From: Leclercia adecarboxylata
Lineage (GTDB): Bacteria; Pseudomonadota; Gammaproteobacteria; Enterobacterales; Enterobacteriaceae
DNA length: 64,000 nucleotides
Assembly: GCF_023639785.1 (NCBI RefSeq)
Contig: NZ_CP098325.1
Location: 2,728,001 to 2,792,000 of the forward strand
Reading direction: 5' to 3'
Shown here: positions 1 through 64,000 of the stretch, one piece after another
Layout of the letters: every line of letters starts with the position of its first letter
Position numbering within the stretch: position 1 is the stretch's first letter
Translations under genes and position numbers: made by a program
Notes under the pieces: generated by a model
Databases searched by the model: none
Seen by the model: only the letters and a program-made list of their open reading frames with translations
What the model was told of the DNA's origin: nothing

Positions 1-3000
1 GTGGCCGGTCTCAAACCCGGCGTCAATCAACAGCTGCCAGATCTCCGGCAGCTGTTCCAGCCGGGCGCCAAACAGGTCGATACGCTGCCCGCCGGTAATT
101 TTGCTGTACAGCTGATAGCGTTTGGCGATCTGGCCGATGGCGATCAGCCCGTCGGCGGTGACTTCGCCAGCGGCCATACGCGGTACAATGGAGTAGGTGC
201 CGTCTTTCTGGATGTTGGCAAAGTAGCGGTCGTTGGTGTCCTGCAGCGGCAGGTGGGCCGGTTTCAGCAGGTACTCATTCCAGCAGGAGGCCAGCACCGA
301 TCCCACCAGCGGCTTGCAGATCTCACACCCGTGCCCCTGACCGTAGCGGCTAATCAGCTGGTCAAAGGTATGGATGCGGTTGACGCGCACCAGGTGGTAG
401 ATCTCCTGGCGCGAATACGCGAAGTGCTCGCAGATGTCCTTTTTCACCTCAACGCCCTGGGCCGCCAGCTGGAACTCCATCACCTGTTTCACCAGCGCGC
501 TGCAGCCGCCGCAGCCGGTGGCCGCTTTGGTGCACTGCTTCACCGCCCCAATGTCGGTCGCACCGTTGCTCACCGCCTGGCAGATATCGCCTTTGCTGAC
601 GTTGTGACAGGAGCAGATCTGCGCGCTTTCCGGCAGGGCCGCCACGCCCAGCGCTTTCGGGGCGCTGCCAGCCACGGCGGGCAGGATCAGGGTTTCAGGA
701 TCCTTGGGCAGCTTGATGTCGTTAAGCATCATCTGCACCAGGGTGGCGTATTCGCTGGCATCCCCCACCAGCACGCCGCCGAGCAGGGTTTTGTTATCGG
801 CGCTGACCACGATCTTCTTGTAGATCTGCTGCGGGCCGTGGGTCCACTGGTAGCTCTGGGATCCCGCCGTGCGGCCATGGGCATCGCCAAACGAGGCCAC
901 GTCCACGCCCAGCAGCTTCAGTTTGGTGCTCATATCTGCGCCCATAAAGGCGTTCTCTTCTCCCGCCAGCGCGGCAGAGGCCACGCGCGCCATCTGGTAG
1001 CCAGGGGCCACCAGGCCGTAGATTTTGCCCTCCCAGAGGGCGCATTCGCCAATGGCGAACACATCCGCATCCGAAGTGCGGCACTGGTTGTCGATGGCGA
1101 TCCCGCCGCGCTCCCCAAGGTCCAGACCGCATTCGCGGGCCAGGGCATCCTGCGGGCGGATCCCGGCGGAGAAGACCACCATGTCTGTGGCCAGTTCGCT
1201 GCCGTCGGCGAAGCGCAGGACCATTCCGCTGTCGGTTTCGGCGATCTCCGTTGTCGCCTTGCTGGTATGCACCCCCACGCCGAGGGCTTCGATTTTACGT
1301 CGCAGCATGGCAGCCCCGTCGTTATCGAGCTGCACCGCCATCAGGTTGGGGGCAAACTCCACCACGTGGGTCTCCAGCCCAAGCTGTTTCAGGGCGTTGG
1401 CCGCCTCCAGCCCCAGCAGCCCGCCGCCGATCACCACGCCGGTGCGCGAACCTCTGGCGCAGGCGGCGATGTTATCCAGATCGTCAAGGGTGCGGTAAAC
1501 AAAGCAGCCCGGCAGGTCGCGCCCCGGCACCGGGGGCACGAACGGGTATGACCCGGTGGCGAGCACCAGCTTGTCCCAGTGGGTTTCATGCCCGGCGGCC
1601 GTGCGGATCACCCGGGCGTCGCGATCGATAGCCACCACCTGTTGGGAGAGGCGCAGTTCAATGCCGTTATCGGCAAAGAAATCCCCGGCGACCATCGACA
1701 GCGAGTCGGCGCTGCGCCCGGCAAAGTATTCGGAAAGATGGACGCGATCGTAGGCGGCATAGCGCTCTTCACCGAAGACCACGATCTGATACTGCTGATG
1801 CAAACCGCGGTTGACGCAGTCTTCAAGAAAATGGTGGCCGACCATACCGTGTCCAACCACAACCAGAGTAGGTTTTGTCATAGCGTTCTGCCCTGCAACC
1901 TGCGGCTGCGTAGTGAATCGATCGAACAGCCAGTCCGCCTGGGCGGGTTCTGACGTTGCCAGTAAATCGGTAAGGGTGGCCGCGCTGCGACACTCCCCCA
2001 TCAGCAGCACGCCTGCCAGCGTGCCGTTGCGAACCAGTAAGCGGCGGTAGTGGCGGGTCAGCGGATCCCAGCTGCTCCACACCGCGTCATCGGGTTGCGC
2101 GCTCACCTCTCCGGCGCTGAACAGCTCAATGCCGGTGACCTTCAGGCGCATGCCGCTTTGCGTCGGGGTAAATGGGGTGACGCGCTCGCCCGCGAGACGG
2201 GCGGCGAGGATCTCCGCCTGAGCCAGACAGGGCGCCACCAGCCCCCAGGTCTGCCCGTCGATTTCGCAGCACTCGCCGATAGCGCTGATGCCCTCCAGCG
2301 CGGTGCGCATCTGGTTATCCACCCGGATCCCGCGTCCGCACGGCACATTGCTTGCCTTCGCCAGCTGGATGTTGGGCGTGACGCCCGTTGCCAGCACCAC
2401 CCGCGTGGCGGCCAGAGTGCGTCCGCTGGTGAGGGTGACGCTGTCGGGGGTTATCTGCGCAATACCGGCGTTCAGCTCACAGCCGATACCCCGCGCCGAG
2501 AGCGCCTCCTCCAGCAGCAGCCCGGCGTGCTGATCCAGCTGCTGTTCCATCAGCCACGGGCCGCGATGCACTAACGTGACGTTGTCACACTGAAGGCGTA
2601 ACGCCGCTGCCGCCTCCACGCCCAGTACGCCGCCGCCCAGGATCACTGCCGGGCCGGGCGTCGCCAGAATGGCGTTCACGTCATCCAGGGTGCGGAAGGT
2701 AAACACGTGGGGCAATTCGCTTCCGGGTATCGGCGGCACAAACGGCTGGGATCCGGTGGCGAAGACCAGCTCATCCCACCCCAGGAGGCGCTTATCGGTG
2801 CGCAACATCCGCGCCGCGGACTCCAGGCCCAGCACCCGTTCGCCGCACAGCACCCTGACGCCCCGCGCCTGATACCAGGCATCATCATGAAGCTGGGTGG
2901 CCGCCGCGGCTTTCTCGCCCCCGAGCACAGGGGAGAGCAGGATGCGGTTATAGGCGGGCACCCGTTCGTCGCCGATGACGGTGATGTCGAAGCGCCCGGG

Positions 3001-3069
3001 GGCGCGGTCGGTCAACGACTCAATCAGCCGCGTTGCCGCCAGTCCGTTTCCAATAATGACCAGGCGCAT
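1..3069 (-). CDS. nirB: Nitrite reductase large subunit (NirB/NasB) fused to an N-terminal NasC-like FAD oxidoreductase, 3' partial
   Basis: Assimilatory NAD(P)H-dependent reduction of nitrite to ammonia in the cytoplasm. From the ATG at 3069 (AGGAG just upstream) the frame stays open for 1023 codons to the window edge. Residues 1-396 form a pyridine-nucleotide-disulphide oxidoreductase-like FAD/NAD domain such as NasC. At Met397 (ATG at 1881) a typical NirB begins: a second FAD/NAD domain, then a BFD-type [2Fe-2S] domain with C819, C821, C853 and C856, a second cysteine cluster (C880, C915, C918) and the start of the nitrite/sulphite reductase half-domain. The sirohaem and 4Fe-4S cysteines lie beyond the edge. 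I found no in-frame stop between the two halves. In Klebsiella the family description I know has nasC and nasB as separate genes. Last visible gene of the nas operon; a nitrate reductase (nasA) is expected further left. Confidence 0.88.
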   Translation of the reverse strand, partial: MRLVIIGNGLAATRLIESLTDRAPGRFDITVIGDERVPAYNRILLSPVLGGEKAAAATQLHDDAWYQARGVRVLCGERVLGLESAARMLRTDKRLLGWDELVFATGSQPFVPPIPGSELPHVFTFRTLDDVNAILATPGPAVILGGGVLGVEAAAALRLQCDNVTLVHRGPWLMEQQLDQHAGLLLEEALSARGIGCELNAGIAQITPDSVTLTSGRTLAATRVVLATGVTPNIQLAKASNVPCGRGIRVDNQMRTALEGISAIGECCEIDGQTWGLVAPCLAQAEILAARLAGERVTPFTPTQSGMRLKVTGIELFSAGEVSAQPDDAVWSSWDPLTRHYRRLLVRNGTLAGVLLMGECRSAATLTDLLATSEPAQADWLFDRFTTQPQVAGQNAMTKPTLVVVGHGMVGHHFLEDCVNRGLHQQYQIVVFGEERYAAYDRVHLSEYFAGRSADSLSMVAGDFFADNGIELRLSQQVVAIDRDARVIRTAAGHETHWDKLVLATGSYPFVPPVPGRDLPGCFVYRTLDDLDNIAACARGSRTGVVIGGGLLGLEAANALKQLGLETHVVEFAPNLMAVQLDNDGAAMLRRKIEALGVGVHTSKATTEIAETDSGMVLRFADGSELATDMVVFSAGIRPQDALARECGLDLGERGGIAIDNQCRTSDADVFAIGECALWEGKIYGLVAPGYQMARVASAALAGEENAFMGADMSTKLKLLGVDVASFGDAHGRTAGSQSYQWTHGPQQIYKKIVVSADNKTLLGGVLVGDASEYATLVQMMLNDIKLPKDPETLILPAVAGSAPKALGVAALPESAQICSCHNVSKGDICQAVSNGATDIGAVKQCTKAATGCGGCSALVKQVMEFQLAAQGVEVKKDICEHFAYSRQEIYHLVRVNRIHTFDQLISRYGQGHGCEICKPLVGSVLASCWNEYLLKPAHLPLQDTNDRYFANIQKDGTYSIVPRMAAGEVTADGLIAIGQIAKRYQLYSKITGGQRIDLFGARLEQLPEIWQLLIDAGFETGH

Positions 3070-3080
3070 GGTGGTGCTCC

Positions 3081-3869
3081 TCAGGCCGCTTTCGGCTGTT
3101 TTTCGTAGAGGAAGTGCAGGATCTGCTGGCGCATATGGTGATAGCGGCTGTCTTCCGCCAACTGCACCCGGTTACGCGGACGCGGCAGATCGACGCGCAG
3201 GATCTCACCCACCGTCGCCGCCGGGCCGTTGGTCATCATCAGCACCCGATCCGAAAGCAAAACGGCCTCGTCCACGTCGTGGGTGATCAGCACGATGGTG
3301 GTATTCAGCTCCTGCTGGATGTGCATCACCGAATCCTGAAGATGGGCGCGGGTCAGGGCGTCGAGGGCGCCGAACGGCTCATCCATCAGCAGCACTTTTG
3401 GCTTCATCGCCAGGGCGCGGGCGATGCCCACCCGCTGCTTCATGCCGCCGGAGATCTCCCCCGGGCGCTTGTGAATGGCGTGCCCCATCTGCACCCGCTC
3501 GAGGTTATGTTCGATCCACTCCCGGCGTTCGGCTTTGTTCATGCTGCGACGGAACACCTGATCCACCGCCAGCGCCACGTTGTCGAAGCAGGTCAGCCAC
3601 GGCAGCAGGGAGTGGTTCTGGAACACCACCGCCCGCTCCGGCCCCGGCCCGGCGATCTCGCGGTTATCGCAGAGAAGCCCGCCTTCGGTCGGCAGAGTGA
3701 TGCCGGCGATCAGGTTCAGCAGGGTGGATTTGCCGCAGCCGGAGTGCCCGATCAGGCTGATGGTCTCCCCTTCGTGAATATCAAAAGAGACGTTCTGCAG
3801 TGCCAGAAACTCGCCGCTGGCGGTGGAAAAACGCTGGCTGACGGCCTGGACCTGAATAAGAGGTTTCAT
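3081..3869 (-). CDS. nasD: Nitrate ABC transporter ATP-binding protein
   Basis: ATPase of the NasFED (NrtABCD-type) nitrate/nitrite importer at the inner membrane. Walker A at residues 41-48 (GHSGCGKS), ABC signature at 140-145 (SGGMKQ), Walker B near 160-165 (LLMDEP) and a downstream switch His (ITHD). The ATG at 3869 is chosen because AAGGAG lies 7 bases upstream; a 14-residue upstream extension in frame has no support. 262 residues, usual for the family, with no C-terminal substrate-binding extension. It follows nasE by 10 bp and precedes the nitrite reductase by 11 bp, so it is translated from the nas operon mRNA. Confidence 0.93.
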
Positions 3870-3879
3870 CGTGTGCTCC

Positions 3880-4758
3880 TTATTTTTCCTGCCAGCTGAA
3901 ACGACGGGCAATCAGCATCAGCCCCTGCTCCAGCAGCAAACCCACCACGCCGATAATGACGATGGCGATGAGAATGTTTTCAACGTTGAGGTTGTTCCAC
4001 TCGTTCCAGATCCAGAACCCGATGCCTAAGCCCCCGGTGAGCATCTCGGCGGCGACAATCACCAGCCAGGCGATACCGATGGAGAGCCGCACCCCGGTCA
4101 GCACCGCGGGCAGCACCGCCGGGAAGAGAATGCGGCGCATCACCGTCCACTCAGAGAGCTGCAGCACCCGGGCCACATTAAGGTAATCCTCCGGGATGCG
4201 GCGCACCCCTTCGGCGGTGTTGATGACCATCGGCCAGATCGAGCAGATAAAAATGGTCCAGCTGGAGGCGGGCTCCGCCTTCTGGAACAGCAGCAGGCCG
4301 ATGGGCAGCCAGGCCAGGGGGCTGACCGGGCGCAGCAGGGCGATCAGCGGGGTGAACATGCGGGACATAAAGGTGAAGCGGCCAATCATAAAGCCCAGCG
4401 GAATGCCCACCATCGCCGCCAGGCCAAAGCCGATGGCCACGCGCTGCAGCGAGGCCAGCACGTTCCAGCCCACCCCCATGTCATTCGGGCCGTCGCGGTA
4501 GAAGGGATCGGCAAACAGCGTCAGGGCCGAGTCGAGGGTGCTGAGCGGCGTCGGGAACCCTTTGCTGTTGATGGCCGCCAGCTGCCAGGCAATCACCAGC
4601 AGCCCCAGGCCGAGCAGCGCCGGGATTAGGCGCTGAAGCAGATCGTTGATCCGGCGGGCAAACGCCGGGGTGCGACGGCGCACCTGCACCGGCGGGAGAG
4701 CAATCACTTCACCGCTGACCGGCTCGGCGGGTACGGCTTTGGTGTTAACGTTTTTCAT
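3880..4758 (-). CDS. nasE: Nitrate ABC transporter permease
   Basis: Inner-membrane permease of the nitrate/nitrite importer. The 292-residue protein has a hydrophilic N-terminus (about 35 residues, Pro-rich), a first membrane helix near residues 42-60, and the binding-protein-dependent transport domain with the EAA-type loop around ANTAEGVRRIP and VLQLSEWTVM, as in NrtB/SsuC/TauC permeases. The ATG at 4758 is one base from the nasF stop (TGA at 4760-4762), which implies translational coupling. It lies between nasF and nasD, the usual gene order of this importer. Confidence 0.93.
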   Translation of the reverse strand: MKNVNTKAVPAEPVSGEVIALPPVQVRRRTPAFARRINDLLQRLIPALLGLGLLVIAWQLAAINSKGFPTPLSTLDSALTLFADPFYRDGPNDMGVGWNVLASLQRVAIGFGLAAMVGIPLGFMIGRFTFMSRMFTPLIALLRPVSPLAWLPIGLLLFQKAEPASSWTIFICSIWPMVINTAEGVRRIPEDYLNVARVLQLSEWTVMRRILFPAVLPAVLTGVRLSIGIAWLVIVAAEMLTGGLGIGFWIWNEWNNLNVENILIAIVIIGVVGLLLEQGLMLIARRFSWQEK

Positions 4759-4759
4759 A

Positions 4760-6007
4760 TCAGGCCCCTGTACGGTGAATAGCGAAACTGTTGGCGTACC
4801 CCTCTGGATCGGTGCCGTTCCAGACGGTACCGTCCATCAGGATGCTGCTGCGCAGCGGCGAGGACGGCGCGCGAATGCCCCCTACTGCCGTGGCGGCGTC
4901 CTGCCAGACGTCGGTGCGGTTGATGCGCTGCGCGATGGCGGCGTAGTCCGGGTCGGTTTTCAGCAGTCCCCAGCGGCGGAACTGGGTCAGGAACCACATC
5001 CCGTCGGAGTGCCACGGGTAGCTCACTGCTCCGTCCTCAAAGAAGCGAATCGGGTTGGCATCCTGCCAGCGGTTGCCGATCCCGCTGTCGTACTCGCCCA
5101 GCATGCGGCCGGTGAGGTACTGCTCTTTGGTGTTGAGCCAGGCGCGACGGGCCAGCAGTTGGGCGGTTTCCTCTTTGTTCTGCGGCGAGGCGTCGATCCA
5201 GCGCTGGGCCTCCATCATTGCGCTCACCAGCGCCCGGGCGGTGTTCGGATACTGCTCCACCCACTCGCTGCGGGTGCCGAGCACTTTTTCGGGATGTTCC
5301 GGCCAGATGGACTGGGACGTGGCGGCGGTAAAGCCGATGCGATCGTTAATGGCGCGGGCGTTCCACGGCTCGCCGACGCAAAAGCCGACCATGTTGCCGA
5401 TGCGCATGTTCATCACCATCTGCGGCGGCGGCACTACCACGGTGCGCACGTCGTCAAACGGGTTGATCCCCGCGCTCGCCAGCCAGTAGTAGAGCCACAT
5501 GGCGTGGGTGCCGGTAGGAAAGGTATGGGCGAAGGTGTAAGTGCCTGGCGCCTGCCGGGCGATAAGCGTTTTCAGCCCCTCAACGTCGCGCACGCCCTGC
5601 TCTGCCAGATCGCTCGACAGGGTGATCGCCTGCCCGTTGCGGTTGAGGGTCATCAGGTTGGCCATCGGTTTGACTTTCCCGGCGATCCCCAGCTCCAGAC
5701 CGTACAGCAGGCCATAGAGAATATGCGCGGCGTCCAGCTCTCCGGCGACCAGTTTGTCGCGAACCGCCGCCCAGCTGGCCTCTTTCGTCGGCACCAGGGT
5801 GAAGCCGTATTTTTTATCGAACCCTTTATATGCCGCGATCGCCAGCGGCGCGCAGTCGGTCAGCGGAATAAAGCCGACGCGCACGGTATCGAGTTCCGGT
5901 TTATCGGAGCCTGCGGCCCACGCAGCCTGCATCACGCCCGGCAATATAAGCGCCCCGCCAGCCAGCGCGCTGGCCTGTAAAAAACGTCGTCTTGTCCATT
6001 CCACCAT
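4760..6007 (-). CDS. nasF: Periplasmic nitrate-binding protein with Tat signal
   Basis: Substrate-binding component of the nitrate/nitrite ABC importer (NrtA/NasF family, CmpA/NrtA fold). I take the ATG at 6007 because GGGAGTGA lies just upstream and the N-terminus then reads as a twin-arginine signal (RRRFLQ at residues 6-11, hydrophobic stretch, AWA cleavage region), implying export of a folded protein. Motifs typical of the family include GFIPLTDCAPLAIA and FCVGEPWN in the ligand-binding lobe. 415 residues, normal length. First structural gene of the operon; its 5' leader carries the ANTAR hairpins and terminator listed separately. Confidence 0.93.
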   Translation of the reverse strand: MVEWTRRRFLQASALAGGALILPGVMQAAWAAGSDKPELDTVRVGFIPLTDCAPLAIAAYKGFDKKYGFTLVPTKEASWAAVRDKLVAGELDAAHILYGLLYGLELGIAGKVKPMANLMTLNRNGQAITLSSDLAEQGVRDVEGLKTLIARQAPGTYTFAHTFPTGTHAMWLYYWLASAGINPFDDVRTVVVPPPQMVMNMRIGNMVGFCVGEPWNARAINDRIGFTAATSQSIWPEHPEKVLGTRSEWVEQYPNTARALVSAMMEAQRWIDASPQNKEETAQLLARRAWLNTKEQYLTGRMLGEYDSGIGNRWQDANPIRFFEDGAVSYPWHSDGMWFLTQFRRWGLLKTDPDYAAIAQRINRTDVWQDAATAVGGIRAPSSPLRSSILMDGTVWNGTDPEGYANSFAIHRTGA

Positions 6008-6028
6008 GCTCACTCCCGAAAAAATGGC

Positions 6029-6068
6029 AAAAAAAAGCGCCCGGCAGTGCCGGAGCACTGCAGGACGC
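6029..6068 (-). terminator. Intrinsic terminator (attenuator) in the nasF leader
   Basis: On the minus strand a 14-position stem (6055-6068 against 6037-6050, with one mismatch and one G-T pair) closes a 4-base loop and is followed by eight T residues (6036-6029), about 20 bp before the nasF ATG. A strong terminator between promoter and first gene is the known arrangement of the Klebsiella nasF leader, where NasR prevents termination when nitrate or nitrite is present. Confidence 0.88.
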
Positions 6069-6108
6069 CTTTATCCTTAATCACGACACGCCGCCGTTGG
6101 CGCGTCGT
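6063..6108 (-). promoter_or_regulatory. ANTAR-type two-hairpin antiterminator RNA in the nasF leader
   Basis: Minus-strand hairpin P1 spans 6108-6083: a 10-position stem with one mismatch around the hexaloop AACGGC. Hairpin P2 spans 6076-6063: a 4-bp stem around the hexaloop AAAGGC. Both loops have A at position 1 and G at position 4, the signature of ANTAR-domain targets. The 3' arm of P2 is part of the 5' arm of the following terminator, so the structures exclude each other. NasR, encoded upstream, is an ANTAR protein. Confidence 0.88.
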
Positions 6109-6129
6109 TAAAATTGTTATGTTGAGTAA

Positions 6130-6145
6130 TGCAAGGGTAATGCCA
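6130..6145 (-). promoter_or_regulatory. Sigma-54 promoter of the nas operon
   Basis: The minus strand reads TGGCAT-N5-TTGCA, against the -24/-12 consensus TGGCAC-N5-TTGCW, with GG and GC at exact spacing. It would start transcription near 6118, just ahead of the ANTAR leader. Sigma-54 (Ntr) control is known for nasF in Klebsiella. Confidence 0.82.
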
Positions 6146-6195
6146 GGTTTTAACTGGTTAAAATAGGGGCCTTTTCAGCCAGCAGGCTGAGGGGA

Positions 6196-6212
6196 CGCAC
6201 CTCAACCATGCA
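6196..6212 (-). promoter_or_regulatory. Possible NtrC binding site upstream of nasF
   Basis: The partial dyad CGCACC-N5-CATGCA type sequence matches about 9 of 14 defined positions of the NtrC consensus (TGCACC/GGTGCA arms with N5). It lies roughly 60-70 bp upstream of the sigma-54 promoter, a usual enhancer position, between the nasR stop and the promoter. Weak by itself; supported mainly by context. Confidence 0.4.
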
Positions 6213-6235
6213 GACGTTGCCCAGCCGGAGTGCAA

Positions 6236-7402
6236 TCACTGCTGCCACAGGGCTTTCACCGTCAGCAGTGCGCGGGCGATATCCACCATCCGCTGGTTTT
6301 TATCCATCGCCATCTTGCGCAGCTGGCACCAGGCCTGCTCCTCGCTCATCTGCTGATGGGTCATCAGCACGCTTTTGGCCTTCTCGATGACTTTGCGCTC
6401 CTCCAGGGTGTCGCGCATTGAGGCCAGCTGGCGGGAGAGCTGTTCGATCTCCTGCGCCTGCTGGCGCACCAGCGGTAGCAAGGGTTTCTGTGGGTAGAGG
6501 GCCAGCGGCTCATCCGTTTGCGGCTCTGCGGGCAGGGCGTCATCGGCCCGGCTAATCAGCGTCTCCACCGCCAGCATCAGGTCGGCGATCTGCATCTCTT
6601 CAAGGGTACGCAGCTGCTCCAGACGTTCGGTTTGCAGCGAAAACCAGTGCAGGGCCAGCACGCCCTGATCCGCTGCGGGTTGCCGGGTACAGGCCTGCCG
6701 CCGGAGCTGTTCAACTTCAGCCCCCGGCACGCTGAGGGTGAAATGGTCATGCAGGCTGGCAGGCGTGAGAGAGAGGAAGATCTCGAAACAGGTTTGCTGC
6801 CCGTCGATTCTATCCACCAGCGTCTGGCGCATTTCATCGCTGAAATAGCCCTGGGTAAAGCCAATCGCCCCCAGCGCCCGCTCCTGCCCCACCAGCTCTT
6901 TCCCCTGCATCAGGCTGTAGAGCGCGACAAATCTGCCCGCGATTTGCGGATCGTCAATGCTGTCATTGAGTTGCGGCACAATACTGAGCAGGTTACGCAG
7001 CATGCGGCCGTAGCGCTCCATCGCCGTTGTGGCCGGCAGCGCGCAATCCGCAATCGCCTCACGCAGGGCAGGAAGTTGCTCCAGGCTTTGCAGGGCGTTA
7101 GCCACGCGCTCGCACAGGGCACCGCTGGCCATAAGCGGCGTGCCAAGGGCCTGCTGCAACGCCTGCAAATTTTCGTCCACCAGCGCACGGCTGGCTTTAC
7201 ACTCCAGAGCATACAGCGCCCCCTGAGAGCAGAGCCAGATGTTGGAGGCCCCGCGCTCGCACTGTAGCATGTGGGCAAGATGGCTGATCCGGCTCACAAG
7301 CGTCCCCAGCTGCGCCAGTTTGCACAGCTGCGCTTTACGCAGCAGCCTGGCCTGCTGGAACCATTCTGTGGCGCCGGGTGGACGGGCCGTATTTATCGTC
7401 AT
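6236..7402 (-). CDS. nasR: Nitrate/nitrite-responsive transcription antiterminator NasR
   Basis: 388-residue regulator with an N-terminal all-helical nitrate/nitrite-sensing (NIT) domain and a C-terminal ANTAR RNA-binding domain. The ANTAR region (last 60 residues) contains LEERKVIEKAKSVLM, then the EEQAWCQLRKMAMD and VDIARALL helices. The ATG at 7402 is preceded by GGGAGAG; a 16-residue extension upstream has no ribosome site. It lies directly upstream of nasF on the same strand. By family knowledge it binds the leader hairpins on sensing nitrate or nitrite and lets polymerase pass the terminator. Confidence 0.93.
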   Translation of the reverse strand: MTINTARPPGATEWFQQARLLRKAQLCKLAQLGTLVSRISHLAHMLQCERGASNIWLCSQGALYALECKASRALVDENLQALQQALGTPLMASGALCERVANALQSLEQLPALREAIADCALPATTAMERYGRMLRNLLSIVPQLNDSIDDPQIAGRFVALYSLMQGKELVGQERALGAIGFTQGYFSDEMRQTLVDRIDGQQTCFEIFLSLTPASLHDHFTLSVPGAEVEQLRRQACTRQPAADQGVLALHWFSLQTERLEQLRTLEEMQIADLMLAVETLISRADDALPAEPQTDEPLALYPQKPLLPLVRQQAQEIEQLSRQLASMRDTLEERKVIEKAKSVLMTHQQMSEEQAWCQLRKMAMDKNQRMVDIARALLTVKALWQQ

Positions 7403-7475
7403 GCTTACTCTCCCGGATCGATAGCTGCCGAAGAGAGAAGCAATTTTCATGCCTTTTCATTGTTCAGGAGTCAAC

Positions 7476-7829
7476 ATGCAGAAGATTGTGATTGTCGCCA
7501 ACGGCGCGGCCTATGGCAGCGAATCGCTGTTTAACAGCCTGCGACTGGCCATTGCCTTACGCGAGCAGGAGAGCGACCTCGATCTGCGCCTGTTTTTAAT
7601 GTCCGATGCGGTCACCGCCGGGCTGCGCGGCCAGAAGCCTGCGGAGGGCTACAACATTCAGCAGATGCTGGAGATCCTGACGGCGCAAAACGTGCCGGTG
7701 AAGCTGTGCAAAACCTGCGCCGATGGCCGCGGCATCAGCGCCCTGCCGCTGATTGAGGGGGTAGAGATTGGTACCCTGGTGGAGCTGGCGCAGTGGACGT
7801 TATCCGCGGATAAACTATTAACATTTTAA
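7476..7829 (+). CDS. ychN: DsrE-family protein YchN
   Basis: 117-residue cytoplasmic DsrE/DsrF-like protein, the same length as E. coli YchN, which is known as a homohexamer of uncertain role, perhaps in sulphur relay. Visible family features are the N-terminal beta strand QKIVIVANGAAYG, LRLAIALREQ, and a Cys pair near KLCKTCADGRG that could carry sulphur. AGGAG precedes the ATG at 7476. Divergent from nasR by about 70 bp. In E. coli ychN sits next to chaC; here a chemoreceptor gene and a small gene lie between them. Confidence 0.9.
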   Translation: MQKIVIVANGAAYGSESLFNSLRLAIALREQESDLDLRLFLMSDAVTAGLRGQKPAEGYNIQQMLEILTAQNVPVKLCKTCADGRGISALPLIEGVEIGTLVELAQWTLSADKLLTF

Positions 7830-7876
7830 TAATACTTTAACTGAAATATTTTTTTCTTATGAGCGCGGTTCCAGCA

Positions 7877-7903
7877 TCAAGTTTACCTGCCCGTTGCCGA
7901 TAG
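7877..7903 (+). promoter_or_regulatory. Sigma-28 (FliA) promoter for the chemoreceptor gene
   Basis: TCAAGTTT, an 11-base spacer, then GCCGATAG matches the flagellar class 3 consensus TAAAGTTT-N11-GCCGATAA at 14 of 16 positions with exact spacing. It ends 33 bp before the chemoreceptor ATG, so the gene should be co-expressed with the motility regulon. Confidence 0.88.
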
Positions 7904-7936
7904 GCTTTTTACAACAACACAGCAGGTATTACATTT

Positions 7937-9721
7937 ATGTTCAGGTCAATTCGCGCTCGTATTATTGCGGCGACGGTCGGATGTCTGATCGCCGCGCTTC
8001 TATTGAACACCGTCATTAACTTCCAGGTCACGCGTCAGGACAATCAACAGTCGCAACGCTCAATGCTCGCCAGTACCAGCGCCAGCCACAGCATGGCGAT
8101 TGCCGACTGGGTCAGCAGCAAGACGACGGTCATCAACTCCCTGCAAAACGTTGCCCTGAGCGACGATCCGGTACCGATGTTTAAACAGCTGGCCCAGGCT
8201 GGCGGGTTTATTAACGTCTATGTCGGCTACGCCAGCAAAACCGCGAAGTTCTCCAATCCCGACGGCGTGCCCGCCGACTACGATCCGACGGTGCGCCCGT
8301 GGTATCAGCAGGCCGTGAAAGAAGATCGCGCCATTGTCACCGCGCCCTATGTCGATACCGGTACCAAAAAGCTGGTGGTGACCTTCGCCGTGCCGGTGAA
8401 AGAGAACGGCGAATTAAAAGCCGTGCTGGCGGGCGACGTGGCGATGGACAGCGTGATCGCCAACGTTCGCGGCATTCATCCGACCCCGGCCAGTAGCGGT
8501 CTGCTGGTGGACAGCGATGGCGCGGTCATTGCCGCCAGCGATCCTGAGCTGACCCTGAAGCCCTTCAGGGATGTCATCAGCGGCGTCGATCTGGCAGCGC
8601 TGAAAAACGGCAACAGCGCTAACGGGGAGTACAACGGCGTGGCGAAAATCTTCTCTGCGACCCCGATTGCCGGCACCCAGTGGCAGCTGATTGTGGCGCT
8701 CGACAGCGATGATGCCACCTCGGGTATGCGCACCCTGCTGAAAGCCTCCTCCCTGTCGCTGGTGGTCCTCGTGCTGCTCAGCGCCGTGGTGGTGCACTTT
8801 GTGATTGCCCGTCTGCTGAAACGCCTGTCGGAGATCCGCGATGCGATGCATGCCATTGCTAACGGCACCAACGATCTCTCCCAGCGCCTGCCGGAGAAAG
8901 GTGACGATGAGGTGGCGCAGATCGCCCATGCGTTCAACGCCTTCAGCGATAAGCTGTCGGTGGTAATGGTGCAGCTGCGCGACGCCAGCGCCTCGGTGAA
9001 AAACGCCGCCCAGGAGATTGCCGCCGGTAACCAGGATCTCTCTGGCCGTACCGAGCGGGCCGCCTCCAGCCTGCGAGAAACCGCCAGCGCCGTGGAGCAG
9101 ATCACCGCCTCCGTCGCCCAGTCCACCGAATCCGCCGCCGTGGCGAACGAGCAGGCTAGCAAAGCCGCCGAGGCCGCGACGCGCGGCGGCAGCGTGGTGT
9201 CCCAGGCAATCTCCACCATGCAGTCCATCGAGGCCGCCTCGACCAAAATTGGCGACATCACCAGCGTGATTGACGGCATTGCCTTCCAGACCAACATCCT
9301 GGCGCTGAACGCCTCGGTCGAAGCGGCGCGAGCGGGTGAACAGGGTCGTGGCTTTGCGGTCGTGGCGGGAGAAGTGCGTAACCTGGCCAGCCGCAGCGCC
9401 CAGGCGGCAAAAGAGATCAAGAGCCTGATAGACTCCACTACCGACAGCGTGGCCACCGGTTCGCGCTATGTGCATCTCGCCGGCCAGAGCATGGATGAGA
9501 TTGTCACCAGCATCGGCAGCATGTCGGGGATCATGCGGGAGATCACCGTCGCCACCAGCGAGCAGATGAAAGGCATTCAGGAGATTAACCGCGCGGTGCT
9601 CAATCTGGACAGCATGGTGCAGCAGAACGCCGAGCTGGTGGTGGAGTCAGCCGCCGCGGCCAGCGCCCTGCAGGGTCAGGCAGGCGACCTCGCTGAGACC
9701 GCAGGCCATTTCCGCATTTAA
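7937..9721 (+). CDS. Methyl-accepting chemotaxis protein with periplasmic Cache-type sensor
   Basis: 594-residue inner-membrane chemoreceptor. N-terminal membrane helix at about 8-28; a periplasmic double-Cache-like domain to about residue 270 (contains VRPWYQQAV and TAPYVDTGTKKLVVTFAVPV, typical of dCache amine or amino-acid sensors); second membrane helix near 272-295; HAMP; then the cytoplasmic signalling coiled coil with the conserved hairpin tip (FQTNILALNASVEAARAGEQ). The C-terminus ends GHFRI and lacks a NWETF-type pentapeptide for CheR/CheB docking. Monocistronic with its own sigma-28 promoter. The ligand cannot be deduced; it lies beside the nas/nar-type region but nothing in the sequence ties it to nitrate. 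Confidence 0.92.
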   Translation: MFRSIRARIIAATVGCLIAALLLNTVINFQVTRQDNQQSQRSMLASTSASHSMAIADWVSSKTTVINSLQNVALSDDPVPMFKQLAQAGGFINVYVGYASKTAKFSNPDGVPADYDPTVRPWYQQAVKEDRAIVTAPYVDTGTKKLVVTFAVPVKENGELKAVLAGDVAMDSVIANVRGIHPTPASSGLLVDSDGAVIAASDPELTLKPFRDVISGVDLAALKNGNSANGEYNGVAKIFSATPIAGTQWQLIVALDSDDATSGMRTLLKASSLSLVVLVLLSAVVVHFVIARLLKRLSEIRDAMHAIANGTNDLSQRLPEKGDDEVAQIAHAFNAFSDKLSVVMVQLRDASASVKNAAQEIAAGNQDLSGRTERAASSLRETASAVEQITASVAQSTESAAVANEQASKAAEAATRGGSVVSQAISTMQSIEAASTKIGDITSVIDGIAFQTNILALNASVEAARAGEQGRGFAVVAGEVRNLASRSAQAAKEIKSLIDSTTDSVATGSRYVHLAGQSMDEIVTSIGSMSGIMREITVATSEQMKGIQEINRAVLNLDSMVQQNAELVVESAAAASALQGQAGDLAETAGHFRI

Positions 9722-9933
9722 TGTCAGAACGCTGCCTGAAAGCCGCGTAAAGCGACGTCAGCTGAACCCTTTCAGGCATATTGTCATTTTTGTTTAAGGT
9801 TTATGCCATTTTTTGATCAAAATCAGCACTCCTGCTCTTCCCCTTTGGTGTTATGCCATGAGTGAATTGTGAACAACATCACGCTCAGGATTGGCGGCAA
9901 GGAGCGCGTCGTTTTCAGATACGGGGTAAAAAA

Positions 9934-10176
9934 ATGGCACTGGTAAAAGCAAGTCTGAAGTTGTTTGGCGGGGATACGGTAGTGGTTCGCTGCTCAGAGC
10001 GCTGTCATATTCATCTGATGAGTAATAAAGCACCACGTAAAACGCAGGCGGATATTTTAAGCGTGCAGGACAGAGACAACGCCTGGCTCACGGTGCCCTA
10101 CACCGGGACCTGGGAGGTGCTCATCGACAGCCATAGCCAGTCTCTTGAGCACTCCATCAGCTACGTCGCAGCATAA
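9934..10176 (+). CDS. Small DUF1883-like protein
   Basis: 80-residue protein beginning MALVKASLKL at the ATG at 9934 (GGGG a few bases upstream); an in-frame extension to 9862 has no ribosome site. The pattern GGDTVVVRCSERCHIHLMS followed by WLTVPYTGTWEVLID resembles DUF1883 proteins, small beta-rich proteins of unknown function. No signal peptide or membrane helix. It has its own terminator right after the stop. I do not know a function. Confidence 0.7.
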   Translation: MALVKASLKLFGGDTVVVRCSERCHIHLMSNKAPRKTQADILSVQDRDNAWLTVPYTGTWEVLIDSHSQSLEHSISYVAA

Positions 10177-10183
10177 AAAGTTC

Positions 10184-10208
10184 GCCCGGTTGCCACCGGG
10201 CGTTTTTT
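10184..10208 (+). terminator. Rho-independent terminator after the DUF1883-like gene
   Basis: GCCCGGT and ACCGGGC arms with a 4-base loop (10191-10194), followed by a run of six T at 10203-10208. The last T overlaps the convergent chaC stop codon; the structure may act in both directions. Confidence 0.85.
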
Positions 10209-10903
10209 CAGGCAAAGCTCGCATTCAGCGGGCTATCGGGCTGGGCGCCGTCAAGTAACGCCCGCACCCGCGACACCAGCTCATTAAGACAATCATCCTG
10301 CATACCCAGACGCGTCAACTCCTGGTCGAGGGAGAAGAGGTACTGGGCGTTGGTGCCAAGCGGGCCGCTGGCCGCGGCAATCAGCGGGGCGATCACCTGG
10401 GCGCGGGTATCGGCTTCAAACAGCGGATGGCGCGGATCCATAATGAACACCAGCGCATTGACGGTACGCCCGTCATCGAGTTCCAGCTTGCACCAGCTTG
10501 GCATATAGCAGCCGGTGATCATCTCGCGCTTCCACAGCAGCGCCAGCTCCTCTTCCAGGCTCGCATCCGGCAGGCGATAGGCCACGCCCGTGGTGCGTCC
10601 GCCCTCTTTCAGTGCAAGCATGCGCCCTGGCTGGCAGGCGCTGCCGCGTCCGGCGGTCAGGCGCAGACAGAAGGCGCGATGCCAGCCCGGCAGCGTCCCG
10701 GTTGCCGATTCGACAAACTCCAGCGCCGGGTTCCACATCAGGGAGCCATAGCCGAACAGCCATACCGGACCGTTGTCCGGACGGCAGGCAAGGGTTGCGG
10801 CCAGCGACGCCGCTCGCTGCTCGGCTGACCACAGAAGCGACTCTTCAATCGCACCAAAGGCCGTTTTACAGTCGGCCTTCATCAGAAAATCACGCGTTAA
10901 CAT
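10208..10903 (-). CDS. chaC: Glutathione-specific gamma-glutamylcyclotransferase ChaC
   Basis: 231-residue ChaC/GCG family enzyme that cleaves glutathione to 5-oxoproline and Cys-Gly in the cytosol. The nucleotide of the family fingerprint is clear: VWLFGYGSLMWNP near residues 47-59, the substrate-cradling loop after the first beta strand. GGAGGTG lies 5 bases before the ATG at 10903, deciding against an 11-residue extension. Same length as E. coli ChaC. It follows chaB on the same strand with a gap of about 190 bp, as in the cha locus. Confidence 0.93.
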   Translation of the reverse strand: MLTRDFLMKADCKTAFGAIEESLLWSAEQRAASLAATLACRPDNGPVWLFGYGSLMWNPALEFVESATGTLPGWHRAFCLRLTAGRGSACQPGRMLALKEGGRTTGVAYRLPDASLEEELALLWKREMITGCYMPSWCKLELDDGRTVNALVFIMDPRHPLFEADTRAQVIAPLIAAASGPLGTNAQYLFSLDQELTRLGMQDDCLNELVSRVRALLDGAQPDSPLNASFA

Positions 10904-11095
10904 ATTGCACCTCCGCCACTGCCTGCTTCCCTGCACTCACTTTATGAACCTTCCAGGTCCTTTTACTGCTCAATTAGAAAGCAGTACGGTGACGATATGC
11001 AATAAACTCGCCGGGTGCAACAGAGCAGCGCTTTGACAGCCTTAAAAGTCAAAGGGCACAGTGCAAACTATTAAACACAGCTCACTCAGTAAGGG

Positions 11096-11326
11096 CTATT
11101 TCTTCTTGTGCCACTTATCGTCCTCGCCCTTTTCATAATCATGCTTTACCGCCGCCCAGGCCACCTTGTGGGCAGTCTCTTCGCGGCTGTCATCCCCCCG
11201 ACGGTCCTCTTTGTCTTTGTACTGATCCCAGGCGCTGTTAAAGGCTTCTTTATAGATATCCTGGGCGTGGGCAGGCAGCACGTTCTTAACGTTATCCGGT
11301 AAATCACTTTTCGCTTTATATGGCAT
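11096..11326 (-). CDS. chaB: ChaB, putative cation transport regulator
   Basis: 76-residue acidic and basic protein with the ChaB-domain pattern (MPYKAKSDLPDNVKNVLP, AFNSAWDQY, AHKVAWAAVK) and a Lys-rich tail, as in E. coli ChaB. It is annotated as a regulator of ChaA by operon position only; the biochemical role is unsettled. GAGGGG precedes the ATG. Divergent from chaA across a 268-bp region in which I recognise no further gene. Confidence 0.93.
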   Translation of the reverse strand: MPYKAKSDLPDNVKNVLPAHAQDIYKEAFNSAWDQYKDKEDRRGDDSREETAHKVAWAAVKHDYEKGEDDKWHKKK

Positions 11327-11594
11327 GGCAAACCCCTCTTTTTGATTAATTATTAAGTGTGGTCGACAATGCGGGAGGCTGCCAGTCCAAATGACATTCG
11401 GATAGCTTTATGACCTAATTGACTGTTATTAAGGATATATTTAACAAAAACTTAATGTTATGGGAATCTCAGATTAAAATGACCTGATACCGTAAAATTA
11501 AGTAAAAGATAAACGGCAATCAAGCGCAATCTGTTAATTTAACGTGCTCTTTTTCTGTCTACAATTATAAGCACCTGCAACTCTGGAGATATAC

Positions 11595-12695
11595 ATGACA
11601 ACAGCACACGAGACGGTGAAAACCCGTCATAAGGAGACGTCTCTCATTTTCCCGGTGCTGGCCCTGGCCGTACTGCTCTTCTGGGGAAGCAGTCAGTCGT
11701 TGCCAGTGGTCATCGGTATTAATTTGCTTGCCCTGGTGGGTATTCTGAGCAGCGCCTTTAGCGTTGTCCGTCATGCCGACGTGTTGGCCCACCGCCTGGG
11801 CGAACCCTATGGTTCCCTGATTTTAAGTCTTTCCGTCGTTATCCTTGAAGTGAGCCTTATTTCCGCCCTGATGGCGACGGGAGACGCCGCGCCAACGCTG
11901 ATGCGCGATACGCTCTATTCCATCATTATGATCGTCACCGGCGGGCTGGTCGGCTTCTCGCTGCTGCTGGGCGGGCGTAAATTTGCCACGCAGTATCTGA
12001 ACCTGTTTGGCATTAAGCAGTATCTGATCGCTCTCTTCCCGCTGGCGATTATTGTGCTGGTGTTTCCGATGGCGTTGCCGGGGGCCAATTTTACTACCGG
12101 TCAGGCTTTGCTCGTGGCGCTGATTTCCGCGGCCATGTACGGCGTGTTTTTGCTTATCCAGACCAAAACGCACCAGAGTCTGTTCGTGTATGAGCACGAA
12201 GATGAGAGCGACGACGATGACCCGCATCACGGCAAGCCGTCCGCGCACAGCAGCCTGTGGCACACCGTCTGGCTGGTTGTCCATCTGATTGCGGTTATTG
12301 CGGTGACCAAAATGAATGCGAACCCGCTGGAAACCCTGCTGACCGAGATGAACGCGCCGGTGGCCTTTACCGGTTTCCTGGTGGCGCTGCTGATCCTCTC
12401 CCCGGAAGGGCTGGGGGCGTTGCGTGCGGTGCTGAACAATCAGGTGCAGCGTGCCATGAACCTGTTCTTTGGTTCGGTACTGGCGACCATCTCTCTTACC
12501 GTGCCGGTCGTGACGCTGATTGCTTTCTTCACCGGTAACGAGCTGCAGTTCAGCCTCGGCGCACCCGAGATGATTGTGATGGTGGCCTCGCTGCTGCTGT
12601 GCCAGATTTCGTTTTCCACCGGACGCACCAATGTGCTCAACGGTGCGGCGCACATGGCGCTGTTTGCGGCATATTTGATGACGATATTTGCGTGA
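11595..12695 (+). CDS. chaA: Sodium-potassium/calcium:proton antiporter ChaA
   Basis: 366-residue inner-membrane CaCA-family exchanger that expels Na+, Ca2+ and K+ in exchange for protons at alkaline pH. About 11 hydrophobic helices; the two inverted alpha-repeats contain the acidic motifs GEPYGSLILSLSVVILEV (first half) and SPEGLGALRAVLNNQVQ (second half). A cytoplasmic acidic loop (EHEDESDDDDPHH) separates the halves. GGAGATATAC precedes the ATG. Length and order match E. coli ChaA. Confidence 0.95.
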   Translation: MTTAHETVKTRHKETSLIFPVLALAVLLFWGSSQSLPVVIGINLLALVGILSSAFSVVRHADVLAHRLGEPYGSLILSLSVVILEVSLISALMATGDAAPTLMRDTLYSIIMIVTGGLVGFSLLLGGRKFATQYLNLFGIKQYLIALFPLAIIVLVFPMALPGANFTTGQALLVALISAAMYGVFLLIQTKTHQSLFVYEHEDESDDDDPHHGKPSAHSSLWHTVWLVVHLIAVIAVTKMNANPLETLLTEMNAPVAFTGFLVALLILSPEGLGALRAVLNNQVQRAMNLFFGSVLATISLTVPVVTLIAFFTGNELQFSLGAPEMIVMVASLLLCQISFSTGRTNVLNGAAHMALFAAYLMTIFA

Positions 12696-12699
12696 CGCG

Positions 12700-12772
12700 G
12701 CATTGCCGGGCATTGCACGGTGCGGCCTGATGCCCTCACCCCGCCCCTCTCCCACAGGGAGAGGGAGCACAC
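12700..12772 (+). repeat. REP-like palindromic element plus CCCTCACCCC/GGGAGAGGG repeat
   Basis: Just after chaA: a GC-rich REP-like stretch (CATTGCCGGGCATTGC...CGGTGCGGCCTGATG) followed by CCCTCACCCC and the inverted pair CCCTCTCCC/GGGAGAGGG. These are common enterobacterial intergenic repeats found between convergent genes, here chaA and kdsA. Confidence 0.6.
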
Positions 12773-12776
12773 ACAA

Positions 12777-12802
12777 AAAAAGGCAACTTGCGTTGCCTTT
12801 TT
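12777..12802. terminator. Bidirectional terminator between chaA and kdsA
   Basis: AAAAAGGCAAC / GTTGCCTTTTT arms with a TTGC loop. T runs appear on both strands, so it can end transcription of chaA (plus) and kdsA (minus). Confidence 0.85.
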
Positions 12803-12835
12803 GCTTTTATTTCGCGTTTTTTTTCATTGATCGAA

Positions 12836-13699
<864 letters not shown>

Positions 13700-13726
13700 T
13701 TATTCAGGGGTGAATCGGAATTAAGA

Positions 13727-14536
13727 TTAATGCAGTGTAATCTGTTTGTGCGCGATGGAATTAATCTGCGCGCGGATCATTTCGCTGATCGGATCTTCCG
13801 GACACTGCTCAACAAAATAACTCAAATCATTGAGCGCAACGTGGTCGCACTCAAGCTGGACGTAGATCAGACCGCGGTCGCGGATTTCGTACGGATCTTC
13901 CGGATTAAACTGCAGCAGCACTTCACTGGCACGCAACGCCAGCTCCATCTGCCGCTCTTCCATCAGCGCCGACTTCAGGGTGTCCAGCAGCTTGCGAATC
14001 ACTTCGGCGTTATCCGCTTCGTCCAGATCTTCGTTGTACAGCTCCGCCATCGGACTGATGTTGCCTTTCAGCCAGACATCCAGCGTGTGGTCGTCGAGGG
14101 TCTCGCCATTGAACGGGTTGATTAACCACATTTCACCGTCAAGCCACTCGGCGCGCAGCAGCATCTGCGTCGGGAAGATGACCGGCACCAGCGGGATATC
14201 CAGGCGGTGGGCCACCCATAATAAAATCGCCCCCAGGGAGACGGCGCTGCCCTGACGGTTTTTCAGTACCTGATCGAGCCACAGCGCGTCGGAGAGCCGA
14301 TACACGCCGCGCGTATCGCAAAAGCCCCACTCGCCATAAAACAGCTCAATCAGTTTTTCCAGTTGCCAGTCCTGAGGGCGCGCCTGATTAATCTCTTCAC
14401 GCGCCAGACTCACCAGCTTCTCCAGCTCGTCGTAGACATACTGCGAAATGAAATCATCGCGGATCATCTCTGATACCTCAATCATCCCATCGCACAGCGG
14501 CACTTTATTAAATTCGAAATCGGCCAAGGACCTCAT
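13727..14536 (-). CDS. sirB1: SirB1 family protein (transglutaminase-like/TPR)
   Basis: 269-residue protein equal in length to E. coli YchA/SirB1. N-terminal SirB1 domain of transglutaminase-like type (VSLGAILLWVAHRLDIPLVPV, WLINPFNGE) and a C-terminal TPR-like helical repeat (MELALRASEVLLQFNPEDPYEIRDRG). Role not established; named from a reported effect on SirA-dependent gene expression in Salmonella. Three bp after sirB2, so co-translated in the hemA operon. Confidence 0.93.
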   Translation of the reverse strand: MRSLADFEFNKVPLCDGMIEVSEMIRDDFISQYVYDELEKLVSLAREEINQARPQDWQLEKLIELFYGEWGFCDTRGVYRLSDALWLDQVLKNRQGSAVSLGAILLWVAHRLDIPLVPVIFPTQMLLRAEWLDGEMWLINPFNGETLDDHTLDVWLKGNISPMAELYNEDLDEADNAEVIRKLLDTLKSALMEERQMELALRASEVLLQFNPEDPYEIRDRGLIYVQLECDHVALNDLSYFVEQCPEDPISEMIRAQINSIAHKQITLH

Positions 14537-14539
14537 GAC

Positions 14540-14932
14540 TTACCCCAGTATCGGTATTCTTGTGGTGGCGAGTTTAATGATGATGTACAGCACCACCAGC
14601 CCCAGCAGAAAGGCAATAAACCCCACCTGCTGGCTGCGCGGACGATGACGTCCCAGCGCAATAAAACCCAAAACGATGTAGATGATAACGCCAAACAGCT
14701 TTTCAGTCAGCCATGACCCTTCATCCGTAAACGGCAGATAGCCGGTCACCCACATCAGGCCCGCCCCGGACAGAAACAGCACGGTGTCGATACAGTGCGG
14801 TAGCACCCGCACCCAGCGCGCGTTGATAAGGGCGTTATTGCTGTACCGCCACCAGTAACGTAGCGCAAAAAAACTGACGGTCAGGGTGACTGCCGCCAGA
14901 TGCAGGGTGATGAGTACAGAAAAGCTATTCAT
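14540..14932 (-). CDS. sirB2: SirB2 family inner-membrane protein
   Basis: 130-residue integral membrane protein with four hydrophobic helices (near 7-25, 45-62, 75-92 and 105-125). The SirB family pattern includes LRYWWRY, LPHCIDTVLFLSGAGLMW and a C-terminal IKLATTRIP. Function unknown. Its start overlaps the 3' end of prmC by 8 bp. Confidence 0.93.
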   Translation of the reverse strand: MNSFSVLITLHLAAVTLTVSFFALRYWWRYSNNALINARWVRVLPHCIDTVLFLSGAGLMWVTGYLPFTDEGSWLTEKLFGVIIYIVLGFIALGRHRPRSQQVGFIAFLLGLVVLYIIIKLATTRIPILG

Positions 14933-15758
14933 GCCATTTGCCCAGGGTCAGGCGCTCATTACCGCCATAGTCACGGCAGGTTTCAACCTGCGTGAAACCG
15001 GCCTGACGGAAAAGATTGCGCACCGGTTCGCCCTGCGTCCAGCCGTGCTCCAGCAGCAACCAGCCGCCGCTGACCAGATGTTGACGAGCCTGGAGGATGA
15101 TATGGCTGAGATCCGCCAGGCCGTGATCCGCCGCAACCAGCGCGCTGCGCGGTTCAAAACGCACGTCGCCTTCGCCGAGATGCGGGTCGCACTCATCAAT
15201 ATAGGGCGGATTACTGACGATCGTCTCAAACTGCTGGTCGCCAAGCGCGCTAAACCAGCTGCTCTGCTGCACCGTGACGTTCTTCAGCCCCAGGCGCTCA
15301 AGGTTTCGCTGCGCCAGCGCCACCGCGTCGGGCATTACGTCCACCGCCGTCACCTGGCAGTCCGGACGCTCGCTGGCCAGCGCCAGAGCGATGGCTCCGG
15401 TGCCGGTGCCTAAATCCAGAATACGCCCCGGCGTGGCGGGCAATCTCGCCAGCGCCTGCTCCACCAGACATTCGGTATCGGGACGGGGGATCAGAGTGGC
15501 GGCAGAGACATACAGCGGCAGCGACCAGAACTCACGCTCGCCCACCAGGTGGGCCACCGGCTCGCCGGTTTTACGTCGGGCCAGAAGAGCATCAAGCTCT
15601 GCTTGCTGATCGGCGGTGAGCCTGGTTTCACCAAAGGCGAGAAGATAGGTGCGTGCTTTGCCGGTCACGTGCTCCAGCAGGATCTCCGCATCGCGACGGG
15701 GACTTTCGCCGCCCGCCAGGGTACGTATCGCCTGCTGTAACCAGTGCTGAAAATCCAT
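14925..15758 (-). CDS. prmC: Peptide chain release factor N(5)-glutamine methyltransferase
   Basis: SAM-dependent methyltransferase that modifies the Gln of the GGQ motif in release factors RF1 and RF2. 277 residues with SAM motif I at LDLGTGTGAIAL (about 115-126) and the catalytic NPPY at 183-186. Its ATG overlaps the stop of prfA, which encodes one of its substrates, so enzyme and substrate are translationally coupled. Confidence 0.97.
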   Translation of the reverse strand: MDFQHWLQQAIRTLAGGESPRRDAEILLEHVTGKARTYLLAFGETRLTADQQAELDALLARRKTGEPVAHLVGEREFWSLPLYVSAATLIPRPDTECLVEQALARLPATPGRILDLGTGTGAIALALASERPDCQVTAVDVMPDAVALAQRNLERLGLKNVTVQQSSWFSALGDQQFETIVSNPPYIDECDPHLGEGDVRFEPRSALVAADHGLADLSHIILQARQHLVSGGWLLLEHGWTQGEPVRNLFRQAGFTQVETCRDYGGNERLTLGKWHE

Positions 15759-16840
15759 TAATCCTGCTCTGCCAGCGCCGCCAGCTGATCGGCCTGGTAC
15801 TCCTGCACGATAGGCTCGATCAGCGAATCCAGTTTGCCTTCCATGGTCTCATCCAGACGGTAGAGGGTCAGGTTGATGCGGTGATCGGTCACGCGGCCCT
15901 GCGGGAAGTTATAGGTGCGGTTGCGATCGCTGCGATCGCCGCTGCCCAGCAGGTTACGACGGGTGGAGGCTTCTGCCTGCTGGCGTTTTGCCATCTCTGC
16001 GGCATGAATACGGGCACCCAGCACCGACAGCGCTTTGGCTTTGTTTTTATGCTGGGAACGTTCATCCTGACACTCCACCACAATGCCGGTTGGCAGGTGG
16101 GTAATACGGATCGCGGAGTCGGTGGTGTTAACGTGCTGACCGCCCGCGCCCGAGGAGCGGAAGGTATCGATACGCAGATCGGCCGGGTTGATATCCGGCA
16201 ATTCGGCTTCCGGCAGCTCGGGCATGACCGCCACGGTGCAGGCGGAGGTATGGATACGGCCCTGTGATTCGGTGGCCGGTACGCGCTGAACGCGATGACC
16301 GCCGGACTCAAACTTCAGGCGTCCGTACACCCCATCGCCGCTGATTTTGGCGATCACTTCTTTATAGCCGCCATGTTCGCCTTCGTTGGCGCTCATGATC
16401 TCCACGCGCCAGCGACGCGACTCGGCGTAGCGGCTGTACATGCGGAACAGGTCCCCGGCAAACAGGGCGGCTTCATCCCCGCCGGTCCCGGCGCGGACTT
16501 CGACAAAGGCGTTGCGCTCATCGTCCGGATCTTTAGGCAGAAGCAGCACCTGAAGCTGCTGCTCCATCTCTTCAGAGCGGGCTTTGGCTTCCTGTAACTC
16601 TTCCTGCGCCATCTCGCGCATTTCCGGGTCGTCGAGCATCATCTGCGCGGTTTCGATATCTTCCTGAACCTGTTGCCATTCGGTAAAGCAGCGCGACACG
16701 TCACTTAGTTGTGCATATTCACGCGACAGGGCGCGGAAACGTTCCTGGTCGGCAATGGTGGAGGCATCGCCGAGCAACGCCTGAACTTCTTCATGGCGCT
16801 CGTGCAGCGCTTCCAGTTTGGCGACGATAGAGGGCTTCAT
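15758..16840 (-). CDS. prfA: Peptide chain release factor 1
   Basis: RF1 recognises UAA and UAG stop codons. 360 residues with the codon-recognition tripeptide P188-A-T190 and the peptidyl-tRNA hydrolysis motif G233-G-Q235. Lies 42 bp downstream of hemA and is fused by a one-base overlap to prmC, the standard enteric arrangement. Confidence 0.98.
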
Positions 16841-16882
16841 AGGCGTAAGTGCACCTTTTAATTATAAAATGGGTATGGCGCG

Positions 16883-18139
16883 CTATTCCAGCCCGAGGCT
16901 GTCGCGCAGAATGGTCAGGCGTTCGTCGTCCCCGTCACGGGCAGCCTGTTGAAGTGATTTGGTTGGCGCATGGATCAGACGGTTGGTCAGTTTCCATGCC
17001 AGTTCCTGCATAATGACCTGCGGATCGCCGCCCTGCTGAAGGGCCGCCATCGCTTTGGCAGTGAGTTCATTACGAACCTGCTCCGCCTGACCGCGGTATT
17101 CGCGGATAGTCTCGCTGACGCTTTGCGCGCGCAGCCAGGCCATAAATTCGCTGGTTTCCTGCTCGACAATCGTTTCGGCCTGCACCGCCGCCGCTTTACG
17201 CTGGGCGAGGTTATGGGAAATGATGCTCTGCAGATCGTCCACGCTGTACAGATAGGCGTTCGCCAGCTTGCCGACTTCCGGTTCAACATCACGCGGGACG
17301 GCGATGTCCACCAGCAGCATTGGCTGATTGCGGCGGGACTTAAGGGCGCGTTCCACCATGCCTTTACCGATGATCGGCAGCGGGCTGGCGGTGGAGCTGA
17401 TGATGATATCCGCCTCGTTCAGACGGGCGTCGATGTCGCTCAGGGCGATCACTTCCGCGCCCACCTCATCCGCCAGCGCCTGGGCGCGCTCACGGGTACG
17501 GTTGGCGATAATCATCTTCTTCACTTTGTGCTCGCGCAGATGCCGCGCGACCAGCTCGATAGTTTCGCCCGCGCCGACCAGCAGCACAGAGACCGTCGAG
17601 AGGGATTCAAAGATCTGGCGCGCCAGCGTACAGGCGGCAAACGCAACGGAAACCGCACTGGCGCCAATGTCGGTTTCGGTTCGCACTCGCTTGGCGACAG
17701 AGAAGGATTTCTGGAACATGCGCTCCAGCTCGCTGGCCTTGAGATGGCCTTTTTGCGAGTCGGCAAAGGCTTTTTTGACCTGCCCGAGGATCTGCGGTTC
17801 ACCCAGAACCAGCGAGTCAAGGCCGCTGGCCACGCGCATCAGATGGCTGACCGCATCGTTATCCTGATGCCAGTAGAGGCTGTTGCGCAGCTCTTCTTCG
17901 TTCAGGTTGTGGTATTCGCATAACCAGCGGATAAGCGCTTCGTGCAGGTTATCCTGCTCTTCCACGCTGAGATAGAGCTCAGTCCGGTTGCACGTCGACA
18001 GCACCACGCCCCCCTGCACCATTGGCTGGGCAAGCAGACTTTCCAGCGCCTGGTCGAGCGTATCCGGCGAAAACGTCACGCGTTCTCGCAGTGAAACCGG
18101 GGCCGTTTTGTGGTTAATACCGAGTGCTAAAAGGGTCAT
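16883..18139 (-). CDS. hemA: Glutamyl-tRNA reductase
   Basis: First committed step of tetrapyrrole synthesis: reduces glutamyl-tRNA(Glu) to glutamate-1-semialdehyde with NADPH. 418 residues from the ATG at 18139, with the catalytic Cys50 in STCNRTE, the NADP-binding domain ([17 protein letters not shown]) and a C-terminal dimerisation domain. A 16-residue upstream extension is possible but lacks E. coli counterpart and a better ribosome site. Divergent from lolB; first gene of the prfA-prmC operon. Confidence 0.96.
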
Positions 18140-18360
18140 ATGAGCGGGAGTAGTACCAGCGTTAATAAGGTTAGCAGGCCGCATCATACAGGATGCGCGA
18201 GATCAATAAAAGAGACTGCCCCCTTTCGGAGTAATAGGTTACCAGTTGCTCTTAACCGCTAATTTGATGATTTAGGACAACTTGAGCGTAGACGCTCCCG
18301 TGCCCGGGCGCTAGCATTAAGGATTATAACCGCCACGTATCTCAAGGATTTGTCCTCATT

Positions 18361-18972
18361 ATGACCAGACTGATTCGCCTGCTGCCCCTCGCCGCGCTGG
18401 TGCTGACCGCATGTTCTATTACGCCACCTAAAGGGCCCGGCAAAAGCCCGGATTCGCCGCAGTGGCGTCAGCACCAGCAGGAGGTGCGCGGTTTAAGCCA
18501 GTACCAGACCCGCGGTGCTTTTGCGTATCTGTCGGATCGGCAGAAAGTGTATGCCCGCTTCTTCTGGCAGCAGACCGGCCAGGACCGCTATCGCCTGCTG
18601 TTGCTTAACCCGGTGGGAAGCACGGAGATGGAGCTGATTGCTCAGCCAGGCAGCGCGCAAATCACCGACAATAAAGGGCAGAAATATACCGGCACCGATG
18701 CTGAAGAGATGATCGGCAAGCTGACCGGGATGCCGATTCCGATCACCAGCCTGCGTCAGTGGATCCTGGGGCTGCCGGGCGATGCCACCGACTACAAGCT
18801 CGACGACCAGTATCGTCTGAGTGAGGTGAACTACAGCCAGAACGGTAAAAACTGGCACGTGGTTTACGGCGGCTACGACAGCAACACCAAACCGGCCCTG
18901 CCGACCAGCCTTGAGCTGACCGAAGGCGGCCAGCGCATCAAGCTGAAGATGGATAACTGGATTGTCAAATGA
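18361..18972 (+). CDS. lolB: Outer-membrane lipoprotein receptor LolB
   Basis: Accepts lipoproteins from periplasmic LolA and inserts them in the outer membrane. 203 residues with a lipoprotein signal peptide ending at lipobox LTAC (Cys18). Internal blocks [22 protein letters not shown] and [20 protein letters not shown] are highly conserved in enteric LolB. The N-terminus is a few residues shorter than in E. coli. The stop overlaps the ispE start (ATGA). Confidence 0.96.
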
Positions 18973-19838
18973 TGACCCACTGGCCCTCTCCCGCAAAACT
19001 GAACCTGTTTTTATACATCACCGGCCAGCGTGCTGACGGTTATCACACCCTGCAGACGCTGTTTCAGTTTATTGACTACGGCGACACCCTTTCGGTTGAA
19101 CCTCGTCAGGACGGGCTGATTCGTCTGCTCACCCCGGTGGAAGGCGTGGCGGATGAAGATAACCTGATCGTCCGCGCTGCCCGCCTGCTGATGGCCGCGG
19201 CGCAGCAGAGCGGTCGCCTGCCAGCGGGAAGCGGCGCGGATATCAGCGTGGAGAAGCGCCTGCCGATGGGCGGCGGTTTGGGCGGCGGGTCGTCAAATGC
19301 CGCCACCGTGCTGGTGGTGCTCAATCACCTGTGGGGCTGCGATCTTTCGGTGGATGAACTGGCTGCGCTCGGGCTGACGCTCGGCGCCGATGTGCCGGTG
19401 TTTGTCCGCGGGCATGCCGCCTTTGCCGAAGGCGTGGGTGAGATCCTCACCCCGGCAGAACCTGCCGAAAAATGGTACCTGGTGGCCCACCCGGGCGTCA
19501 GCATTCCGACCCCGGTTATCTTTAAGGATCCGGACCTTCCACGCGATACGCCCGTCCGGTCAATAGAAACGTTATTAAACTGTGAATTCAGCAACGATTG
19601 CGAGGATATCGCAAGAAAACGTTTTCGCGAGGTTGATGTCGCGCTTTCCTGGCTGTTAGAATACGCGCCGTCGCGCCTGACTGGCACAGGAGCCTGTGTC
19701 TTTGCTGAATTTGATACGGAATCCGCCGCACGTCAGGTGCTCGAGCTGGCTCCAGAGTGGCTGCATGGTTTCGTAGCGCGTGGTATGAACATCTCCCCGC
19801 TACAGCAGGCCATTCTGGCGCAATCTGAGTTTCGGTGA
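18969..19838 (+). CDS. ispE: 4-diphosphocytidyl-2-C-methyl-D-erythritol kinase
   Basis: GHMP kinase of the MEP isoprenoid pathway; phosphorylates CDP-methylerythritol. 289 residues with [21 protein letters not shown] at the N-terminus and the GHMP ATP-binding loop [14 protein letters not shown]. The first ATG (18969), overlapping the lolB stop, aligns with the E. coli start. Confidence 0.97.
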
Positions 19839-19878
19839 CAACGTCACCCTGTTCCAGACGTTGCATCGCGCTCTTTAA

Positions 19879-20910
<1,032 letters not shown>

Positions 20911-20925
20911 TCGGCCGCAGTCTGA

Positions 20926-20949
20926 AAACCCGCTACGGCGGGTTTTTTT
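20926..20949 (+). terminator. Terminator after prs
   Basis: AAACCCGC / GCGGGTTT arms with a TACG loop and a seven-T tail, 15 bp after the prs stop. Confidence 0.9.
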
Positions 20950-21006
20950 GTCTGTGGCATCTATTTGTATGATTAATGCCTCCTTCACCTGCCATTGATA
21001 TGACAG

Positions 21007-22707
21007 ATGATGCGCAACTGGATAATGATTGTGAAAAACGCTTCCTCTCATGTTCTTCCCTTCCGCGCCCTCATCGACGCCTGCTGGAAAGAGAAATACA
21101 CCCTGTCGCGGTTTACCCGTGACCTGATTGCCGGGATTACGGTGGGTATTATTGCCATCCCGCTGGCGATGGCGCTGGCTATTGGCAGCGGCGTGGCGCC
21201 GCAGTATGGCCTGTACACTGCCGCCGTCGCCGGGATTGTGATTGCCCTGAGCGGCGGGTCTCGCTTTAGCGTCTCCGGGCCCACCGCGGCCTTCGTGGTG
21301 ATCCTCTATCCGGTTTCTCAGCAGTTCGGGCTTGCCGGATTGCTGGTGGCGACCCTGATGTCCGGGGTATTTTTGATTCTGTTCGGCCTGGCGCGCTTTG
21401 GCAGGCTGATTGAGTACATCCCGCTTTCCGTCACCCTGGGCTTCACCTCCGGGATCGGTATTACCATCGGGACCATGCAGATTAAGGATTTTCTTGGCCT
21501 GCAGATGGCCCATGTACCGGAACACTACCTGCAAAAAGTGGGGGCGCTGGTGATGGCGCTGCCGACCACCAACCCCGGCGATGCCGCGATCGGCGTGGTG
21601 ACGCTGGGCACGCTGATCCTCTGGCCGCGACTGGGCATCCGCCTGCCGGGGCACCTGCCCGCCCTGCTGCTGGGCTGTGCGGTGATGGGGGTGGTGAACC
21701 TGCTGGGGGGCCATGTCGCGACGATTGGTTCACAGTTCCACTATGTGCTGGCCGATGGTTCACAGGGTAACGGTATCCCGCAGCTTCTGCCCCAGCTGGT
21801 ACTGCCGTGGGACATGCCCGGCTCAAGCTTTACCCTAAGCTGGGACGCCCTTCGCGCCCTGCTGCCTGCCGCGTTTTCCATGGCGATGCTGGGGGCGATT
21901 GAGTCGCTGCTTTGCGCCGTGGTGCTGGACGGCATGACCGGCACCAAACATAAAGCCAACAGCGAACTGGTGGGTCAGGGGCTGGGCAACATCATCGCCC
22001 CGTTCTTCGGCGGGATCACCGCCACGGCGGCCATTGCCCGTTCAGCAGCGAACGTTCGCGCCGGGTCAACCTCACCGGTTTCGGCGGTGATCCACTCCCT
22101 GCTGGTGATCCTCGCCCTGCTGGTGCTGGCGCCGCTGCTCTCCTGGCTGCCGCTCTCGGCCATGGCCGCCCTGCTGCTGATGGTGGCGTGGAACATGAGC
22201 GAGGCGCATAAAGTGGTGAACCTGCTGCGCCGCGCGCCGAAGGACGACATCATCGTGATGCTGATCTGCATGTCGCTGACCGTGCTGTTTGATATGGTCA
22301 TTGCGATAAGCGTTGGCATTGTGCTGGCCTCCCTGCTGTTTATGCGCCGTATCGCCCGTATGACCCGTCTGGCCTCGGTGAACGTCACGGTGCCGGATGA
22401 CGTGCTGGTGCTGCGGGTTATCGGTCCGCTGTTCTTTGCCGCTGCCGAAGGTCTGTTCAGCGAACTGGAGTCGCGCCTGGCGGGGAAACGGATCCTGGTG
22501 CTGAAGTGGGACGCGGTACCAGTGCTGGATGCTGGCGGGCTGGACGCCTTCCAGCGTTTTGTGCAACGCTTGCCGGAAGGCTGTGAACTGCGGGTGACCA
22601 ATCTCGAATTCCAGCCCCTGCGCACGATGGCGCGCGCAGGAGTGCAACCCATTGCGGGTCGTCTGGCGTTCTATCCGAACCGCGAGGCGGCGTTAGCGGA
22701 TCTGTGA
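21007..22707 (+). CDS. dauA: C4-dicarboxylate transporter DauA (SLC26A/SulP family)
   Basis: Inner-membrane SulP-type transporter; in E. coli it carries succinate, aspartate and fumarate at acidic pH. About 12-14 membrane helices, the signature [19 protein letters not shown] and a C-terminal cytoplasmic STAS domain ([32 protein letters not shown]). The start is uncertain: the ATG at 21007 gives 566 residues, while E. coli-like starts lie at the ATG at 21025 or nearby. The last 15 bp overlap the convergent MerR gene. Confidence 0.94.
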
Positions 22708-23736
22708 CATCCTCCGCTGCATCATGATCCCGATCGCCTGCTGGAGCCACTCAAGCACCGCAGGCGTCATCCAGGTCCCCTTCATCAGATGCGGCTCCTG
22801 CTGCATGGCCAGGCGGAATTTTTGCTGGGTAACGGGGTCAGTCCCGGCATAGGACTGGAACAACGCCAGCCAGTTCTCCGCCAGTTGCTGCGCTTGTGGA
22901 GTCTCTGCGTTCAGCCCTTCCCGGCTCGCCTGATGCAGCTTTGCCACCAGGGCAGGCCACTCCATCATGCGATCAAAATAGTGCGCGCGGGTGAACGCCA
23001 TCTCTTCTGGCGTCAGGTAGCGCGCCCAGATTGCCAGCTTGCTCTCGGCAAACGCCCGGGTGATGTAATCAAGGATTTCAGCGTTGATCCCCGTCTGCTC
23101 GCGCATTTGCGGCTCCACGCTGTGCATTTCATTCAACCGGGTCAGGAATGCCGGATTGCTCGCGGTATCCTGCTCAAGCTGCGTCATCCAGCGCGTTGCC
23201 AGATCGGTAGCGCGCGGGTCGGCAACGTCCACCTTTTCCACCAGCAGGCTCTGCACCTCTGCCACCAGCCCTGCCCAGATCCCGTCCAGGGCGTCGCTCT
23301 GCTGCGCAAAGGGTAATACCTGTAACTCTTCTTTACTGAACCAGCGATCGTACATCGTCATTAACTCCAGCGTCTGTAACCAGGATTCCAGATCGGGCTC
23401 GGCACCTGCGGCCATCGCGCCCCGCAATCCCATCAGCTGGTCCCGCAGCGTCTGTATGCCACGCAGCTGTTTATCCAGCAGGGCGATTTGCCCACTCAGC
23501 ACATCCACCATGGAGCGGGGATCCCGATCGAGAATCTGTTTGATTTCGGCAAGTTCCAGCCCCGCTTTGGCCAGCACCTGGATTCGGTGCAGCCGCTGTA
23601 CGTCCGCGAGGGTATAAAGTCGGTAACCTGCCGCACTTCTGGCGGAGGGAAGCAGCAATCCGGTTTGCTCATAATGGTGTAACGTACGAACGGTGATCCC
23701 CGCTCTCTTCGCCAGCTGGCCAACCTGGATTAACAT
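22693..23736 (-). CDS. MerR-family regulator with TipAS ligand-binding domain
   Basis: 347 residues: N-terminal MerR winged helix ([28 protein letters not shown]) and dimerisation coiled coil to about residue 110, then a long helical segment and a TipAS-type domain. TipAS domains (Streptomyces TipAL, SkgA, Mta-like) bind drugs or other amphipathic ligands. Downstream DNA contains no efflux gene on the same strand, so the likely direct target is its own promoter, which bears an operator (see 23767-23797). Convergent with dauA, overlapping 15 bp. Ligand unknown. Confidence 0.88.
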
Positions 23737-23766
23737 GACTGCTCCTTTTATCTCGCCATCAGGGTC

Positions 23767-23797
23767 ACTCTGGCGCCTTACGTTACGTGAGGGTCAA
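23767..23797 (-). promoter_or_regulatory. MerR-type promoter/operator of the TipAS regulator
   Basis: On the minus strand TTGACC (-35) is followed by a 19-bp spacer and CAGAGT (-10). The spacer contains the 17-bp dyad CCTTACGTTACGTGAGG (plus-strand 23776-23792; 7 of 8 pairs). An over-long spacer with a central dyad is the hallmark of MerR-controlled promoters and suggests autoregulation. Confidence 0.75.
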
Positions 23798-23807
23798 GTA
23801 AAAAGGC

Positions 23808-23834
23808 AAAAAAAAACGGCTTCCGAAGAAACCG
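23808..23834 (-). terminator. Terminator after ychH
   Basis: Minus-strand CGGTTTC-TTCG-GAAGCCG hairpin with a UUCG tetraloop and a nine-T tail, about 20 bp after the ychH stop. Confidence 0.88.
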
Positions 23835-23853
23835 CTTTTCGCGCTGTGACAGG

Positions 23854-24129
23854 TTAACTGTGCTTATGCTGATCGCGACGGCAGCGTTTATCGTAATGGC
23901 GCACCCACCAGTATTTGTCGCAAACCTGTTCGTGGCCGCTGACGCGAGCCCCCGCCAGCCACAGCACTGCACCCAGGAAGATGCTCAGCACCGCGCCATG
24001 CGCGAAGTATTGCGGCAGGTCAAGTTGCGGGAGCTGGTTTAAAATGGAATAACCGACGCCGACAACCATGACGACTAATCCCAACCCCATCAACATGTTA
24101 CCGAGTAGCGAAGCGTTTTTGCGTTTCAT
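23854..24129 (-). CDS. ychH: YchH family stress-induced inner-membrane protein
   Basis: 91-residue protein with two membrane helices (about 10-28 and 44-62) and a basic Cys-containing tail (CDKYWWVRHYDKRCRRD). Matches E. coli YchH (DUF2583), reported to be induced by cadmium and peroxide and to affect biofilm. Divergent from pth, as in E. coli. Confidence 0.93.
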   Translation of the reverse strand: MKRKNASLLGNMLMGLGLVVMVVGVGYSILNQLPQLDLPQYFAHGAVLSIFLGAVLWLAGARVSGHEQVCDKYWWVRHYDKRCRRDQHKHS

Positions 24130-24403
24130 ATGTCACCTCCGGAACTTTGGGTTGTCAGGGAATAATCTCCCTAATCCTTGTGTGTAAAGTATAGACAACA
24201 CCCTTTTTGCGGAGTGCGCGAGCGATCACAAATACGGACTTCTGAGCAACAAAACTTTACAAATAAGCCTTTGAGTAGCATGAAATTCTAATGGTTCAAA
24301 GGCGGTATTATTCAGATTTTGCACGTTGGCACGCAGAATTTTGTCAACCGACGCGGCAGACAGTACACTACGCGCCAGTCTTAGCACTTTCAGGAACAAA
24401 AAC

Positions 24404-24988
24404 GTGACGATTAAACTGATAGTCGGCCTGGCCAACCCCGGCGCGGAATATGCGGCTACCCGCCATAATGCTGGCGCATGGTATGTAGATCTGCTGGCCG
24501 AGCGGTTGCGCGCTCCCCTGCGTGAAGAACCTAAATTTTACGGGTTTACCTCACGCATTAACCTGGCCGGAGCCGATGTGCGTCTGCTGGTGCCGACCAC
24601 GTTTATGAATTTAAGCGGTAAAGCCGTTGCCGCTATGGCGACTTTTTATCGCATTAACCCGGATGAAATTCTGGTGGCGCACGACGAACTGGATCTGCCG
24701 CCGGGCGTGGCAAAATTCAAACTGGGCGGCGGCCACGGCGGGCATAATGGCCTGAAAGACATCATCAGCAAACTGGGCAATAACCCCAACTTCCACCGCT
24801 TACGCGTGGGGATCGGCCATCCGGGGGATAAAAACAAAGTTGTCGGTTTTGTCCTCGGTAAGCCACCGGTTTCCGAGCAGAAACTGATCGACGAGGCGGT
24901 AGACGAAGCGGCGCGTTGCACTGAAATCTGGCTGCAGGATGGGTTAACCAAAGCCACTAACCGTCTGCACGCTTTCAAAGCGCAATAA
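24404..24988 (+). CDS. pth: Peptidyl-tRNA hydrolase
   Basis: Releases peptides from peptidyl-tRNA dropped by ribosomes. 194 residues from the GTG at 24404 (AGGA upstream), matching E. coli length; earlier ATG extensions are not supported. Catalytic His in [14 protein letters not shown], Asp in [10 protein letters not shown], and the [10 protein letters not shown] block are intact. Confidence 0.97.
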
Positions 24989-25114
24989 CCGGGGCAAAGC
25001 GCCTTTTTTGCCCCGCAGCCTGCGGGTTACGTGTATAATAGGCGTAGTTATTTACTTTTCTTCGACTCGTTAATGTTAACGTGTTGAATATCAAGACATT
25101 AAGGTGATTCAGAA

Positions 25115-26209
25115 ATGGGATTCAAATGCGGTATCGTTGGTCTGCCTAACGTTGGCAAATCCACCCTGTTTAACGCGCTGACTAAAGCGGGCATCGAGGC
25201 GGCGAACTTCCCGTTCTGTACCATCGAGCCAAACACCGGTGTCGTACCCATGCCCGATCCGCGTCTGGATCAGCTCGCGGAGATCGTAAAACCGCAGCGT
25301 ATTCTGCCGACCACCATGGAGTTCGTGGACATCGCAGGTCTGGTAAAAGGTGCCTCCAAGGGCGAAGGTCTGGGTAACCAGTTCCTGACCAACATCCGTG
25401 AAACCGAAGCAATCGGCCATGTTGTGCGCTGCTTCGAGAACGACAACATCATCCACGTGAACAACAAAGTGGATCCGGCTGACGACATCGACGTCATCAA
25501 CACCGAGCTGGCGCTTTCTGATCTCGACACCTGCGAGCGCGCCCTGCACCGCGTGCAGAAGAAAGCCAAAGGTGGTGATAAAGACGCAAAAGCGGAACAG
25601 GCTGCGCTGGAAAAATGTCTGCCACAGCTCGAAAACGCAGGCATGCTGCGCGCGCTGAAAAACCTGACCGACGAAGATAAAGCGGCGATCAAATACCTGA
25701 GCTTCCTGACCCTGAAGCCAACCATGTATATCGCTAACGTCAACGAAGACGGTTTTGAAAACAACCCATACCTGGACAAAGTGCGCGAAATCGCGGCGGC
25801 GGAAGGTTCTGTCGTTGTGGCCGTGTGTGCGGCTGTCGAGTCTGATATCGCCGAGCTGGACGATGCCGACCGTGAAGAGTTCATGGCCGAGCTGGGTCTG
25901 GAAGAGCCAGGTCTGAACCGCGTGATCCGCGCCGGTTATGAGCTGTTAAACCTGCAGACCTACTTCACCGCGGGCGTGAAAGAAGTGCGCGCATGGACCA
26001 TCCCTGTCGGCGCCACTGCTCCGCAGGCGGCGGGTAAGATCCACACCGACTTTGAGAAGGGCTTTATCCGTGCCCAGACCATCGCGTTTGAAGACTTTAT
26101 TGCTTATAAAGGCGAACAAGGCGCGAAAGAAGCCGGCAAGATGCGTGCGGAAGGTAAAGACTACATCGTTAAAGATGGCGATGTGATGAACTTCCTGTTT
26201 AACGTTTAA
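25115..26209 (+). CDS. ychF: Redox-responsive ATPase YchF (OLA1-type)
   Basis: Ribosome-associated P-loop protein that prefers ATP. 364 residues with the P-loop GLPNVGKST near the N-terminus, the NVNE motif in place of NKxD (the basis of ATP specificity), a helical insert and a C-terminal TGS domain ([13 protein letters not shown]). One residue longer than the E. coli form I recall. A near-consensus -10 (TATAAT at 25034) precedes it; pth lies 126 bp upstream. Confidence 0.96.
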
Positions 26210-26250
26210 TGTCTTAATTAAGCCGCTTGCCTTGGCTTATTCAGATATAA

Positions 26251-26280
26251 AAATCCACGCGCTTGCGTGGATTTTTTATT
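26251..26280 (+). terminator. Terminator after ychF
   Basis: AAATCCACGC / GCGTGGATTT arms with a GCTT loop and a T-rich tail (26272-26280). It marks the boundary where the GC-rich core genome gives way to the AT-rich glycan island. Confidence 0.9.
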
Positions 26281-26289
26281 GGAAGAAGC

Positions 26290-28062
26290 TTATTGAAAGT
26301 ACAGTCGGAAGGAAAACGCTCCACCCATTTTGACACCATCCACATAGGCTTCTCCTTTCGGATATCTGTCTACAGCACCGGGTCCAAATCTGTTTAATAA
26401 AAAGACTGAGGCTTCATATTCCGGCTTCAAGGCCCACCAGGTGATGGCATTATCTGACGTACACTCAGCACATGTGAGACGCAATGTATATTTCTGTTTT
26501 TTAATAATTTTCACCTGGTTAAAATCAAACCATGCGTAAGCATTGTCTTCAAGAGTTTCCATATTGATAACCTCATTGGCTACCTTCTTTCCTGACTGAT
26601 CCAGTAACGTCAGCGTTAAGGGGCCATGATTTTGTCGTGCAAAGGTAGCCAGCATCAATTCAACCCCTTTGAGGGTATCCGTTTCGGCGATAATGGTCTG
26701 TTCAAAGTAACGACCTGGGATGAGATACCCGTAACTGGTATTAAACAGAGGTTGTTCAACAATCTCGGAGTGCCACGTTCTGAGATCTAAAATTTTTACT
26801 GTCGCAGGGTAAGTCGCTGTGAATAGACCTGTTATCATCACCAGAGAAATGATGGTTTTTACAACCTTATTTCTCAGGTACGCAATCACCTTTGCTATTA
26901 CTAAAGAACATGCGGGTAAAAATCCAAAGAAATATCTGGCCTGCATTGCACCTGTATAGCCCGTTTTTAAATGCATGTCTCTGATAGTAAAGAAGTATAT
27001 AATAAAGAAAATAAAAAATGCCACGATCAACGAGCATGTGACAGTGAAATAAGATCCATGCCTGGATGGCCTTTTAATTAATACATATCCAAACATCACC
27101 GCCAACATAGTCAAAATTGTTTTAACGACGAATATTCTAATTTCACTGTCAGCAATATAAATATGCCCATAGGGGATAGTCAGGGTGACCAGATTGCCGT
27201 TGAGAAAGTTACCAACAAAATCAGCCAGGGCCAATCTTGTTGCAGTCGGGTTTTCAACGAAAAACCATGTTGCAGGCGTGCCCTGCGGGGCAGGATAAAA
27301 TCCCCCATATGTTCTATGTACGCTAATAAAATAGATAACTACGACCGCAACTGATAAAATTATAACTATCCCTTGTTTTACAGATAAATTCTTAACAATT
27401 TTTATTACTCTGGCAAAATTAAGGCTCGCAACGCAGAACATCATGCAGATTATCGCCAGTGAACCCGTGGCTTTACTGAGTGAAGCAATAAGCCCGCCTG
27501 CGCAAATGGAAATAATAAAGGCCGTTGATGGTTTTCTATCGTTATCAATCTCTATCAACCCTACCAGGCCATAGATTACTAAAGTACAACCGAGCATATT
27601 TATCTGATCGTTAGTGACTGCGCTACCTAAAAGTACAAACATTGGAATAACTAATAAGAAAGTGCCACCCAAAAAGGTAGCAAGACTGGACCCTGTGGTC
27701 TGGTATAACATCCGACATGTGAGCGCAATGATAAGAAGAGAGATAAACATGTTTACATATCGGCCTACATATGCAAATACATCCTGCATATGTAATATCT
27801 TGGTTAACTCGCCTACAATAACGTAATATAATGCTGGATGATTCAGATAATTAAATTTAGTACTCGCGTAAATCAAACCTGCATTGTAGTCCGGAAAACC
27901 ATTTTTGATAACATCAATAATATATCCCATATGAGCAAACCCGTCAGGGAAGAATCCAGGGCTATAGGATTGAGAATAACCTACTGCCAGCATCAGATAA
28001 AACAAGCAAAGAAAAATAACGATAACAACAACACTGAGTTTTTGTTTTTTCATCTCAGTCAT
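26290..28062 (-). CDS. Large polytopic membrane protein, GT-C/DUF2142-like putative glycosyltransferase
   Basis: 590 residues. About 11-12 hydrophobic helices span residues 8-410, followed by a soluble, beta-rich C-terminal domain of about 180 residues ending RLYFQ. The first periplasmic loop contains acidic residues (FFPDGFAHMGYIID), as in GT-C enzymes that use polyprenyl-phosphate sugars; the helices plus C-terminal domain also resemble DUF2142-type proteins. The start at 28062 overlaps the upstream stop by 4 bp (ATGA); Met at 28053 is an alternative. Strongly AT-rich. In a Gtr-like system this would be the periplasmic transferase that decorates an O-antigen or other glycan. Acceptor and sugar unknown. 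Confidence 0.72.
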   Translation of the reverse strand: MTEMKKQKLSVVVIVIFLCLFYLMLAVGYSQSYSPGFFPDGFAHMGYIIDVIKNGFPDYNAGLIYASTKFNYLNHPALYYVIVGELTKILHMQDVFAYVGRYVNMFISLLIIALTCRMLYQTTGSSLATFLGGTFLLVIPMFVLLGSAVTNDQINMLGCTLVIYGLVGLIEIDNDRKPSTAFIISICAGGLIASLSKATGSLAIICMMFCVASLNFARVIKIVKNLSVKQGIVIILSVAVVVIYFISVHRTYGGFYPAPQGTPATWFFVENPTATRLALADFVGNFLNGNLVTLTIPYGHIYIADSEIRIFVVKTILTMLAVMFGYVLIKRPSRHGSYFTVTCSLIVAFFIFFIIYFFTIRDMHLKTGYTGAMQARYFFGFLPACSLVIAKVIAYLRNKVVKTIISLVMITGLFTATYPATVKILDLRTWHSEIVEQPLFNTSYGYLIPGRYFEQTIIAETDTLKGVELMLATFARQNHGPLTLTLLDQSGKKVANEVINMETLEDNAYAWFDFNQVKIIKKQKYTLRLTCAECTSDNAITWWALKPEYEASVFLLNRFGPGAVDRYPKGEAYVDGVKMGGAFSFRLYFQ

Positions 28063-28913
28063 CTCAGGCTAAGGGAGTATAAGTAAAAAAAACAATCGCC
28101 AACAACCGTTGTTATTCGACTTAATATTACCGCCATGACAATGTCAATCTCAGCAAAGAAAGGTTTTAACAACAGAATCAGCAAAAATTCCCGGATACCC
28201 ACCCCTGCGGGCGAACCCGGTGTGACCAAACCTGCAAGCCACGCGATGACATAGGCTCCAATGAGAGGCAAAGTCTGGGCGAGAGTCAAGGTCCAGCTAT
28301 CGACAATTGAATAGAGTACGCAAAGGAACACGGTACCTGATATAAGCAGGAACAAAAAGTAACGGATAACTGCCTTAATTAAACCACTCTGACCTCGCCA
28401 TTTAAGGCCCCATGCAACTAATAGTACGGTAATAATAAAGAGGGACAGGCCATATACAATGCTGAAAGCCGGATATAACAAGGGTAACATCCACAGGACA
28501 AATCCGGCACCGGTCAGAACCAATAGCAGTAACTCCAGAAAAGCGCTTTTGGCTATCGCTTTTCCGGAAAAGCCGTAAGACATTGCCAAAAATTGCCTTC
28601 CGGCAAACTGGAATATATTGCCAGGCACATATTTCGCCAGTTGGGTCAGCCCATATATTCGGGTGGCAATCCGGGCACTGATAGTTTGCTCAAGCCCGAG
28701 CATCAGCAATCGCCACGCTGCGGCAAGGATAATATTCGCCGCACCGTAAACGCCTGCCAGCAGCAAAATTAACAGCAGCAACGTAACGGTAAACGTATTA
28801 TCCGGCACCTGTGACCAGTATGCATTGATTCTGTGGACAACAAACAGGACACTCAACAGGGCAATAACGCTACCAGCATAATTGAGTGCCTTACGTAGGT
28901 TACTCTTTGTCAT
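28059..28913 (-). CDS. Flippase-like integral membrane protein (LPG synthase TM/AglD family)
   Basis: 284 residues from the ATG at 28913; an upstream extension lies inside the methyltransferase gene and lacks support. Seven to eight hydrophobic helices, with YGLTQLAKYVPGNIFQFAGRQ and WLAGLVTPGSPAGVGIREFLLILLL, the two fingerprints of the lysylphosphatidylglycerol synthase TM/UPF0104 superfamily (for example AglD). Members are often encoded beside polyprenyl glycosyltransferases and are suspected of moving lipid-linked sugars. Overlaps the methyltransferase by 14 bp and the GT-C-like gene by 4 bp. Confidence 0.75.
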   Translation of the reverse strand: MTKSNLRKALNYAGSVIALLSVLFVVHRINAYWSQVPDNTFTVTLLLLILLLAGVYGAANIILAAAWRLLMLGLEQTISARIATRIYGLTQLAKYVPGNIFQFAGRQFLAMSYGFSGKAIAKSAFLELLLLVLTGAGFVLWMLPLLYPAFSIVYGLSLFIITVLLVAWGLKWRGQSGLIKAVIRYFLFLLISGTVFLCVLYSIVDSWTLTLAQTLPLIGAYVIAWLAGLVTPGSPAGVGIREFLLILLLKPFFAEIDIVMAVILSRITTVVGDCFFYLYSLSLR

Positions 28914-29547
28914 ACGGCACGCACAGCAACATAGTCCAGGGGAAAGGAGAGGAAACTTCAAGTACCTTGAAATACTGGCCGGTAAAATTGATAAAAGCAT
29001 TTTTTGACCAGTGCTGAATATGTCCGGGCGTGTTACCGAATTTTTTCAAATACTTACCGCGAGCCATATTCAGCGCGCACCACACAGGTTCACGTGGAAC
29101 GCTAACGATAAGATAATGTTTAACCAGACTCTGCAAGACTTTCATCGCCTGGTCTGGATCCTCCAGATGTTCCATCACTTCACAGCATACGACGAGATCC
29201 GCACTATCACTTTCAGGTTTGAGATTGTAGATACTTTTAGCGTTGAATACATCAGCCATAAGACCCGCACTTGCCGCATTTTCTCGCGCTATAGAGATAA
29301 CATCATGAGAAAAATCACTGCCAACCGCCTGTAATCCCTGCGCGTTCCACTTGTTGACCCAAAAACCTTCCCCGCAGCCAACCTCATGAATAGTCTTTGG
29401 ATTAGCTCGGCTCACAAAGTTCTCGAGAGAGGAGTCAAATCCCTTCATCATCCATTTTACAATGGGATTTTTAGATCCGTACTTATCAAAAGCGTTTCCG
29501 AAAACTACCCCGTCTTCTGATTTTCCGCCCGATACTTTAAAACCCAT
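28900..29547 (-). CDS. Class I SAM-dependent methyltransferase
   Basis: 215 residues from the ATG at 29547 (GAGGTG upstream). Rossmann motif I HEVGCGEGFWVNKW near residues 54-67, motif II VGSDFS, then LVVCCEVMEHLEDPDQA, as in Methyltransf_11/23 enzymes acting on small molecules or lipid-linked substrates. Lies 11 bp after the GT2 gene and overlaps the flippase-like gene by 14 bp, so all four genes form one transcription unit. A methylated sugar or lipid carrier is plausible; the substrate is not deducible. Confidence 0.8.
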   Translation of the reverse strand: MGFKVSGGKSEDGVVFGNAFDKYGSKNPIVKWMMKGFDSSLENFVSRANPKTIHEVGCGEGFWVNKWNAQGLQAVGSDFSHDVISIARENAASAGLMADVFNAKSIYNLKPESDSADLVVCCEVMEHLEDPDQAMKVLQSLVKHYLIVSVPREPVWCALNMARGKYLKKFGNTPGHIQHWSKNAFINFTGQYFKVLEVSSPFPWTMLLCVPYDKE

Positions 29548-29558
29548 AAACACCTCTT

Positions 29559-30530
29559 CTATTTTTGATCTTTATTATTAGCGTGAGTAGTTGGGCCGGA
29601 CTCGAGTTGAGCGACCTTAAAACGCAGATCTTCCAGAAGCTTTCTGTTAGCGGATAAAAGATCCGTAACAAAAGCAACCAGAATGGTCTGAAAACCCATA
29701 CCCATTAGTATCGATGCCAGGATTAATGACTGAACATAACCATTACCGTCGCCGGTAAGGTATTTATAGAGGAAACGAACGCCTAATAAAAATCCGGCAG
29801 AAAAAAGTACGATGCCTATCGTGCCAAAAAAGCGGAATGGGCGATAAATAATAAAAATCCGGACAATAGTAATAATACTTCTTTTGATATAGGAAGAAAC
29901 ACTTTTTACCAGACGCGAAGGCCGTAAGTCGTCGTTGACACGAACTGATACTGAGGTAATGGTAATATTTTTTTGTCCGGCCTGAATAATGGTTTCTAAT
30001 GTATAAGTATAGTCATTGAATACCATTAATTTTTGCGCAGTTTCACGCGACATAGCCCTGAAACCGCTCGGCGCATCGGGAATAGTGGTATTACTTGCCA
30101 CACGTACCACCCAGCTTCCGATTTTCTGGAGGTATTTTTTTATGGGTGAAAAGTGTTCAATAGTGGAAATGGGTCGTTCACCGATGACCATTTCTGCGCG
30201 ATGCTCGAGTATAGGCGCCACAAGCAGCGGTATGTCATCAGCACTGTATTGGTTATCAGCATCCGTATTCACAATGACATCAGCATTCAAATTCAGACAT
30301 GCATCCAGGCCTGTCATAAAAGCTTTAGCAAGGCCTTTATTACCTGCATGCTTAACAATATGATCAACGCCGTTTTGTCTGGCCACGTTAACAGTGTCGT
30401 CGGTACTGCCGTCATCAACAATCAGCCATTCCACCGTATCAAAACCAGCAATCTGTCTGGGTAGGGCTTTCAAAGCAATTGCAAGAGTTTCAGCTTCATT
30501 AAAGCAGGGGATTTGTATGATTAATTTCAT
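29559..30530 (-). CDS. GtrB/DPM1-like polyprenyl-phosphate glycosyltransferase (GT2)
   Basis: 323 residues. GT-A catalytic domain with the N-terminal IPCFNEAETL, the nucleotide-binding VDDGSTDDT and the metal-binding NTDADNQY; then two C-terminal membrane helices (about 232-255 and 268-290), the layout of bactoprenol glucosyltransferase GtrB, ArnC and dolichol-phosphate mannose synthase. By family knowledge it would load a sugar onto undecaprenyl phosphate at the inner face of the membrane. First gene of the AT-rich operon. Confidence 0.83.
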   Translation of the reverse strand: MKLIIQIPCFNEAETLAIALKALPRQIAGFDTVEWLIVDDGSTDDTVNVARQNGVDHIVKHAGNKGLAKAFMTGLDACLNLNADVIVNTDADNQYSADDIPLLVAPILEHRAEMVIGERPISTIEHFSPIKKYLQKIGSWVVRVASNTTIPDAPSGFRAMSRETAQKLMVFNDYTYTLETIIQAGQKNITITSVSVRVNDDLRPSRLVKSVSSYIKRSIITIVRIFIIYRPFRFFGTIGIVLFSAGFLLGVRFLYKYLTGDGNGYVQSLILASILMGMGFQTILVAFVTDLLSANRKLLEDLRFKVAQLESGPTTHANNKDQK

Positions 30531-30826
30531 TACCCTTCACCTTACATTTCTTCTTGATTGATTTTTCTACCGCTTCCTTATTGAAGGTTACACTTTATAT
30601 ACAAAAAGTTTGCTTTACAAACTTCACCTCTATGAAGTTTTGTTTTAATGATGACATTCTAAAAAGTGTTGCCTGGATCGCAAAGTTACTAAAATATATT
30701 CTGATAACTTATGGTTTGCTATTTTACCGTTCGGAATCGGGCGAGAATAATAGTGATATATCCGCTGTGTTCTGAGGCATATAAGTATTCTCTTTCCAAC
30801 ACTAACTTGTATAACATTCTGCCAGG
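30531..30826 (-). promoter_or_regulatory. AT-rich leader of the glycan operon with overlapping hairpins and a partial ops-like motif
   Basis: No convincing gene in this 296-bp stretch. Two inverted repeats overlap: AAACTTCA/TGAAGTTT arms at 30619-30626 and 30633-30640, and AAGTTTG/CAAACTT arms at 30606-30612 and 30618-30624. They share 30619-30624, so only one can form at a time. On the minus strand the second is followed by TTTTG-rich sequence. At 30567-30573, 37 bp before the first ATG, the minus strand reads GCGGTAG, part of the RfaH ops element (GGCGGTAGCGT). Regulation by attenuation or RfaH is only a suggestion. Confidence 0.4.
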
Positions 30827-31789
30827 TTAGTCCCCTGACGCAGCAAACCCCCTCCGGTACGCCAAAGGCGTCGTCGACAGCTGATTCCTGAAATGATGGC
30901 GCATCGTCGCCACGCTGCCAAACCCCACCTCTTCCGCGATACGCTCAATCGACAGCTGGCTGTTTTCCAGCAAGTCCTGGCTGCGGCTCAGGCGGGCATT
31001 GAGCAGCCACTGGGCGGGGGTTTTACCGGTTGTCGCGGCAAAGCGGCGCAAAAAGGTTCTCGGGCTCATGCCGACAAATTTCGCCAGCGACCCGACGCTG
31101 TGCGGGGCGGCAAGGTTTGCCAGCAGATGATCGAACAGCGCGCCCAGACGGTGCCCCTCATAGGCAACGGGCACCGCCTGCTGGATAAACTGGGCCTGGC
31201 CGCCGTCGCGATGCGGCGACACCACCAGCCGACGCGCCACGCGGTTCGCCGCTACGCTGCCATAATCCCGGCGCACCAGGTGCAGGCAAAGATCGATACC
31301 TGCCGCGCTGCCGGCGGACGTCAGCACATCGCCGTTATCGATATACAGCACGTCAGGGGTCACCTGAATGGCCGGGTAGCGCTGCTGCAATAAATCGGTG
31401 TAACGCCAGTGGGTGGTGGCCTGGCGGTTATCAAGTAATCCTGCGGCGGCGAGCACAAACACGCCGGAACAGATCGACAGGATCCTCGCGCCACGACGAT
31501 GCGCCGCGACAAGCTGCTCGCACAGCGCGCCGGGAACCGGGACATCCGCCCCCCGCCAGCCGGGTACGATAATGGTTCCCGCCTCACTCAGCAGTTCCAG
31601 CCCACCATCCACCACCAGCCTGAAACCGCCCGTTGCGCGCAGCTCTCCCGAATCAACACCCGCCACCGCAAAGCGATACCAGTCGTCGCCCATCTCGGGA
31701 CGGGCAAGGGCAAAAATTTCAACGGCAATACCAAATTCAAAGGTACAGAGTCCGTCATAGGCCAGCACAACGACAAGAGGGTTATTCAT
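30827..31789 (-). CDS. ftrA: AraC-family regulator FtrA (GATase1-like/DJ-1 domain)
   Basis: 320 residues: an N-terminal class I glutamine amidotransferase-like domain (VVVLAYDGLCTFEFGIAVEIF, with the nucleophile-elbow Cys in RILSICSGVFVLA) and a C-terminal AraC HTH pair (SVGSLAKFVGMSPRTFLRRFAATTG, IERIAEEVGFGSVATMRHHF). Matches the enteric FtrA group of GlxA-type regulators. The ATG at 31789 is chosen; an in-frame TTG at 31801 is possible and neither has a strong ribosome site. Divergent from a rhodanese gene that is its probable target. Confidence 0.85.
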   Translation of the reverse strand: MNNPLVVVLAYDGLCTFEFGIAVEIFALARPEMGDDWYRFAVAGVDSGELRATGGFRLVVDGGLELLSEAGTIIVPGWRGADVPVPGALCEQLVAAHRRGARILSICSGVFVLAAAGLLDNRQATTHWRYTDLLQQRYPAIQVTPDVLYIDNGDVLTSAGSAAGIDLCLHLVRRDYGSVAANRVARRLVVSPHRDGGQAQFIQQAVPVAYEGHRLGALFDHLLANLAAPHSVGSLAKFVGMSPRTFLRRFAATTGKTPAQWLLNARLSRSQDLLENSQLSIERIAEEVGFGSVATMRHHFRNQLSTTPLAYRRGFAASGD

Positions 31790-31897
31790 CACAGCACTCA
31801 ATGCTTTTTGTCATGATCTTGATGTTATATGGCATTTCTGCCAGCTGTCAAAACCGCTTCTCAACCGTAGAGTAAAGACTCAATTACGGAGGTGTTT

Positions 31898-32293
31898 ATG
31901 AGCTATGTGACTGATTATCCTGCTGCGCCAGCAGAAACAGCGGTGAACCATTTTTTACAGCGCCTGAGTGTGGAAACGGACTGCGATGATGTCCACACCG
32001 CATTCAAGGAGGGCGATATCGATTTTGTCCTGTTGCACGTGGTGGGAAGCCCGGAGGCGTTTGCCCGTCGCCATATTCCGGGTGCGCTACACCTGCGCCA
32101 CCGGGATATGACCGAGCAAAGAATGGCGGAGTGGCCTGCCGACACCCTGTTCGTGGTGTATTGTGCCGGGCCACACTGCAACGGCGCCGACAGAGCCGCG
32201 CTGAAGCTGGCGCAGATGGGCCGTCCGGTAAAAATTATGATTGGCGGCATGACCGGATGGGCCGACGAAGGCTTTGCTTTTAACCCTCAGTAA
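31898..32293 (+). CDS. Rhodanese-like sulphurtransferase
   Basis: 131-residue single rhodanese domain. Conserved RRHIPGALHLRHRDM and the active-site loop VVYCAGPHCNGADRAA with the catalytic Cys in CAGPHC. ATG at 31898 with GGAGG 7 bases upstream; an in-frame GTG six bases earlier is less likely. Cytoplasmic, no signal peptide. Divergent from ftrA, about 108 bp apart; this pairing is common in enterics. The in vivo sulphur acceptor is unknown. Confidence 0.87.
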   Translation: MSYVTDYPAAPAETAVNHFLQRLSVETDCDDVHTAFKEGDIDFVLLHVVGSPEAFARRHIPGALHLRHRDMTEQRMAEWPADTLFVVYCAGPHCNGADRAALKLAQMGRPVKIMIGGMTGWADEGFAFNPQ

Positions 32294-32296
32294 CAT

Positions 32297-32326
32297 ACAG
32301 CGCCCCGTTATTTTGCGGGGCGCTGT
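32297..32326. terminator. Inverted repeat between the convergent rhodanese and permease genes
   Basis: ACAGCGCCCCG / CGGGGCGCTGT arms (11 bp) with an 8-base T-rich loop. No long T tail on either side, but its place between convergent stops suggests a shared terminator. Confidence 0.6.
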
Positions 32327-32333
32327 GATCCTC

Positions 32334-33770
32334 TTACCTGCCCGATGCCGGGTAGATCGTCTCTTGCGGCAGCACCCGACGGTCAAAACGTCGCAAGCCA
32401 TAGTAGAGCGCCGCGGTACAGAACCAGCCAATCACCCATGAGACATCATTGTCGGCAAAAATCCAGGTCAGTGACCCCTGGTAGAGCGGGTTTTCAATAA
32501 ACGGCAGCTGGATCAGCACCCCAACGGCATAAACGCTGATAGCAAACAGGTTCCAGTGGCCATAGCGTCCCTGGGCATCAAACAGCGCCGGGATATCCAC
32601 CGCTTTACGGGAAATAATAAAGTAATCGGTCAGGCTGATGGCACTCCACGGCACAAAGAACGCCAGCAGGAACAACAGGAAATGGGTGAAGTGTTTCAGG
32701 AACGCAGGTTCGCTGAGCAGCGCAATCACGCAGGAGATCGTGACCATCAGCACCACAAAGGCGATTCGGCTCTTCTGGCTCAGCTTGGTCTGTTTACGAA
32801 AACCCGACACGATGGTGGTGAGCGACATAAAGCTGCCGTAGGCGTTCAGGGTAGTAAAGGTGATTTTGCCGAAGCAGATCGCAAAGTAGATCACCATCGC
32901 CATCGCCTCGCTTTTGCCCAGCCCGACAATGTAACTCACCTCATGGCCCTTGAAGGCGCTGCCGGCAATCGCCGCGGTGATCACCCCGAGGGTCATCGAG
33001 GCCTGGGTGCCCAGCACAGTGCCGCTGAAGACGGACAGGAAAGTTTTCACCCCGGAAACGTCGCGCGGCAGGTAGCGGGAGTAGTCAGACACATAGGGGC
33101 AAAACGCGATCTGCCACGAAGATGAGAGCGACACCGCCAGCAGGAACATCGGCATTGAAAAGTGATTGTTTTGCGCGACAGCACTCAGATCGCTGGACAT
33201 CAGCAGGGCGATAAACAGGTAGACGAATGCCAGCACCCCCACCACGCTGGCGACCTTTCCGAGTTTGTGGATCACGCGATATCCCAGCACCGCAATGACG
33301 ATGATGATCGCACTGAAGAGGATCATACCGGCCACGTTCGACACCGACAGCAGCCGGGCCATGGCTTGCCCGGCCAGCACCGTACCGCTGGCGGAGAAGC
33401 CAACATACATCACACACACCAGCACCAGCGGAATGACGGCACCGAGCACGCCGAACTGGGCGCGGCTGATGATCATCTGCGGCAGACCGAGGCGCGGCCC
33501 CTGCAGGGCGTGAAACGACATCACCACTGCGCCCAATACCTGCCCCACCAGCAGGCCAACAATCGACCACACCACGTCGCCACCCAGCACCACCGCCAGC
33601 GCACCGGTCACAATGGCGGTGATCTGCAAATTGCCGCCAAACCACAGCGTAAACTGACTGAAGGGGTGGCCGTGCCGTTCATTATCCGGGATGTAATCGA
33701 TGGATCGCGTTTCCGAGATCCGCGCTCCGCTTTTCCTGGATTGCTCTTCTGAAGATGAAAAAGACGACAT
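32334..33770 (-). CDS. NCS1-family purine/cytosine permease-like transporter
   Basis: 478 residues, about 12 membrane helices, cytosine/purine/uracil/thiamine/allantoin permease family (CodB-like). Fingerprints include FTLWFGGNLQITAIVTGAL, GLPQMIISRAQFGVLGA and YVSDYSRYLP. The ATG at 33770 follows AGAGGAAACT; the 30-residue upstream extension is not needed. Substrate not deducible. Divergent from the YdeP-like gene across about 260 bp, in which I see no other gene. Confidence 0.85.
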   Translation of the reverse strand: MSSFSSSEEQSRKSGARISETRSIDYIPDNERHGHPFSQFTLWFGGNLQITAIVTGALAVVLGGDVVWSIVGLLVGQVLGAVVMSFHALQGPRLGLPQMIISRAQFGVLGAVIPLVLVCVMYVGFSASGTVLAGQAMARLLSVSNVAGMILFSAIIIVIAVLGYRVIHKLGKVASVVGVLAFVYLFIALLMSSDLSAVAQNNHFSMPMFLLAVSLSSSWQIAFCPYVSDYSRYLPRDVSGVKTFLSVFSGTVLGTQASMTLGVITAAIAGSAFKGHEVSYIVGLGKSEAMAMVIYFAICFGKITFTTLNAYGSFMSLTTIVSGFRKQTKLSQKSRIAFVVLMVTISCVIALLSEPAFLKHFTHFLLFLLAFFVPWSAISLTDYFIISRKAVDIPALFDAQGRYGHWNLFAISVYAVGVLIQLPFIENPLYQGSLTWIFADNDVSWVIGWFCTAALYYGLRRFDRRVLPQETIYPASGR

Positions 33771-34033
33771 AGTTTCCTCTCTCAATGGATGATTCATGAC
33801 CGTCAGACACCCTGCCTGTAATGCGCAACGCCATATGACAGAACATGTATATACAACCATGCCGTCCCCTCCACACCCGTCGAATGATGAATTTGTGAAC
33901 TGAACTGTGAATAATTTGTAATTAATATGAAAAATATCTGTATCTCGGACCAGGCATCAGTCCACACTCAGAGAAGGCATCGTCGCTGCTGACACACATT
34001 CAGCGCCATCATAAATACCCGACAGGAGTGCAG

Positions 34034-36307
34034 ATGAGTAACAACAGACGAGCGGTTCCCGGCATTCGCCACTACGCCGGTCCGGCGGGGGGCTGGGGAG
34101 CCTTAAAAGCCACCGCGATTGCCGTGCGCACCCAGATGGACGCCTTCGACGCCCCCGCCACCCTGCTGCGCACCAACCAGCCGGACGGCTTTGACTGCCC
34201 GGGCTGCGCCTGGCCCGATAAAGAACACAAATCCACCTTTCAGTTCTGCGAGAACGGTGCCAAAGCGGTGACGTGGGAAGCCACGACAAAGCGCGTCACA
34301 CCGGAATTTTTTGCGCAGCACACCCTAAGCAGGCTATGGGCGAAAAGCGACTATGAGCTGGAAGGCTACGGACGTCTGACCCATCCCATGAAGTACGACC
34401 CGCAGAGCGATACTTTCCGCCCGGTAGAGTGGGACGAGGCCTTTGCCCGTATCGGTGAGGTGTTGCGCGGCCTGGCGCCGGAACAGGTGGAGTTTTACAC
34501 TTCCGGGCGCGCCTCGAACGAAGCTGCGTTCCTGTATCAGCTGTTTGCCCGGGAGCTGGGTACCAATAATTTCCCCGACTGTTCCAATATGTGCCACCAG
34601 GCCACCAGCGTCGGTCTGCCCCGCTCCATCGGCATCGGTAAAGGCACCGTCTCGCTGGAAGATTTTGACCATACCGACCTGGTAATTTCCATCGGCCATA
34701 ACCCGGGCACTAACCATCCGCGAATGATGGGCACCCTGCACGAGCTGGCCCGCCGCGGCGTGCCGATTATCGTCTTTAACCCGCTGCGCGAAACGGCGCT
34801 GGAGCGTTTTGCCGATCCACAAAGCGTGCGTGAGATGGCGACTTACAGCGCCACCGATATCGCCTCAACTTACTATCAGGTGAAAGCCGGGGGCGACGCC
34901 GCCGCCTTAAAAGGCATCGCCAAACATCTGCTGGTGCTGGACGCTTTAGATCATGACTTTATCGCCGCCCACACCCAGGGGTTTACCGACTTCGCTGCCG
35001 ATATCGCCGCCACGAGTTGGGAGGCCATTGAACGCGAATCCGGCCTGAAGCGCGCCGATCTGGAGAGCGTGGCGCAGATCTACGCTAAATCCAGCGCCGC
35101 CATCATTACCTACGGCATGGGGATCACCCAGCACAACAAGGGCACCGCTAATGTGCGCCTGATTGCCGATCTCCTGCTGCTGCGGGGCAATTTCGGCAAA
35201 CCCGGGGCGGGCATCTGCCCGCTGCGCGGCCACTCTAACGTGCAGGGCAACCGTACGGTGGGGATCACTGAAAAGCCGACCGCGGCGTTTCTGGATAAAC
35301 TGGGCAGGGTGTTTGGCTTTACTCCCCCAGCCGCCCACGGCCATGACGCGGTGCAGGCCGCCCAGGCGATGATCGACGGCCAGGCAAAAGCGCTCCTCTG
35401 CCTTGGGGGCAACTTCGCGGTGGCGATGCCCGATCACGATAAAGCCTTTCCGGCGCTGAAAAGCCTCGATCTGAATGTCTGTATCGCCACCAAGCTGAAC
35501 CGCACTCACCTGCTGGTCGGCAAGGAGACGTATCTGCTCCCCTGCCTCGGTCGCACGGAACTCGATATGCAGCAGAGCGGCCAGCAGTCGATCACCGTCG
35601 AAGACTCTATGTCGATGGTGCATGCCTCCAGCGGCAAGCTGAAACCCGCCTCTCCCTGGCTGCGTTCTGAACCGGCCATTGTCGCCGGGATCGCCCATGC
35701 CACGCTGCCAGACAGTAAAACCGACTGGCTGGGGCTGGTAGAAGATTACGACCGCATCCGGGATTATATTGAGCAGACCCTGCCCGGCTTTGAGAACTTC
35801 AACGCGCGCATCCGGGTGCCCGGCGGATTCCGCATGCCGCTGCCGCCGACAGAGCGCGTCTGGCCCACCGCCAGCGGCAAAGCGATGTTTTCACTGTTTG
35901 ATGGCGTGGCGGAGAACAGCCCGGGCGTTGGCGATGACGTGCTGCGCCTGGTCACCTTAAGAAGCCACGACCAGTACAACACCACCATTTATGCTCTGGA
36001 TGACCGCTATCGCGGGGTGTTTGGCCGTCGCGACGTGCTGTTTATGAACGAAGAGGACATGCAGCGACTGGGACTGGAGCATGGCGATCGGGTGGATATT
36101 CACACTGCCCTGCCCGGCTCAGGGCAGCGCCTGAACGACATCACCCTGGTGGCGTACAGCATCGCGCCGGGCACGGTTGCCGCCTATTACCCGGAAGCGA
36201 ACGTGCTGGTTCCCCTGAATTACCTTGATAAAGAGAGCGGCACGCCGTCTTATAAATCGGTGCCCGTGCATTTAACCCTGCGTTCAAAACAGATCCGCTC
36301 CCTGTAA
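34034..36307 (+). CDS. FdhF/YdeP-family molybdopterin oxidoreductase
   Basis: 757 residues, very close in length to E. coli YdeP, linked in E. coli to acid resistance. C55xxC58 (CPGCAWPDK) replaces a full N-terminal 4Fe-4S motif; the body carries bis-MGD-binding blocks (SNMCHQATSVGLPRS, SIGHNPGTNHPRMMG, RGNFGKPGAGICPLRGHSNVQG) and a C-terminal molydopterin dinucleotide domain (RSHDQYNTTIYALDDRYRG). No Tat signal, so cytoplasmic. CAGGAG precedes the ATG. Physiological substrate unknown; formate dehydrogenase activity should not be assumed. Confidence 0.88.
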   Translation: MSNNRRAVPGIRHYAGPAGGWGALKATAIAVRTQMDAFDAPATLLRTNQPDGFDCPGCAWPDKEHKSTFQFCENGAKAVTWEATTKRVTPEFFAQHTLSRLWAKSDYELEGYGRLTHPMKYDPQSDTFRPVEWDEAFARIGEVLRGLAPEQVEFYTSGRASNEAAFLYQLFARELGTNNFPDCSNMCHQATSVGLPRSIGIGKGTVSLEDFDHTDLVISIGHNPGTNHPRMMGTLHELARRGVPIIVFNPLRETALERFADPQSVREMATYSATDIASTYYQVKAGGDAAALKGIAKHLLVLDALDHDFIAAHTQGFTDFAADIAATSWEAIERESGLKRADLESVAQIYAKSSAAIITYGMGITQHNKGTANVRLIADLLLLRGNFGKPGAGICPLRGHSNVQGNRTVGITEKPTAAFLDKLGRVFGFTPPAAHGHDAVQAAQAMIDGQAKALLCLGGNFAVAMPDHDKAFPALKSLDLNVCIATKLNRTHLLVGKETYLLPCLGRTELDMQQSGQQSITVEDSMSMVHASSGKLKPASPWLRSEPAIVAGIAHATLPDSKTDWLGLVEDYDRIRDYIEQTLPGFENFNARIRVPGGFRMPLPPTERVWPTASGKAMFSLFDGVAENSPGVGDDVLRLVTLRSHDQYNTTIYALDDRYRGVFGRRDVLFMNEEDMQRLGLEHGDRVDIHTALPGSGQRLNDITLVAYSIAPGTVAAYYPEANVLVPLNYLDKESGTPSYKSVPVHLTLRSKQIRSL

Positions 36308-36323
36308 TTTCCCGCCACGTCCT

Positions 36324-36355
36324 TAACCGATCCGGCGTTTCGCCCGGATCGGTTA
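36324..36355 (+). terminator. Hairpin after the YdeP-like gene
   Basis: Perfect 12-bp arms TAACCGATCCGG / CCGGATCGGTTA with an 8-base loop, 17 bp after the stop. The tail is only weakly T-rich. Confidence 0.65.
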
Positions 36356-36432
36356 GCCGTCTTCATATAGACAAAATAATCATTTTAGTCCACACTGAGA
36401 CATAACCTTTTTACCCGATGCGGGAGTATTCC

Positions 36433-36840
36433 ATGACCAGGCATCTTAATCCTGCCTCTGACACTCGCGGCGATCGCGACCTTATCGCCATCCGGGCGGC
36501 GATGAACATCCTCGATAAGTGGGGCTGCACACCCGAGCAGCAGCAGAACATCCTGCAGCTTTCCCGGGCGGCGCTGTACAAGTATCGTCACGGTGATACC
36601 AAATCCGCCTCCCTCAGCCACGATCAGTTAACCCGCATCAGCTACCTGCTGAACATGCACTCGGCGCTGCGCATCGTGTTCAGCAACCCCGAGAACGTGT
36701 ACGGGTTTATGACCATGGCCAACCACAATGCCTACTTCAACGGTGCCACGCCGCTGTCGCTCATTGAGGGTGGAGAATTCGGCAATCTTCACGAAGTGGC
36801 GAAACGGGTGGACGTGCTGCGCGGAGGCCTCGCCGGATGA
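36433..36840 (+). CDS. Xre/MbcA/ParS-type antitoxin
   Basis: 135 residues from the ATG at 36433 (GGGAG upstream). N-terminal Xre-like helical DNA-binding region (NILDKWGCTPEQQQNILQLSRAALYKY), then a DUF2384-type toxin-binding C-terminus (LTRISYLLNMHSALRIVFSNPENVYGFM, FNGATPLSLIEGGEFGNLHEVAKRVDVLRGG). The stop overlaps the RES toxin start (ATGA). It should neutralise the toxin and repress the pair. Confidence 0.87.
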   Translation: MTRHLNPASDTRGDRDLIAIRAAMNILDKWGCTPEQQQNILQLSRAALYKYRHGDTKSASLSHDQLTRISYLLNMHSALRIVFSNPENVYGFMTMANHNAYFNGATPLSLIEGGEFGNLHEVAKRVDVLRGGLAG

Positions 36841-37532
36841 TCCATCCCGACATCCCCCGTACCGCGGTGGTGCCCATTAAGGGCTACCGACTGCTGCACA
36901 CTAAGTACCCTGCCATCTATGTGTTTGAAGACGTCGCCACGCCCGAGGCGTTTGACGTGCTGTATGAGATCCAGAAGCTCACTAACCCGCGTCTGTCGGA
37001 TGAGGTGGGCAATCTCAGTCTGTTGCCGCGTAAGGAGTGGGTGCTGGGGATACGCGGGGCGCACTACGCGATGGCCGCCTTCACCCACGTCAACCCGGAC
37101 GGCAGCCGCTTTTCCAACGGTGATTATGGCGTCTATTACCTCGGCGACAGCAAAGAGACGGCGCTGGCCGAAATCGTCTACCACTGCGATCTCTACTGGC
37201 ATAACGTGCCGGGCCTGAAATTCGAACGCTTCGAGTACCGCTGCCTGGAGACCGAGCTGGGCGGCTGTGCTTTCGCCGACATCACCGGCCTGTCGGACGC
37301 ACATCCCTGGTATCATCCCACCGACTATAGCGAGCCGCAGCGGTTGGGTGCCAGCCTGCGCGTGGCGGGCGAGACTGGCGTAACCTATCGCTCGGTGCGC
37401 AGGCCGGGCGGCATCTGCTGGGCGCTGCTCACCCCCAAACCGATAACCAGCATTATCCAGACCTCGCTGCACCAGATTATCTGGGACAAAGGCATCGTCA
37501 GCGTCGGCCTGGTCACGCCGGTCAGCAAATAA
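36837..37532 (+). CDS. RES-domain toxin
   Basis: 231 residues. RES domains (MbcT, ParT and related) degrade or modify NAD+ or transfer ADP-ribose. Visible motif residues: R18 in KGYRLLH, RFSNGDYGVYYLGD, the Glu in ETALAE (about 112) and the YRSVRRPGG segment that supplies the family Ser. Translationally coupled to the antitoxin. Somewhat longer than the compact RES toxins because of extra N-terminal residues. All three key residues appear intact, so the module is probably functional. Confidence 0.85.
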   Translation: MIHPDIPRTAVVPIKGYRLLHTKYPAIYVFEDVATPEAFDVLYEIQKLTNPRLSDEVGNLSLLPRKEWVLGIRGAHYAMAAFTHVNPDGSRFSNGDYGVYYLGDSKETALAEIVYHCDLYWHNVPGLKFERFEYRCLETELGGCAFADITGLSDAHPWYHPTDYSEPQRLGASLRVAGETGVTYRSVRRPGGICWALLTPKPITSIIQTSLHQIIWDKGIVSVGLVTPVSK

Positions 37533-37538
37533 TCTGCT

Positions 37539-37949
37539 TCAGACGGTTTCGGCAGGCTCAACATCCAAAACAGAGGTACCGTAAGAGTTATCGATGGTAC
37601 ACAGCCAGCGGTCGTTTTCCAGACGGAAGACATAAGTCGCACGACGGGTTACCGCTGTCGTGCCGCCCTCTTCATCCGGGAAGAAAAGCTGGGTCTCCAT
37701 GATAACCAGCGCGTCTCCGCCCCCTTCGATGATCTGCATTTCGCCCTGCTTCACGATGAGCTGATCCTGAAAATAATCAGCGATGGAGGTAAAGGCGCTG
37801 CGGATATTGTCTTTACCTTTCACGATCATACCGGGCTTGACCACCAGCGAGGCGTCCTCAGCGTAATGCTCCATCAGCGAGTCGAAATCTTTGGCTGTGA
37901 TCGCCCTGTCACACGCCTTGATGATCTGGCGAAGCGGATGTTCGTACAT
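37539..37949 (-). CDS. SnoaL/DUF4440-like NTF2-fold protein
   Basis: 136 residues with the NTF2-like pattern: HPLRQIIKACDRAITAKDFDSLMEHYAEDASLVV at the N-terminus, GKDNIRSAF, and a beta-rich end (RRATYVFRLENDRWLCTIDN). Resembles SgcJ/EcaC or SnoaL-like proteins; a cytoplasmic small-molecule-binding or isomerase-like protein of unknown role. Convergent with the RES toxin, stops 6 bp apart. Confidence 0.75.
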   Translation of the reverse strand: MYEHPLRQIIKACDRAITAKDFDSLMEHYAEDASLVVKPGMIVKGKDNIRSAFTSIADYFQDQLIVKQGEMQIIEGGGDALVIMETQLFFPDEEGGTTAVTRRATYVFRLENDRWLCTIDNSYGTSVLDVEPAETV

Positions 37950-38082
37950 GTGCGTTTTCCCTGTTCAGTGGTTGACTGTATTGAATCTACCATCAGACTG
38001 CCAATTGTGCAGACCGGGCAAGCAAAAGTGCATCCGACTGGCATTTCTGGAAGACGTCTCGCAAAGCCTGTCGTATTGCAGA

Positions 38083-38403
38083 CTACGCCAAAAAGTACCC
38101 CGCCGCACAGAACGCCACGACTCCGGCAATCACCGTAGCAAATAGCCCACGGGTAATAATGCCCACCAGGGTAGCGACCGCAGCCGCCAGCAGCGAGATG
38201 CTGATCCCGGAGTCCGTCATGGCGGGTTTACTCATCAGCTCGGCGGCGACCAGGGCGGCCATAATGGCGGTGGGGATAAAGCTCAGCCACTGCAGCAGCA
38301 CCTCCGGCAGGCGAAAGCGGGAGAGCAGTAATACCGGCACGGTGCGCATCAGGGCGGTGACCAGCGCAGAGGCGAGGATCGCCAGCAGAATATTTCTTTC
38401 CAT
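38083..38403 (-). CDS. azlD: AzlD family branched-chain amino acid exporter small subunit
   Basis: 106 residues with four hydrophobic helices; AzlD pattern LMRTVPVLLLSRFRLPEVLLQWLSFIPTAIMAAL. The ATG at 38403 is directly after the azlC stop (38405), so the genes are coupled. With AzlC it forms a YgaZH-type exporter of valine, leucine or similar amino acids. Confidence 0.88.
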   Translation of the reverse strand: MERNILLAILASALVTALMRTVPVLLLSRFRLPEVLLQWLSFIPTAIMAALVAAELMSKPAMTDSGISISLLAAAVATLVGIITRGLFATVIAGVVAFCAAGYFLA

Positions 38404-38404
38404 C

Positions 38405-39139
38405 TTATTTTCCTTTCCGGGCGCGTAACAGCAGCGTCGCCAGCGTGGCGGCAAGGGATGCGGCGACAATCACCACCATACTGAGCGACGTGCTCCCGGC
38501 CATCAGCAGCGTGATGACCACCGCGACGGCAATGTTCAGGGTTTCCAGCACTTTTCTCCGACTGGCAAACCACATCATCAGGATCAGGCCGATAAACATC
38601 GACACCAGGCTGAAGCCCAGCCCCTCCATCAGTGACGCGGGCAGCGCGGTTGCCAGCCAGGCCCCGGCCACACAGGCGATAATCCAGTTCAGCCAGGCTG
38701 TGATATTCAGCCCCAGCATCCACGGATAGCTGATTTTGCCCTGCGGGCTGGCGCGCTGCACCGCCACGCCAAAGGTTTCGTCCGTCAGCAGCAGCCCGCT
38801 GACCACTTTCTGCAAGGTGGTGTAGTCGCGAAAAAAGACGCTCATGGAGGAGCTCATCAGCAGATAGCGCAGGTTGACCAGCAGCACGCTCAGCACCACC
38901 GACGCCATTTCCGCCCCTGCGGCCCACAGGGAGTAAAACAGAAACTGCGCCGAACCGGCGTAGAGGGCACTGGCCAGCAGCGCGATTTGCCCGGTGGTAA
39001 AGCCGGAGAGCGTGCCGATTGCCCCGGCAGCAAAACCGATGCTCCAGTAGCCTGCAATGGTGGGGAGACAGGCGGTAATACCGGCCCGAAATTCGTCCGT
39101 CGCGGACGACCGCAGCCCGGCATGTAACTTCATCAACAT
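38405..39139 (-). CDS. azlC: AzlC family branched-chain amino acid exporter large subunit
   Basis: 244 residues, YgaZ/AzlC family: EFRAGITACLPTIAGYWSIGFAAGAI, LLASALYAGSAQF, VNLRYLLMSSSM, LLTDETFGVA. Six or so membrane helices. ATG at 39139 with AGGATTAAAC in front. Divergent from an AraC regulator gene, which probably controls it. Confidence 0.88.
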   Translation of the reverse strand: MLMKLHAGLRSSATDEFRAGITACLPTIAGYWSIGFAAGAIGTLSGFTTGQIALLASALYAGSAQFLFYSLWAAGAEMASVVLSVLLVNLRYLLMSSSMSVFFRDYTTLQKVVSGLLLTDETFGVAVQRASPQGKISYPWMLGLNITAWLNWIIACVAGAWLATALPASLMEGLGFSLVSMFIGLILMMWFASRRKVLETLNIAVAVVITLLMAGSTSLSMVVIVAASLAATLATLLLRARKGK

Positions 39140-39250
39140 TGTTTAATCCTATATATTGCTCACTTAAGTAACTATCTTAAGAATCATTAACAATCGCTAT
39201 AGTAAAATCCTGCTCAGCAGTGAAATTTACTCAGGTGAAGGAGACGCGGC

Positions 39251-40087
39251 GTGGGGCAAGTAAAACGCGATGAGATAAGCCTGTGGCGCGACAGCCAGCT
39301 GCACGGCGGGATGGAGATCCTGCAAGCCACCTGCTACGAACACAGCTACCCGCCCCATTTTCATGATGAGTTTGTCATCGCCGCCTTTGCCCGCGGGGCG
39401 CAGCGCACCCGGGTGTGCCGACAAAACGGGATTGCCGCCGCAGGGTCGGTGATGGTTATCGCCCCCGGCGAGGTCCACACCGGCGAGGCAGTGCAGCGGG
39501 ACGAAGGCTGGGATTACTGCGCATTCTATCCGGGCGAGACGCTGGTCAACGAAGTGGCGCAAACGGTGCTCAGCGGCAAGGGCGAGGTGAATTTCGGCCA
39601 GGAGGGCATTCGCCACGACCCGCTTATGGCCCGCCGCATGCTGCAGGCCGCCAGCGTGATGAAGCAGAGCAACGACCCGCTGGAAAAAGCGTGCGTGATG
39701 TACCAGATCCTCAACCTGCTGGTGGGTCATTACGGCGAGCGCAGCGTCAAAGGCGCACGCCAGCCTTTTTTGCGCGCGGATATCCGCCAGGCGATAGACT
39801 TTTTGCACAGCCACTCTGCCCTGCCCCTGACGGTAAAAGAGATTGCCCAGGCGGCAGGCTTGAGCGAATTCTATTTTATGCGCACCTTCCAGAAGATGAC
39901 CGGCCTGTCGGTGCATCAGTACCTGACGCAGATCCGTCTGATGCGCGCCAAAGCGTTACTGGCCAAAGGGATTGGCGCCGCGCAGGTTGCCAGCGATATC
40001 GGCTTCTTTGACCAGAGCCATTTGATCAAACATTTTCGCGCCCATTTCGGTACCACGCCGGGGGTGTTTGCGGCGGCGTCTGTTTAA
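39251..40087 (+). CDS. AraC-family regulator divergent from azlCD
   Basis: 278 residues from a GTG (39251) preceded by AAGGAG: an N-terminal cupin sensor (EHSYPPHFHDEFVIAAFARG, MVIAPGEVHTGEA) and a C-terminal AraC HTH (LTVKEIAQAAGLSEFYFMRTFQKMTG, AAQVASDIGFFDQSHLIKHFRAHFG). The intergenic region with azlC carries the repeated CTTAAG pair (near 39160-39180). Most likely an activator of azlCD responding to an amino acid or analogue. Confidence 0.85.
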   Translation: MGQVKRDEISLWRDSQLHGGMEILQATCYEHSYPPHFHDEFVIAAFARGAQRTRVCRQNGIAAAGSVMVIAPGEVHTGEAVQRDEGWDYCAFYPGETLVNEVAQTVLSGKGEVNFGQEGIRHDPLMARRMLQAASVMKQSNDPLEKACVMYQILNLLVGHYGERSVKGARQPFLRADIRQAIDFLHSHSALPLTVKEIAQAAGLSEFYFMRTFQKMTGLSVHQYLTQIRLMRAKALLAKGIGAAQVASDIGFFDQSHLIKHFRAHFGTTPGVFAAASV

Positions 40088-40091
40088 GATT

Positions 40092-40122
40092 TTGTAGGCC
40101 GGGCAAGCGAAGCGCCCCGGCA
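40092..40122. repeat. REP element
   Basis: TTGTAGGCCGGGCAAGC... to ...GCCCCGGCA has the typical enterobacterial REP sequence and imperfect palindrome (CCGGGC / GCCCCGG). Located between the AraC gene and the convergent MFS gene. Confidence 0.75.
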
Positions 40123-40184
40123 CTCTTCTTTAGTACAAAACTTACTTAAGGAACCGTATATGACTGCACATTTTTATAGCAAAT

Positions 40185-40207
40185 AACCCGGTCATAAAGA
40201 CCGGGTT
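40185..40207. terminator. Hairpin downstream of the MFS gene
   Basis: Perfect 9-bp arms AACCCGGTC / GACCGGGTT with a 5-base loop, 60 bp beyond the stop of the minus-strand MFS gene. The flanks are A/T-rich without a clean T run. Confidence 0.5.
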
Positions 40208-40267
40208 CAGCCAGGCGAATCCCCTTCTCCCGGCGTGCTCATGAATACTCCCGTCGTCAATGCGGCC

Positions 40268-41467
40268 TCAGGCTGAAGAGGATATTTCCGGGCTCTTTAG
40301 CATTGCAATCAACGCGATACTGCCCAGGATGACGACCGCAGCCAGTGACACCATCTCCTGAAGACCAACGGCCGCCGCTATCTGCCCACCTGCAAGTGCG
40401 CCGGTGCCTATGGCAGCATTGAAGATGGCAACATAGATGGCTGATGCAGGCTGAGCAGCCTCTTTCGCGCAACGGAGCAGCCAGGTCTGCAATCCGACGA
40501 ACACAATAGCGATAGCGGCGCCCCACGTCGCCAGAAGCACACCTGTGAACCAGAGAGGAAGTGAGGCAAAACGCTTCATACCCAGTAACCCCAGCGCACC
40601 CGTGCTGAGGAGCAATGAGACCAGAATCAGCAACTTAATATGACGATCAATCAGCTTACCGGCAACGACATTCCCCAGCAGTCCGGACAGGCCTGAAATC
40701 AGTAACAGACCAGAAACAGACGCCGTTGGAACATCCCGGGTTTTGGTCAGCAAGGGCTCAAGGTAGGTGAATGCCGCAAAATGCGCCGAAATAATGCAGG
40801 CAGTCGCCCCATAGATAACCAGAAGTAACGGATTTTTAACCAGGCCACGATAAACATCCAGCCTCAGTGGCTGGGGGGCCTTCAGGGTTGGGAGCGACCA
40901 GAGTAAGGCAAAGGCGGCAGCCAGTGACAGCAGGGAAATCATCGTAAATGCGTGACGCCAACCGGTCATCTCTGCAACAAAACTGGCCAGGGGTACACCC
41001 ATCACGCTGGCCGCCGAAACGCCGCCAAAAATCACTGAGGTGGCCAGACCCAGCCTGTCTGGCGGAACAAGTTGTACGGCTACTGAGCCGATCAGGGCCC
41101 AGAAAACACCGTGTGCCAGTGCCCCCGCCATACGTGCCGTCATAAACAGACTCATGGTGTGAACCTGCGTGACGGCCAGGCAAGAGAGCGCCAGAAACAG
41201 CATCAGTACAACAAGCAGCGCCTTACGCGATATGCGCGACGGCATCGCTCCGGACAACAAAGCGGCCAGTGCGGCAACCCAGCCATAAGCCGTCACGGCA
41301 AGGCCCGCTCCGGATTCAGTCTGATTCAAATCTTTCGCCAGCGCGCTGAGCATACCCACCGGGGCAAGCTCGCTGGTGACAATTGAAAATGCGCTGATGC
41401 CGAGCGCAGTGACGGCTAACCAGGTGCGTGCAGGCGCCGGGCTTACCTGTAAAACGGTATCGTTCAT
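40268..41467 (-). CDS. MFS efflux transporter (AraJ/SotB-like)
   Basis: 399 residues, 12 membrane helices, DHA1-type MFS: WLAVTALGISAFSIVTSELAPVGML at helix 1, motif A region GAMPSRISRKALL, and ALAHGVFWALIGSVAVQLVPP. The ATG at 41467 is preferred over a TTG at 41485. Located 61 bp downstream of the aldo/keto reductase on the same strand, probably co-transcribed; both are likely controlled by the LysR regulator. Substrate unknown (sugars, drugs or aromatic compounds in relatives). Confidence 0.85.
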   Translation of the reverse strand: MNDTVLQVSPAPARTWLAVTALGISAFSIVTSELAPVGMLSALAKDLNQTESGAGLAVTAYGWVAALAALLSGAMPSRISRKALLVVLMLFLALSCLAVTQVHTMSLFMTARMAGALAHGVFWALIGSVAVQLVPPDRLGLATSVIFGGVSAASVMGVPLASFVAEMTGWRHAFTMISLLSLAAAFALLWSLPTLKAPQPLRLDVYRGLVKNPLLLVIYGATACIISAHFAAFTYLEPLLTKTRDVPTASVSGLLLISGLSGLLGNVVAGKLIDRHIKLLILVSLLLSTGALGLLGMKRFASLPLWFTGVLLATWGAAIAIVFVGLQTWLLRCAKEAAQPASAIYVAIFNAAIGTGALAGGQIAAAVGLQEMVSLAAVVILGSIALIAMLKSPEISSSA

Positions 41468-41528
41468 GTCATAAATACTCTTCAAAGAAAGCGGGGAAAT
41501 ATCTGAAGCGCTTCGGGGTCGGACAGAA

Positions 41529-42512
41529 TCAGGCTCCCACGCCTTTCATTCCTTCTGGCGTGTAGCGTTCTCCCACAACCGGGAGAGTGGATAGCGCGAT
41601 ACGCAACGCGTCCAGTTCGGCACAGCTGAGCCTGACATCAAGCGCCACGGCGTTTTCGCTAAGATGCTTAAGATTGCAGGTGCCCGGTATGGGGACAATG
41701 TTGTCTCCCTGCGCAAGTAACCAGGCCAGCGCAATCTGGGGAGGCGTGCAGGATTTGCTGACCGCCAGAGCGGTTATCACCTCCACAAGAGAGTGGTTTT
41801 TTGCCAGATTTTCGGTCTGGAAGCGCGGCAGCGTGCTGCGAAAATCCCCGTTTTGAGGTACCGGCTCATGTTGGAATCTGCCCGTCAGAAAGCCCCGTCC
41901 CAGAGGTGAATAGGCCACGAATCCGATCCCAAGCGCTTTACACAGGGGAATGACGCTGGCCTCTGCCTCGCGACTCCAGAGAGAATATTCTGTCTGAACC
42001 GCCGCGACAGGGTGTACCGCGTGAGCGCGGCGGAGCGTCTCGGCACTCACCTCGCATAACCCGATATGACCAATTTTTCCCTCCTTAACCAGCTCCGCCA
42101 GACCGGCCATCGTCTCTTCAACAGGGGTTTTACCGTCAATGCGGTGCACGTAATAGAGATCAATGTGCTCCACGCCAAGACGTTTAAGCGACGCTTCGCA
42201 GCTCTGGCGCGCATAGTCCGGGGTATTGCAGAGTTGTCTTTTGTACTCGCCGGGCTGACGCACAATGCCAAATTTTGTGGCCAGCTTCAGGGTTGGCCGA
42301 CGCGTTTTGATGAATTCCCCGAGTAACGTCTCATTATGCCAGGGGCCATAAGTATCAGAGGTGTCGAGAAAGTTAATCCCCAGGTCCAGCGCCCTGTCCA
42401 GCACGGCCAGTGAGGCCTCGTCGTCACGGGGACCATAAAATTCGCTCATGCCCATACAACCCAGGCCAAGTGCAGAGACAGTGAGGGATGACGTCAGATT
42501 ACGTTTTTGCAT
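41529..42512 (-). CDS. Aldo/keto reductase
   Basis: 327-residue NADPH-dependent aldo/keto reductase of the YajO/Tas-like class. Catalytic tetrad visible: Asp and Tyr in [10 protein letters not shown], Lys in KLATKFG and His in [15 protein letters not shown] site near [14 protein letters not shown]. First gene of a two-gene unit with the MFS transporter; divergent from a LysR gene. Natural substrate unknown. Confidence 0.9.
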
Positions 42513-42569
42513 GTTTATCTCCTTGTGAGGAATGCAGTATCATCCTGCGATAAGTGATAAAACAGAGCT

Positions 42570-42589
42570 GAAAACGGATACCCGTTTTC
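42570..42589. promoter_or_regulatory. Palindromic operator between aldo/keto reductase and LysR genes
   Basis: GAAAACGG-N4-CCGTTTTC, perfect 8-bp arms in a 20-bp site, 14 bp before the lysR ATG and about 58 bp upstream of the reductase start. Position and symmetry fit an autoregulatory LysR recognition site. Confidence 0.6.
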
Positions 42590-42603
42590 CATAATCGGAA
42601 AAT

Positions 42604-43497
42604 ATGAAAGCAGATTTTAACTGGGATGATACGCGGGTATTTCTGGCCATTGCCCGCGCAGGTACGCTGAGTGGCGCAGCCGAGGCCATGAATATGGGCA
42701 TCGCCACGCTCTCAAGAAGGCTGGATCGCCTTGAAAGTTCACTGGCGGTCCCGTTGTTCAGCAGGCATCAGAGCGGGTATCGCTTAACGGATGACGGTGA
42801 GGCGCTTCTGGAACGTGCGGAGGCGCTTGAAAGTGCAGGGCTGGCCTTCGGAGAGTCTGCAAGGTTACAGATTAACGTCGCCGGGCTTGTCCGGCTGGCG
42901 ACATCCGACAACCTGGCCACGCATTTTATTCTTCCCTCGCTTACCGGATTGCTGGATAACTATCCCGACCTGCGGGTGGAGGTGCTCAGCGGCGTGTCGT
43001 CGGTAAATCTGCACCGCAGGGATGCCGATTTAGCGATACGTATGGTTAAGCCTGACAGCGGAAATCTGACGCTGAAGCGACTTGGCACCCTGGGCTTCGG
43101 GCTCTACGCCGACAAGTCATATTTAAAAAAATGGCAGGGCGAGGCCACAGAGTTACTGCTCAGTCACGGGCAGTATGTTGGCTGGTCAGAATCTCATCAG
43201 CACCTGCCCGCAGCCCGGTGGATAACGCGAATGCTGCGGGGCAGGCCCTGCCGGTTAGAAGCGAATACGCTGGTGGCACAATTATCGGCCGTTGCAGCGG
43301 GTCTGGGGCTTGGCATTTTGCCGCACTTTATGGCAAGGACACACGCGCTGCACTGCGTCAGTTCAGACATCGGCGTGGATCAGACATTATGGTTAGTGAT
43401 GCACTCAGACCTGGCACACTCCCGGCGTGTCAGGGTCGTTGCGGATCACTTAATCGCGGTATTTGAAGAGAGCAAAGATAGCCTCGCCATGCCCTGA
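42604..43497 (+). CDS. LysR-family transcriptional regulator
   Basis: 297 residues: N-terminal winged HTH (WDDTRVFLAIARAGTLSGAAEAMNMGIATLSRRLDRLES) and the periplasmic-binding-like effector domain. Divergent from the aldo/keto reductase/MFS unit with a palindrome in between. It is convergent with catA, ending 47 bp from it, but orientation and operator position argue for the reductase genes as targets rather than the cat genes. Confidence 0.88.
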   Translation: MKADFNWDDTRVFLAIARAGTLSGAAEAMNMGIATLSRRLDRLESSLAVPLFSRHQSGYRLTDDGEALLERAEALESAGLAFGESARLQINVAGLVRLATSDNLATHFILPSLTGLLDNYPDLRVEVLSGVSSVNLHRRDADLAIRMVKPDSGNLTLKRLGTLGFGLYADKSYLKKWQGEATELLLSHGQYVGWSESHQHLPAARWITRMLRGRPCRLEANTLVAQLSAVAAGLGLGILPHFMARTHALHCVSSDIGVDQTLWLVMHSDLAHSRRVRVVADHLIAVFEESKDSLAMP

Positions 43498-43510
43498 ACA
43501 TTCGCACACA

Positions 43511-43535
43511 CCGGGCCCGCTGACTGCAGGCCCGG
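43511..43535. terminator. Inverted repeat between lysR and catA
   Basis: CCGGGCC / GGCCCGG arms with an 11-base loop between two convergent stops. No T tail, so terminator function is moderately supported. Confidence 0.45.
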
Positions 43536-43544
43536 GGATATCAC

Positions 43545-44471
43545 TCACTCCTTCACGCGCGCCCTTTTCCCTCTCTGCTCCTCCTCACTCTCCGCCGCTT
43601 TCACCAGCGTAAAGTTAAAGTTCACCTCCGTATGCTCCCCATCCAGATCGCGTGCCTGGGCCACCGCCGCGTCCGTAATTTTCACCGGATCCGCAATCAG
43701 CTCCGCACGCGTGGCGAAGGCAAAGTCATCCCACAGATATTCATCCCCGTTCAGGTTGATCTGGGTGGTCAGATGCTTGTACCCCGGCGCCGACACAAAG
43801 AAGTGCACGTGGGCCGGGCGGTTGCCGTGGCGGCCAATGGCGGTCAGCAGCTTCTGGGTTGGACCATCCGGCGGGCAGCCGTAGCCGCACGGCACAATGC
43901 TGCGCACGGCGTAGCGACCGTCGTTGCCGGTGCGCACGCGGCGGCGCAGGTTGTATTCGCTCTGGGACTGGTCGAAGAACGAGTAGCCGCCGAGGGTGTT
44001 GGCGTGCCAGATATCCACGATAGCGCCTGCCACCGGCTTGCCGTTCAGATCGGTTACCTGGCCCTGCAGCCACATCGTTTCCGCCTGCTCCTGGCCGTCG
44101 TCCATGCGGGCAAAGCCTTCGCTCAGCGGGGCGTTGGCCACGTACAGCGGCCCTTCGATGGTGCGCGGGGTGCCCACATGGTTGCCGGATGCCGCCTCTT
44201 TCTCGTCGGCACGCATGTCCAGATAGTGTTCCAGCCCCAGGCCGGCCGCCAGCAGCGCCGCCTCCTGGCGGCCGCCCAGCTCGTTAAGGTAGTTCACCGC
44301 AATCCAGAACTCTTCATCGGTCACGTCGAACTGCCTGATGGTCTTGCACAGATCGCTCAGCAGCTGGTGCATGATGTTCTTTAAACGGTCGTTGCCGCCG
44401 GTAGAATTCAAGCCGCTGCTGATAGCCAGTAAGGTGTCCAGTTCGGTTTGGTGTACAGGATTCACAGACAT
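43545..44471 (-). CDS. catA: Catechol 1,2-dioxygenase
   Basis: Intradiol ring cleavage of catechol to cis,cis-muconate with non-haem Fe(III). 308 residues; ligands visible as Y163 (LGGYSFFD), Y197 (PCGYGCP), H221 and H223 (RPAHVHFF); the N-terminal helical linker domain of CatA-type enzymes is present. Last gene of the iac-cat series. Followed by a Lys/Arg/Glu-rich tail (EEEQRGKRARVKE). Confidence 0.95.
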   Translation of the reverse strand: MSVNPVHQTELDTLLAISSGLNSTGGNDRLKNIMHQLLSDLCKTIRQFDVTDEEFWIAVNYLNELGGRQEAALLAAGLGLEHYLDMRADEKEAASGNHVGTPRTIEGPLYVANAPLSEGFARMDDGQEQAETMWLQGQVTDLNGKPVAGAIVDIWHANTLGGYSFFDQSQSEYNLRRRVRTGNDGRYAVRSIVPCGYGCPPDGPTQKLLTAIGRHGNRPAHVHFFVSAPGYKHLTTQINLNGDEYLWDDFAFATRAELIADPVKITDAAVAQARDLDGEHTEVNFNFTLVKAAESEEEQRGKRARVKE

Positions 44472-44504
44472 TGCCTCTTCCTCTTTGTAGGGTACTTGTT
44501 GTAG

Positions 44505-44804
44505 TTATTGCGACGACGAGTTTTTGTTCTGAATGGATGACGGATGCGTACACAGAGGCTGGACGCTAATCTCCATCCACGGGTAGAGCGGCAGTCCGGT
44601 CAGGATGTCGTGCAGCTCCTGGTTGTCCGCCACGTCAAAAATGCTGACGTTGGCGTACTGCCCCACCACGCGCCAGATGTGTGGCCATTTGCCTTCGCGC
44701 TGTAAGCGCTGGGAGTAGGCTTTCTCTTGCGCTTTGATGGCTTCGACGTCTGCCGAAGGCAGCGACGACGGGATGTTGACCGTCATTTCTACTTTAAAAA
44801 GCAT
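44505..44804 (-). CDS. catC: Muconolactone delta-isomerase
   Basis: 99-residue enzyme converting muconolactone to beta-ketoadipate enol-lactone. Starts MLFKVEMTVNIPSSLP with the typical EKAYSQRLQREGKWPHIWRVVG core. Eleven bp after catB, AAGGA before the ATG. Common length is about 96 residues. Confidence 0.94.
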   Translation of the reverse strand: MLFKVEMTVNIPSSLPSADVEAIKAQEKAYSQRLQREGKWPHIWRVVGQYANVSIFDVADNQELHDILTGLPLYPWMEISVQPLCTHPSSIQNKNSSSQ

Positions 44805-44815
44805 CGGGTTTTCCT

Positions 44816-45931
44816 TTAGTTACGTGCGTAATGACGCAGCTTGTCTTCGTCGATCTCAATGCCTAATCCCGGCCCCTGGGGTAATGTCACCTCTCCCTGG
44901 CTGAAATCCAGCGGACGTACCACGATGTCATCCTTCAGCAGCAGCGGGCCGAACATCTCGGTGCCCCATTGCATCTTCACCGTCGACCAGGCGTGCAGCG
45001 AGGCGACGGTGCCGAGGGTCCCTTCCAGCATGGTGCCTCCATAAAGCGCCACCCCTGCCGCCTGAGCCACGTGCGCCAGCTTCAGGGCCTGTACCGGCCC
45101 GCCCGCTTTGGCGATCTTCAGGGCATACACGCCGGTAAAGCCGCCGCTCGCCAGGGCGTAGCCGTCATGGCTGGTCGCCACCGCTTCGTCGGCCAGGATC
45201 GGCACCGTAAAACGCTGGCTGAGGGTGATGAGCCCTTGCCGGTCCCACAGCGGGATCGGCTGTTCCACCAGGTCGATACCGCCCGCCTGCAGCCGGGTCA
45301 TGCCTTTGATGGCAGTGGTCAGATCCCAGGCCTGGTTGACGTCCACCCGCACGCTTACCTCGTCGCCCAGCGCGGCCTTGATCGCCAGGGCGTGACGAAG
45401 GTCCACCTCCAGCCCGCGGGCGCCAATTTTCAGCTTGAAGGTATTGTGTCGCCCCTCCGCCAGCAGGCGTTTGCCCTCTTCGATGTCTTTTTGCGTGTCG
45501 CCGCTCGCCAGGGTCCACAGCACCGGGAGGCGATCCGTCAGCGCCCCGCCCAGCAGCGCGCTTACCGGCTGCCCCAGCGCCTTGCCCTGCGCATCAAGAA
45601 ACGCGCTTTCGAGGGCCGATTTAGCAAAGGTGTTGCCCTTCACATGGGCATTCATTTTGTCGGCGAGCGGTGCCACGCCGCTGAACGACTGGCCGCACAG
45701 CAGCGGCGCCAGATAGGTCTCAATGGCGGATTTGATCGCCTCCGGGCTTTCCGGGCCGTAGCTCATGCCGCCGATGGTGGTGGCTTCGCCCCAGCCGGTG
45801 ACGCCGTTTGCACAGGTCATTCTGACAATAGTGAGGGTCTGGCAACCCATGGTCGCCATCGACAGCTTGTGCGGGCGAATGGTGGGAATGTCCACCAGCC
45901 AGCAGGCCAGGGATTCAATGGTGAGGGTCAT
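44816..45931 (-). CDS. catB: Muconate cycloisomerase
   Basis: Enolase-superfamily enzyme that lactonises cis,cis-muconate with Mn2+. 371 residues with K166-x-K168 (FKLKIG), metal ligands from D197 onward (RVDVNQAWD, DLVEQP, ADEAV) and the C-terminal catalytic Lys/Glu barrel strands. Start overlaps the catD stop by 4 bp. Confidence 0.94.
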   Translation of the reverse strand: MTLTIESLACWLVDIPTIRPHKLSMATMGCQTLTIVRMTCANGVTGWGEATTIGGMSYGPESPEAIKSAIETYLAPLLCGQSFSGVAPLADKMNAHVKGNTFAKSALESAFLDAQGKALGQPVSALLGGALTDRLPVLWTLASGDTQKDIEEGKRLLAEGRHNTFKLKIGARGLEVDLRHALAIKAALGDEVSVRVDVNQAWDLTTAIKGMTRLQAGGIDLVEQPIPLWDRQGLITLSQRFTVPILADEAVATSHDGYALASGGFTGVYALKIAKAGGPVQALKLAHVAQAAGVALYGGTMLEGTLGTVASLHAWSTVKMQWGTEMFGPLLLKDDIVVRPLDFSQGEVTLPQGPGLGIEIDEDKLRHYARN

Positions 45932-46695
45932 GTCGTGCTCCTGCGGGTTAAAAAGGTCAGCACCTGCTGGTTAAAGGCCTCCGGGCAGGCGACGTTCGAC
46001 AGGTGCGAGGCCGGTAGCGTGACGGACTCCGTCTGCTTCGCCTGGGCCGCGAGCCAGCGGGCGTCCTGCACGGTCGTAACCGGATCCTCCTCACCTGCGA
46101 TGGCCAGCATCGGGTGCCGCATGGCGGAAACCTCTTCGCGCAGATCGGCGCTCGCCAGCGCTTCGCAGCAGGCGGCGTAGCCTTCAGCGGGCGTGTCGGC
46201 CAGCGCGTCGATCAGTAGCTTCACCCTTCCGGGATTGCTTTGACGATATTCCGGCGTGAACCAGCGCTCCGCCGCCGTGCTGGCGACCGGGTCCATCCCC
46301 TGCTGGCGCACGGTTGCGGCCCGCTGCTGCCAGCCGCTGTATTCGCCGATTTTCGCCGCGGTGTTCGCCACCACGATGCGTTCAAAGCGCGACGGGGCGT
46401 GGCGGTTGAGCCACAGCCCGGTCATCCCCCCCAGCGAGATGCCGCAAAAACAGGCCTGATCCACATCCAGATGATCCAGCAGGGCAATCACGTCCTGGCC
46501 CAGGGTGGCGAGCGTGACGCCCGCGTCCGGCAGCGGCGAGCGGCCGTGGCCGCGGGTGTTGTAGCGCAGTACGCGAAAATGGCGGGTAAAGTCGGCCATC
46601 TGCCCCTCCCACATCTGCCAGGTGGTGCCCAGCGAGTTGGAGAGCACCAGCAGCGGCGCCGCGTCCGGTCCGTCGAGGCGATATTCCAGATCCAT
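45928..46695 (-). CDS. catD: 3-oxoadipate enol-lactonase
   Basis: 255-residue alpha/beta hydrolase that opens the enol-lactone to beta-ketoadipate. Nucleophile elbow CGISLGG with S87, acid in AGEEDPVT and catalytic His in PASHLSN. Equivalent to PcaD; placed here among cat genes. Contiguous with pcaJ (stop 46696). Confidence 0.92.
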   Translation of the reverse strand: MDLEYRLDGPDAAPLLVLSNSLGTTWQMWEGQMADFTRHFRVLRYNTRGHGRSPLPDAGVTLATLGQDVIALLDHLDVDQACFCGISLGGMTGLWLNRHAPSRFERIVVANTAAKIGEYSGWQQRAATVRQQGMDPVASTAAERWFTPEYRQSNPGRVKLLIDALADTPAEGYAACCEALASADLREEVSAMRHPMLAIAGEEDPVTTVQDARWLAAQAKQTESVTLPASHLSNVACPEAFNQQVLTFLTRRSTT

Positions 46696-47358
46696 TCACG
46701 CCTCCTCGGTTTCAGCGTTAAGGGCGAAGGTCAGCGCCACCGGGGTGACGGACTGGAGATACTCCGCCGTCACGTCGCCAAAGAGTTCACGCACCAGGAT
46801 GCCGTCCGCCGTGATATCCATCACCGCCATGTCGGTGTAGATCCGGTCGATGCAGGCCATGCCGGTCAACGGATAGGTGCAGGCCTTGACGATCTTGCAC
46901 TCCCCCTGACGGGTCAGATGTTCGGTCATCACATAGACGCGCTTCGCGCCGATCGCCAGATCCATCGCCCCGCCGACCGCCGGGATCGATGCAGGTTCCC
47001 CGGTGCTCCAGTTCGCCAGGTCCCCGCGCTCCGACACCTGATAGGCCCCCAAAACGCAGATATCCAGGTGGCCGCCGCGCATCATGGTGAACGAGTCGCC
47101 GTGGTGGAAATAGCAGCCGCCTGCCAGCAGCGTCACCGGCTGTTTTCCGGCGTTAATCAGCTCGGGATCCTCTTCTCCTGGCGCAGGTGCCGGGCCCATG
47201 CCGAGGATGCCGTTTTCGCTGTGCAGGAAGATCTCGCGATCGGCGGGCAGATAGTTGGCAATCCGGGTCGGCAGGCCGATCCCGAGGTTCACGTACGCCC
47301 CTTCCGGAATGTCCCGGGCGATGCGTTCAGCCAGCTGTTGGTGGGTCAGTTTATTCAC
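46696..47358 (-). CDS. pcaJ: 3-oxoadipate CoA-transferase subunit B
   Basis: 220 residues. Activates beta-ketoadipate with CoA from succinyl-CoA. Catalytic Glu48 in HSENGILGMGP and the CoA-transferase family blocks LGIGLPTRIANYLP and AIGAKRVYVMTEHL. Follows subunit A by 9 bp. Also called CatJ when in catechol clusters. Confidence 0.93.
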   Translation of the reverse strand: MNKLTHQQLAERIARDIPEGAYVNLGIGLPTRIANYLPADREIFLHSENGILGMGPAPAPGEEDPELINAGKQPVTLLAGGCYFHHGDSFTMMRGGHLDICVLGAYQVSERGDLANWSTGEPASIPAVGGAMDLAIGAKRVYVMTEHLTRQGECKIVKACTYPLTGMACIDRIYTDMAVMDITADGILVRELFGDVTAEYLQSVTPVALTFALNAETEEA

Positions 47359-47367
47359 GGGTTCTCC

Positions 47368-48054
47368 TTATGCGGTCTGCGGCAGGCGTTGCGGCGCAAC
47401 CGTCACCACGCGCTGGACAAAAATTCCCGGCGTGACCACCGCCTCCGGGTCAAGCTCGCCGAGGTTCACCGTCTCGCTCACCTGCGCAATGGTGCAGCTG
47501 GCGGCGGCGGCCATGATCGGCCCGAAGTTGCGCCCGGTTTTGTCATAAACCAGGTTGCCCCAGCGGTCGGCCTTCAGGGCTTTAATCAGGGCGAAATCGG
47601 CTTTCAACGGGTACTCCAGCACGTAATCCTTGCCGTCGATGTGCCGGGTCTCTTTGCCCGCCGCCAGCTCGGTGCCAAAACCGGTGGGGGTGAAGATCGC
47701 CCCCAGCCCGCTGCCGCCCGCCTGAATGCGTGCCGCGAGGTTGCCCTGCGGGACCAGCTCCAGCTCCACTTCGCCACGACGGTAGAGGTCGTCAAACACC
47801 CAGGAGTCGGTCTGGCGCGGAAAGGAGCAGATCACCTTTTTCACGCACCCGGCCTTCAGCAGCGCCGCCAGGCCATAGTCGCCGTTCCCGGCGTTGTTGC
47901 TGATCAGGGTCAGATCCCGTGGTCTGCGGCGGATCAGGGCATCCAGCAGCTCGGCAGGCTGTCCGGCCGCGCCGAAGCCGCCCACCATCACCACCGCGCC
48001 GTCAAACATGTCCGCCACGGCGGCATCGGTGGCGGCAATCCGTTTATCAATCAT
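47368..48054 (-). CDS. pcaI: 3-oxoadipate CoA-transferase subunit A
   Basis: 228 residues with the subunit A glycine motif VMVGGFGAAGQPAELLDALIRR near the N-terminus and the SENNAGNG-like LISNNAGNGDYG. Overlaps the MFS transporter stop by 4 bp (ATGA). Works as a heterodimer with PcaJ. Confidence 0.93.
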   Translation of the reverse strand: MIDKRIAATDAAVADMFDGAVVMVGGFGAAGQPAELLDALIRRRPRDLTLISNNAGNGDYGLAALLKAGCVKKVICSFPRQTDSWVFDDLYRRGEVELELVPQGNLAARIQAGGSGLGAIFTPTGFGTELAAGKETRHIDGKDYVLEYPLKADFALIKALKADRWGNLVYDKTGRNFGPIMAAAASCTIAQVSETVNLGELDPEAVVTPGIFVQRVVTVAPQRLPQTA

Positions 48055-49373
48055 TTGCTTACCTCGTTGTTATTCGTTGAGGGCAGGCTGCGCAGGGCGA
48101 TCCACGCCAGCAGCGCATAGGCCATCAGCAGCAGGGAGACCGGCCAGGAGGCGTCAAAGTGCATCAGCAGCGCCACCGCCAGCATCGGCCCCAGACCGCC
48201 GGAGAAGATCGAGCCCACCTCATGCCCCAGCGCCAGGCCGGAGTAGCGCACGCGCACCGGGAACAGATCGCTCATGATGCAGGGCTGGGTGCCGATCATC
48301 GCCCCGTGGCAGAACGGCAGGCCGAGCAGCATCGCCAGCATGATCCAGCCGTAGTCGCCGGTAGAGAGCAGCCAGAAGAACGGGAAGGCCATCACCAGCA
48401 GGCCAATGACGCCGATGTAGTAAACCGGCTTCAGGCCGATGCGATCCGAGAGCGCGCCCCAGAACAGGATCGAGAAGAACTCCACCAGCATCGCCAGGGT
48501 CACGGCACTGATGATCTCCCCGGTGCCGATGCCAATGTGCTTCGCGTAGACCACCGAGAAAGTGAAGAAGATATAGGAGGCGCCGTTCTCCGGCAGGCGC
48601 AGGGCGATGGCCTGCAACAGCGCTTTCGGGTGCTCGCGCACCAGCACCATCAGCGGGATCTTCTCGTGTTTTTCTTCGGGCTTCGCCTGGGTAAAGGCCT
48701 TGCTCTCCCGGATGTTTTTGCGGATATAGACCCCGACCAGGAAGATGACGATGCTCAGCAGGAACGGCACGCGCCAGCCCCAGCTCATCAGCTCCTCTTC
48801 CGGCAGCTTTTGCACCAGATAGAAGGCAAACGCCGAGAGCACAAACCCGCCGGAGACCCCCATCTGACTCCAGGCGGTAAAGAAACCGCGACGGGATGCG
48901 GGCGCGTTCTCGCTCAGCATCAGCACCCCACCGCCCCACTCGCCGCCGGACGCCACACCCTGTAAAAAGCGCAGGGTGATAAGCGAGATCGGCGCCCAGA
49001 TGCCGATCTGCGCGTAGGTTGGCAGCAGGCCGATGATGAAGGTGGTGGCTCCCATCAGGGTCAGGGTCATGATCAGCGTCATCTTGCGGCTGTAGCGATC
49101 CCCGATATGGCCGAAGACGATCCCGCCCAGCGGCCGGGCGAGGAAGCCCACCGCAAAGCCGGAGAAGGCCAGCAGCGTCCCCTGCATCGGGTCGCCGCCC
49201 ACCGGGAAGAACAGCGGGCCAAACACCAGCGCCGCGGCGGTGCCGTACAGGAAGAAGTCATACCATTCCAGCGCATTCCCCAGCACCGAGGCGAACACCA
49301 GCTTGCGCATCTGTCCGGCATCCTGCGGTTGTACTGCCGAAGCGGGGGTGTTTTCAGTCACGACATTGCTCAT
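48051..49373 (-). CDS. MHS-family (shikimate/aromatic acid-type) MFS transporter
   Basis: 440 residues, 12 membrane helices, metabolite:H+ symporter group: VLGNALEWYDFFLYGTAAALVF at helix 1, RPLGGIVFGHIGDRYSRK motif A, LRFLQGVASGGEWGGGVLM. Twenty-three bp after iacG and 4-bp overlap with pcaI, so it joins the iac and cat halves. Likely imports an aromatic acid such as an auxin or a pathway intermediate; the substrate is inference. Confidence 0.87.
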   Translation of the reverse strand: MSNVVTENTPASAVQPQDAGQMRKLVFASVLGNALEWYDFFLYGTAAALVFGPLFFPVGGDPMQGTLLAFSGFAVGFLARPLGGIVFGHIGDRYSRKMTLIMTLTLMGATTFIIGLLPTYAQIGIWAPISLITLRFLQGVASGGEWGGGVLMLSENAPASRRGFFTAWSQMGVSGGFVLSAFAFYLVQKLPEEELMSWGWRVPFLLSIVIFLVGVYIRKNIRESKAFTQAKPEEKHEKIPLMVLVREHPKALLQAIALRLPENGASYIFFTFSVVYAKHIGIGTGEIISAVTLAMLVEFFSILFWGALSDRIGLKPVYYIGVIGLLVMAFPFFWLLSTGDYGWIMLAMLLGLPFCHGAMIGTQPCIMSDLFPVRVRYSGLALGHEVGSIFSGGLGPMLAVALLMHFDASWPVSLLLMAYALLAWIALRSLPSTNNNEVSK

Positions 49374-49396
49374 CAGCGTTACCCTTATGGTTGGTT

Positions 49397-49891
49397 TTAC
49401 GCTTCCACGTCATGCCCTATGGCATGGTAGCGACGGTTGAAGTAGACCAGCCCGCGCGGCGTCTCGCTGATGCGTATCGCCTGCACCTGGCAGTAGAACA
49501 CCGTGTGGCTACCCACTTCATGGCAGGTGTCGATCAGACAGTCGAAGCTGGCGACGGACGAGCTCAGCACCGGCGCGCCGCTGGCCATCACCTGCCAGGC
49601 GTCATAGGCGAAACGCTGCTCGGAGCGCAGGCTGGCGTTGGCGAAAACCCCGGAGAGATCCTGGTGATCGCTGGAGAGCACGTTGACGCACAGGGCCCGG
49701 TTCTGTTTGAAGTGTTCGTTGGCATAGGAGTTGCGGTTCATGCAGACCAGCAGCGTCGGCGGCGAGTCCGTGACGCTGCAGACGGCTGAGGCGGTAAAAC
49801 CAAACTTGCCCGCCGGGCCGTCGGTGGTGATCACGGAGACCGCACTCCCCAGTTGCGCCATGGCATTACGAAATTCGGTTTGCAGTGTCAT
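49397..49891 (-). CDS. iacG: Flavin reductase IacG
   Basis: 164-residue flavin:NAD(P)H reductase of the HpaC type (FRNAMAQLGSAVSVITTDGPAGKFGFTASAVCSV, PTLLVCMNRNSY, VLSSDHQDLSGVFA). In the indole-3-acetic acid pathway it supplies reduced flavin to the monooxygenase IacA. Gene order iacHABICDEFG identifies it. Eleven bp after iacF. Confidence 0.88.
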   Translation of the reverse strand: MTLQTEFRNAMAQLGSAVSVITTDGPAGKFGFTASAVCSVTDSPPTLLVCMNRNSYANEHFKQNRALCVNVLSSDHQDLSGVFANASLRSEQRFAYDAWQVMASGAPVLSSSVASFDCLIDTCHEVGSHTVFYCQVQAIRISETPRGLVYFNRRYHAIGHDVEA

Positions 49892-49901
49892 AAGGTATTC
49901 C

Positions 49902-50834
49902 TCACAGATCGATCACTAAGCGGGCGCTTTTTGCCCGGGAACAACACAACAGAATCTGGTCGCCGTCGGCTTTCTCTTCGTCGGTCAGGTAGCTGTCCCG
50001 GTGGTCCGGCTCGCCTTCCAGCACGTCGGTCAGGCAGCTGCCGCAAATCCCCTGCTTGCAGGAGACGCAGACCTTCAGCCCGGCCAGTGCCAGCGCCTCG
50101 ACGATGCTCTGGTTCTCCAGCACCTGCACGGTGATGCCGCTGGCGGCGGCGAACACTTCGAAGGCCGCCCCGCCGGTGACCACGTCGGCGCTGAAGCACT
50201 CCTGATGCACCTGCTCCGGGCGATAACCGAGGCGGGTCGCCTCGTCGCTGACCGCATCCATCAGCCGCGCCGGGCCGCAGGTGTATACGTGAGTGTTGGC
50301 CGGGACGTCACTCAGCACGGCCGCCAGGTTCAGGCGCTGACTGTCGCTGAAGTGCAGATGAACGCGGTCGGCCCAGGCCGCCTGTTCCAGCTGAGAAATA
50401 AACACCGCCTGTTCCCGCGTCCGGGCACAGTAGTGCAGGCTGAACGAGCGCCCGCTGGCATGCAGTTCGGCGGCCATCGCCAGCATCGGGGTGATGCCGA
50501 TCCCGCCGCCAATCAGCAGGCAGTGGCTGGCGGACGCCTCCAGCGCAAACAGGTTGCGCGGATCGCTGACCTGAATGCGATCGCCAACGTTCAGGGCGTG
50601 GGCGGCAAGAGAGCCCCCCTGGCTTTTACTCTCTTTCAGAATACCGAGCTGGTAGTGGCGGCGATCTTTCGGGTCGCCGCACAGGGAGTACGGACGCACC
50701 AGGTCTTCTGCCAGATGCAGATCGATATGCGCCCCCGCGCTGAAGGGCGGGAGGTCGATACCGTCAGAATGCGCCAGCGTCAGCAGGACCACCTCGCCCT
50801 GCAACTCCCGCCTGATAACCTGTAATGTCAGCAT
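49902..50834 (-). CDS. iacF: Dioxygenase reductase IacF (phthalate dioxygenase reductase-like)
   Basis: 310 residues: N-terminal flavin domain with VRPYSLCGDP, NAD-binding domain with LIGGGIGITPMLAMA, and a C-terminal plant-type [2Fe-2S] domain (CVSCKQGICGSC ... LLCC). This layout (flavin, NAD, then ferredoxin) is that of PDR/VanB. It transfers electrons from NADH to the Rieske oxygenase IacCD. Ten bp from its neighbours on both sides. Confidence 0.9.
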   Translation of the reverse strand: MLTLQVIRRELQGEVVLLTLAHSDGIDLPPFSAGAHIDLHLAEDLVRPYSLCGDPKDRRHYQLGILKESKSQGGSLAAHALNVGDRIQVSDPRNLFALEASASHCLLIGGGIGITPMLAMAAELHASGRSFSLHYCARTREQAVFISQLEQAAWADRVHLHFSDSQRLNLAAVLSDVPANTHVYTCGPARLMDAVSDEATRLGYRPEQVHQECFSADVVTGGAAFEVFAAASGITVQVLENQSIVEALALAGLKVCVSCKQGICGSCLTDVLEGEPDHRDSYLTDEEKADGDQILLCCSRAKSARLVIDL

Positions 50835-50843
50835 GTCGACTCC

Positions 50844-51584
50844 TTAACGCATAAACAGGCCGCCGTTGATGTCCCAGGTCGCCCCGGTGACAAACGACGC
50901 CTGCTCTGATGCCAGCAAGGCCACGGCCTGTGCGACAAACTCTGCCTCACCTAACTTGCCCACCGGGATCATCGCCAGCAGCCCGGCCATCTTCTCTTCC
51001 GGTACCAGGGCGTGAACCATCGGCAGATCCATCGGACCCGGGGCAATGGCATTGACCGTCACGCCGGATTTGCTCAGCTCGCGGGCAAAGACTTTGGTGA
51101 GGGTCAGGATGCCGCCCTTTGAGGCGGCGTAGTGGGCCCCGGAGGCGGTACCGCCGTTCTGCCCGGCCAGTGACGCCAGGTTGATGATACGGCCGTAGCC
51201 TTTCCCCGCGAAGTAGCGCCCCATGGTCTGGCAGCCGACAAAGGTGCCGCGCAGGTTGGTGGCGATCACCCGGTCGAACTCGTCGACGTCAATCTCCATC
51301 ACCGGGGTGGCGAGGGTCAGCGCGGCGTTGTTCACCAGCACCTCCAGGCTGCCGAAACGCTCGAGGGTGGCTGCCAGCGCTTTGGCAAAATCCTGCGGCT
51401 GGCGGATATCCAGCCCCAGCGCCAGGACTCTGCCCTGCCCGTCATCCAGGCGATCCGCCGCCTGCTGCGCCCGGGCGGCATCGACGTCGGTCAGCACCAC
51501 CTGATAACCCTGCGCCAGCAGGTGGGCGGCAATCACGTTGCCGAGACCGGCGGCGGCGCCGGTCACTAATGCGGTTTGCGTCAT
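50844..51584 (-). CDS. iacE: Short-chain dehydrogenase/reductase IacE
   Basis: 246-residue classical SDR: nucleotide loop TGAAAGLG near residues 9-16, NNAALTL, catalytic Ser in NLASLAGQ and YAASK. ATG at 51584 with GAGGAG upstream; a 14-residue extension lacks support. By published iac work it acts after IacA in the early oxidation of indole-3-acetic acid toward dioxindole-3-acetic acid. Confidence 0.9.
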   Translation of the reverse strand: MTQTALVTGAAAGLGNVIAAHLLAQGYQVVLTDVDAARAQQAADRLDDGQGRVLALGLDIRQPQDFAKALAATLERFGSLEVLVNNAALTLATPVMEIDVDEFDRVIATNLRGTFVGCQTMGRYFAGKGYGRIINLASLAGQNGGTASGAHYAASKGGILTLTKVFARELSKSGVTVNAIAPGPMDLPMVHALVPEEKMAGLLAMIPVGKLGEAEFVAQAVALLASEQASFVTGATWDINGGLFMR

Positions 51585-51594
51585 GGGGGGCTCC

Positions 51595-52077
51595 TCAGAG
51601 GATGTAGCCGATGCTGTGCAGCACATCGTCGCTGTTGACCAGGCGGATCACCTTCTGGGTAATCAGCAACGTGCCGTCCTGCGGCGTCAGGTGCCAGGTG
51701 ATGTCCGCCGCGTAGTGGCGGCTGTGCCCCTTGCGGTGCTCCCACAGGGACTGCGCCCCGCGCACCACAATCAGATCCTCGCTGGACGACAGCAGACGGA
51801 AGCGCGACAGGGTACGCAGCGTTCTGGCCCGCGGCGTGGTGGAGATCGACTCCCCGCTGTAAAGGCGCTTCACCCGGCGCTCGCGCATGTGGTGATCGTC
51901 GCAGGCGTAGTTAAGGGTATTTTTAAAATCGGTTTCGTTCGGGTCGATGGGCACCACGTACAGGCCGTCGCGCTGCCACAGATCCAGCCAGGCGTTGAAC
52001 TCGCCCTGGTCCAGCAGATCGCCTTCGAGGTTGATTACGGACATGGCCGCAAACAGGACAGAATCTGAGGTCATCAT
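51595..52077 (-). CDS. iacD: Aromatic-ring-hydroxylating dioxygenase beta subunit IacD
   Basis: 160-residue small subunit with an NTF2-like fold (INLEGDLLDQGEFNAWLDLWQRDGLYVVPID, RVKRLYSGESI). Its ATG at 52077 overlaps the stop of iacC (ATGA), so the two oxygenase subunits are translationally coupled. GGAGAG precedes it. A longer upstream frame lies inside iacC and is rejected. Confidence 0.9.
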   Translation of the reverse strand: MMTSDSVLFAAMSVINLEGDLLDQGEFNAWLDLWQRDGLYVVPIDPNETDFKNTLNYACDDHHMRERRVKRLYSGESISTTPRARTLRTLSRFRLLSSSEDLIVVRGAQSLWEHRKGHSRHYAADITWHLTPQDGTLLITQKVIRLVNSDDVLHSIGYIL

Positions 52078-53387
52078 TTTTCGCTCTCCGTCATCAATTT
52101 CTTCCACTGCTGATAGGCTGCACGCATGCCGGTTTCGGCGCTGACGTCGCTGCGCAGGCCATCGTCGGTGCGGTACTCTCCGGCGAGTCCCCGGTTGAGC
52201 ATGATCCACAGGTCGTCCCCTGCGGTGGCCCCGCGCTGAACGCGCTCCCAGGCTTCGGAGTCATCCGGGGTGCCAAAGCCCATCGGCCCCTGGAAGTGTT
52301 CGTGCAGACGCAGGCGCGCCTGGTTGGCAATCTCCGGCCCGCCGTCCATGGTGATCACCGCGTGGTGAATTTCGGTTTCCATTACGGAGATGGGCTGCAA
52401 AACGCGGAAGAAGGCCATGGAACAGGCGATGTTCGGGAACAGGTTGAGGTTGAAGCCGGAGCCGCCCACCGCGCGCACGATGCGGCGCACCTGATCTTCG
52501 TCGTGCTCTTTGCGCAGTTCGTCTGCCAGCCCGACGAAGCGCTCCGGGATCGGCGCGTCGAGGTTAGCATCCAGATCCACCAGCTCGGGGATCATCACCA
52601 TCACGCTGTGGCCATTGCCGAGATCTTCCACGTAGCCGCTGCCGTCCACGAAGTTGAGCATCTCTTCGGTCTGCTTATCGACGGAGCTCAGGAAGGAGCG
52701 GTGCACCACCGGGAAGTGGTAGCCGTCGGTGGTGTTCTCCAGCTGAATTTTCCAGTTGCCCGGGAAGCGGAAGCGGTGCGCAGGCCCGGTCTTGATCGGG
52801 TAGCCCGCTCCCTGCTTCATAAACAGATCCATCCACTTCTTCGCCGCGCCGAGGAAATCCTCCAGGGGTTCGATCGCCTCGTTAAAGGTGGCGAAGACCA
52901 TCCCGGCATACTGTTCGGTACGCAGCGATACCAGCCCCAGCTCGTTTTTCTCCAGCCTGTCGGCATAGCTTTCCGGATGCGGCACGCCGCGCAGGCTGCC
53001 GTCGAGGGCGTAGCCCCAGCCGTGATACGGGCAGACAAAGCTGTTGGTCTTGCCGCTGCGGTGTTCGCAGACGGTGGCCGCGCGGTGGCGGCAGCGGTTC
53101 AGCAGGGTGTGAATGGCGCCTTTACGGTCGCGCACCACAATCACCGGCTGGGTGCCAATTTCGGTGGTTTTGAAGCTGCCGGTCTCCGGGATCTCGCTGA
53201 CGTGCGCGACCCAGACCCAGGTTTTGCTGAAAATACGCTCCAGTTCGAGCTGGAAGAGTGCGTCTGAGGTGTAGAGCGACGTGTGGACGCGGTCATGTTT
53301 TACCAGGCTCGCAATCTCTTCCCTGCCCGGAACCGTCTGCGCCGTGGTATCGATATTCTTGACATTGATGAGGTGGTCACACTGCAT
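52074..53387 (-). CDS. iacC: Aromatic-ring-hydroxylating dioxygenase alpha subunit IacC
   Basis: 437-residue catalytic subunit. Rieske [2Fe-2S] ligands C99, H101, C119, H122 (CRH...CPYH); mononuclear Fe site with D221, H224, H229 (ENTTDGYHFPVVH), and the distal Asp in GTPDDSEAW. AGGAGAAAG before the ATG at 53387; a 22-residue upstream extension is not supported. With IacD and IacF it cleaves the oxidised indole acetate skeleton on the way to catechol. Confidence 0.93.
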   Translation of the reverse strand: MQCDHLINVKNIDTTAQTVPGREEIASLVKHDRVHTSLYTSDALFQLELERIFSKTWVWVAHVSEIPETGSFKTTEIGTQPVIVVRDRKGAIHTLLNRCRHRAATVCEHRSGKTNSFVCPYHGWGYALDGSLRGVPHPESYADRLEKNELGLVSLRTEQYAGMVFATFNEAIEPLEDFLGAAKKWMDLFMKQGAGYPIKTGPAHRFRFPGNWKIQLENTTDGYHFPVVHRSFLSSVDKQTEEMLNFVDGSGYVEDLGNGHSVMVMIPELVDLDANLDAPIPERFVGLADELRKEHDEDQVRRIVRAVGGSGFNLNLFPNIACSMAFFRVLQPISVMETEIHHAVITMDGGPEIANQARLRLHEHFQGPMGFGTPDDSEAWERVQRGATAGDDLWIMLNRGLAGEYRTDDGLRSDVSAETGMRAAYQQWKKLMTESEK

Positions 53388-53415
53388 AATCTTTCTCCTG
53401 CTGGCGGTCGGGGTT

Positions 53416-53928
53416 CTAGTTTTTGTCAGGGACAGGTAACGCATCCGCCGCATGCCAGTGGCTCACCGGCCGGCTGAACAGGTTGCGGGTGGTGAAACGG
53501 TGCATGGTCATTTCACCCGCCTCGCGACGGAAAATAATCTGCAGCTCGGCGGCATTCAGATGCGCTCCCCCGGCGGTAAAGGCGGAGGTTTGCAGCATCT
53601 GCCAGCGGCCATGCAGCTCGCCGTCGGCATCGTAATAGAGGGCTTCGGAGCACAAAAAATGGCCGTTCAGGGCGAAGTGCGCGGGGGTGCGGACGTAGCC
53701 CGCCATCATCGCTTCGATTGCCGCCCGCCCCTGGTGTCTACCCAGCCGGGTGGCATAAGGCTCACCCAGCCCTTCCCAGCAGGCGTCTGCGCTGAACAGG
53801 GCCCCGATGGCCTGCACCGTCGCCATGTCGTCCAGCCGATCGCACAGCCGCATGTAGGTGCTGATGCAGACCCGGGCTGCCTGCTGATCTTCAAGCTGCT
53901 GTAAACGCAGAGCATCCTGTGGGCTCAT
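53416..53928 (-). CDS. iacI: IacI, SnoaL-like NTF2-fold protein
   Basis: 170 residues. NTF2-like pattern (QAARVCISTYMRLCDRLDDMATVQAIGALFSADACWEG, HFLCSEALYYDADGELHGRW). ATG at 53928 with ACGGAG. Its position between iacB and iacC fixes the identity within iacHABICDEFG. Exact catalytic role is not settled. Confidence 0.85.
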   Translation of the reverse strand: MSPQDALRLQQLEDQQAARVCISTYMRLCDRLDDMATVQAIGALFSADACWEGLGEPYATRLGRHQGRAAIEAMMAGYVRTPAHFALNGHFLCSEALYYDADGELHGRWQMLQTSAFTAGGAHLNAAELQIIFRREAGEMTMHRFTTRNLFSRPVSHWHAADALPVPDKN

Positions 53929-53939
53929 GACTGACTCCG

Positions 53940-54296
53940 TTACTGAATAATCAGTTCGCGACCGACGCGGGCTTCGATCTTGCAGTACTTCCACAGCTTG
54001 CTGTCGCCGTCGCCCACCGGGGTGGTGCGGAACAGGTTGCAGGCGGCTACCACGCTGTCGAGGGTGTCGGCATCGGCCAGCACGTAGGTGGTCCAGGGCG
54101 AGGTGGTGGACGGGCCGACCATCAGGCGGTCATCGTCCATGTTGCCGATAACACGAATGCCCTGGGTTTCGTCGATGCCCTTCATCATCACGCCGAACGC
54201 GGCCCACACCTGTTTAGCTTCCGCCGGGGTGGCGTCAAAGAAGTTCTGGTTCACGCCGATGCAAAACAGCACGCGTAAGGTTGTTGTCTGACTCAT
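53940..54296 (-). CDS. iacB: IacB, small protein of the indole-3-acetate pathway
   Basis: 118 residues. Compact alpha/beta protein (RVLFCIGVNQNFFDATPAEAKQVWAAFG, DRLMVGPSTTSPWTTYVLADA), loosely resembling ferredoxin-fold dimeric barrel proteins. No cofactor motif. Lies 21 bp after iacA. Identity rests on gene order and length; mechanism unknown. Confidence 0.83.
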   Translation of the reverse strand: MSQTTTLRVLFCIGVNQNFFDATPAEAKQVWAAFGVMMKGIDETQGIRVIGNMDDDRLMVGPSTTSPWTTYVLADADTLDSVVAACNLFRTTPVGDGDSKLWKYCKIEARVGRELIIQ

Positions 54297-54317
54297 CTGT
54301 TGCTCCTTTGGTAAAAA

Positions 54318-55445
54318 TTACAAATAACCCGGCAGAGGCTGGCCACCGAAATAGACCGTACCGGCGTTGAGATAAGAGAGATCGCCCATGAAGGCGTGCT
54401 GGGTGATCACCATGGTGTCGCGCACGTAGCGTTGCAGCGGGCTTTTCATGGTGATGCCGCCCATGCCGTTCAGCGCCAGCGCCTGACGGGTGACCTCGGC
54501 GGCCACGCGGGTGACATGGGTGGACGACAGACGCAGGGCGTTGATCTGCCCGCAGGCCGGTTCATCCCCGGCGAGGATGCACTGCCATACGTCGTCGATG
54601 GCGTCATAGAACCAGGCCCGGGCGGAGCGCAGATCCGCTTCGCAGCGGGCAATCTGCATCTGCGCCTGGGGACGGTCGGCGAGGCGCGGCGCGCCGGTCA
54701 CCGACTGCTGGCGATGGGCAATGGCATAGATTTCATTGAGGGCGGCGCGGGCGACGCCGAGGGCCACCACCGACAGCACCTGGGTCGCCAGCGACAGCAC
54801 CGGGTAGCGGTAGAGCGCCCCGTCCAGGTTAAGCGTCCCGCCGCGAACGAAGGTCCATTCCCGGGGCACAAAGGCGTCGTTCACCACCAGATCGTGGCTG
54901 CCGGTCCCGGCCAGGCCAACGGTGTTCCACACCGGGTCGATCTGCACGCTTTCACGCGGCAACACCGCCATGCGCGGGAGGGGTTCACCGCTCTCCGGCA
55001 GGATGCCGACGCCAAACACCGAGGCCCCCATGCTGCCGCTGGCAAAGCCCCAGCGGCCGGAGACGCGGTAGCCGCCGTCCGCCAGCACCGCTTTCTGCGG
55101 CGGGAAGATGCCACCGGCAAAGACCACGTCCGGACCGTCGCGGTAGAGCTCTTTTAAGGTCTCCGGGGGCAGCGCCCCGAGATAGAACGGGCTCATGCCG
55201 AAGCTGGCGACCCAGCCTGCGGAGCCATCGGCGGTGGCAATCTGCTCGATCAGCTCACAGAACTGCGCCGGGGAACACTCCTCGCCGCCGTAAATTTTTG
55301 GGACTAATGCGCGATAGACGCCAATCTGCTTAAAGCGGGCGATGATGTCGTCAGAGATATGGCGCTGTTGCTCAAAATCGGCGCTGCGGGTGGCGACTTC
55401 ATTCAGCAGTGGAACGAGTTCCTCACGAACATGAACGGCAGACAT
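54318..55445 (-). CDS. iacA: Indole-3-acetate monooxygenase IacA (acyl-CoA dehydrogenase-like)
   Basis: 375 residues with the acyl-CoA dehydrogenase/HsaA/DszC-like fold: EQIATADGSAGWVASFGMSPFYLG, GGYRVSGRWGFASGSM, VGLAGTGSHDLVVNDAFVP, and a helical C-terminus (ALALNGMGGITMKSPLQRYVRD). Such flavin-dependent monooxygenases use reduced flavin from a partner reductase, here IacG. It catalyses the first oxidation of indole-3-acetic acid. GGGAGG before the ATG at 55445; 103 bp separate it from iacH. Confidence 0.9.
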   Translation of the reverse strand: MSAVHVREELVPLLNEVATRSADFEQQRHISDDIIARFKQIGVYRALVPKIYGGEECSPAQFCELIEQIATADGSAGWVASFGMSPFYLGALPPETLKELYRDGPDVVFAGGIFPPQKAVLADGGYRVSGRWGFASGSMGASVFGVGILPESGEPLPRMAVLPRESVQIDPVWNTVGLAGTGSHDLVVNDAFVPREWTFVRGGTLNLDGALYRYPVLSLATQVLSVVALGVARAALNEIYAIAHRQQSVTGAPRLADRPQAQMQIARCEADLRSARAWFYDAIDDVWQCILAGDEPACGQINALRLSSTHVTRVAAEVTRQALALNGMGGITMKSPLQRYVRDTMVITQHAFMGDLSYLNAGTVYFGGQPLPGYL

Positions 55446-55548
55446 AGCTTCCTCCCAAAAGAGTGTGCGGCCCGCAGAGAGACGAGTGCTGCCGCAATGA
55501 GTGGTACTCACTGAGTTATTGTTAAAACTGAAGGGTGAAACGGGATGG

Positions 55549-56673
55549 TTAGCGGCGTCGTCGTCCGGACAACCACTCAGCCGCCTGGACCAGCAGCCCC
55601 TCCTGCCCTTTGGCCGCGACGAGCTGCAGCGCCACCGGGCGTCCGTTGAGGGTGCCCGCGGGCAGGGTCAGCGCCGGATGGCCGCTGAGGTTAAAGGGAC
55701 GCACCAGCCGGGTGAGGTTCACCACGGTCAGCGGATCTTTCGCCTCGTCCAGCGTGGGCGGCAGTTCGGGCAGGGTAGCCAGCGCCAGCAGCGGGGTCTT
55801 TGCCAGTTGGGCATCTACCTGGGCGGTAAACGCCTGGCGGATCGCTTCTGCGGCGGTCAGGGCACCGGCATCGATATCGGCCCCGGCGCGGATGCGGGTG
55901 GCGACATCGGCAGAGACCCGCTCATCGCTCAGAAGCGGGTTAAACGCCTGCCAGTTTTCGTGGCTGATGAGGGTCAGCCCGGCGCGATGGGCATCGCCCA
56001 GCAGCGGGAGTTCAATCTGATGCGGCCGCAGATCGGCCTGGGCTAAGAAATCCAGCAGCAGCGCGTCGATATCGCTTAGCGCCGCCGGGATAAAACCGAT
56101 GGCGGGCAACTCCTGCAGCGGGGCGTCAACCGGCAGCGCCAGTCGGATCAGCACATCGCGCAGGACGTCGGCACGGCGGGCGAAAATCCCCACGCAGTCC
56201 AGCGAACTCTGGGCGGGCATCACCCCTTTCCGGCTGAGGCGGCCATAGGTCGGCTTTAAGCCGAGGATGCCGCAGCAGGCGGCAGGCATGCGCACCGAGC
56301 CGCCGGTGTCGGTGCCAAGCGCAAAATCGACCTCGCCGGAAGCCACTACCCCGGCAGAGCCGCTGGAGGAGCCGCCGGGGATCAGGTCGGGAAATAGCGG
56401 GTTCACCGGCGTGCCGCCCCAGGAGTTGATCCCGGTAACGCCAAACGCCAGCTCATGCAGGGCCGTTTTTCCGGTCAGGACGCAGTGCTGCCCGAGAAGG
56501 GTCTTAACCACGTCGGCATGTTCAACAGCCGCCGGGTTAGCCGCCAGCGCCGGGCAGCCGGCACGGGTGGGAAAGCCTGCGATGTCGAGGGTGTCTTTCA
56601 CCGCGAAGCGAAGGTCGCCCTCACCGAGGGTGAACTGCGCGACGTAACCATTGCTCTCAGTAACTGGCTGCAT
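55549..56673 (-). CDS. iacH: Amidase IacH
   Basis: 374-residue amidase-signature enzyme: catalytic Lys26 (VKDTLDIAG), Ser in PGGSSSGSA (residues 99-107) and nucleophile S126 in TDTGGSVRMP. ATG at 56673 with AAGGTG upstream. First gene of the iac operon. By family work it is thought to hydrolyse a late amide intermediate before catechol is formed; this remains inferential. Confidence 0.9.
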   Translation of the reverse strand: MQPVTESNGYVAQFTLGEGDLRFAVKDTLDIAGFPTRAGCPALAANPAAVEHADVVKTLLGQHCVLTGKTALHELAFGVTGINSWGGTPVNPLFPDLIPGGSSSGSAGVVASGEVDFALGTDTGGSVRMPAACCGILGLKPTYGRLSRKGVMPAQSSLDCVGIFARRADVLRDVLIRLALPVDAPLQELPAIGFIPAALSDIDALLLDFLAQADLRPHQIELPLLGDAHRAGLTLISHENWQAFNPLLSDERVSADVATRIRAGADIDAGALTAAEAIRQAFTAQVDAQLAKTPLLALATLPELPPTLDEAKDPLTVVNLTRLVRPFNLSGHPALTLPAGTLNGRPVALQLVAAKGQEGLLVQAAEWLSGRRRR

Positions 56674-57009
56674 AATTCGCACCTTAACCAGAAAAAACGA
56701 ATCATATTCGGCCGGGGCAGTCTTCGCTGCGGTTCGACCCACGTTGCTTCAGGTCAATCATGGAATATTTAGATGAATATTCAAGTAATATTTCACGTTA
56801 ATTTTACGAAAAAATAACACTGAAACATTTTGTTAACACATGTGGATAAGTGGGTCAGGACAATGAAAAATAACAATAAACCCTGAGCAGGAAGGAAAAA
56901 AAAGCCGCCCTGTTTACCCGGACGGCTTTTTAAATAAATTCTTTATTTACAGACTGTTATAACAAATATCTACGCCGGTCACAAAACCGCAATTCTCCCG
57001 GCACTGGCT
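56674..57009 (-). promoter_or_regulatory. iacH upstream region with TGAATATTCA palindrome
   Basis: No gene in this 336-bp stretch. It holds the promoter region of the iac operon, an A/T-rich segment (56757-56840) with a perfect 10-bp palindrome TGAATATTCA at 56774-56783 and a second TAAATATTC-like half next to it, then the iacR terminator (56900-56930). The palindrome is a candidate IacR (MarR) operator. No clear -35/-10 pair could be fixed. Confidence 0.45.
56900..56930 (-). terminator. Terminator downstream of iacR
   Basis: AAAAGCCGTCC / GGGCGGCTTTT arms on the minus strand with a 9-base loop and eight T; A runs on the other side could make it bidirectional. It separates iacR from the iac operon, so iacH needs its own promoter. 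Confidence 0.8.
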
Positions 57010-57474
57010 TCAGAGCTCGTTGAGATTGTCGAGCACCTTTGAAAGGGAGAGGTTCATTTTTTCCCTCTGGGCGGCCGTCATTCCCTTGAAACCCTTCTCG
57101 AAAACCTTGCTGGTCAGACGGTGGGCTTCAGTCACTTTTTCGCGTCCGGCATCGGTAAGCATCACCTCGGTGACCCTGGCATCCTGCATGCTGCTGGCGG
57201 TGGTCACCAGGCCGTCATCGCGCAAACGACCGACGATTTTGGTGACGGTGGGCATTTTGGCCATTGCATATTCGGAGATCTGCGAGATGCTGGCCTTACC
57301 GTACTGCTCGGTAATCATCAGCACCCGAAAGCGGGACACATCGAGCTGCACCTTTTTCAGTGTGATTTCCATGACTTGCGTGTAGCGCGCATAGACGTTG
57401 ACGATCCAGTAGAACGGGAACTCTTCGCGGTGAAAGGTGGGGCCGGTGTCTGACGATGTGTTCGTTTGACTCAT
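57010..57474 (-). CDS. iacR: MarR-family regulator IacR
   Basis: 154 residues with the winged-helix core (VSRFRVLMITEQYGKASISQISEYAMAKMPTVTKIVGRLRDDGLV, TEVMLTDAGREKV). MarR-type IacR is the described repressor of iac genes, released by indole-3-acetic acid. It is encoded upstream of iacH on the same strand and divergent from an ACS-family transporter, so both intergenic regions may be its targets. Confidence 0.88.
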   Translation of the reverse strand: MSQTNTSSDTGPTFHREEFPFYWIVNVYARYTQVMEITLKKVQLDVSRFRVLMITEQYGKASISQISEYAMAKMPTVTKIVGRLRDDGLVTTASSMQDARVTEVMLTDAGREKVTEAHRLTSKVFEKGFKGMTAAQREKMNLSLSKVLDNLNEL

Positions 57475-57649
57475 GAAATGACGTTCCAGAAGTGATGCAA
57501 TGGCTGCAATTATACCCGCTATTTACCGCCCGCTATAGCCCGATCGCACCCTGCCCCTGGCTGTTAACAAATCTCTGCGCCGCAAAAGCCGATCGATATC
57601 GCATTATGATTCGAAAACGCTACGTGATTAACATTTGCGTATCATTTTT

Positions 57650-57690
57650 TGAACATAATATTGACGTTCATATCTGCGGTTTCCTATACG
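57650..57690 (+). promoter_or_regulatory. Promoter with overlapping inverted repeat for the ACS-family transporter
   Basis: TTGACG (57661-57666), 18-bp spacer, TATACG (57685-57690). The inverted repeat TGAAC-N11-GTTCA (57650-57670) covers the -35 element, a usual repressor position; IacR is the obvious candidate. Start of translation is 66 bp downstream. Confidence 0.5.
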
Positions 57691-57755
57691 TTAGCGCACG
57701 TGTTCAGGTTGCACGAAATAACAACAATACCTCTAACCGCCATGTGGAGCATTTC

Positions 57756-59171
57756 ATGAACGACAGCCCATCGATGGAACAGACACGTGCCAACGTGCTG
57801 GCTCCGCCTTCGTCTGCTGACGGCACGCTCGATCCGCGTCAACAGCGAGTGATCAAAAAGTTATTCCGCAGACTCATCACTTTTTTGTTCATTCTGTTCG
57901 TCTTCTCGTATCTGGATCGCATCAACATCGGCTTTGCCGGTCTGACGATGGGCAAGGATCTGGGCCTGACCAGCACCATGTTTGGCCTGGCGACAACGCT
58001 GTTTTATGTGATGTACGTCATCTGTGGCATCCCCAGCAACGTGATGCTGAGCGTGGTGGGCGCCCGCCGCTGGATTGCTATTCTGATGGTGGTGTGGGGG
58101 ATTGCGTCCACGGCCACGATGTTCGCTACCGGCCCTAACAGCCTGTACGTGCTGCGCATGCTGGTGGGGATTGCCGAAGCGGGCTTCCTGCCGGGGCTGC
58201 TGCTGTATTTAACCTTCTGGTTCCCGGCGCACTACCGCGCCCGGGCCAACGCCCTGTTTATGATTGCCATGCCGGTGACGATGGCACTGGGATCGCTGGC
58301 TTCCGGGTACATTCTCAACCTCGACGGGGTGATGAACCTGAAGGGCTGGCAGTGGCTGTTCCTGCTGGAAGGCTTCCCGTCGGTAATTCTGGGCTTTGTG
58401 GTCTGGTTCTGGCTGGACGACAGCCCGGATAAAGCCCGCTGGCTGACCCAGGATGACAAGGCCTGTCTGAAGGAGATGCTGGAGGCGGATCGCCTGAACG
58501 CCCAGAGCACCCAGCTGCGGGAGCAGGCGGCGCTGGCGCCGCAGCAGCGCAGCGTGATGCGCGAGCTGTTCACGCCGACTATCATGCTCTACACCCTGGC
58601 CTACTTCTGCCTGACTAACACCCTCAGCGCCCTGAGCGTCTGGACGCCGCTGATCCTGCGCAGCATCAGCGAGGAGAGCAGCAACGTGACCATCGGTATT
58701 CTGAGCGCCATTCCTCAGGTGTGTACCATTGTGGCGATGGTCTGGTGGAGTAAAAGGTCCGACAAGCGCAACGAGCGGAAAGTCCACACCCTGCTGCCGT
58801 ATCTGTTTGCCGCCGCAGGCTGGATCCTGACCGCCACCAGCGCGAATCCGATGCTGCAGTTCACCGGGATCGTAATGGCCTCGTCAGGAGCCTTCGCCGC
58901 GATGGTGATCTTCTGGACCACCCCGGATCGTTCCATCTCCCTGCGCGCCCGCGCATTGGGTATTGCGGTGATCAACGCCACCGGGATGACCGGTGCCGCG
59001 CTGGGGCCCCTGCTGATGGGGCTGATGAAAGATATCACCGGCAACTTCAACGCCGGGATCTTCATGGTGGCCGGTTTCCTCGTGCTGGGCGCGGCGGTGA
59101 TTGCCTTGATCCCGATGAAGCACGCGACGAAGCAGGCTGAGGCGTTGAAAGGGTTGCCGACGAACGGGTAA
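57756..59171 (+). CDS. ACS-family MFS transporter, probable aromatic acid/anion symporter
   Basis: 471 residues from the ATG at 57756 (TGGAGC upstream); earlier in-frame Mets lie in the promoter region and are rejected. 12 helices of the anion:cation symporter family: FVFSYLDRINIGFAGLTMGKDLGL, then VGIAEAGFLPGLLLYLTFWFP. Relatives import carboxylates such as phthalate, 4-hydroxyphenylacetate and hexuronates. Divergent from iacR, which suggests uptake of indole-3-acetate or a related acid; inference only. Confidence 0.87.
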   Translation: MNDSPSMEQTRANVLAPPSSADGTLDPRQQRVIKKLFRRLITFLFILFVFSYLDRINIGFAGLTMGKDLGLTSTMFGLATTLFYVMYVICGIPSNVMLSVVGARRWIAILMVVWGIASTATMFATGPNSLYVLRMLVGIAEAGFLPGLLLYLTFWFPAHYRARANALFMIAMPVTMALGSLASGYILNLDGVMNLKGWQWLFLLEGFPSVILGFVVWFWLDDSPDKARWLTQDDKACLKEMLEADRLNAQSTQLREQAALAPQQRSVMRELFTPTIMLYTLAYFCLTNTLSALSVWTPLILRSISEESSNVTIGILSAIPQVCTIVAMVWWSKRSDKRNERKVHTLLPYLFAAAGWILTATSANPMLQFTGIVMASSGAFAAMVIFWTTPDRSISLRARALGIAVINATGMTGAALGPLLMGLMKDITGNFNAGIFMVAGFLVLGAAVIALIPMKHATKQAEALKGLPTNG

Positions 59172-59190
59172 TTTTTAGCACCTGTGCGAG

Positions 59191-59227
59191 ATTGCCGGGT
59201 GGCGGCTACGCCTTACCCGGCCTACAG
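59191..59227. repeat. REP element
   Basis: ATTGCCGGGTGGCGGC...CCTTACCCGGCCTACA is a classical enterobacterial REP with CCGGGT / ACCCGG arms. It abuts the truncated MFS gene and supplies the last codons of its remnant reading frame. Confidence 0.85.
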
Positions 59228-59484
59228 GTCGATTTTGACTTTGTCGGCCCGGCAATGGAGGTGCCGACAAAGTTCGCCACGCCAAAGCCCAGCAGGATCA
59301 GCGAGATGGTCTCCACGCTCACCTGCCCCACCGTCTCAAGGAACGGTCGCAGGTAGGTAAAGAGGGCAAAATGCCCGCTGAAGATCAGAATGGTGGCCAG
59401 CAGGCCGCCCACCATCCCCGGACGACGCAGCACCCGCACCAGCAGCCGGGCGTTTACGCGGATTGTCGGCCAGTCAGACGCCAC
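59206..59484 (-). pseudogene. Truncated MFS transporter remnant
   Basis: A 92-codon frame whose residues about 10-79 match the second-half start of DHA1-type MFS proteins (RVLRRPGMVGGLLATILIFSGHFALFTYLRPFLETVG, LILLGFGVANFVGTSIAG), as in purine or sugar efflux permeases. The N-terminal six helices and the last four are missing; after SIAG the frame runs into the REP sequence. Remnant of a deletion. Confidence 0.75.
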
Positions 59485-59508
59485 AGGCGATCTGACCGGC
59501 CCGGAGAG

Positions 59509-60258
59509 TTACAGCCAGCTCTGCTGGACAGGTGTGCCTTCGGTGCGATCCGCCCGGGGCATCTCGATGGCCAGCGTTGACAGGTGTTTGGCCCACAGAT
59601 CGGCCACCCATTTCACGCCGCGGGCGGTAAAGCGTGCCTGCGACCAGGTACGCTCGTTTTCTCCCACCCCGCTGTGCAGGGTAAAGTAGCCCGCATCGAT
59701 GTGGTGCTGCGGCGGAACCAGATTGCCGCCGACGCGCTGCATGATATTACGCTCCAGCAGGAACTCCCGGAACTGGGGCTCCTTAGCCTTGAGGATCTTA
59801 CAGAGCTGGCGGAAGCCCAGCGACTCCTTCACCTGCACGAACTGATCAAAGAACGCCGCCTTTGGGGCCCAGAGCGCAAGCTGCTCCTCGGCACGCTGGC
59901 GTTTTTCATACTGCTCGGCCCAGGCGCGCGCCGCCGCAGCCGGATTGGTGAAGTCCGGGATGTTGACGTTTCTCTCCTGCTCCTGCCAGCGATCGAGCAT
60001 GGCGGCCGTGAAGCCCGGGGAGATACGTGAAACCGTCAGCAGGGAGTCCCGTTTGTTCAGCAAAAACTCCTGCCGCATTTCACCTTCGCGCTCATACAGG
60101 CTGGTCGTGACCGGCTGCGAAAGACGCTGCGCCGTTTCCAGGCTTTGCACCATGCGCTTCACCTCGGTATGGGCAATACCGGTCAGCTTGGCGATTTCGC
60201 GGCTGCTGATGGTGGCAAGCTGGCCACTGGACTGGAAAGTTTCAACAGGAATTACCAT
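59509..60258 (-). CDS. Orphan phage-type regulator (Rha/KilAC-domain antirepressor-like)
   Basis: 249 residues from the ATG at 60258 (GAGGGG upstream). N-terminal Rha-like segment (SSREIAKLTGIAHTEVKRMVQSLE), a coiled middle part, and a C-terminal KilAC/ANT-like domain (GFRQLCKILKAKEPQFREFLLERNIMQR, GYFTLHSGVGENERTWSQARFTARGVKWV). Such proteins regulate phage lysogeny or host functions. No other phage gene is nearby, so it is a domesticated or stranded gene. DNA target unknown. Confidence 0.8.
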   Translation of the reverse strand: MVIPVETFQSSGQLATISSREIAKLTGIAHTEVKRMVQSLETAQRLSQPVTTSLYEREGEMRQEFLLNKRDSLLTVSRISPGFTAAMLDRWQEQERNVNIPDFTNPAAAARAWAEQYEKRQRAEEQLALWAPKAAFFDQFVQVKESLGFRQLCKILKAKEPQFREFLLERNIMQRVGGNLVPPQHHIDAGYFTLHSGVGENERTWSQARFTARGVKWVADLWAKHLSTLAIEMPRADRTEGTPVQQSWL

Positions 60259-60386
60259 AGGTTTCACCCCTCACTCATACATTACTCGGGTAATTTGCTC
60301 TAATAGTATACAAATACCTGTTCAAATATCCAGTATAATTTTTAAACGATCGCCATCAAAGCCACGCCACGCCTAAGTTACGGTAA

Positions 60387-61181
60387 TCAGGGCTGTTTCT
60401 GGCTCACCCTTTTTTCGGCGACGCCAAAATGCGCCGTATCACCCTGGCCGTGTTCTCCGCTACCCTGCACGCGCTGAAGCTGAATGACCTCGCCGCGCTG
60501 CCAGGCGTTGGCGCCTTCTGCAACCGGATGAGCTACGATATCGGCCCGCTGGGCTTTTATCTTTTGCGTATCGATCCTCAGACGACTGTCGCGATCCGCC
60601 AGCAGCGCCGGATCGAGCTGCCCCTCTCCGGTAAAGCCCATCATCAGCGCGGGTATGCCAAGCGGCAAGGTTTTGTCGCGATCCGTATGCCAGGTGTGCC
60701 AGGTTTTGCCGTAGGTGTTGACGATTTTATTCATCAGCGCCTTGTCGGCGACCGCAGGCAGGCCGGGTGCCACCAGGCTGCCCGATTTCACTTCGTACTG
60801 ATGGCTGTGCCAGAGCTTTTTCTCCTCCGGCGGCAGGGTATTAAACAGGCGCTCGCTGATGATGTACTCCACCCCCATCAGGCGGGCATCTTTCGTGTTG
60901 CCGTCATAGATGACCGCCTGCATGACCTCTTCATTGAGCACGGTCACGTAGTGATGGGCCTCCATCTGCCCGTTTTTATCCCCGCTGTAAAAATGAAAGC
61001 CGTCCAGGTAGGCGCTGATGGCCTCCACCGGCGGCCGCGACTGGATAACCTGGGCCCCCGTCTCCAGGGTACTCAGGGTAGCAGAGGTGCCTTTGCCCGG
61101 AAGCGGTGCCTGCGGCGGCGTATTATTCGCCCCGCAGCCGACAAGCAGCAGGACAGCAAGATTCAGAGGTAAGGATTTCAT
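60387..61181 (-). CDS. DUF1264 (oil-body-associated-protein-like) lipoprotein
   Basis: 264 residues. Lipoprotein signal with lipobox LLVGC (Cys near 16) followed by Gly-Ala, so probably outer-membrane anchored. The body shows the DUF1264/OBAP pattern: LDGFHFYSGDKNGQMEAHHYVTVLN, AVIYDGNTKDARLMGVEYIISERLF, LPPEEKKLWHSHQYEVKSG. AAGGAG before the ATG at 61181. Function unknown in bacteria; plant relatives associate with oil bodies. Confidence 0.82.
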   Translation of the reverse strand: MKSLPLNLAVLLLVGCGANNTPPQAPLPGKGTSATLSTLETGAQVIQSRPPVEAISAYLDGFHFYSGDKNGQMEAHHYVTVLNEEVMQAVIYDGNTKDARLMGVEYIISERLFNTLPPEEKKLWHSHQYEVKSGSLVAPGLPAVADKALMNKIVNTYGKTWHTWHTDRDKTLPLGIPALMMGFTGEGQLDPALLADRDSRLRIDTQKIKAQRADIVAHPVAEGANAWQRGEVIQLQRVQGSGEHGQGDTAHFGVAEKRVSQKQP

Positions 61182-61270
61182 TGGCACTCCTTTTCATAAA
61201 ACCTGGTTATGAAGGTAGTGCAGATGCGGCAAGCCAGCCAGACCGGGTGAGTGGTCTGGCTGGTGCCCGG

Positions 61271-62614
61271 TCAGAAGAAATACTTAAAGCGCAGACGGCC
61301 ACCGTAGCGGGCGTCGGTGTCGCCATCAGCCTCTTTCGGGTGGGCATCGATCCAGGACGCGTACGCCCCGAGATAAATATTGAAGTTTTTCATTTTCATG
61401 ACATTGGGAAACAGATACGACGCATGCAGCGTATGAATATCGTAATTGCCCGGATGAGTTATCCAGCACTCGCCGTCACAGTCGGCGTTCAGTCCGGTCG
61501 CGTTAAATCTGTCTATCTCGTTATGGGCGTAGATATAGCCCAGCTCAGCGTTTTTCCACAGGCCGTTGATCGCGGCGGTAAAGTCCGTTTCGTCGCTGGC
61601 ATCCATGTAGGCGGTATTAAGATTGACCACCACGCCGTTATCGGGATCGGTTTTTTGCCCGTTCCAGCGCATCGTCAGGCCATAGCCGGTACGATCGGAC
61701 TGATCGATCCAGCGGCCCGTCGCATCCCGGTAACCGTAGGCGTTATCCACCAGGTTGCTCTCCATTGCCACCGCGGTGGAGAAGCGCCCTTCTGACCAGG
61801 CGATAACCGGGCGCACATAGGCGACGTTTTTATCGTTATCCAGCGCCATACCGTGATACTGCTTATCGACAAACAGCGAGCTGCCATTTTCCAGCAGGGT
61901 GTTAACCTCAAGGTACCAGTTACCCAGATTCTTGCTCAGCAGGAGGTTACCGCCGCTGTCGCTGCGCCCGCGCCCCTCTTTCATCATGTAGATGTAGCCG
62001 TAACCGTCGCTGTAGAGATCGTTTGCCGTATTGCCGGAATACTCAACGAAGGTGTCCTGGTTGAGCGGGAACATGTCATAGGCTTCGAAGCGCCCGACTT
62101 TGACTTTCCAGTCATTCTCCTGGCCAAAGAAGAATGCCGCGTCATCCAGGTTCATTCTGCCGGTCACATCCGCCAGCGGCTGTACCGAGAAACCGGCAAA
62201 CTGGCCGTTGTCCATTCGCCGGTAGCCGTCAAAGCCCAGCAGCAGGCGGCCATTGATATCCCAGCGCTCGTTGTTTGACGGAGCCCAGTCTTTGTTGGGG
62301 CTGGTGCGCAGGGAGGTCAAACTGCCGCTGCGGCTGGCGGCGTCCATATTCAACTCCACATCGCCATAGAAGCGCAGGTCGCCGTAGCCTGACAGGGTCA
62401 ATGTGGGCGCAGGCGTCGCCGGAGGTTCGGCGGAGACCAGGTTCACCGTCGGGGCGTGTTGTGCCTGCTCCAGGCGCGCAATCTGGGCTTCGGCTTTTGC
62501 CAGGCTGGCTTCCAGCCGGGCGATTTTCTCCTCCATGCTGTCCGTCCGGGTGGCGGCCAGCGTGGTGACAGGAATACAGGCGCTGACCAGCAGCGCAATA
62601 TAATGTATACGCAT
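61271..62614 (-). CDS. Carbohydrate-specific outer-membrane porin
   Basis: 447 residues from the ATG at 62614 (GGAA upstream). Signal peptide of about 20 residues (AA-like end near TTLAA), a periplasmic coiled coil (MEEKIARLEASLAKAEAQIARLEQ) as in sucrose porin ScrY, a Pro/Ala linker, and a beta-barrel region starting LTLSGYGDLRFYGDVE and ending with aromatic RLRFKYFF. Forty-one bp after a GPH-type sugar transporter gene, so it likely brings an oligosaccharide across the outer membrane for that system. RafY-like; sugar unknown. Confidence 0.85.
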   Translation of the reverse strand: MRIHYIALLVSACIPVTTLAATRTDSMEEKIARLEASLAKAEAQIARLEQAQHAPTVNLVSAEPPATPAPTLTLSGYGDLRFYGDVELNMDAASRSGSLTSLRTSPNKDWAPSNNERWDINGRLLLGFDGYRRMDNGQFAGFSVQPLADVTGRMNLDDAAFFFGQENDWKVKVGRFEAYDMFPLNQDTFVEYSGNTANDLYSDGYGYIYMMKEGRGRSDSGGNLLLSKNLGNWYLEVNTLLENGSSLFVDKQYHGMALDNDKNVAYVRPVIAWSEGRFSTAVAMESNLVDNAYGYRDATGRWIDQSDRTGYGLTMRWNGQKTDPDNGVVVNLNTAYMDASDETDFTAAINGLWKNAELGYIYAHNEIDRFNATGLNADCDGECWITHPGNYDIHTLHASYLFPNVMKMKNFNIYLGAYASWIDAHPKEADGDTDARYGGRLRFKYFF

Positions 62615-62655
62615 AGATTCCATCCTGATGATTTATTATTAATTCCACTGTTGCG

Positions 62656-64000
62656 TTATGACTTTGCAAATTCACCGTTATTTAAATCCGTCACAACGGC
62701 ATGCATTTTCTGTTCATCGAGGCGGTAAAATTTAATTGCCACGGCGGTAAACAGATAAAAGAGTGACGGGATGAGGGTAAATAACCAGATCACCCCTTGC
62801 ACCGCCTGAGGTGATTGCACGGCGGCGCTGGATTGATATTCAAACCCGGCCAGCACCCAGCCCAGAATAGCGCCCCCGACGGCGACGCCTAATTTAATGA
62901 CAAAAATATTGGCAGCGACGTTCATACCGGTAATTCGACGCTGGGTTTTCCATTCGCCGTAATTATTGGCGTCGGTGATCATAGACCACTGCAGCGCACC
63001 GTTTCCGCCCTGCACCGTCTGAATAAGGAAATGGGCTACCAGCGGGATCAGCCAGAATTGCACCGGCAACCAGAAGCAGACGATGCCCAGCCCGGCATTA
63101 AGCAGGTTGATCCAGAATGAGAGTTTGATTTTGCAGAAGCGGGAACCCAGCGGCTGCGCCAGTAGCGAACCCAGCATCGAGGCGATCATCCCGCCCAGCA
63201 TAAACAGCGAGATAATATCCGTGCCCTGGCGCAGGACGGTATTGACGTAATAGACCACCGCCCCGCCGCGGATCACCACCGCTATCAGCATCATAAAGTT
63301 GTAGACGGACAGAATGCGCCACTGCTCATTGCGAAACAGAATTTTGACGTCACGGACAACATTGAGGTTTTCTTCCTTAATTGGCTGGACGCGCTCTTTG
63401 GTGGTGGCAAAACAGATGATAAACATCAGGCAGCCAATGACCCCGAAAATGGCCATCGCCACCTGAATGCCGCTCGCGCGATCCTGGGGATAGAGATAAT
63501 CCGCCAGCGGCAGAATGCAGGCAGTGCCCAGAGCCCCACCCAGCGGGGTGATGGCAAAACGCCAGGACTGCAAAGAGAGGTTTTCTCGCGGATCGGAGGT
63601 AAGGGCCGCCCCCAGCGAGCAGTAGGGAATATTGATGGCGGTATACATCAGGGTCATAAAGATATAGGCCGCCACGGCATAGACCACCTTGCCGCTGTCA
63701 GAGAATGACGGGATGGTATAGACCAGTACGCAGCTGACCGCGAACGGAACGCAGATCGCCAGCAGCCAGGGCCGAAAGCGTCCCCAGCGTGAGGAGGTGG
63801 CATCAGCGATGGCGCCCATTATCGGGTCGGTAATGGCGTCCAGCAGTCTGACCAGTAAAAACATTGTCCCCATTACCGCTGGCGGCAGCCCGTAAATATC
63901 CGTATAGAAATAGGCGAGGATCGCCACTGATGAATCGAATACGATATGGCTGGCCGCATCGCCCAGGCTGTAACCTATTTTCTCTTTTACCGCTAATTTT
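62656..64000 (-). CDS. GPH-family sugar:cation symporter, 5' partial
   Basis: Glycoside-pentoside-hexuronide transporter (MelB/YicJ/YihO class). The frame is open to the window edge: upstream of the apparent GTG at 63927 it reads KEKIGYSLGDAASHIVFD, the conserved helix 1 start, so the true start lies just beyond 64000. Helix 1-2 region has LDAITDPIMGAIADATSSRWGRFRPW, the GPH signature, with the cation-site Asp. About 448 residues visible. Probably operonic with the porin. Confidence 0.9.
   Translation of the reverse strand, partial: KLAVKEKIGYSLGDAASHIVFDSSVAILAYFYTDIYGLPPAVMGTMFLLVRLLDAITDPIMGAIADATSSRWGRFRPWLLAICVPFAVSCVLVYTIPSFSDSGKVVYAVAAYIFMTLMYTAINIPYCSLGAALTSDPRENLSLQSWRFAITPLGGALGTACILPLADYLYPQDRASGIQVAMAIFGVIGCLMFIICFATTKERVQPIKEENLNVVRDVKILFRNEQWRILSVYNFMMLIAVVIRGGAVVYYVNTVLRQGTDIISLFMLGGMIASMLGSLLAQPLGSRFCKIKLSFWINLLNAGLGIVCFWLPVQFWLIPLVAHFLIQTVQGGNGALQWSMITDANNYGEWKTQRRITGMNVAANIFVIKLGVAVGGAILGWVLAGFEYQSSAAVQSPQAVQGVIWLFTLIPSLFYLFTAVAIKFYRLDEQKMHAVVTDLNNGEFAKS

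Follow-up and report, generated by a model that had tools for sequence, protein, structure and literature searches.

A four-gene cassette in Leclercia adecarboxylata seems to represent an overlooked version of an established mechanism for changing surface sugars. It was located on the minus strand at 26290–30530 of the window, the whole 64,000-nucleotide stretch of DNA that was analysed, and with a probability of about 60% it is a three-component-type periplasmic glycosylation cassette with a non-GtrA flippase. In the proposed pathway a family 2 glycosyltransferase (GT2) would charge polyprenyl (undecaprenyl) phosphate with a sugar at the cytoplasmic face, a soluble methyltransferase would O-methylate the lipid-linked sugar, or its nucleotide-sugar precursor, ahead of export, an MprF/UPF0104-type protein would flip the methylated lipid-linked sugar, and a GT-C enzyme would move the sugar onto a glycan in the periplasm, O-antigen or some other surface polysaccharide being the most probable acceptor. 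The gene order mirrors this pathway: lipid charging, methylation, flipping, transfer. The first three genes, here called the head, would form a portable donor-making module, and an exchangeable last gene, the tail, would determine acceptor and linkage. A preliminary description of this DNA had proposed Gtr-like glycan modification in which the flippase comes from a different family and a methyltransferase is part of the set, a reading that the protein families, predicted folds and dN/dS values support.

The four minus-strand open reading frames expected from that description were all found, encoding the GT2 (29559–30530, 323 aa), the methyltransferase (28900–29547 from the conserved ATG, or to 29553 with a GTG start), a seven-transmembrane (TM) protein (28059–28913, 284 aa) and the GT-C-like enzyme (26290–28062, 590 aa). 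They had been described as overlapping in one operon, which is true of the methyltransferase and flippase genes (14 nt) and of the flippase and GT-C genes (4 nt, ATGA) but not of the GT2 and methyltransferase genes, which lie 11 nt apart. The reported richness in A+T was confirmed: G+C is 42.5% in the cassette versus 59.3% in the rest of the window, and none of 1026 windows of the same length, taken in 50-base steps without overlapping the cassette, was equally low (lowest 0.541). Of 24 pairs formed by a window gene and its counterpart in a relative, 15 had a computable dS; dN/dS in these was 0.04–0.15, and the four reading frames are therefore not chance coding; as judged from these alignments, purifying selection is acting on all four genes.

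The GT2 is predicted to be a polyprenyl-phosphate-sugar synthase of the GtrB/DPMS type. It matched Pfam PF00535 (84 bits), PHROG 841 (GtrB-like, 5.2e-25) and, under the cut-off of 325, NCBIfam AglJ (109 bits), and a profile of 14 relatives matched DPMS (5mlz, 3.9e-16) as well as ArnC and sll0501 (5ekp). These matches bear out the earlier GtrB/DPM1-like assignment, and the resemblance to the sugar-charging enzyme of three-component systems is one of homology to DPMS, ArnC and sll0501. A simple hydropathy count gave two TM segments, placed by eye in the C-terminal part.

The 590-aa protein is predicted to be a GT-C-like glycosyltransferase resembling PMT, EmbC and ArnT. Structure prediction, a check that the preliminary description had suggested, gave an AlphaFold2 model of low confidence (pLDDT 59) with a predicted C-terminal beta-sandwich at residues ~433–589. 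Foldseek matched this model to EmbC (7bvh, 6.1e-6), undecaprenyl-phosphate-bound ArnT (5f15, 5.6e-4) and ALG12 (9.9e-4), followed by AglB, PMT4 and AftB, with CBM6 at E 1.1e-2 and above. Three of the five matches at E ≤ 0.001 were thus GT-C enzymes; the other two, judged by their titles, are of other kinds (9d7u and a viral capsid chain). The window protein passed no Pfam cut-off and its profile matched no PDB sequence at E ≤ 1, but a homologue with 34% identity (L097) passed the Pfam PMT and PMT_2 cut-offs; the GT-C assignment thus draws on the fold matches of a low-confidence model and on this homologue. Of the earlier label GT-C/DUF2142-like, the first half agrees with the predicted fold, and no DUF2142 match was obtained in Pfam or NCBIfam at E ≤ 1.

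The tail of the window strain carries a substitution in a conserved motif. Six other copies in the alignment read PDEFAHM, which is presumably the catalytic loop of the GT-C, and the window reads PDGFAHM (E41G; residues 39–45, codons at 27928–27948, minus strand); the column was recounted with Buttiauxella replacing G276 among the six. Across 235 columns at which the other six copies all agree, the window departs alone at eight, E41G among them, so the activity of this GT-C copy is uncertain. A cassette that is inactive or altered in the window strain is nonetheless unlikely, if the least unlikely of the alternatives considered: the reading frames are intact, dN/dS is low, and the 458- and 463-aa tails of L099 and L101 also read D-G at what seems by eye to be the same motif. 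Somewhat less probable is protein O-glycosylation, in which secreted proteins would receive the lipid-linked (methylated) sugar from the tail, in the manner of PMT enzymes. The Pfam result for L097 and the presence of AglB and PMT4 among the fold matches are in its favour, but EmbC and ArnT, with polysaccharide and lipid A acceptors, gave better E-values, the CBM6-like domain at the C-terminus points to a glycan as acceptor, and PMT-family Pfam names include many enzymes with non-protein acceptors.

A methyltransferase had also been noted in the operon, and its product is indeed a predicted soluble class I SAM-dependent enzyme (Methyltransf_23, 53.6 bits in Pfam) without TM segments in the hydropathy count. 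Since it lacks a membrane anchor and SAM is cytosolic, it should act before flipping, and methylation of the sugar is predicted on the cytoplasmic side. Twelve relatives share 57–93% identity, with G-C-G-E-G invariant. The enzyme would be accessory, as no match was found in two relatives (L123 and L124). That absence, the opposite orientation of the gene in L117 and a profile that matched generic SAM enzymes only, such as UbiG, would fit a methyltransferase whose target, to be capped or marked, is some other glycan or molecule and whose gene is simply inherited along with the rest. We consider this improbable, by a little more than protein glycosylation, given that the gene sits between those for the GT2 and the flippase in all nine family genomes with the flippase (as a piece only in G612), is strongly conserved and overlaps the flippase gene in the window.

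The third protein, with seven TM segments by hydropathy count, is a putative flippase or scramblase of the UPF0104/MprF flippase-domain type. A longer 313-aa reading frame, beginning at 29000, probably extends too far: in the relative L022 the protein begins at the aligned ATG, and the 284-aa start at 28913 was preferred. In Pfam the protein scored 21.9 bits against LPG_synthase_TM (UPF0104, PF03706), below the gathering cut-off of 33.4, and the relative L116 was also slightly under it (32.2 bits); the sequence profile found no PDB chain at E ≤ 1. The AlphaFold2 model (pLDDT 79.7) resembled the MprF flippase domain: in Foldseek, ranks 1–5 and 7 were MprF (probability 1.00, TMq 0.51–0.59), with E-values of 1.1e-3 to 6.4e-2, none reaching 0.001. 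The AglD/UPF0104 type named earlier thus falls short by Pfam score and is supported by the predicted fold. Searches of Pfam, NCBIfam and PHROGs at E ≤ 1 with the four proteins returned no match to GtrA, whose flippase family we take to be PF04138 (for the methyltransferase in NCBIfam, among the best 25 of 34 matches). The least likely alternative is a glycolipid pathway, in which the GT2 would glycosylate a membrane lipid, the MprF-like protein would flip it and the product would be an envelope lipid as proposed for gpgSDF: it would share its flippase type with MprF and with GpgF (PMC12713373, sections used here), and MprF scrambles lipids promiscuously (PMC11980842, likewise), but GpgS is a GT4 (PMC12713373) rather than a DPMS-type GT2 with TM segments, and the GT-C transferase of the operon would be left without a role.

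The distribution of the genes supports the division into head and tail. The flippase is present in 6 of 61 genomes of the genus, and its profile found 9 of 392 family genomes, the window's own included; the GT2 and methyltransferase genes lie beside it in the same order in every genome of both sets, the copy in G612 being apparently broken. Beyond the family, the head recurs in distant bacteria. The search for the same gene order elsewhere, which the preliminary description had suggested, succeeded for the head, while the last gene varies between homologues of the 590-aa enzyme and unrelated multi-TM proteins. Three of ten unrelated tail candidates passed Pfam cut-offs (DUF6077 in L101, which we take to be GT-C in nature, PMT_2 in L117 and GT87 in L125), six had no match and one (L105) was below the cut-off. 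At L117 no GT2 was found within 16.5 kb, though methyltransferase and flippase are present. Two further loci were not counted as cassettes: in Phyllobacterium (L106) the GT2 alone was recognised as homologous, and Ruegeria L104 has a flippase homologue but no GT2 or methyltransferase match in its 10.5 kb. The preliminary description knew of no named system with this gene set in this place; the set is not confined to it, as relatives occur in other genera.

Five genome loci were found with an alignment of the GT-C as query; as a single sequence it found nothing in genome or viral contigs. Phage linkage, typical though not strict for gtrABC, was not seen: viral contigs had no match to the GT-C alignment either, and phage records had none for GT-C or flippase. 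Plasmid records gave no GT-C match and E. coli genomes no megablast match. The A+T-richness had been read as indicating transfer. As a sign of recent import this was rejected: A+T-richness is common to the seven copies measured (G+C 0.38–0.45), and nucleotide divergence among copies reaches about 30%; on these data the import is old, not recent. Horizontal spread on a longer time scale is likely, given the patchy presence in the genus and the different chromosomal neighbours seen by eye in other genera.

Upstream of the operon lies an A+T-rich leader (30531–30826, minus strand, G+C 0.34), presumed to contain the promoter. In a seven-copy upstream alignment inspected by eye, TATAAAGTGT was seen here and in three of the six other copies (G305, G296 and G346), with one base changed in G297, and was not seen in G318 or G276; promoter-like matches in the region were at chance level (15 versus 11.6 expected). 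RfaH/ops (JUMPstart) control was rejected, there being no conserved upstream element among the seven copies. The window GT2 gene is preceded, at a distance of 43 nt, by a GCGGTAG core that appeared in none of the six remaining copies (G305 reads GCGGTAT); this core is not among the 22 one-mismatch matches to the ops pattern in the window (14.6 expected; 4 of 100 shuffles reached 22). Downstream, an inverted repeat, AAATCCACGC-AAGC-GCGTGGATTT, flanked by A/T runs (26251–26274), is a probable convergent terminator shared with ychF. A similar element follows the cassette in G305 and G346 and ychF in G335; the terminator scan did not list the repeat, and Rfam had no match in 25000–32000. Partial ychF copies had at first suggested site-specific integration at the ychF 3' end. 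In three loci with such copies whose reading frames were listed (L069, L070 and L071), the frames between the copies resemble Rhs cores and small orphan genes, with RHS confirmed by Pfam for two of them; at these loci the copies more likely arose when Rhs tips were exchanged together with flanking ychF. No partial copy of ychF was seen downstream in the window.

That the last gene is exchanged points to a general way of altering surface sugars. More tentatively, and at less than even odds, a portable head delivering one methylated polyprenyl-phosphate sugar, with tail exchange linking it to numerous unrelated GT-C transferases, might underlie GtrA-independent antigenic or phage-receptor diversity in Proteobacteria, with an MprF-type protein as polyprenyl-phosphate-sugar transporter. 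According to the sections of PMC11127046 used here, neither SMR- nor MATE-type proteins in three-component systems had been directly shown to act as flippases, and scramblase assays exist for the MprF family (PMC11980842); with a small cassette that contains an MprF-like protein, the flippase question would become testable.

Among known systems, GtrA-GtrB-Gtr(specific) O-antigen glucosylation likewise combines a polyprenyl-phosphate-sugar synthase, a flippase and a GT-C in one operon, with a conserved head and an exchangeable specific transferase (PMC11127046); the cassette differs in its MprF/UPF0104-like flippase and added methyltransferase. The pentofuranose system of Citrobacter youngae O1/O2 shares the charged lipid, flippase and GT-C and has an optional sugar-tailoring gene, but this is an epimerase, the synthase is PRPP-dependent rather than a GT2, the flippase is of the MATE rather than the UPF0104 type, and the genes lie downstream in the O-antigen locus rather than beside ychF (PMC11127046). 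The nearest precedent seen for a methyl-bearing lipid-linked donor is mycobacterial methylthio-xylose, added as a cap to lipoarabinomannan by a GT-C outside the cytoplasm from a decaprenyl-phosphate-linked donor, although the sugar derives from methylthioadenosine and the portion of PMC11127046 used here mentions no SAM methyltransferase/UPF0104 cassette; the excerpts of open-licence literature covered gave no example of bacteria decorating a surface glycan from a donor methylated with SAM. In Pseudomonas aeruginosa gpgSDF, a predicted UPF0104 (AglD2/YbhN) flippase is accompanied by a glycosyltransferase and an enzyme that tailors the sugar, but these two are a GT4 acting on phosphatidylglycerol and a deacetylase, with no GT-C in the part of PMC12713373 drawn on. 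MprF, whose flippase domain is the best fold match, carries an aminoacyl synthase domain, whereas the window protein stands alone. Archaeal UPF0104 neighbourhoods belong to an S-layer/N-glycan context, with no methyltransferase mentioned in the passages of PMC5898192 used, but there too an AglD-like glycosyltransferase, COG0392 and a PMT/STT3-related protein lie side by side, and glycosylation is predicted.

Four genes were placed by ORF calling on the minus strand, running leftward from 30530 to 26290 and encoding a GT2 protein, a methyltransferase, a flippase-like membrane protein and a 590-aa GT-C protein, with spacings of +11, -14 and -4 nt after starts had been corrected by comparison with relatives. 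The G+C content of this cassette is 42.5%, compared with 59.3% for the remainder of the window, and lies below that of all 1026 same-length windows outside it (50-base steps), bearing out the four-gene A+T-rich island at 26290-30530 of the preliminary description. The cassette and ychF are convergent, tail to tail, and have an inverted repeat in common. No tRNA was found in the window, and Rfam matched nothing in 25000-32000.

Of 61 genomes of the genus, 6 have the flippase, each of them within the full cassette. In all six the cassette is on the ychF contig, on the downstream side of that gene, with its near edge 0.1 to 16.6 kb away; in G335 ychF is ~0.1 kb from a glxA-like gene, a cassette-free site. 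The 590-aa protein matched 3 of 295 order genomes (four from this genus): its own, G276 and, marginally and in part, G081 (E 9.3e-4). Across the family, the flippase profile matched 9 of 392 genomes at E<=1e-3, own counted, and GT2, methyltransferase and flippase stand in the same order in all nine; the cassette neighbours, judged by eye, are not the same from genus to genus. Genome G612 (locus L102) apparently holds a decaying copy, its methyltransferase and flippase seemingly broken into pieces. The L102 tail differs, and by eye is like that of loci L123 and L124.

The association of these genes extends beyond the family. At E<=1e-8 the flippase profile matched 5 of 350 class genomes (own counted), with GT2 adjoining in five and the methyltransferase in three. 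The methyltransferase profile matched 8 of 398 phylum genomes at E<=1e-10; of these, four neighbourhoods were inspected, that of the own genome and those of the three strongest other matches (E<=1e-30), and in each of the three others the flippase adjoins the methyltransferase. The order GT2-methyltransferase-flippase is retained in G1008 and in G1225, where a GT87 protein follows 0.6 kb further, and G725 has GT2, a 550-aa protein (12 TM), methyltransferase and flippase. Matches in G804 are more distant (GT2 1.1e-21, methyltransferase 5.8e-8, flippase 3.5e-21). Two genomes of one genus, G1109 and G1240, have GT2, flippase and a 607-aa protein in that order, without a methyltransferase match, and the G1240 cassette adjoins GDP-mannose dehydratase and epimerase genes. 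The methyltransferase and flippase of G731 face each other, with a PMT_2 protein present and GT2 not seen. A Ruegeria plasmid carries GT2, a 558-aa protein, another GT and, matching weakly, a methyltransferase and a 305-aa flippase-like protein.

As judged by sequence comparison, the cassette head (GT2, methyltransferase, flippase) is kept and the tail exchanged. Outside the window, the 590-aa protein has homologues in five further genomes of the genus and in Buttiauxella brennerae (57%), G276 (36%) and G651 (34%). The tail of G443, G617 and G480 comprises two different membrane proteins, of 662-693 and 458-472 aa, and the head of G547 is followed by the first kind alone. The 590-aa family profile matched none of ten other tail candidates. 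Pfam was scanned with ten unrelated candidates, from loci L099 (two), L101 (two), L105, L116, L117, L124, L125 and L126, the last standing apart on the other strand. Three passed the cut-off, with DUF6077 (L101), PMT_2 (L117) and GT87 (L125); that of L105 matched PMT_2 under the cut-off, and six had no Pfam match. An additional methyltransferase gene lies at 8219-8800 of L101 (G480), between GT2 and the usual methyltransferase, and perhaps gives a doubly tailored sugar.

The GT2 protein has two TM segments, an 84-bit Pfam match and a GtrB-like PHROG match, and scored far under the cut-off of NCBIfam AglJ; a profile built from 14 members matches DPMS, ArnC and sll0501. The methyltransferase matched Pfam Methyltransf_23, has no TM segments and has only generic relatives. 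Structure prediction, also proposed in the preliminary description, was run on the other two proteins. The membrane protein, which matched Pfam LPG_synthase_TM below threshold, gave a model (pLDDT 79.7) with an MprF-like fold: MprF took ranks 1-5 and 7 at probability 1.00, with a best E of 1.1e-3 and so no match at or under 0.001. The 590-aa protein has no NCBIfam family and a single, chance-level Pfam match. Its model (pLDDT 59) gave five PDB matches at E<=0.001: EmbC (6.1e-6), a viral capsid chain (175 columns), undP-bound ArnT, 9d7u, with a title unrelated to GT-C, and ALG12. Weaker matches were AglB, PMT4 and AftB, with E between 2e-3 and 2.5e-2, and, from E 1.1e-2 upward, CBM6 modules; the fold-search output carries no query ranges, and we infer that the CBM6 matches would correspond to the beta-sandwich predicted at 433-589. 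The homologue in locus L097 (34% identity) is above the Pfam cut-offs for PMT (26.7 vs 22.7) and PMT_2 (26.4 vs 26.1).

Between the window and its relatives, dN/dS (NG86) was 0.04-0.09 for the three head genes, against 0.11-0.15 for the GT-C protein, dS being computable in 15 of 24 gene pairs and >1, near saturation, in most of these. The window GT-C protein departs at 8 of 235 columns invariant in six other copies, including E41G in PDEFAHM, a position at which acidic residues are presumably catalytic in GT-C enzymes; comparable departures number 3-4 in four close relatives and 23-25 in the two most distant.

G+C was 38-45% in all seven cassette copies measured, and cassette identity to the window declines (82.6, 75.9, 73.3, 72.6, 69.7%) while that of the right flank, in carriers having it, stays at 82.6-90.5%; the cassette therefore looks like an old acquisition holding its low G+C, patchy through gain or loss. 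The preliminary description, a Gtr-like glycan-modification island with transfer indicated by A+T content, is supported in part: the protein families and predicted folds fit a Gtr-like pathway, but a low G+C shared by all measured copies does not speak for recent transfer.

The 16.6 kb separating ychF from the cassette in G305 (L081) contains defence genes and ORFs that by eye resemble transposases; among its products are an Avs5-like protein (1486 bits, Avs5 model) and an SngC-like helicase. At the far side of this insert, parts of the ychF end and of the terminator are repeated. Downstream of ychF in loci L069, L070 and L071, incomplete copies of the 3' end of this gene (60-413 bp, 75-91% identity) turn up repeatedly, as far as 16 kb away. 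They sit among small orphan genes and either an Rhs gene or pieces of an Rhs core; similar copies occur in L068, L072, L073, L074 and L075. In the three loci with ORFs listed, it is as if each Rhs-tip exchange had carried its own flanking ychF piece, and no paper was recognised in the literature searched as describing recurrent partial ychF copies among Rhs pieces. Three carriers, L019, L020 and L022, have genes for a LacI-type regulator, an MFS transporter and a beta-galactosidase-like protein, named by eye from translations, in the interval from ychF to the cassette; cassette-free L064 has this gene set in the corresponding region.

We propose that GT2 would load a sugar on a lipid, the MprF-like protein would flip the lipid-linked sugar and the GT-C protein would put it in place. 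Because the methyltransferase is soluble and SAM-dependent, it would be expected to act in the cytoplasm, on a nucleotide sugar or lipid-linked sugar. The gene order is that of the proposed steps: charge, methylate, flip, place. No bacterial system with this gene set was recognised in the open-licence literature searched. Precedents in PMC11127046 are three-component systems whose flippases are of GtrA(SMR) or MATE type, and a methylthio-xylose donor linked to decaprenyl phosphate. Other sources offer GpgF as a further precedent (PMC12713373), MprF as a scramblase precedent (PMC11980842) and, in archaea, UPF0104 alongside an AglD-like GT and a PMT/STT3-related protein (PMC5898192).
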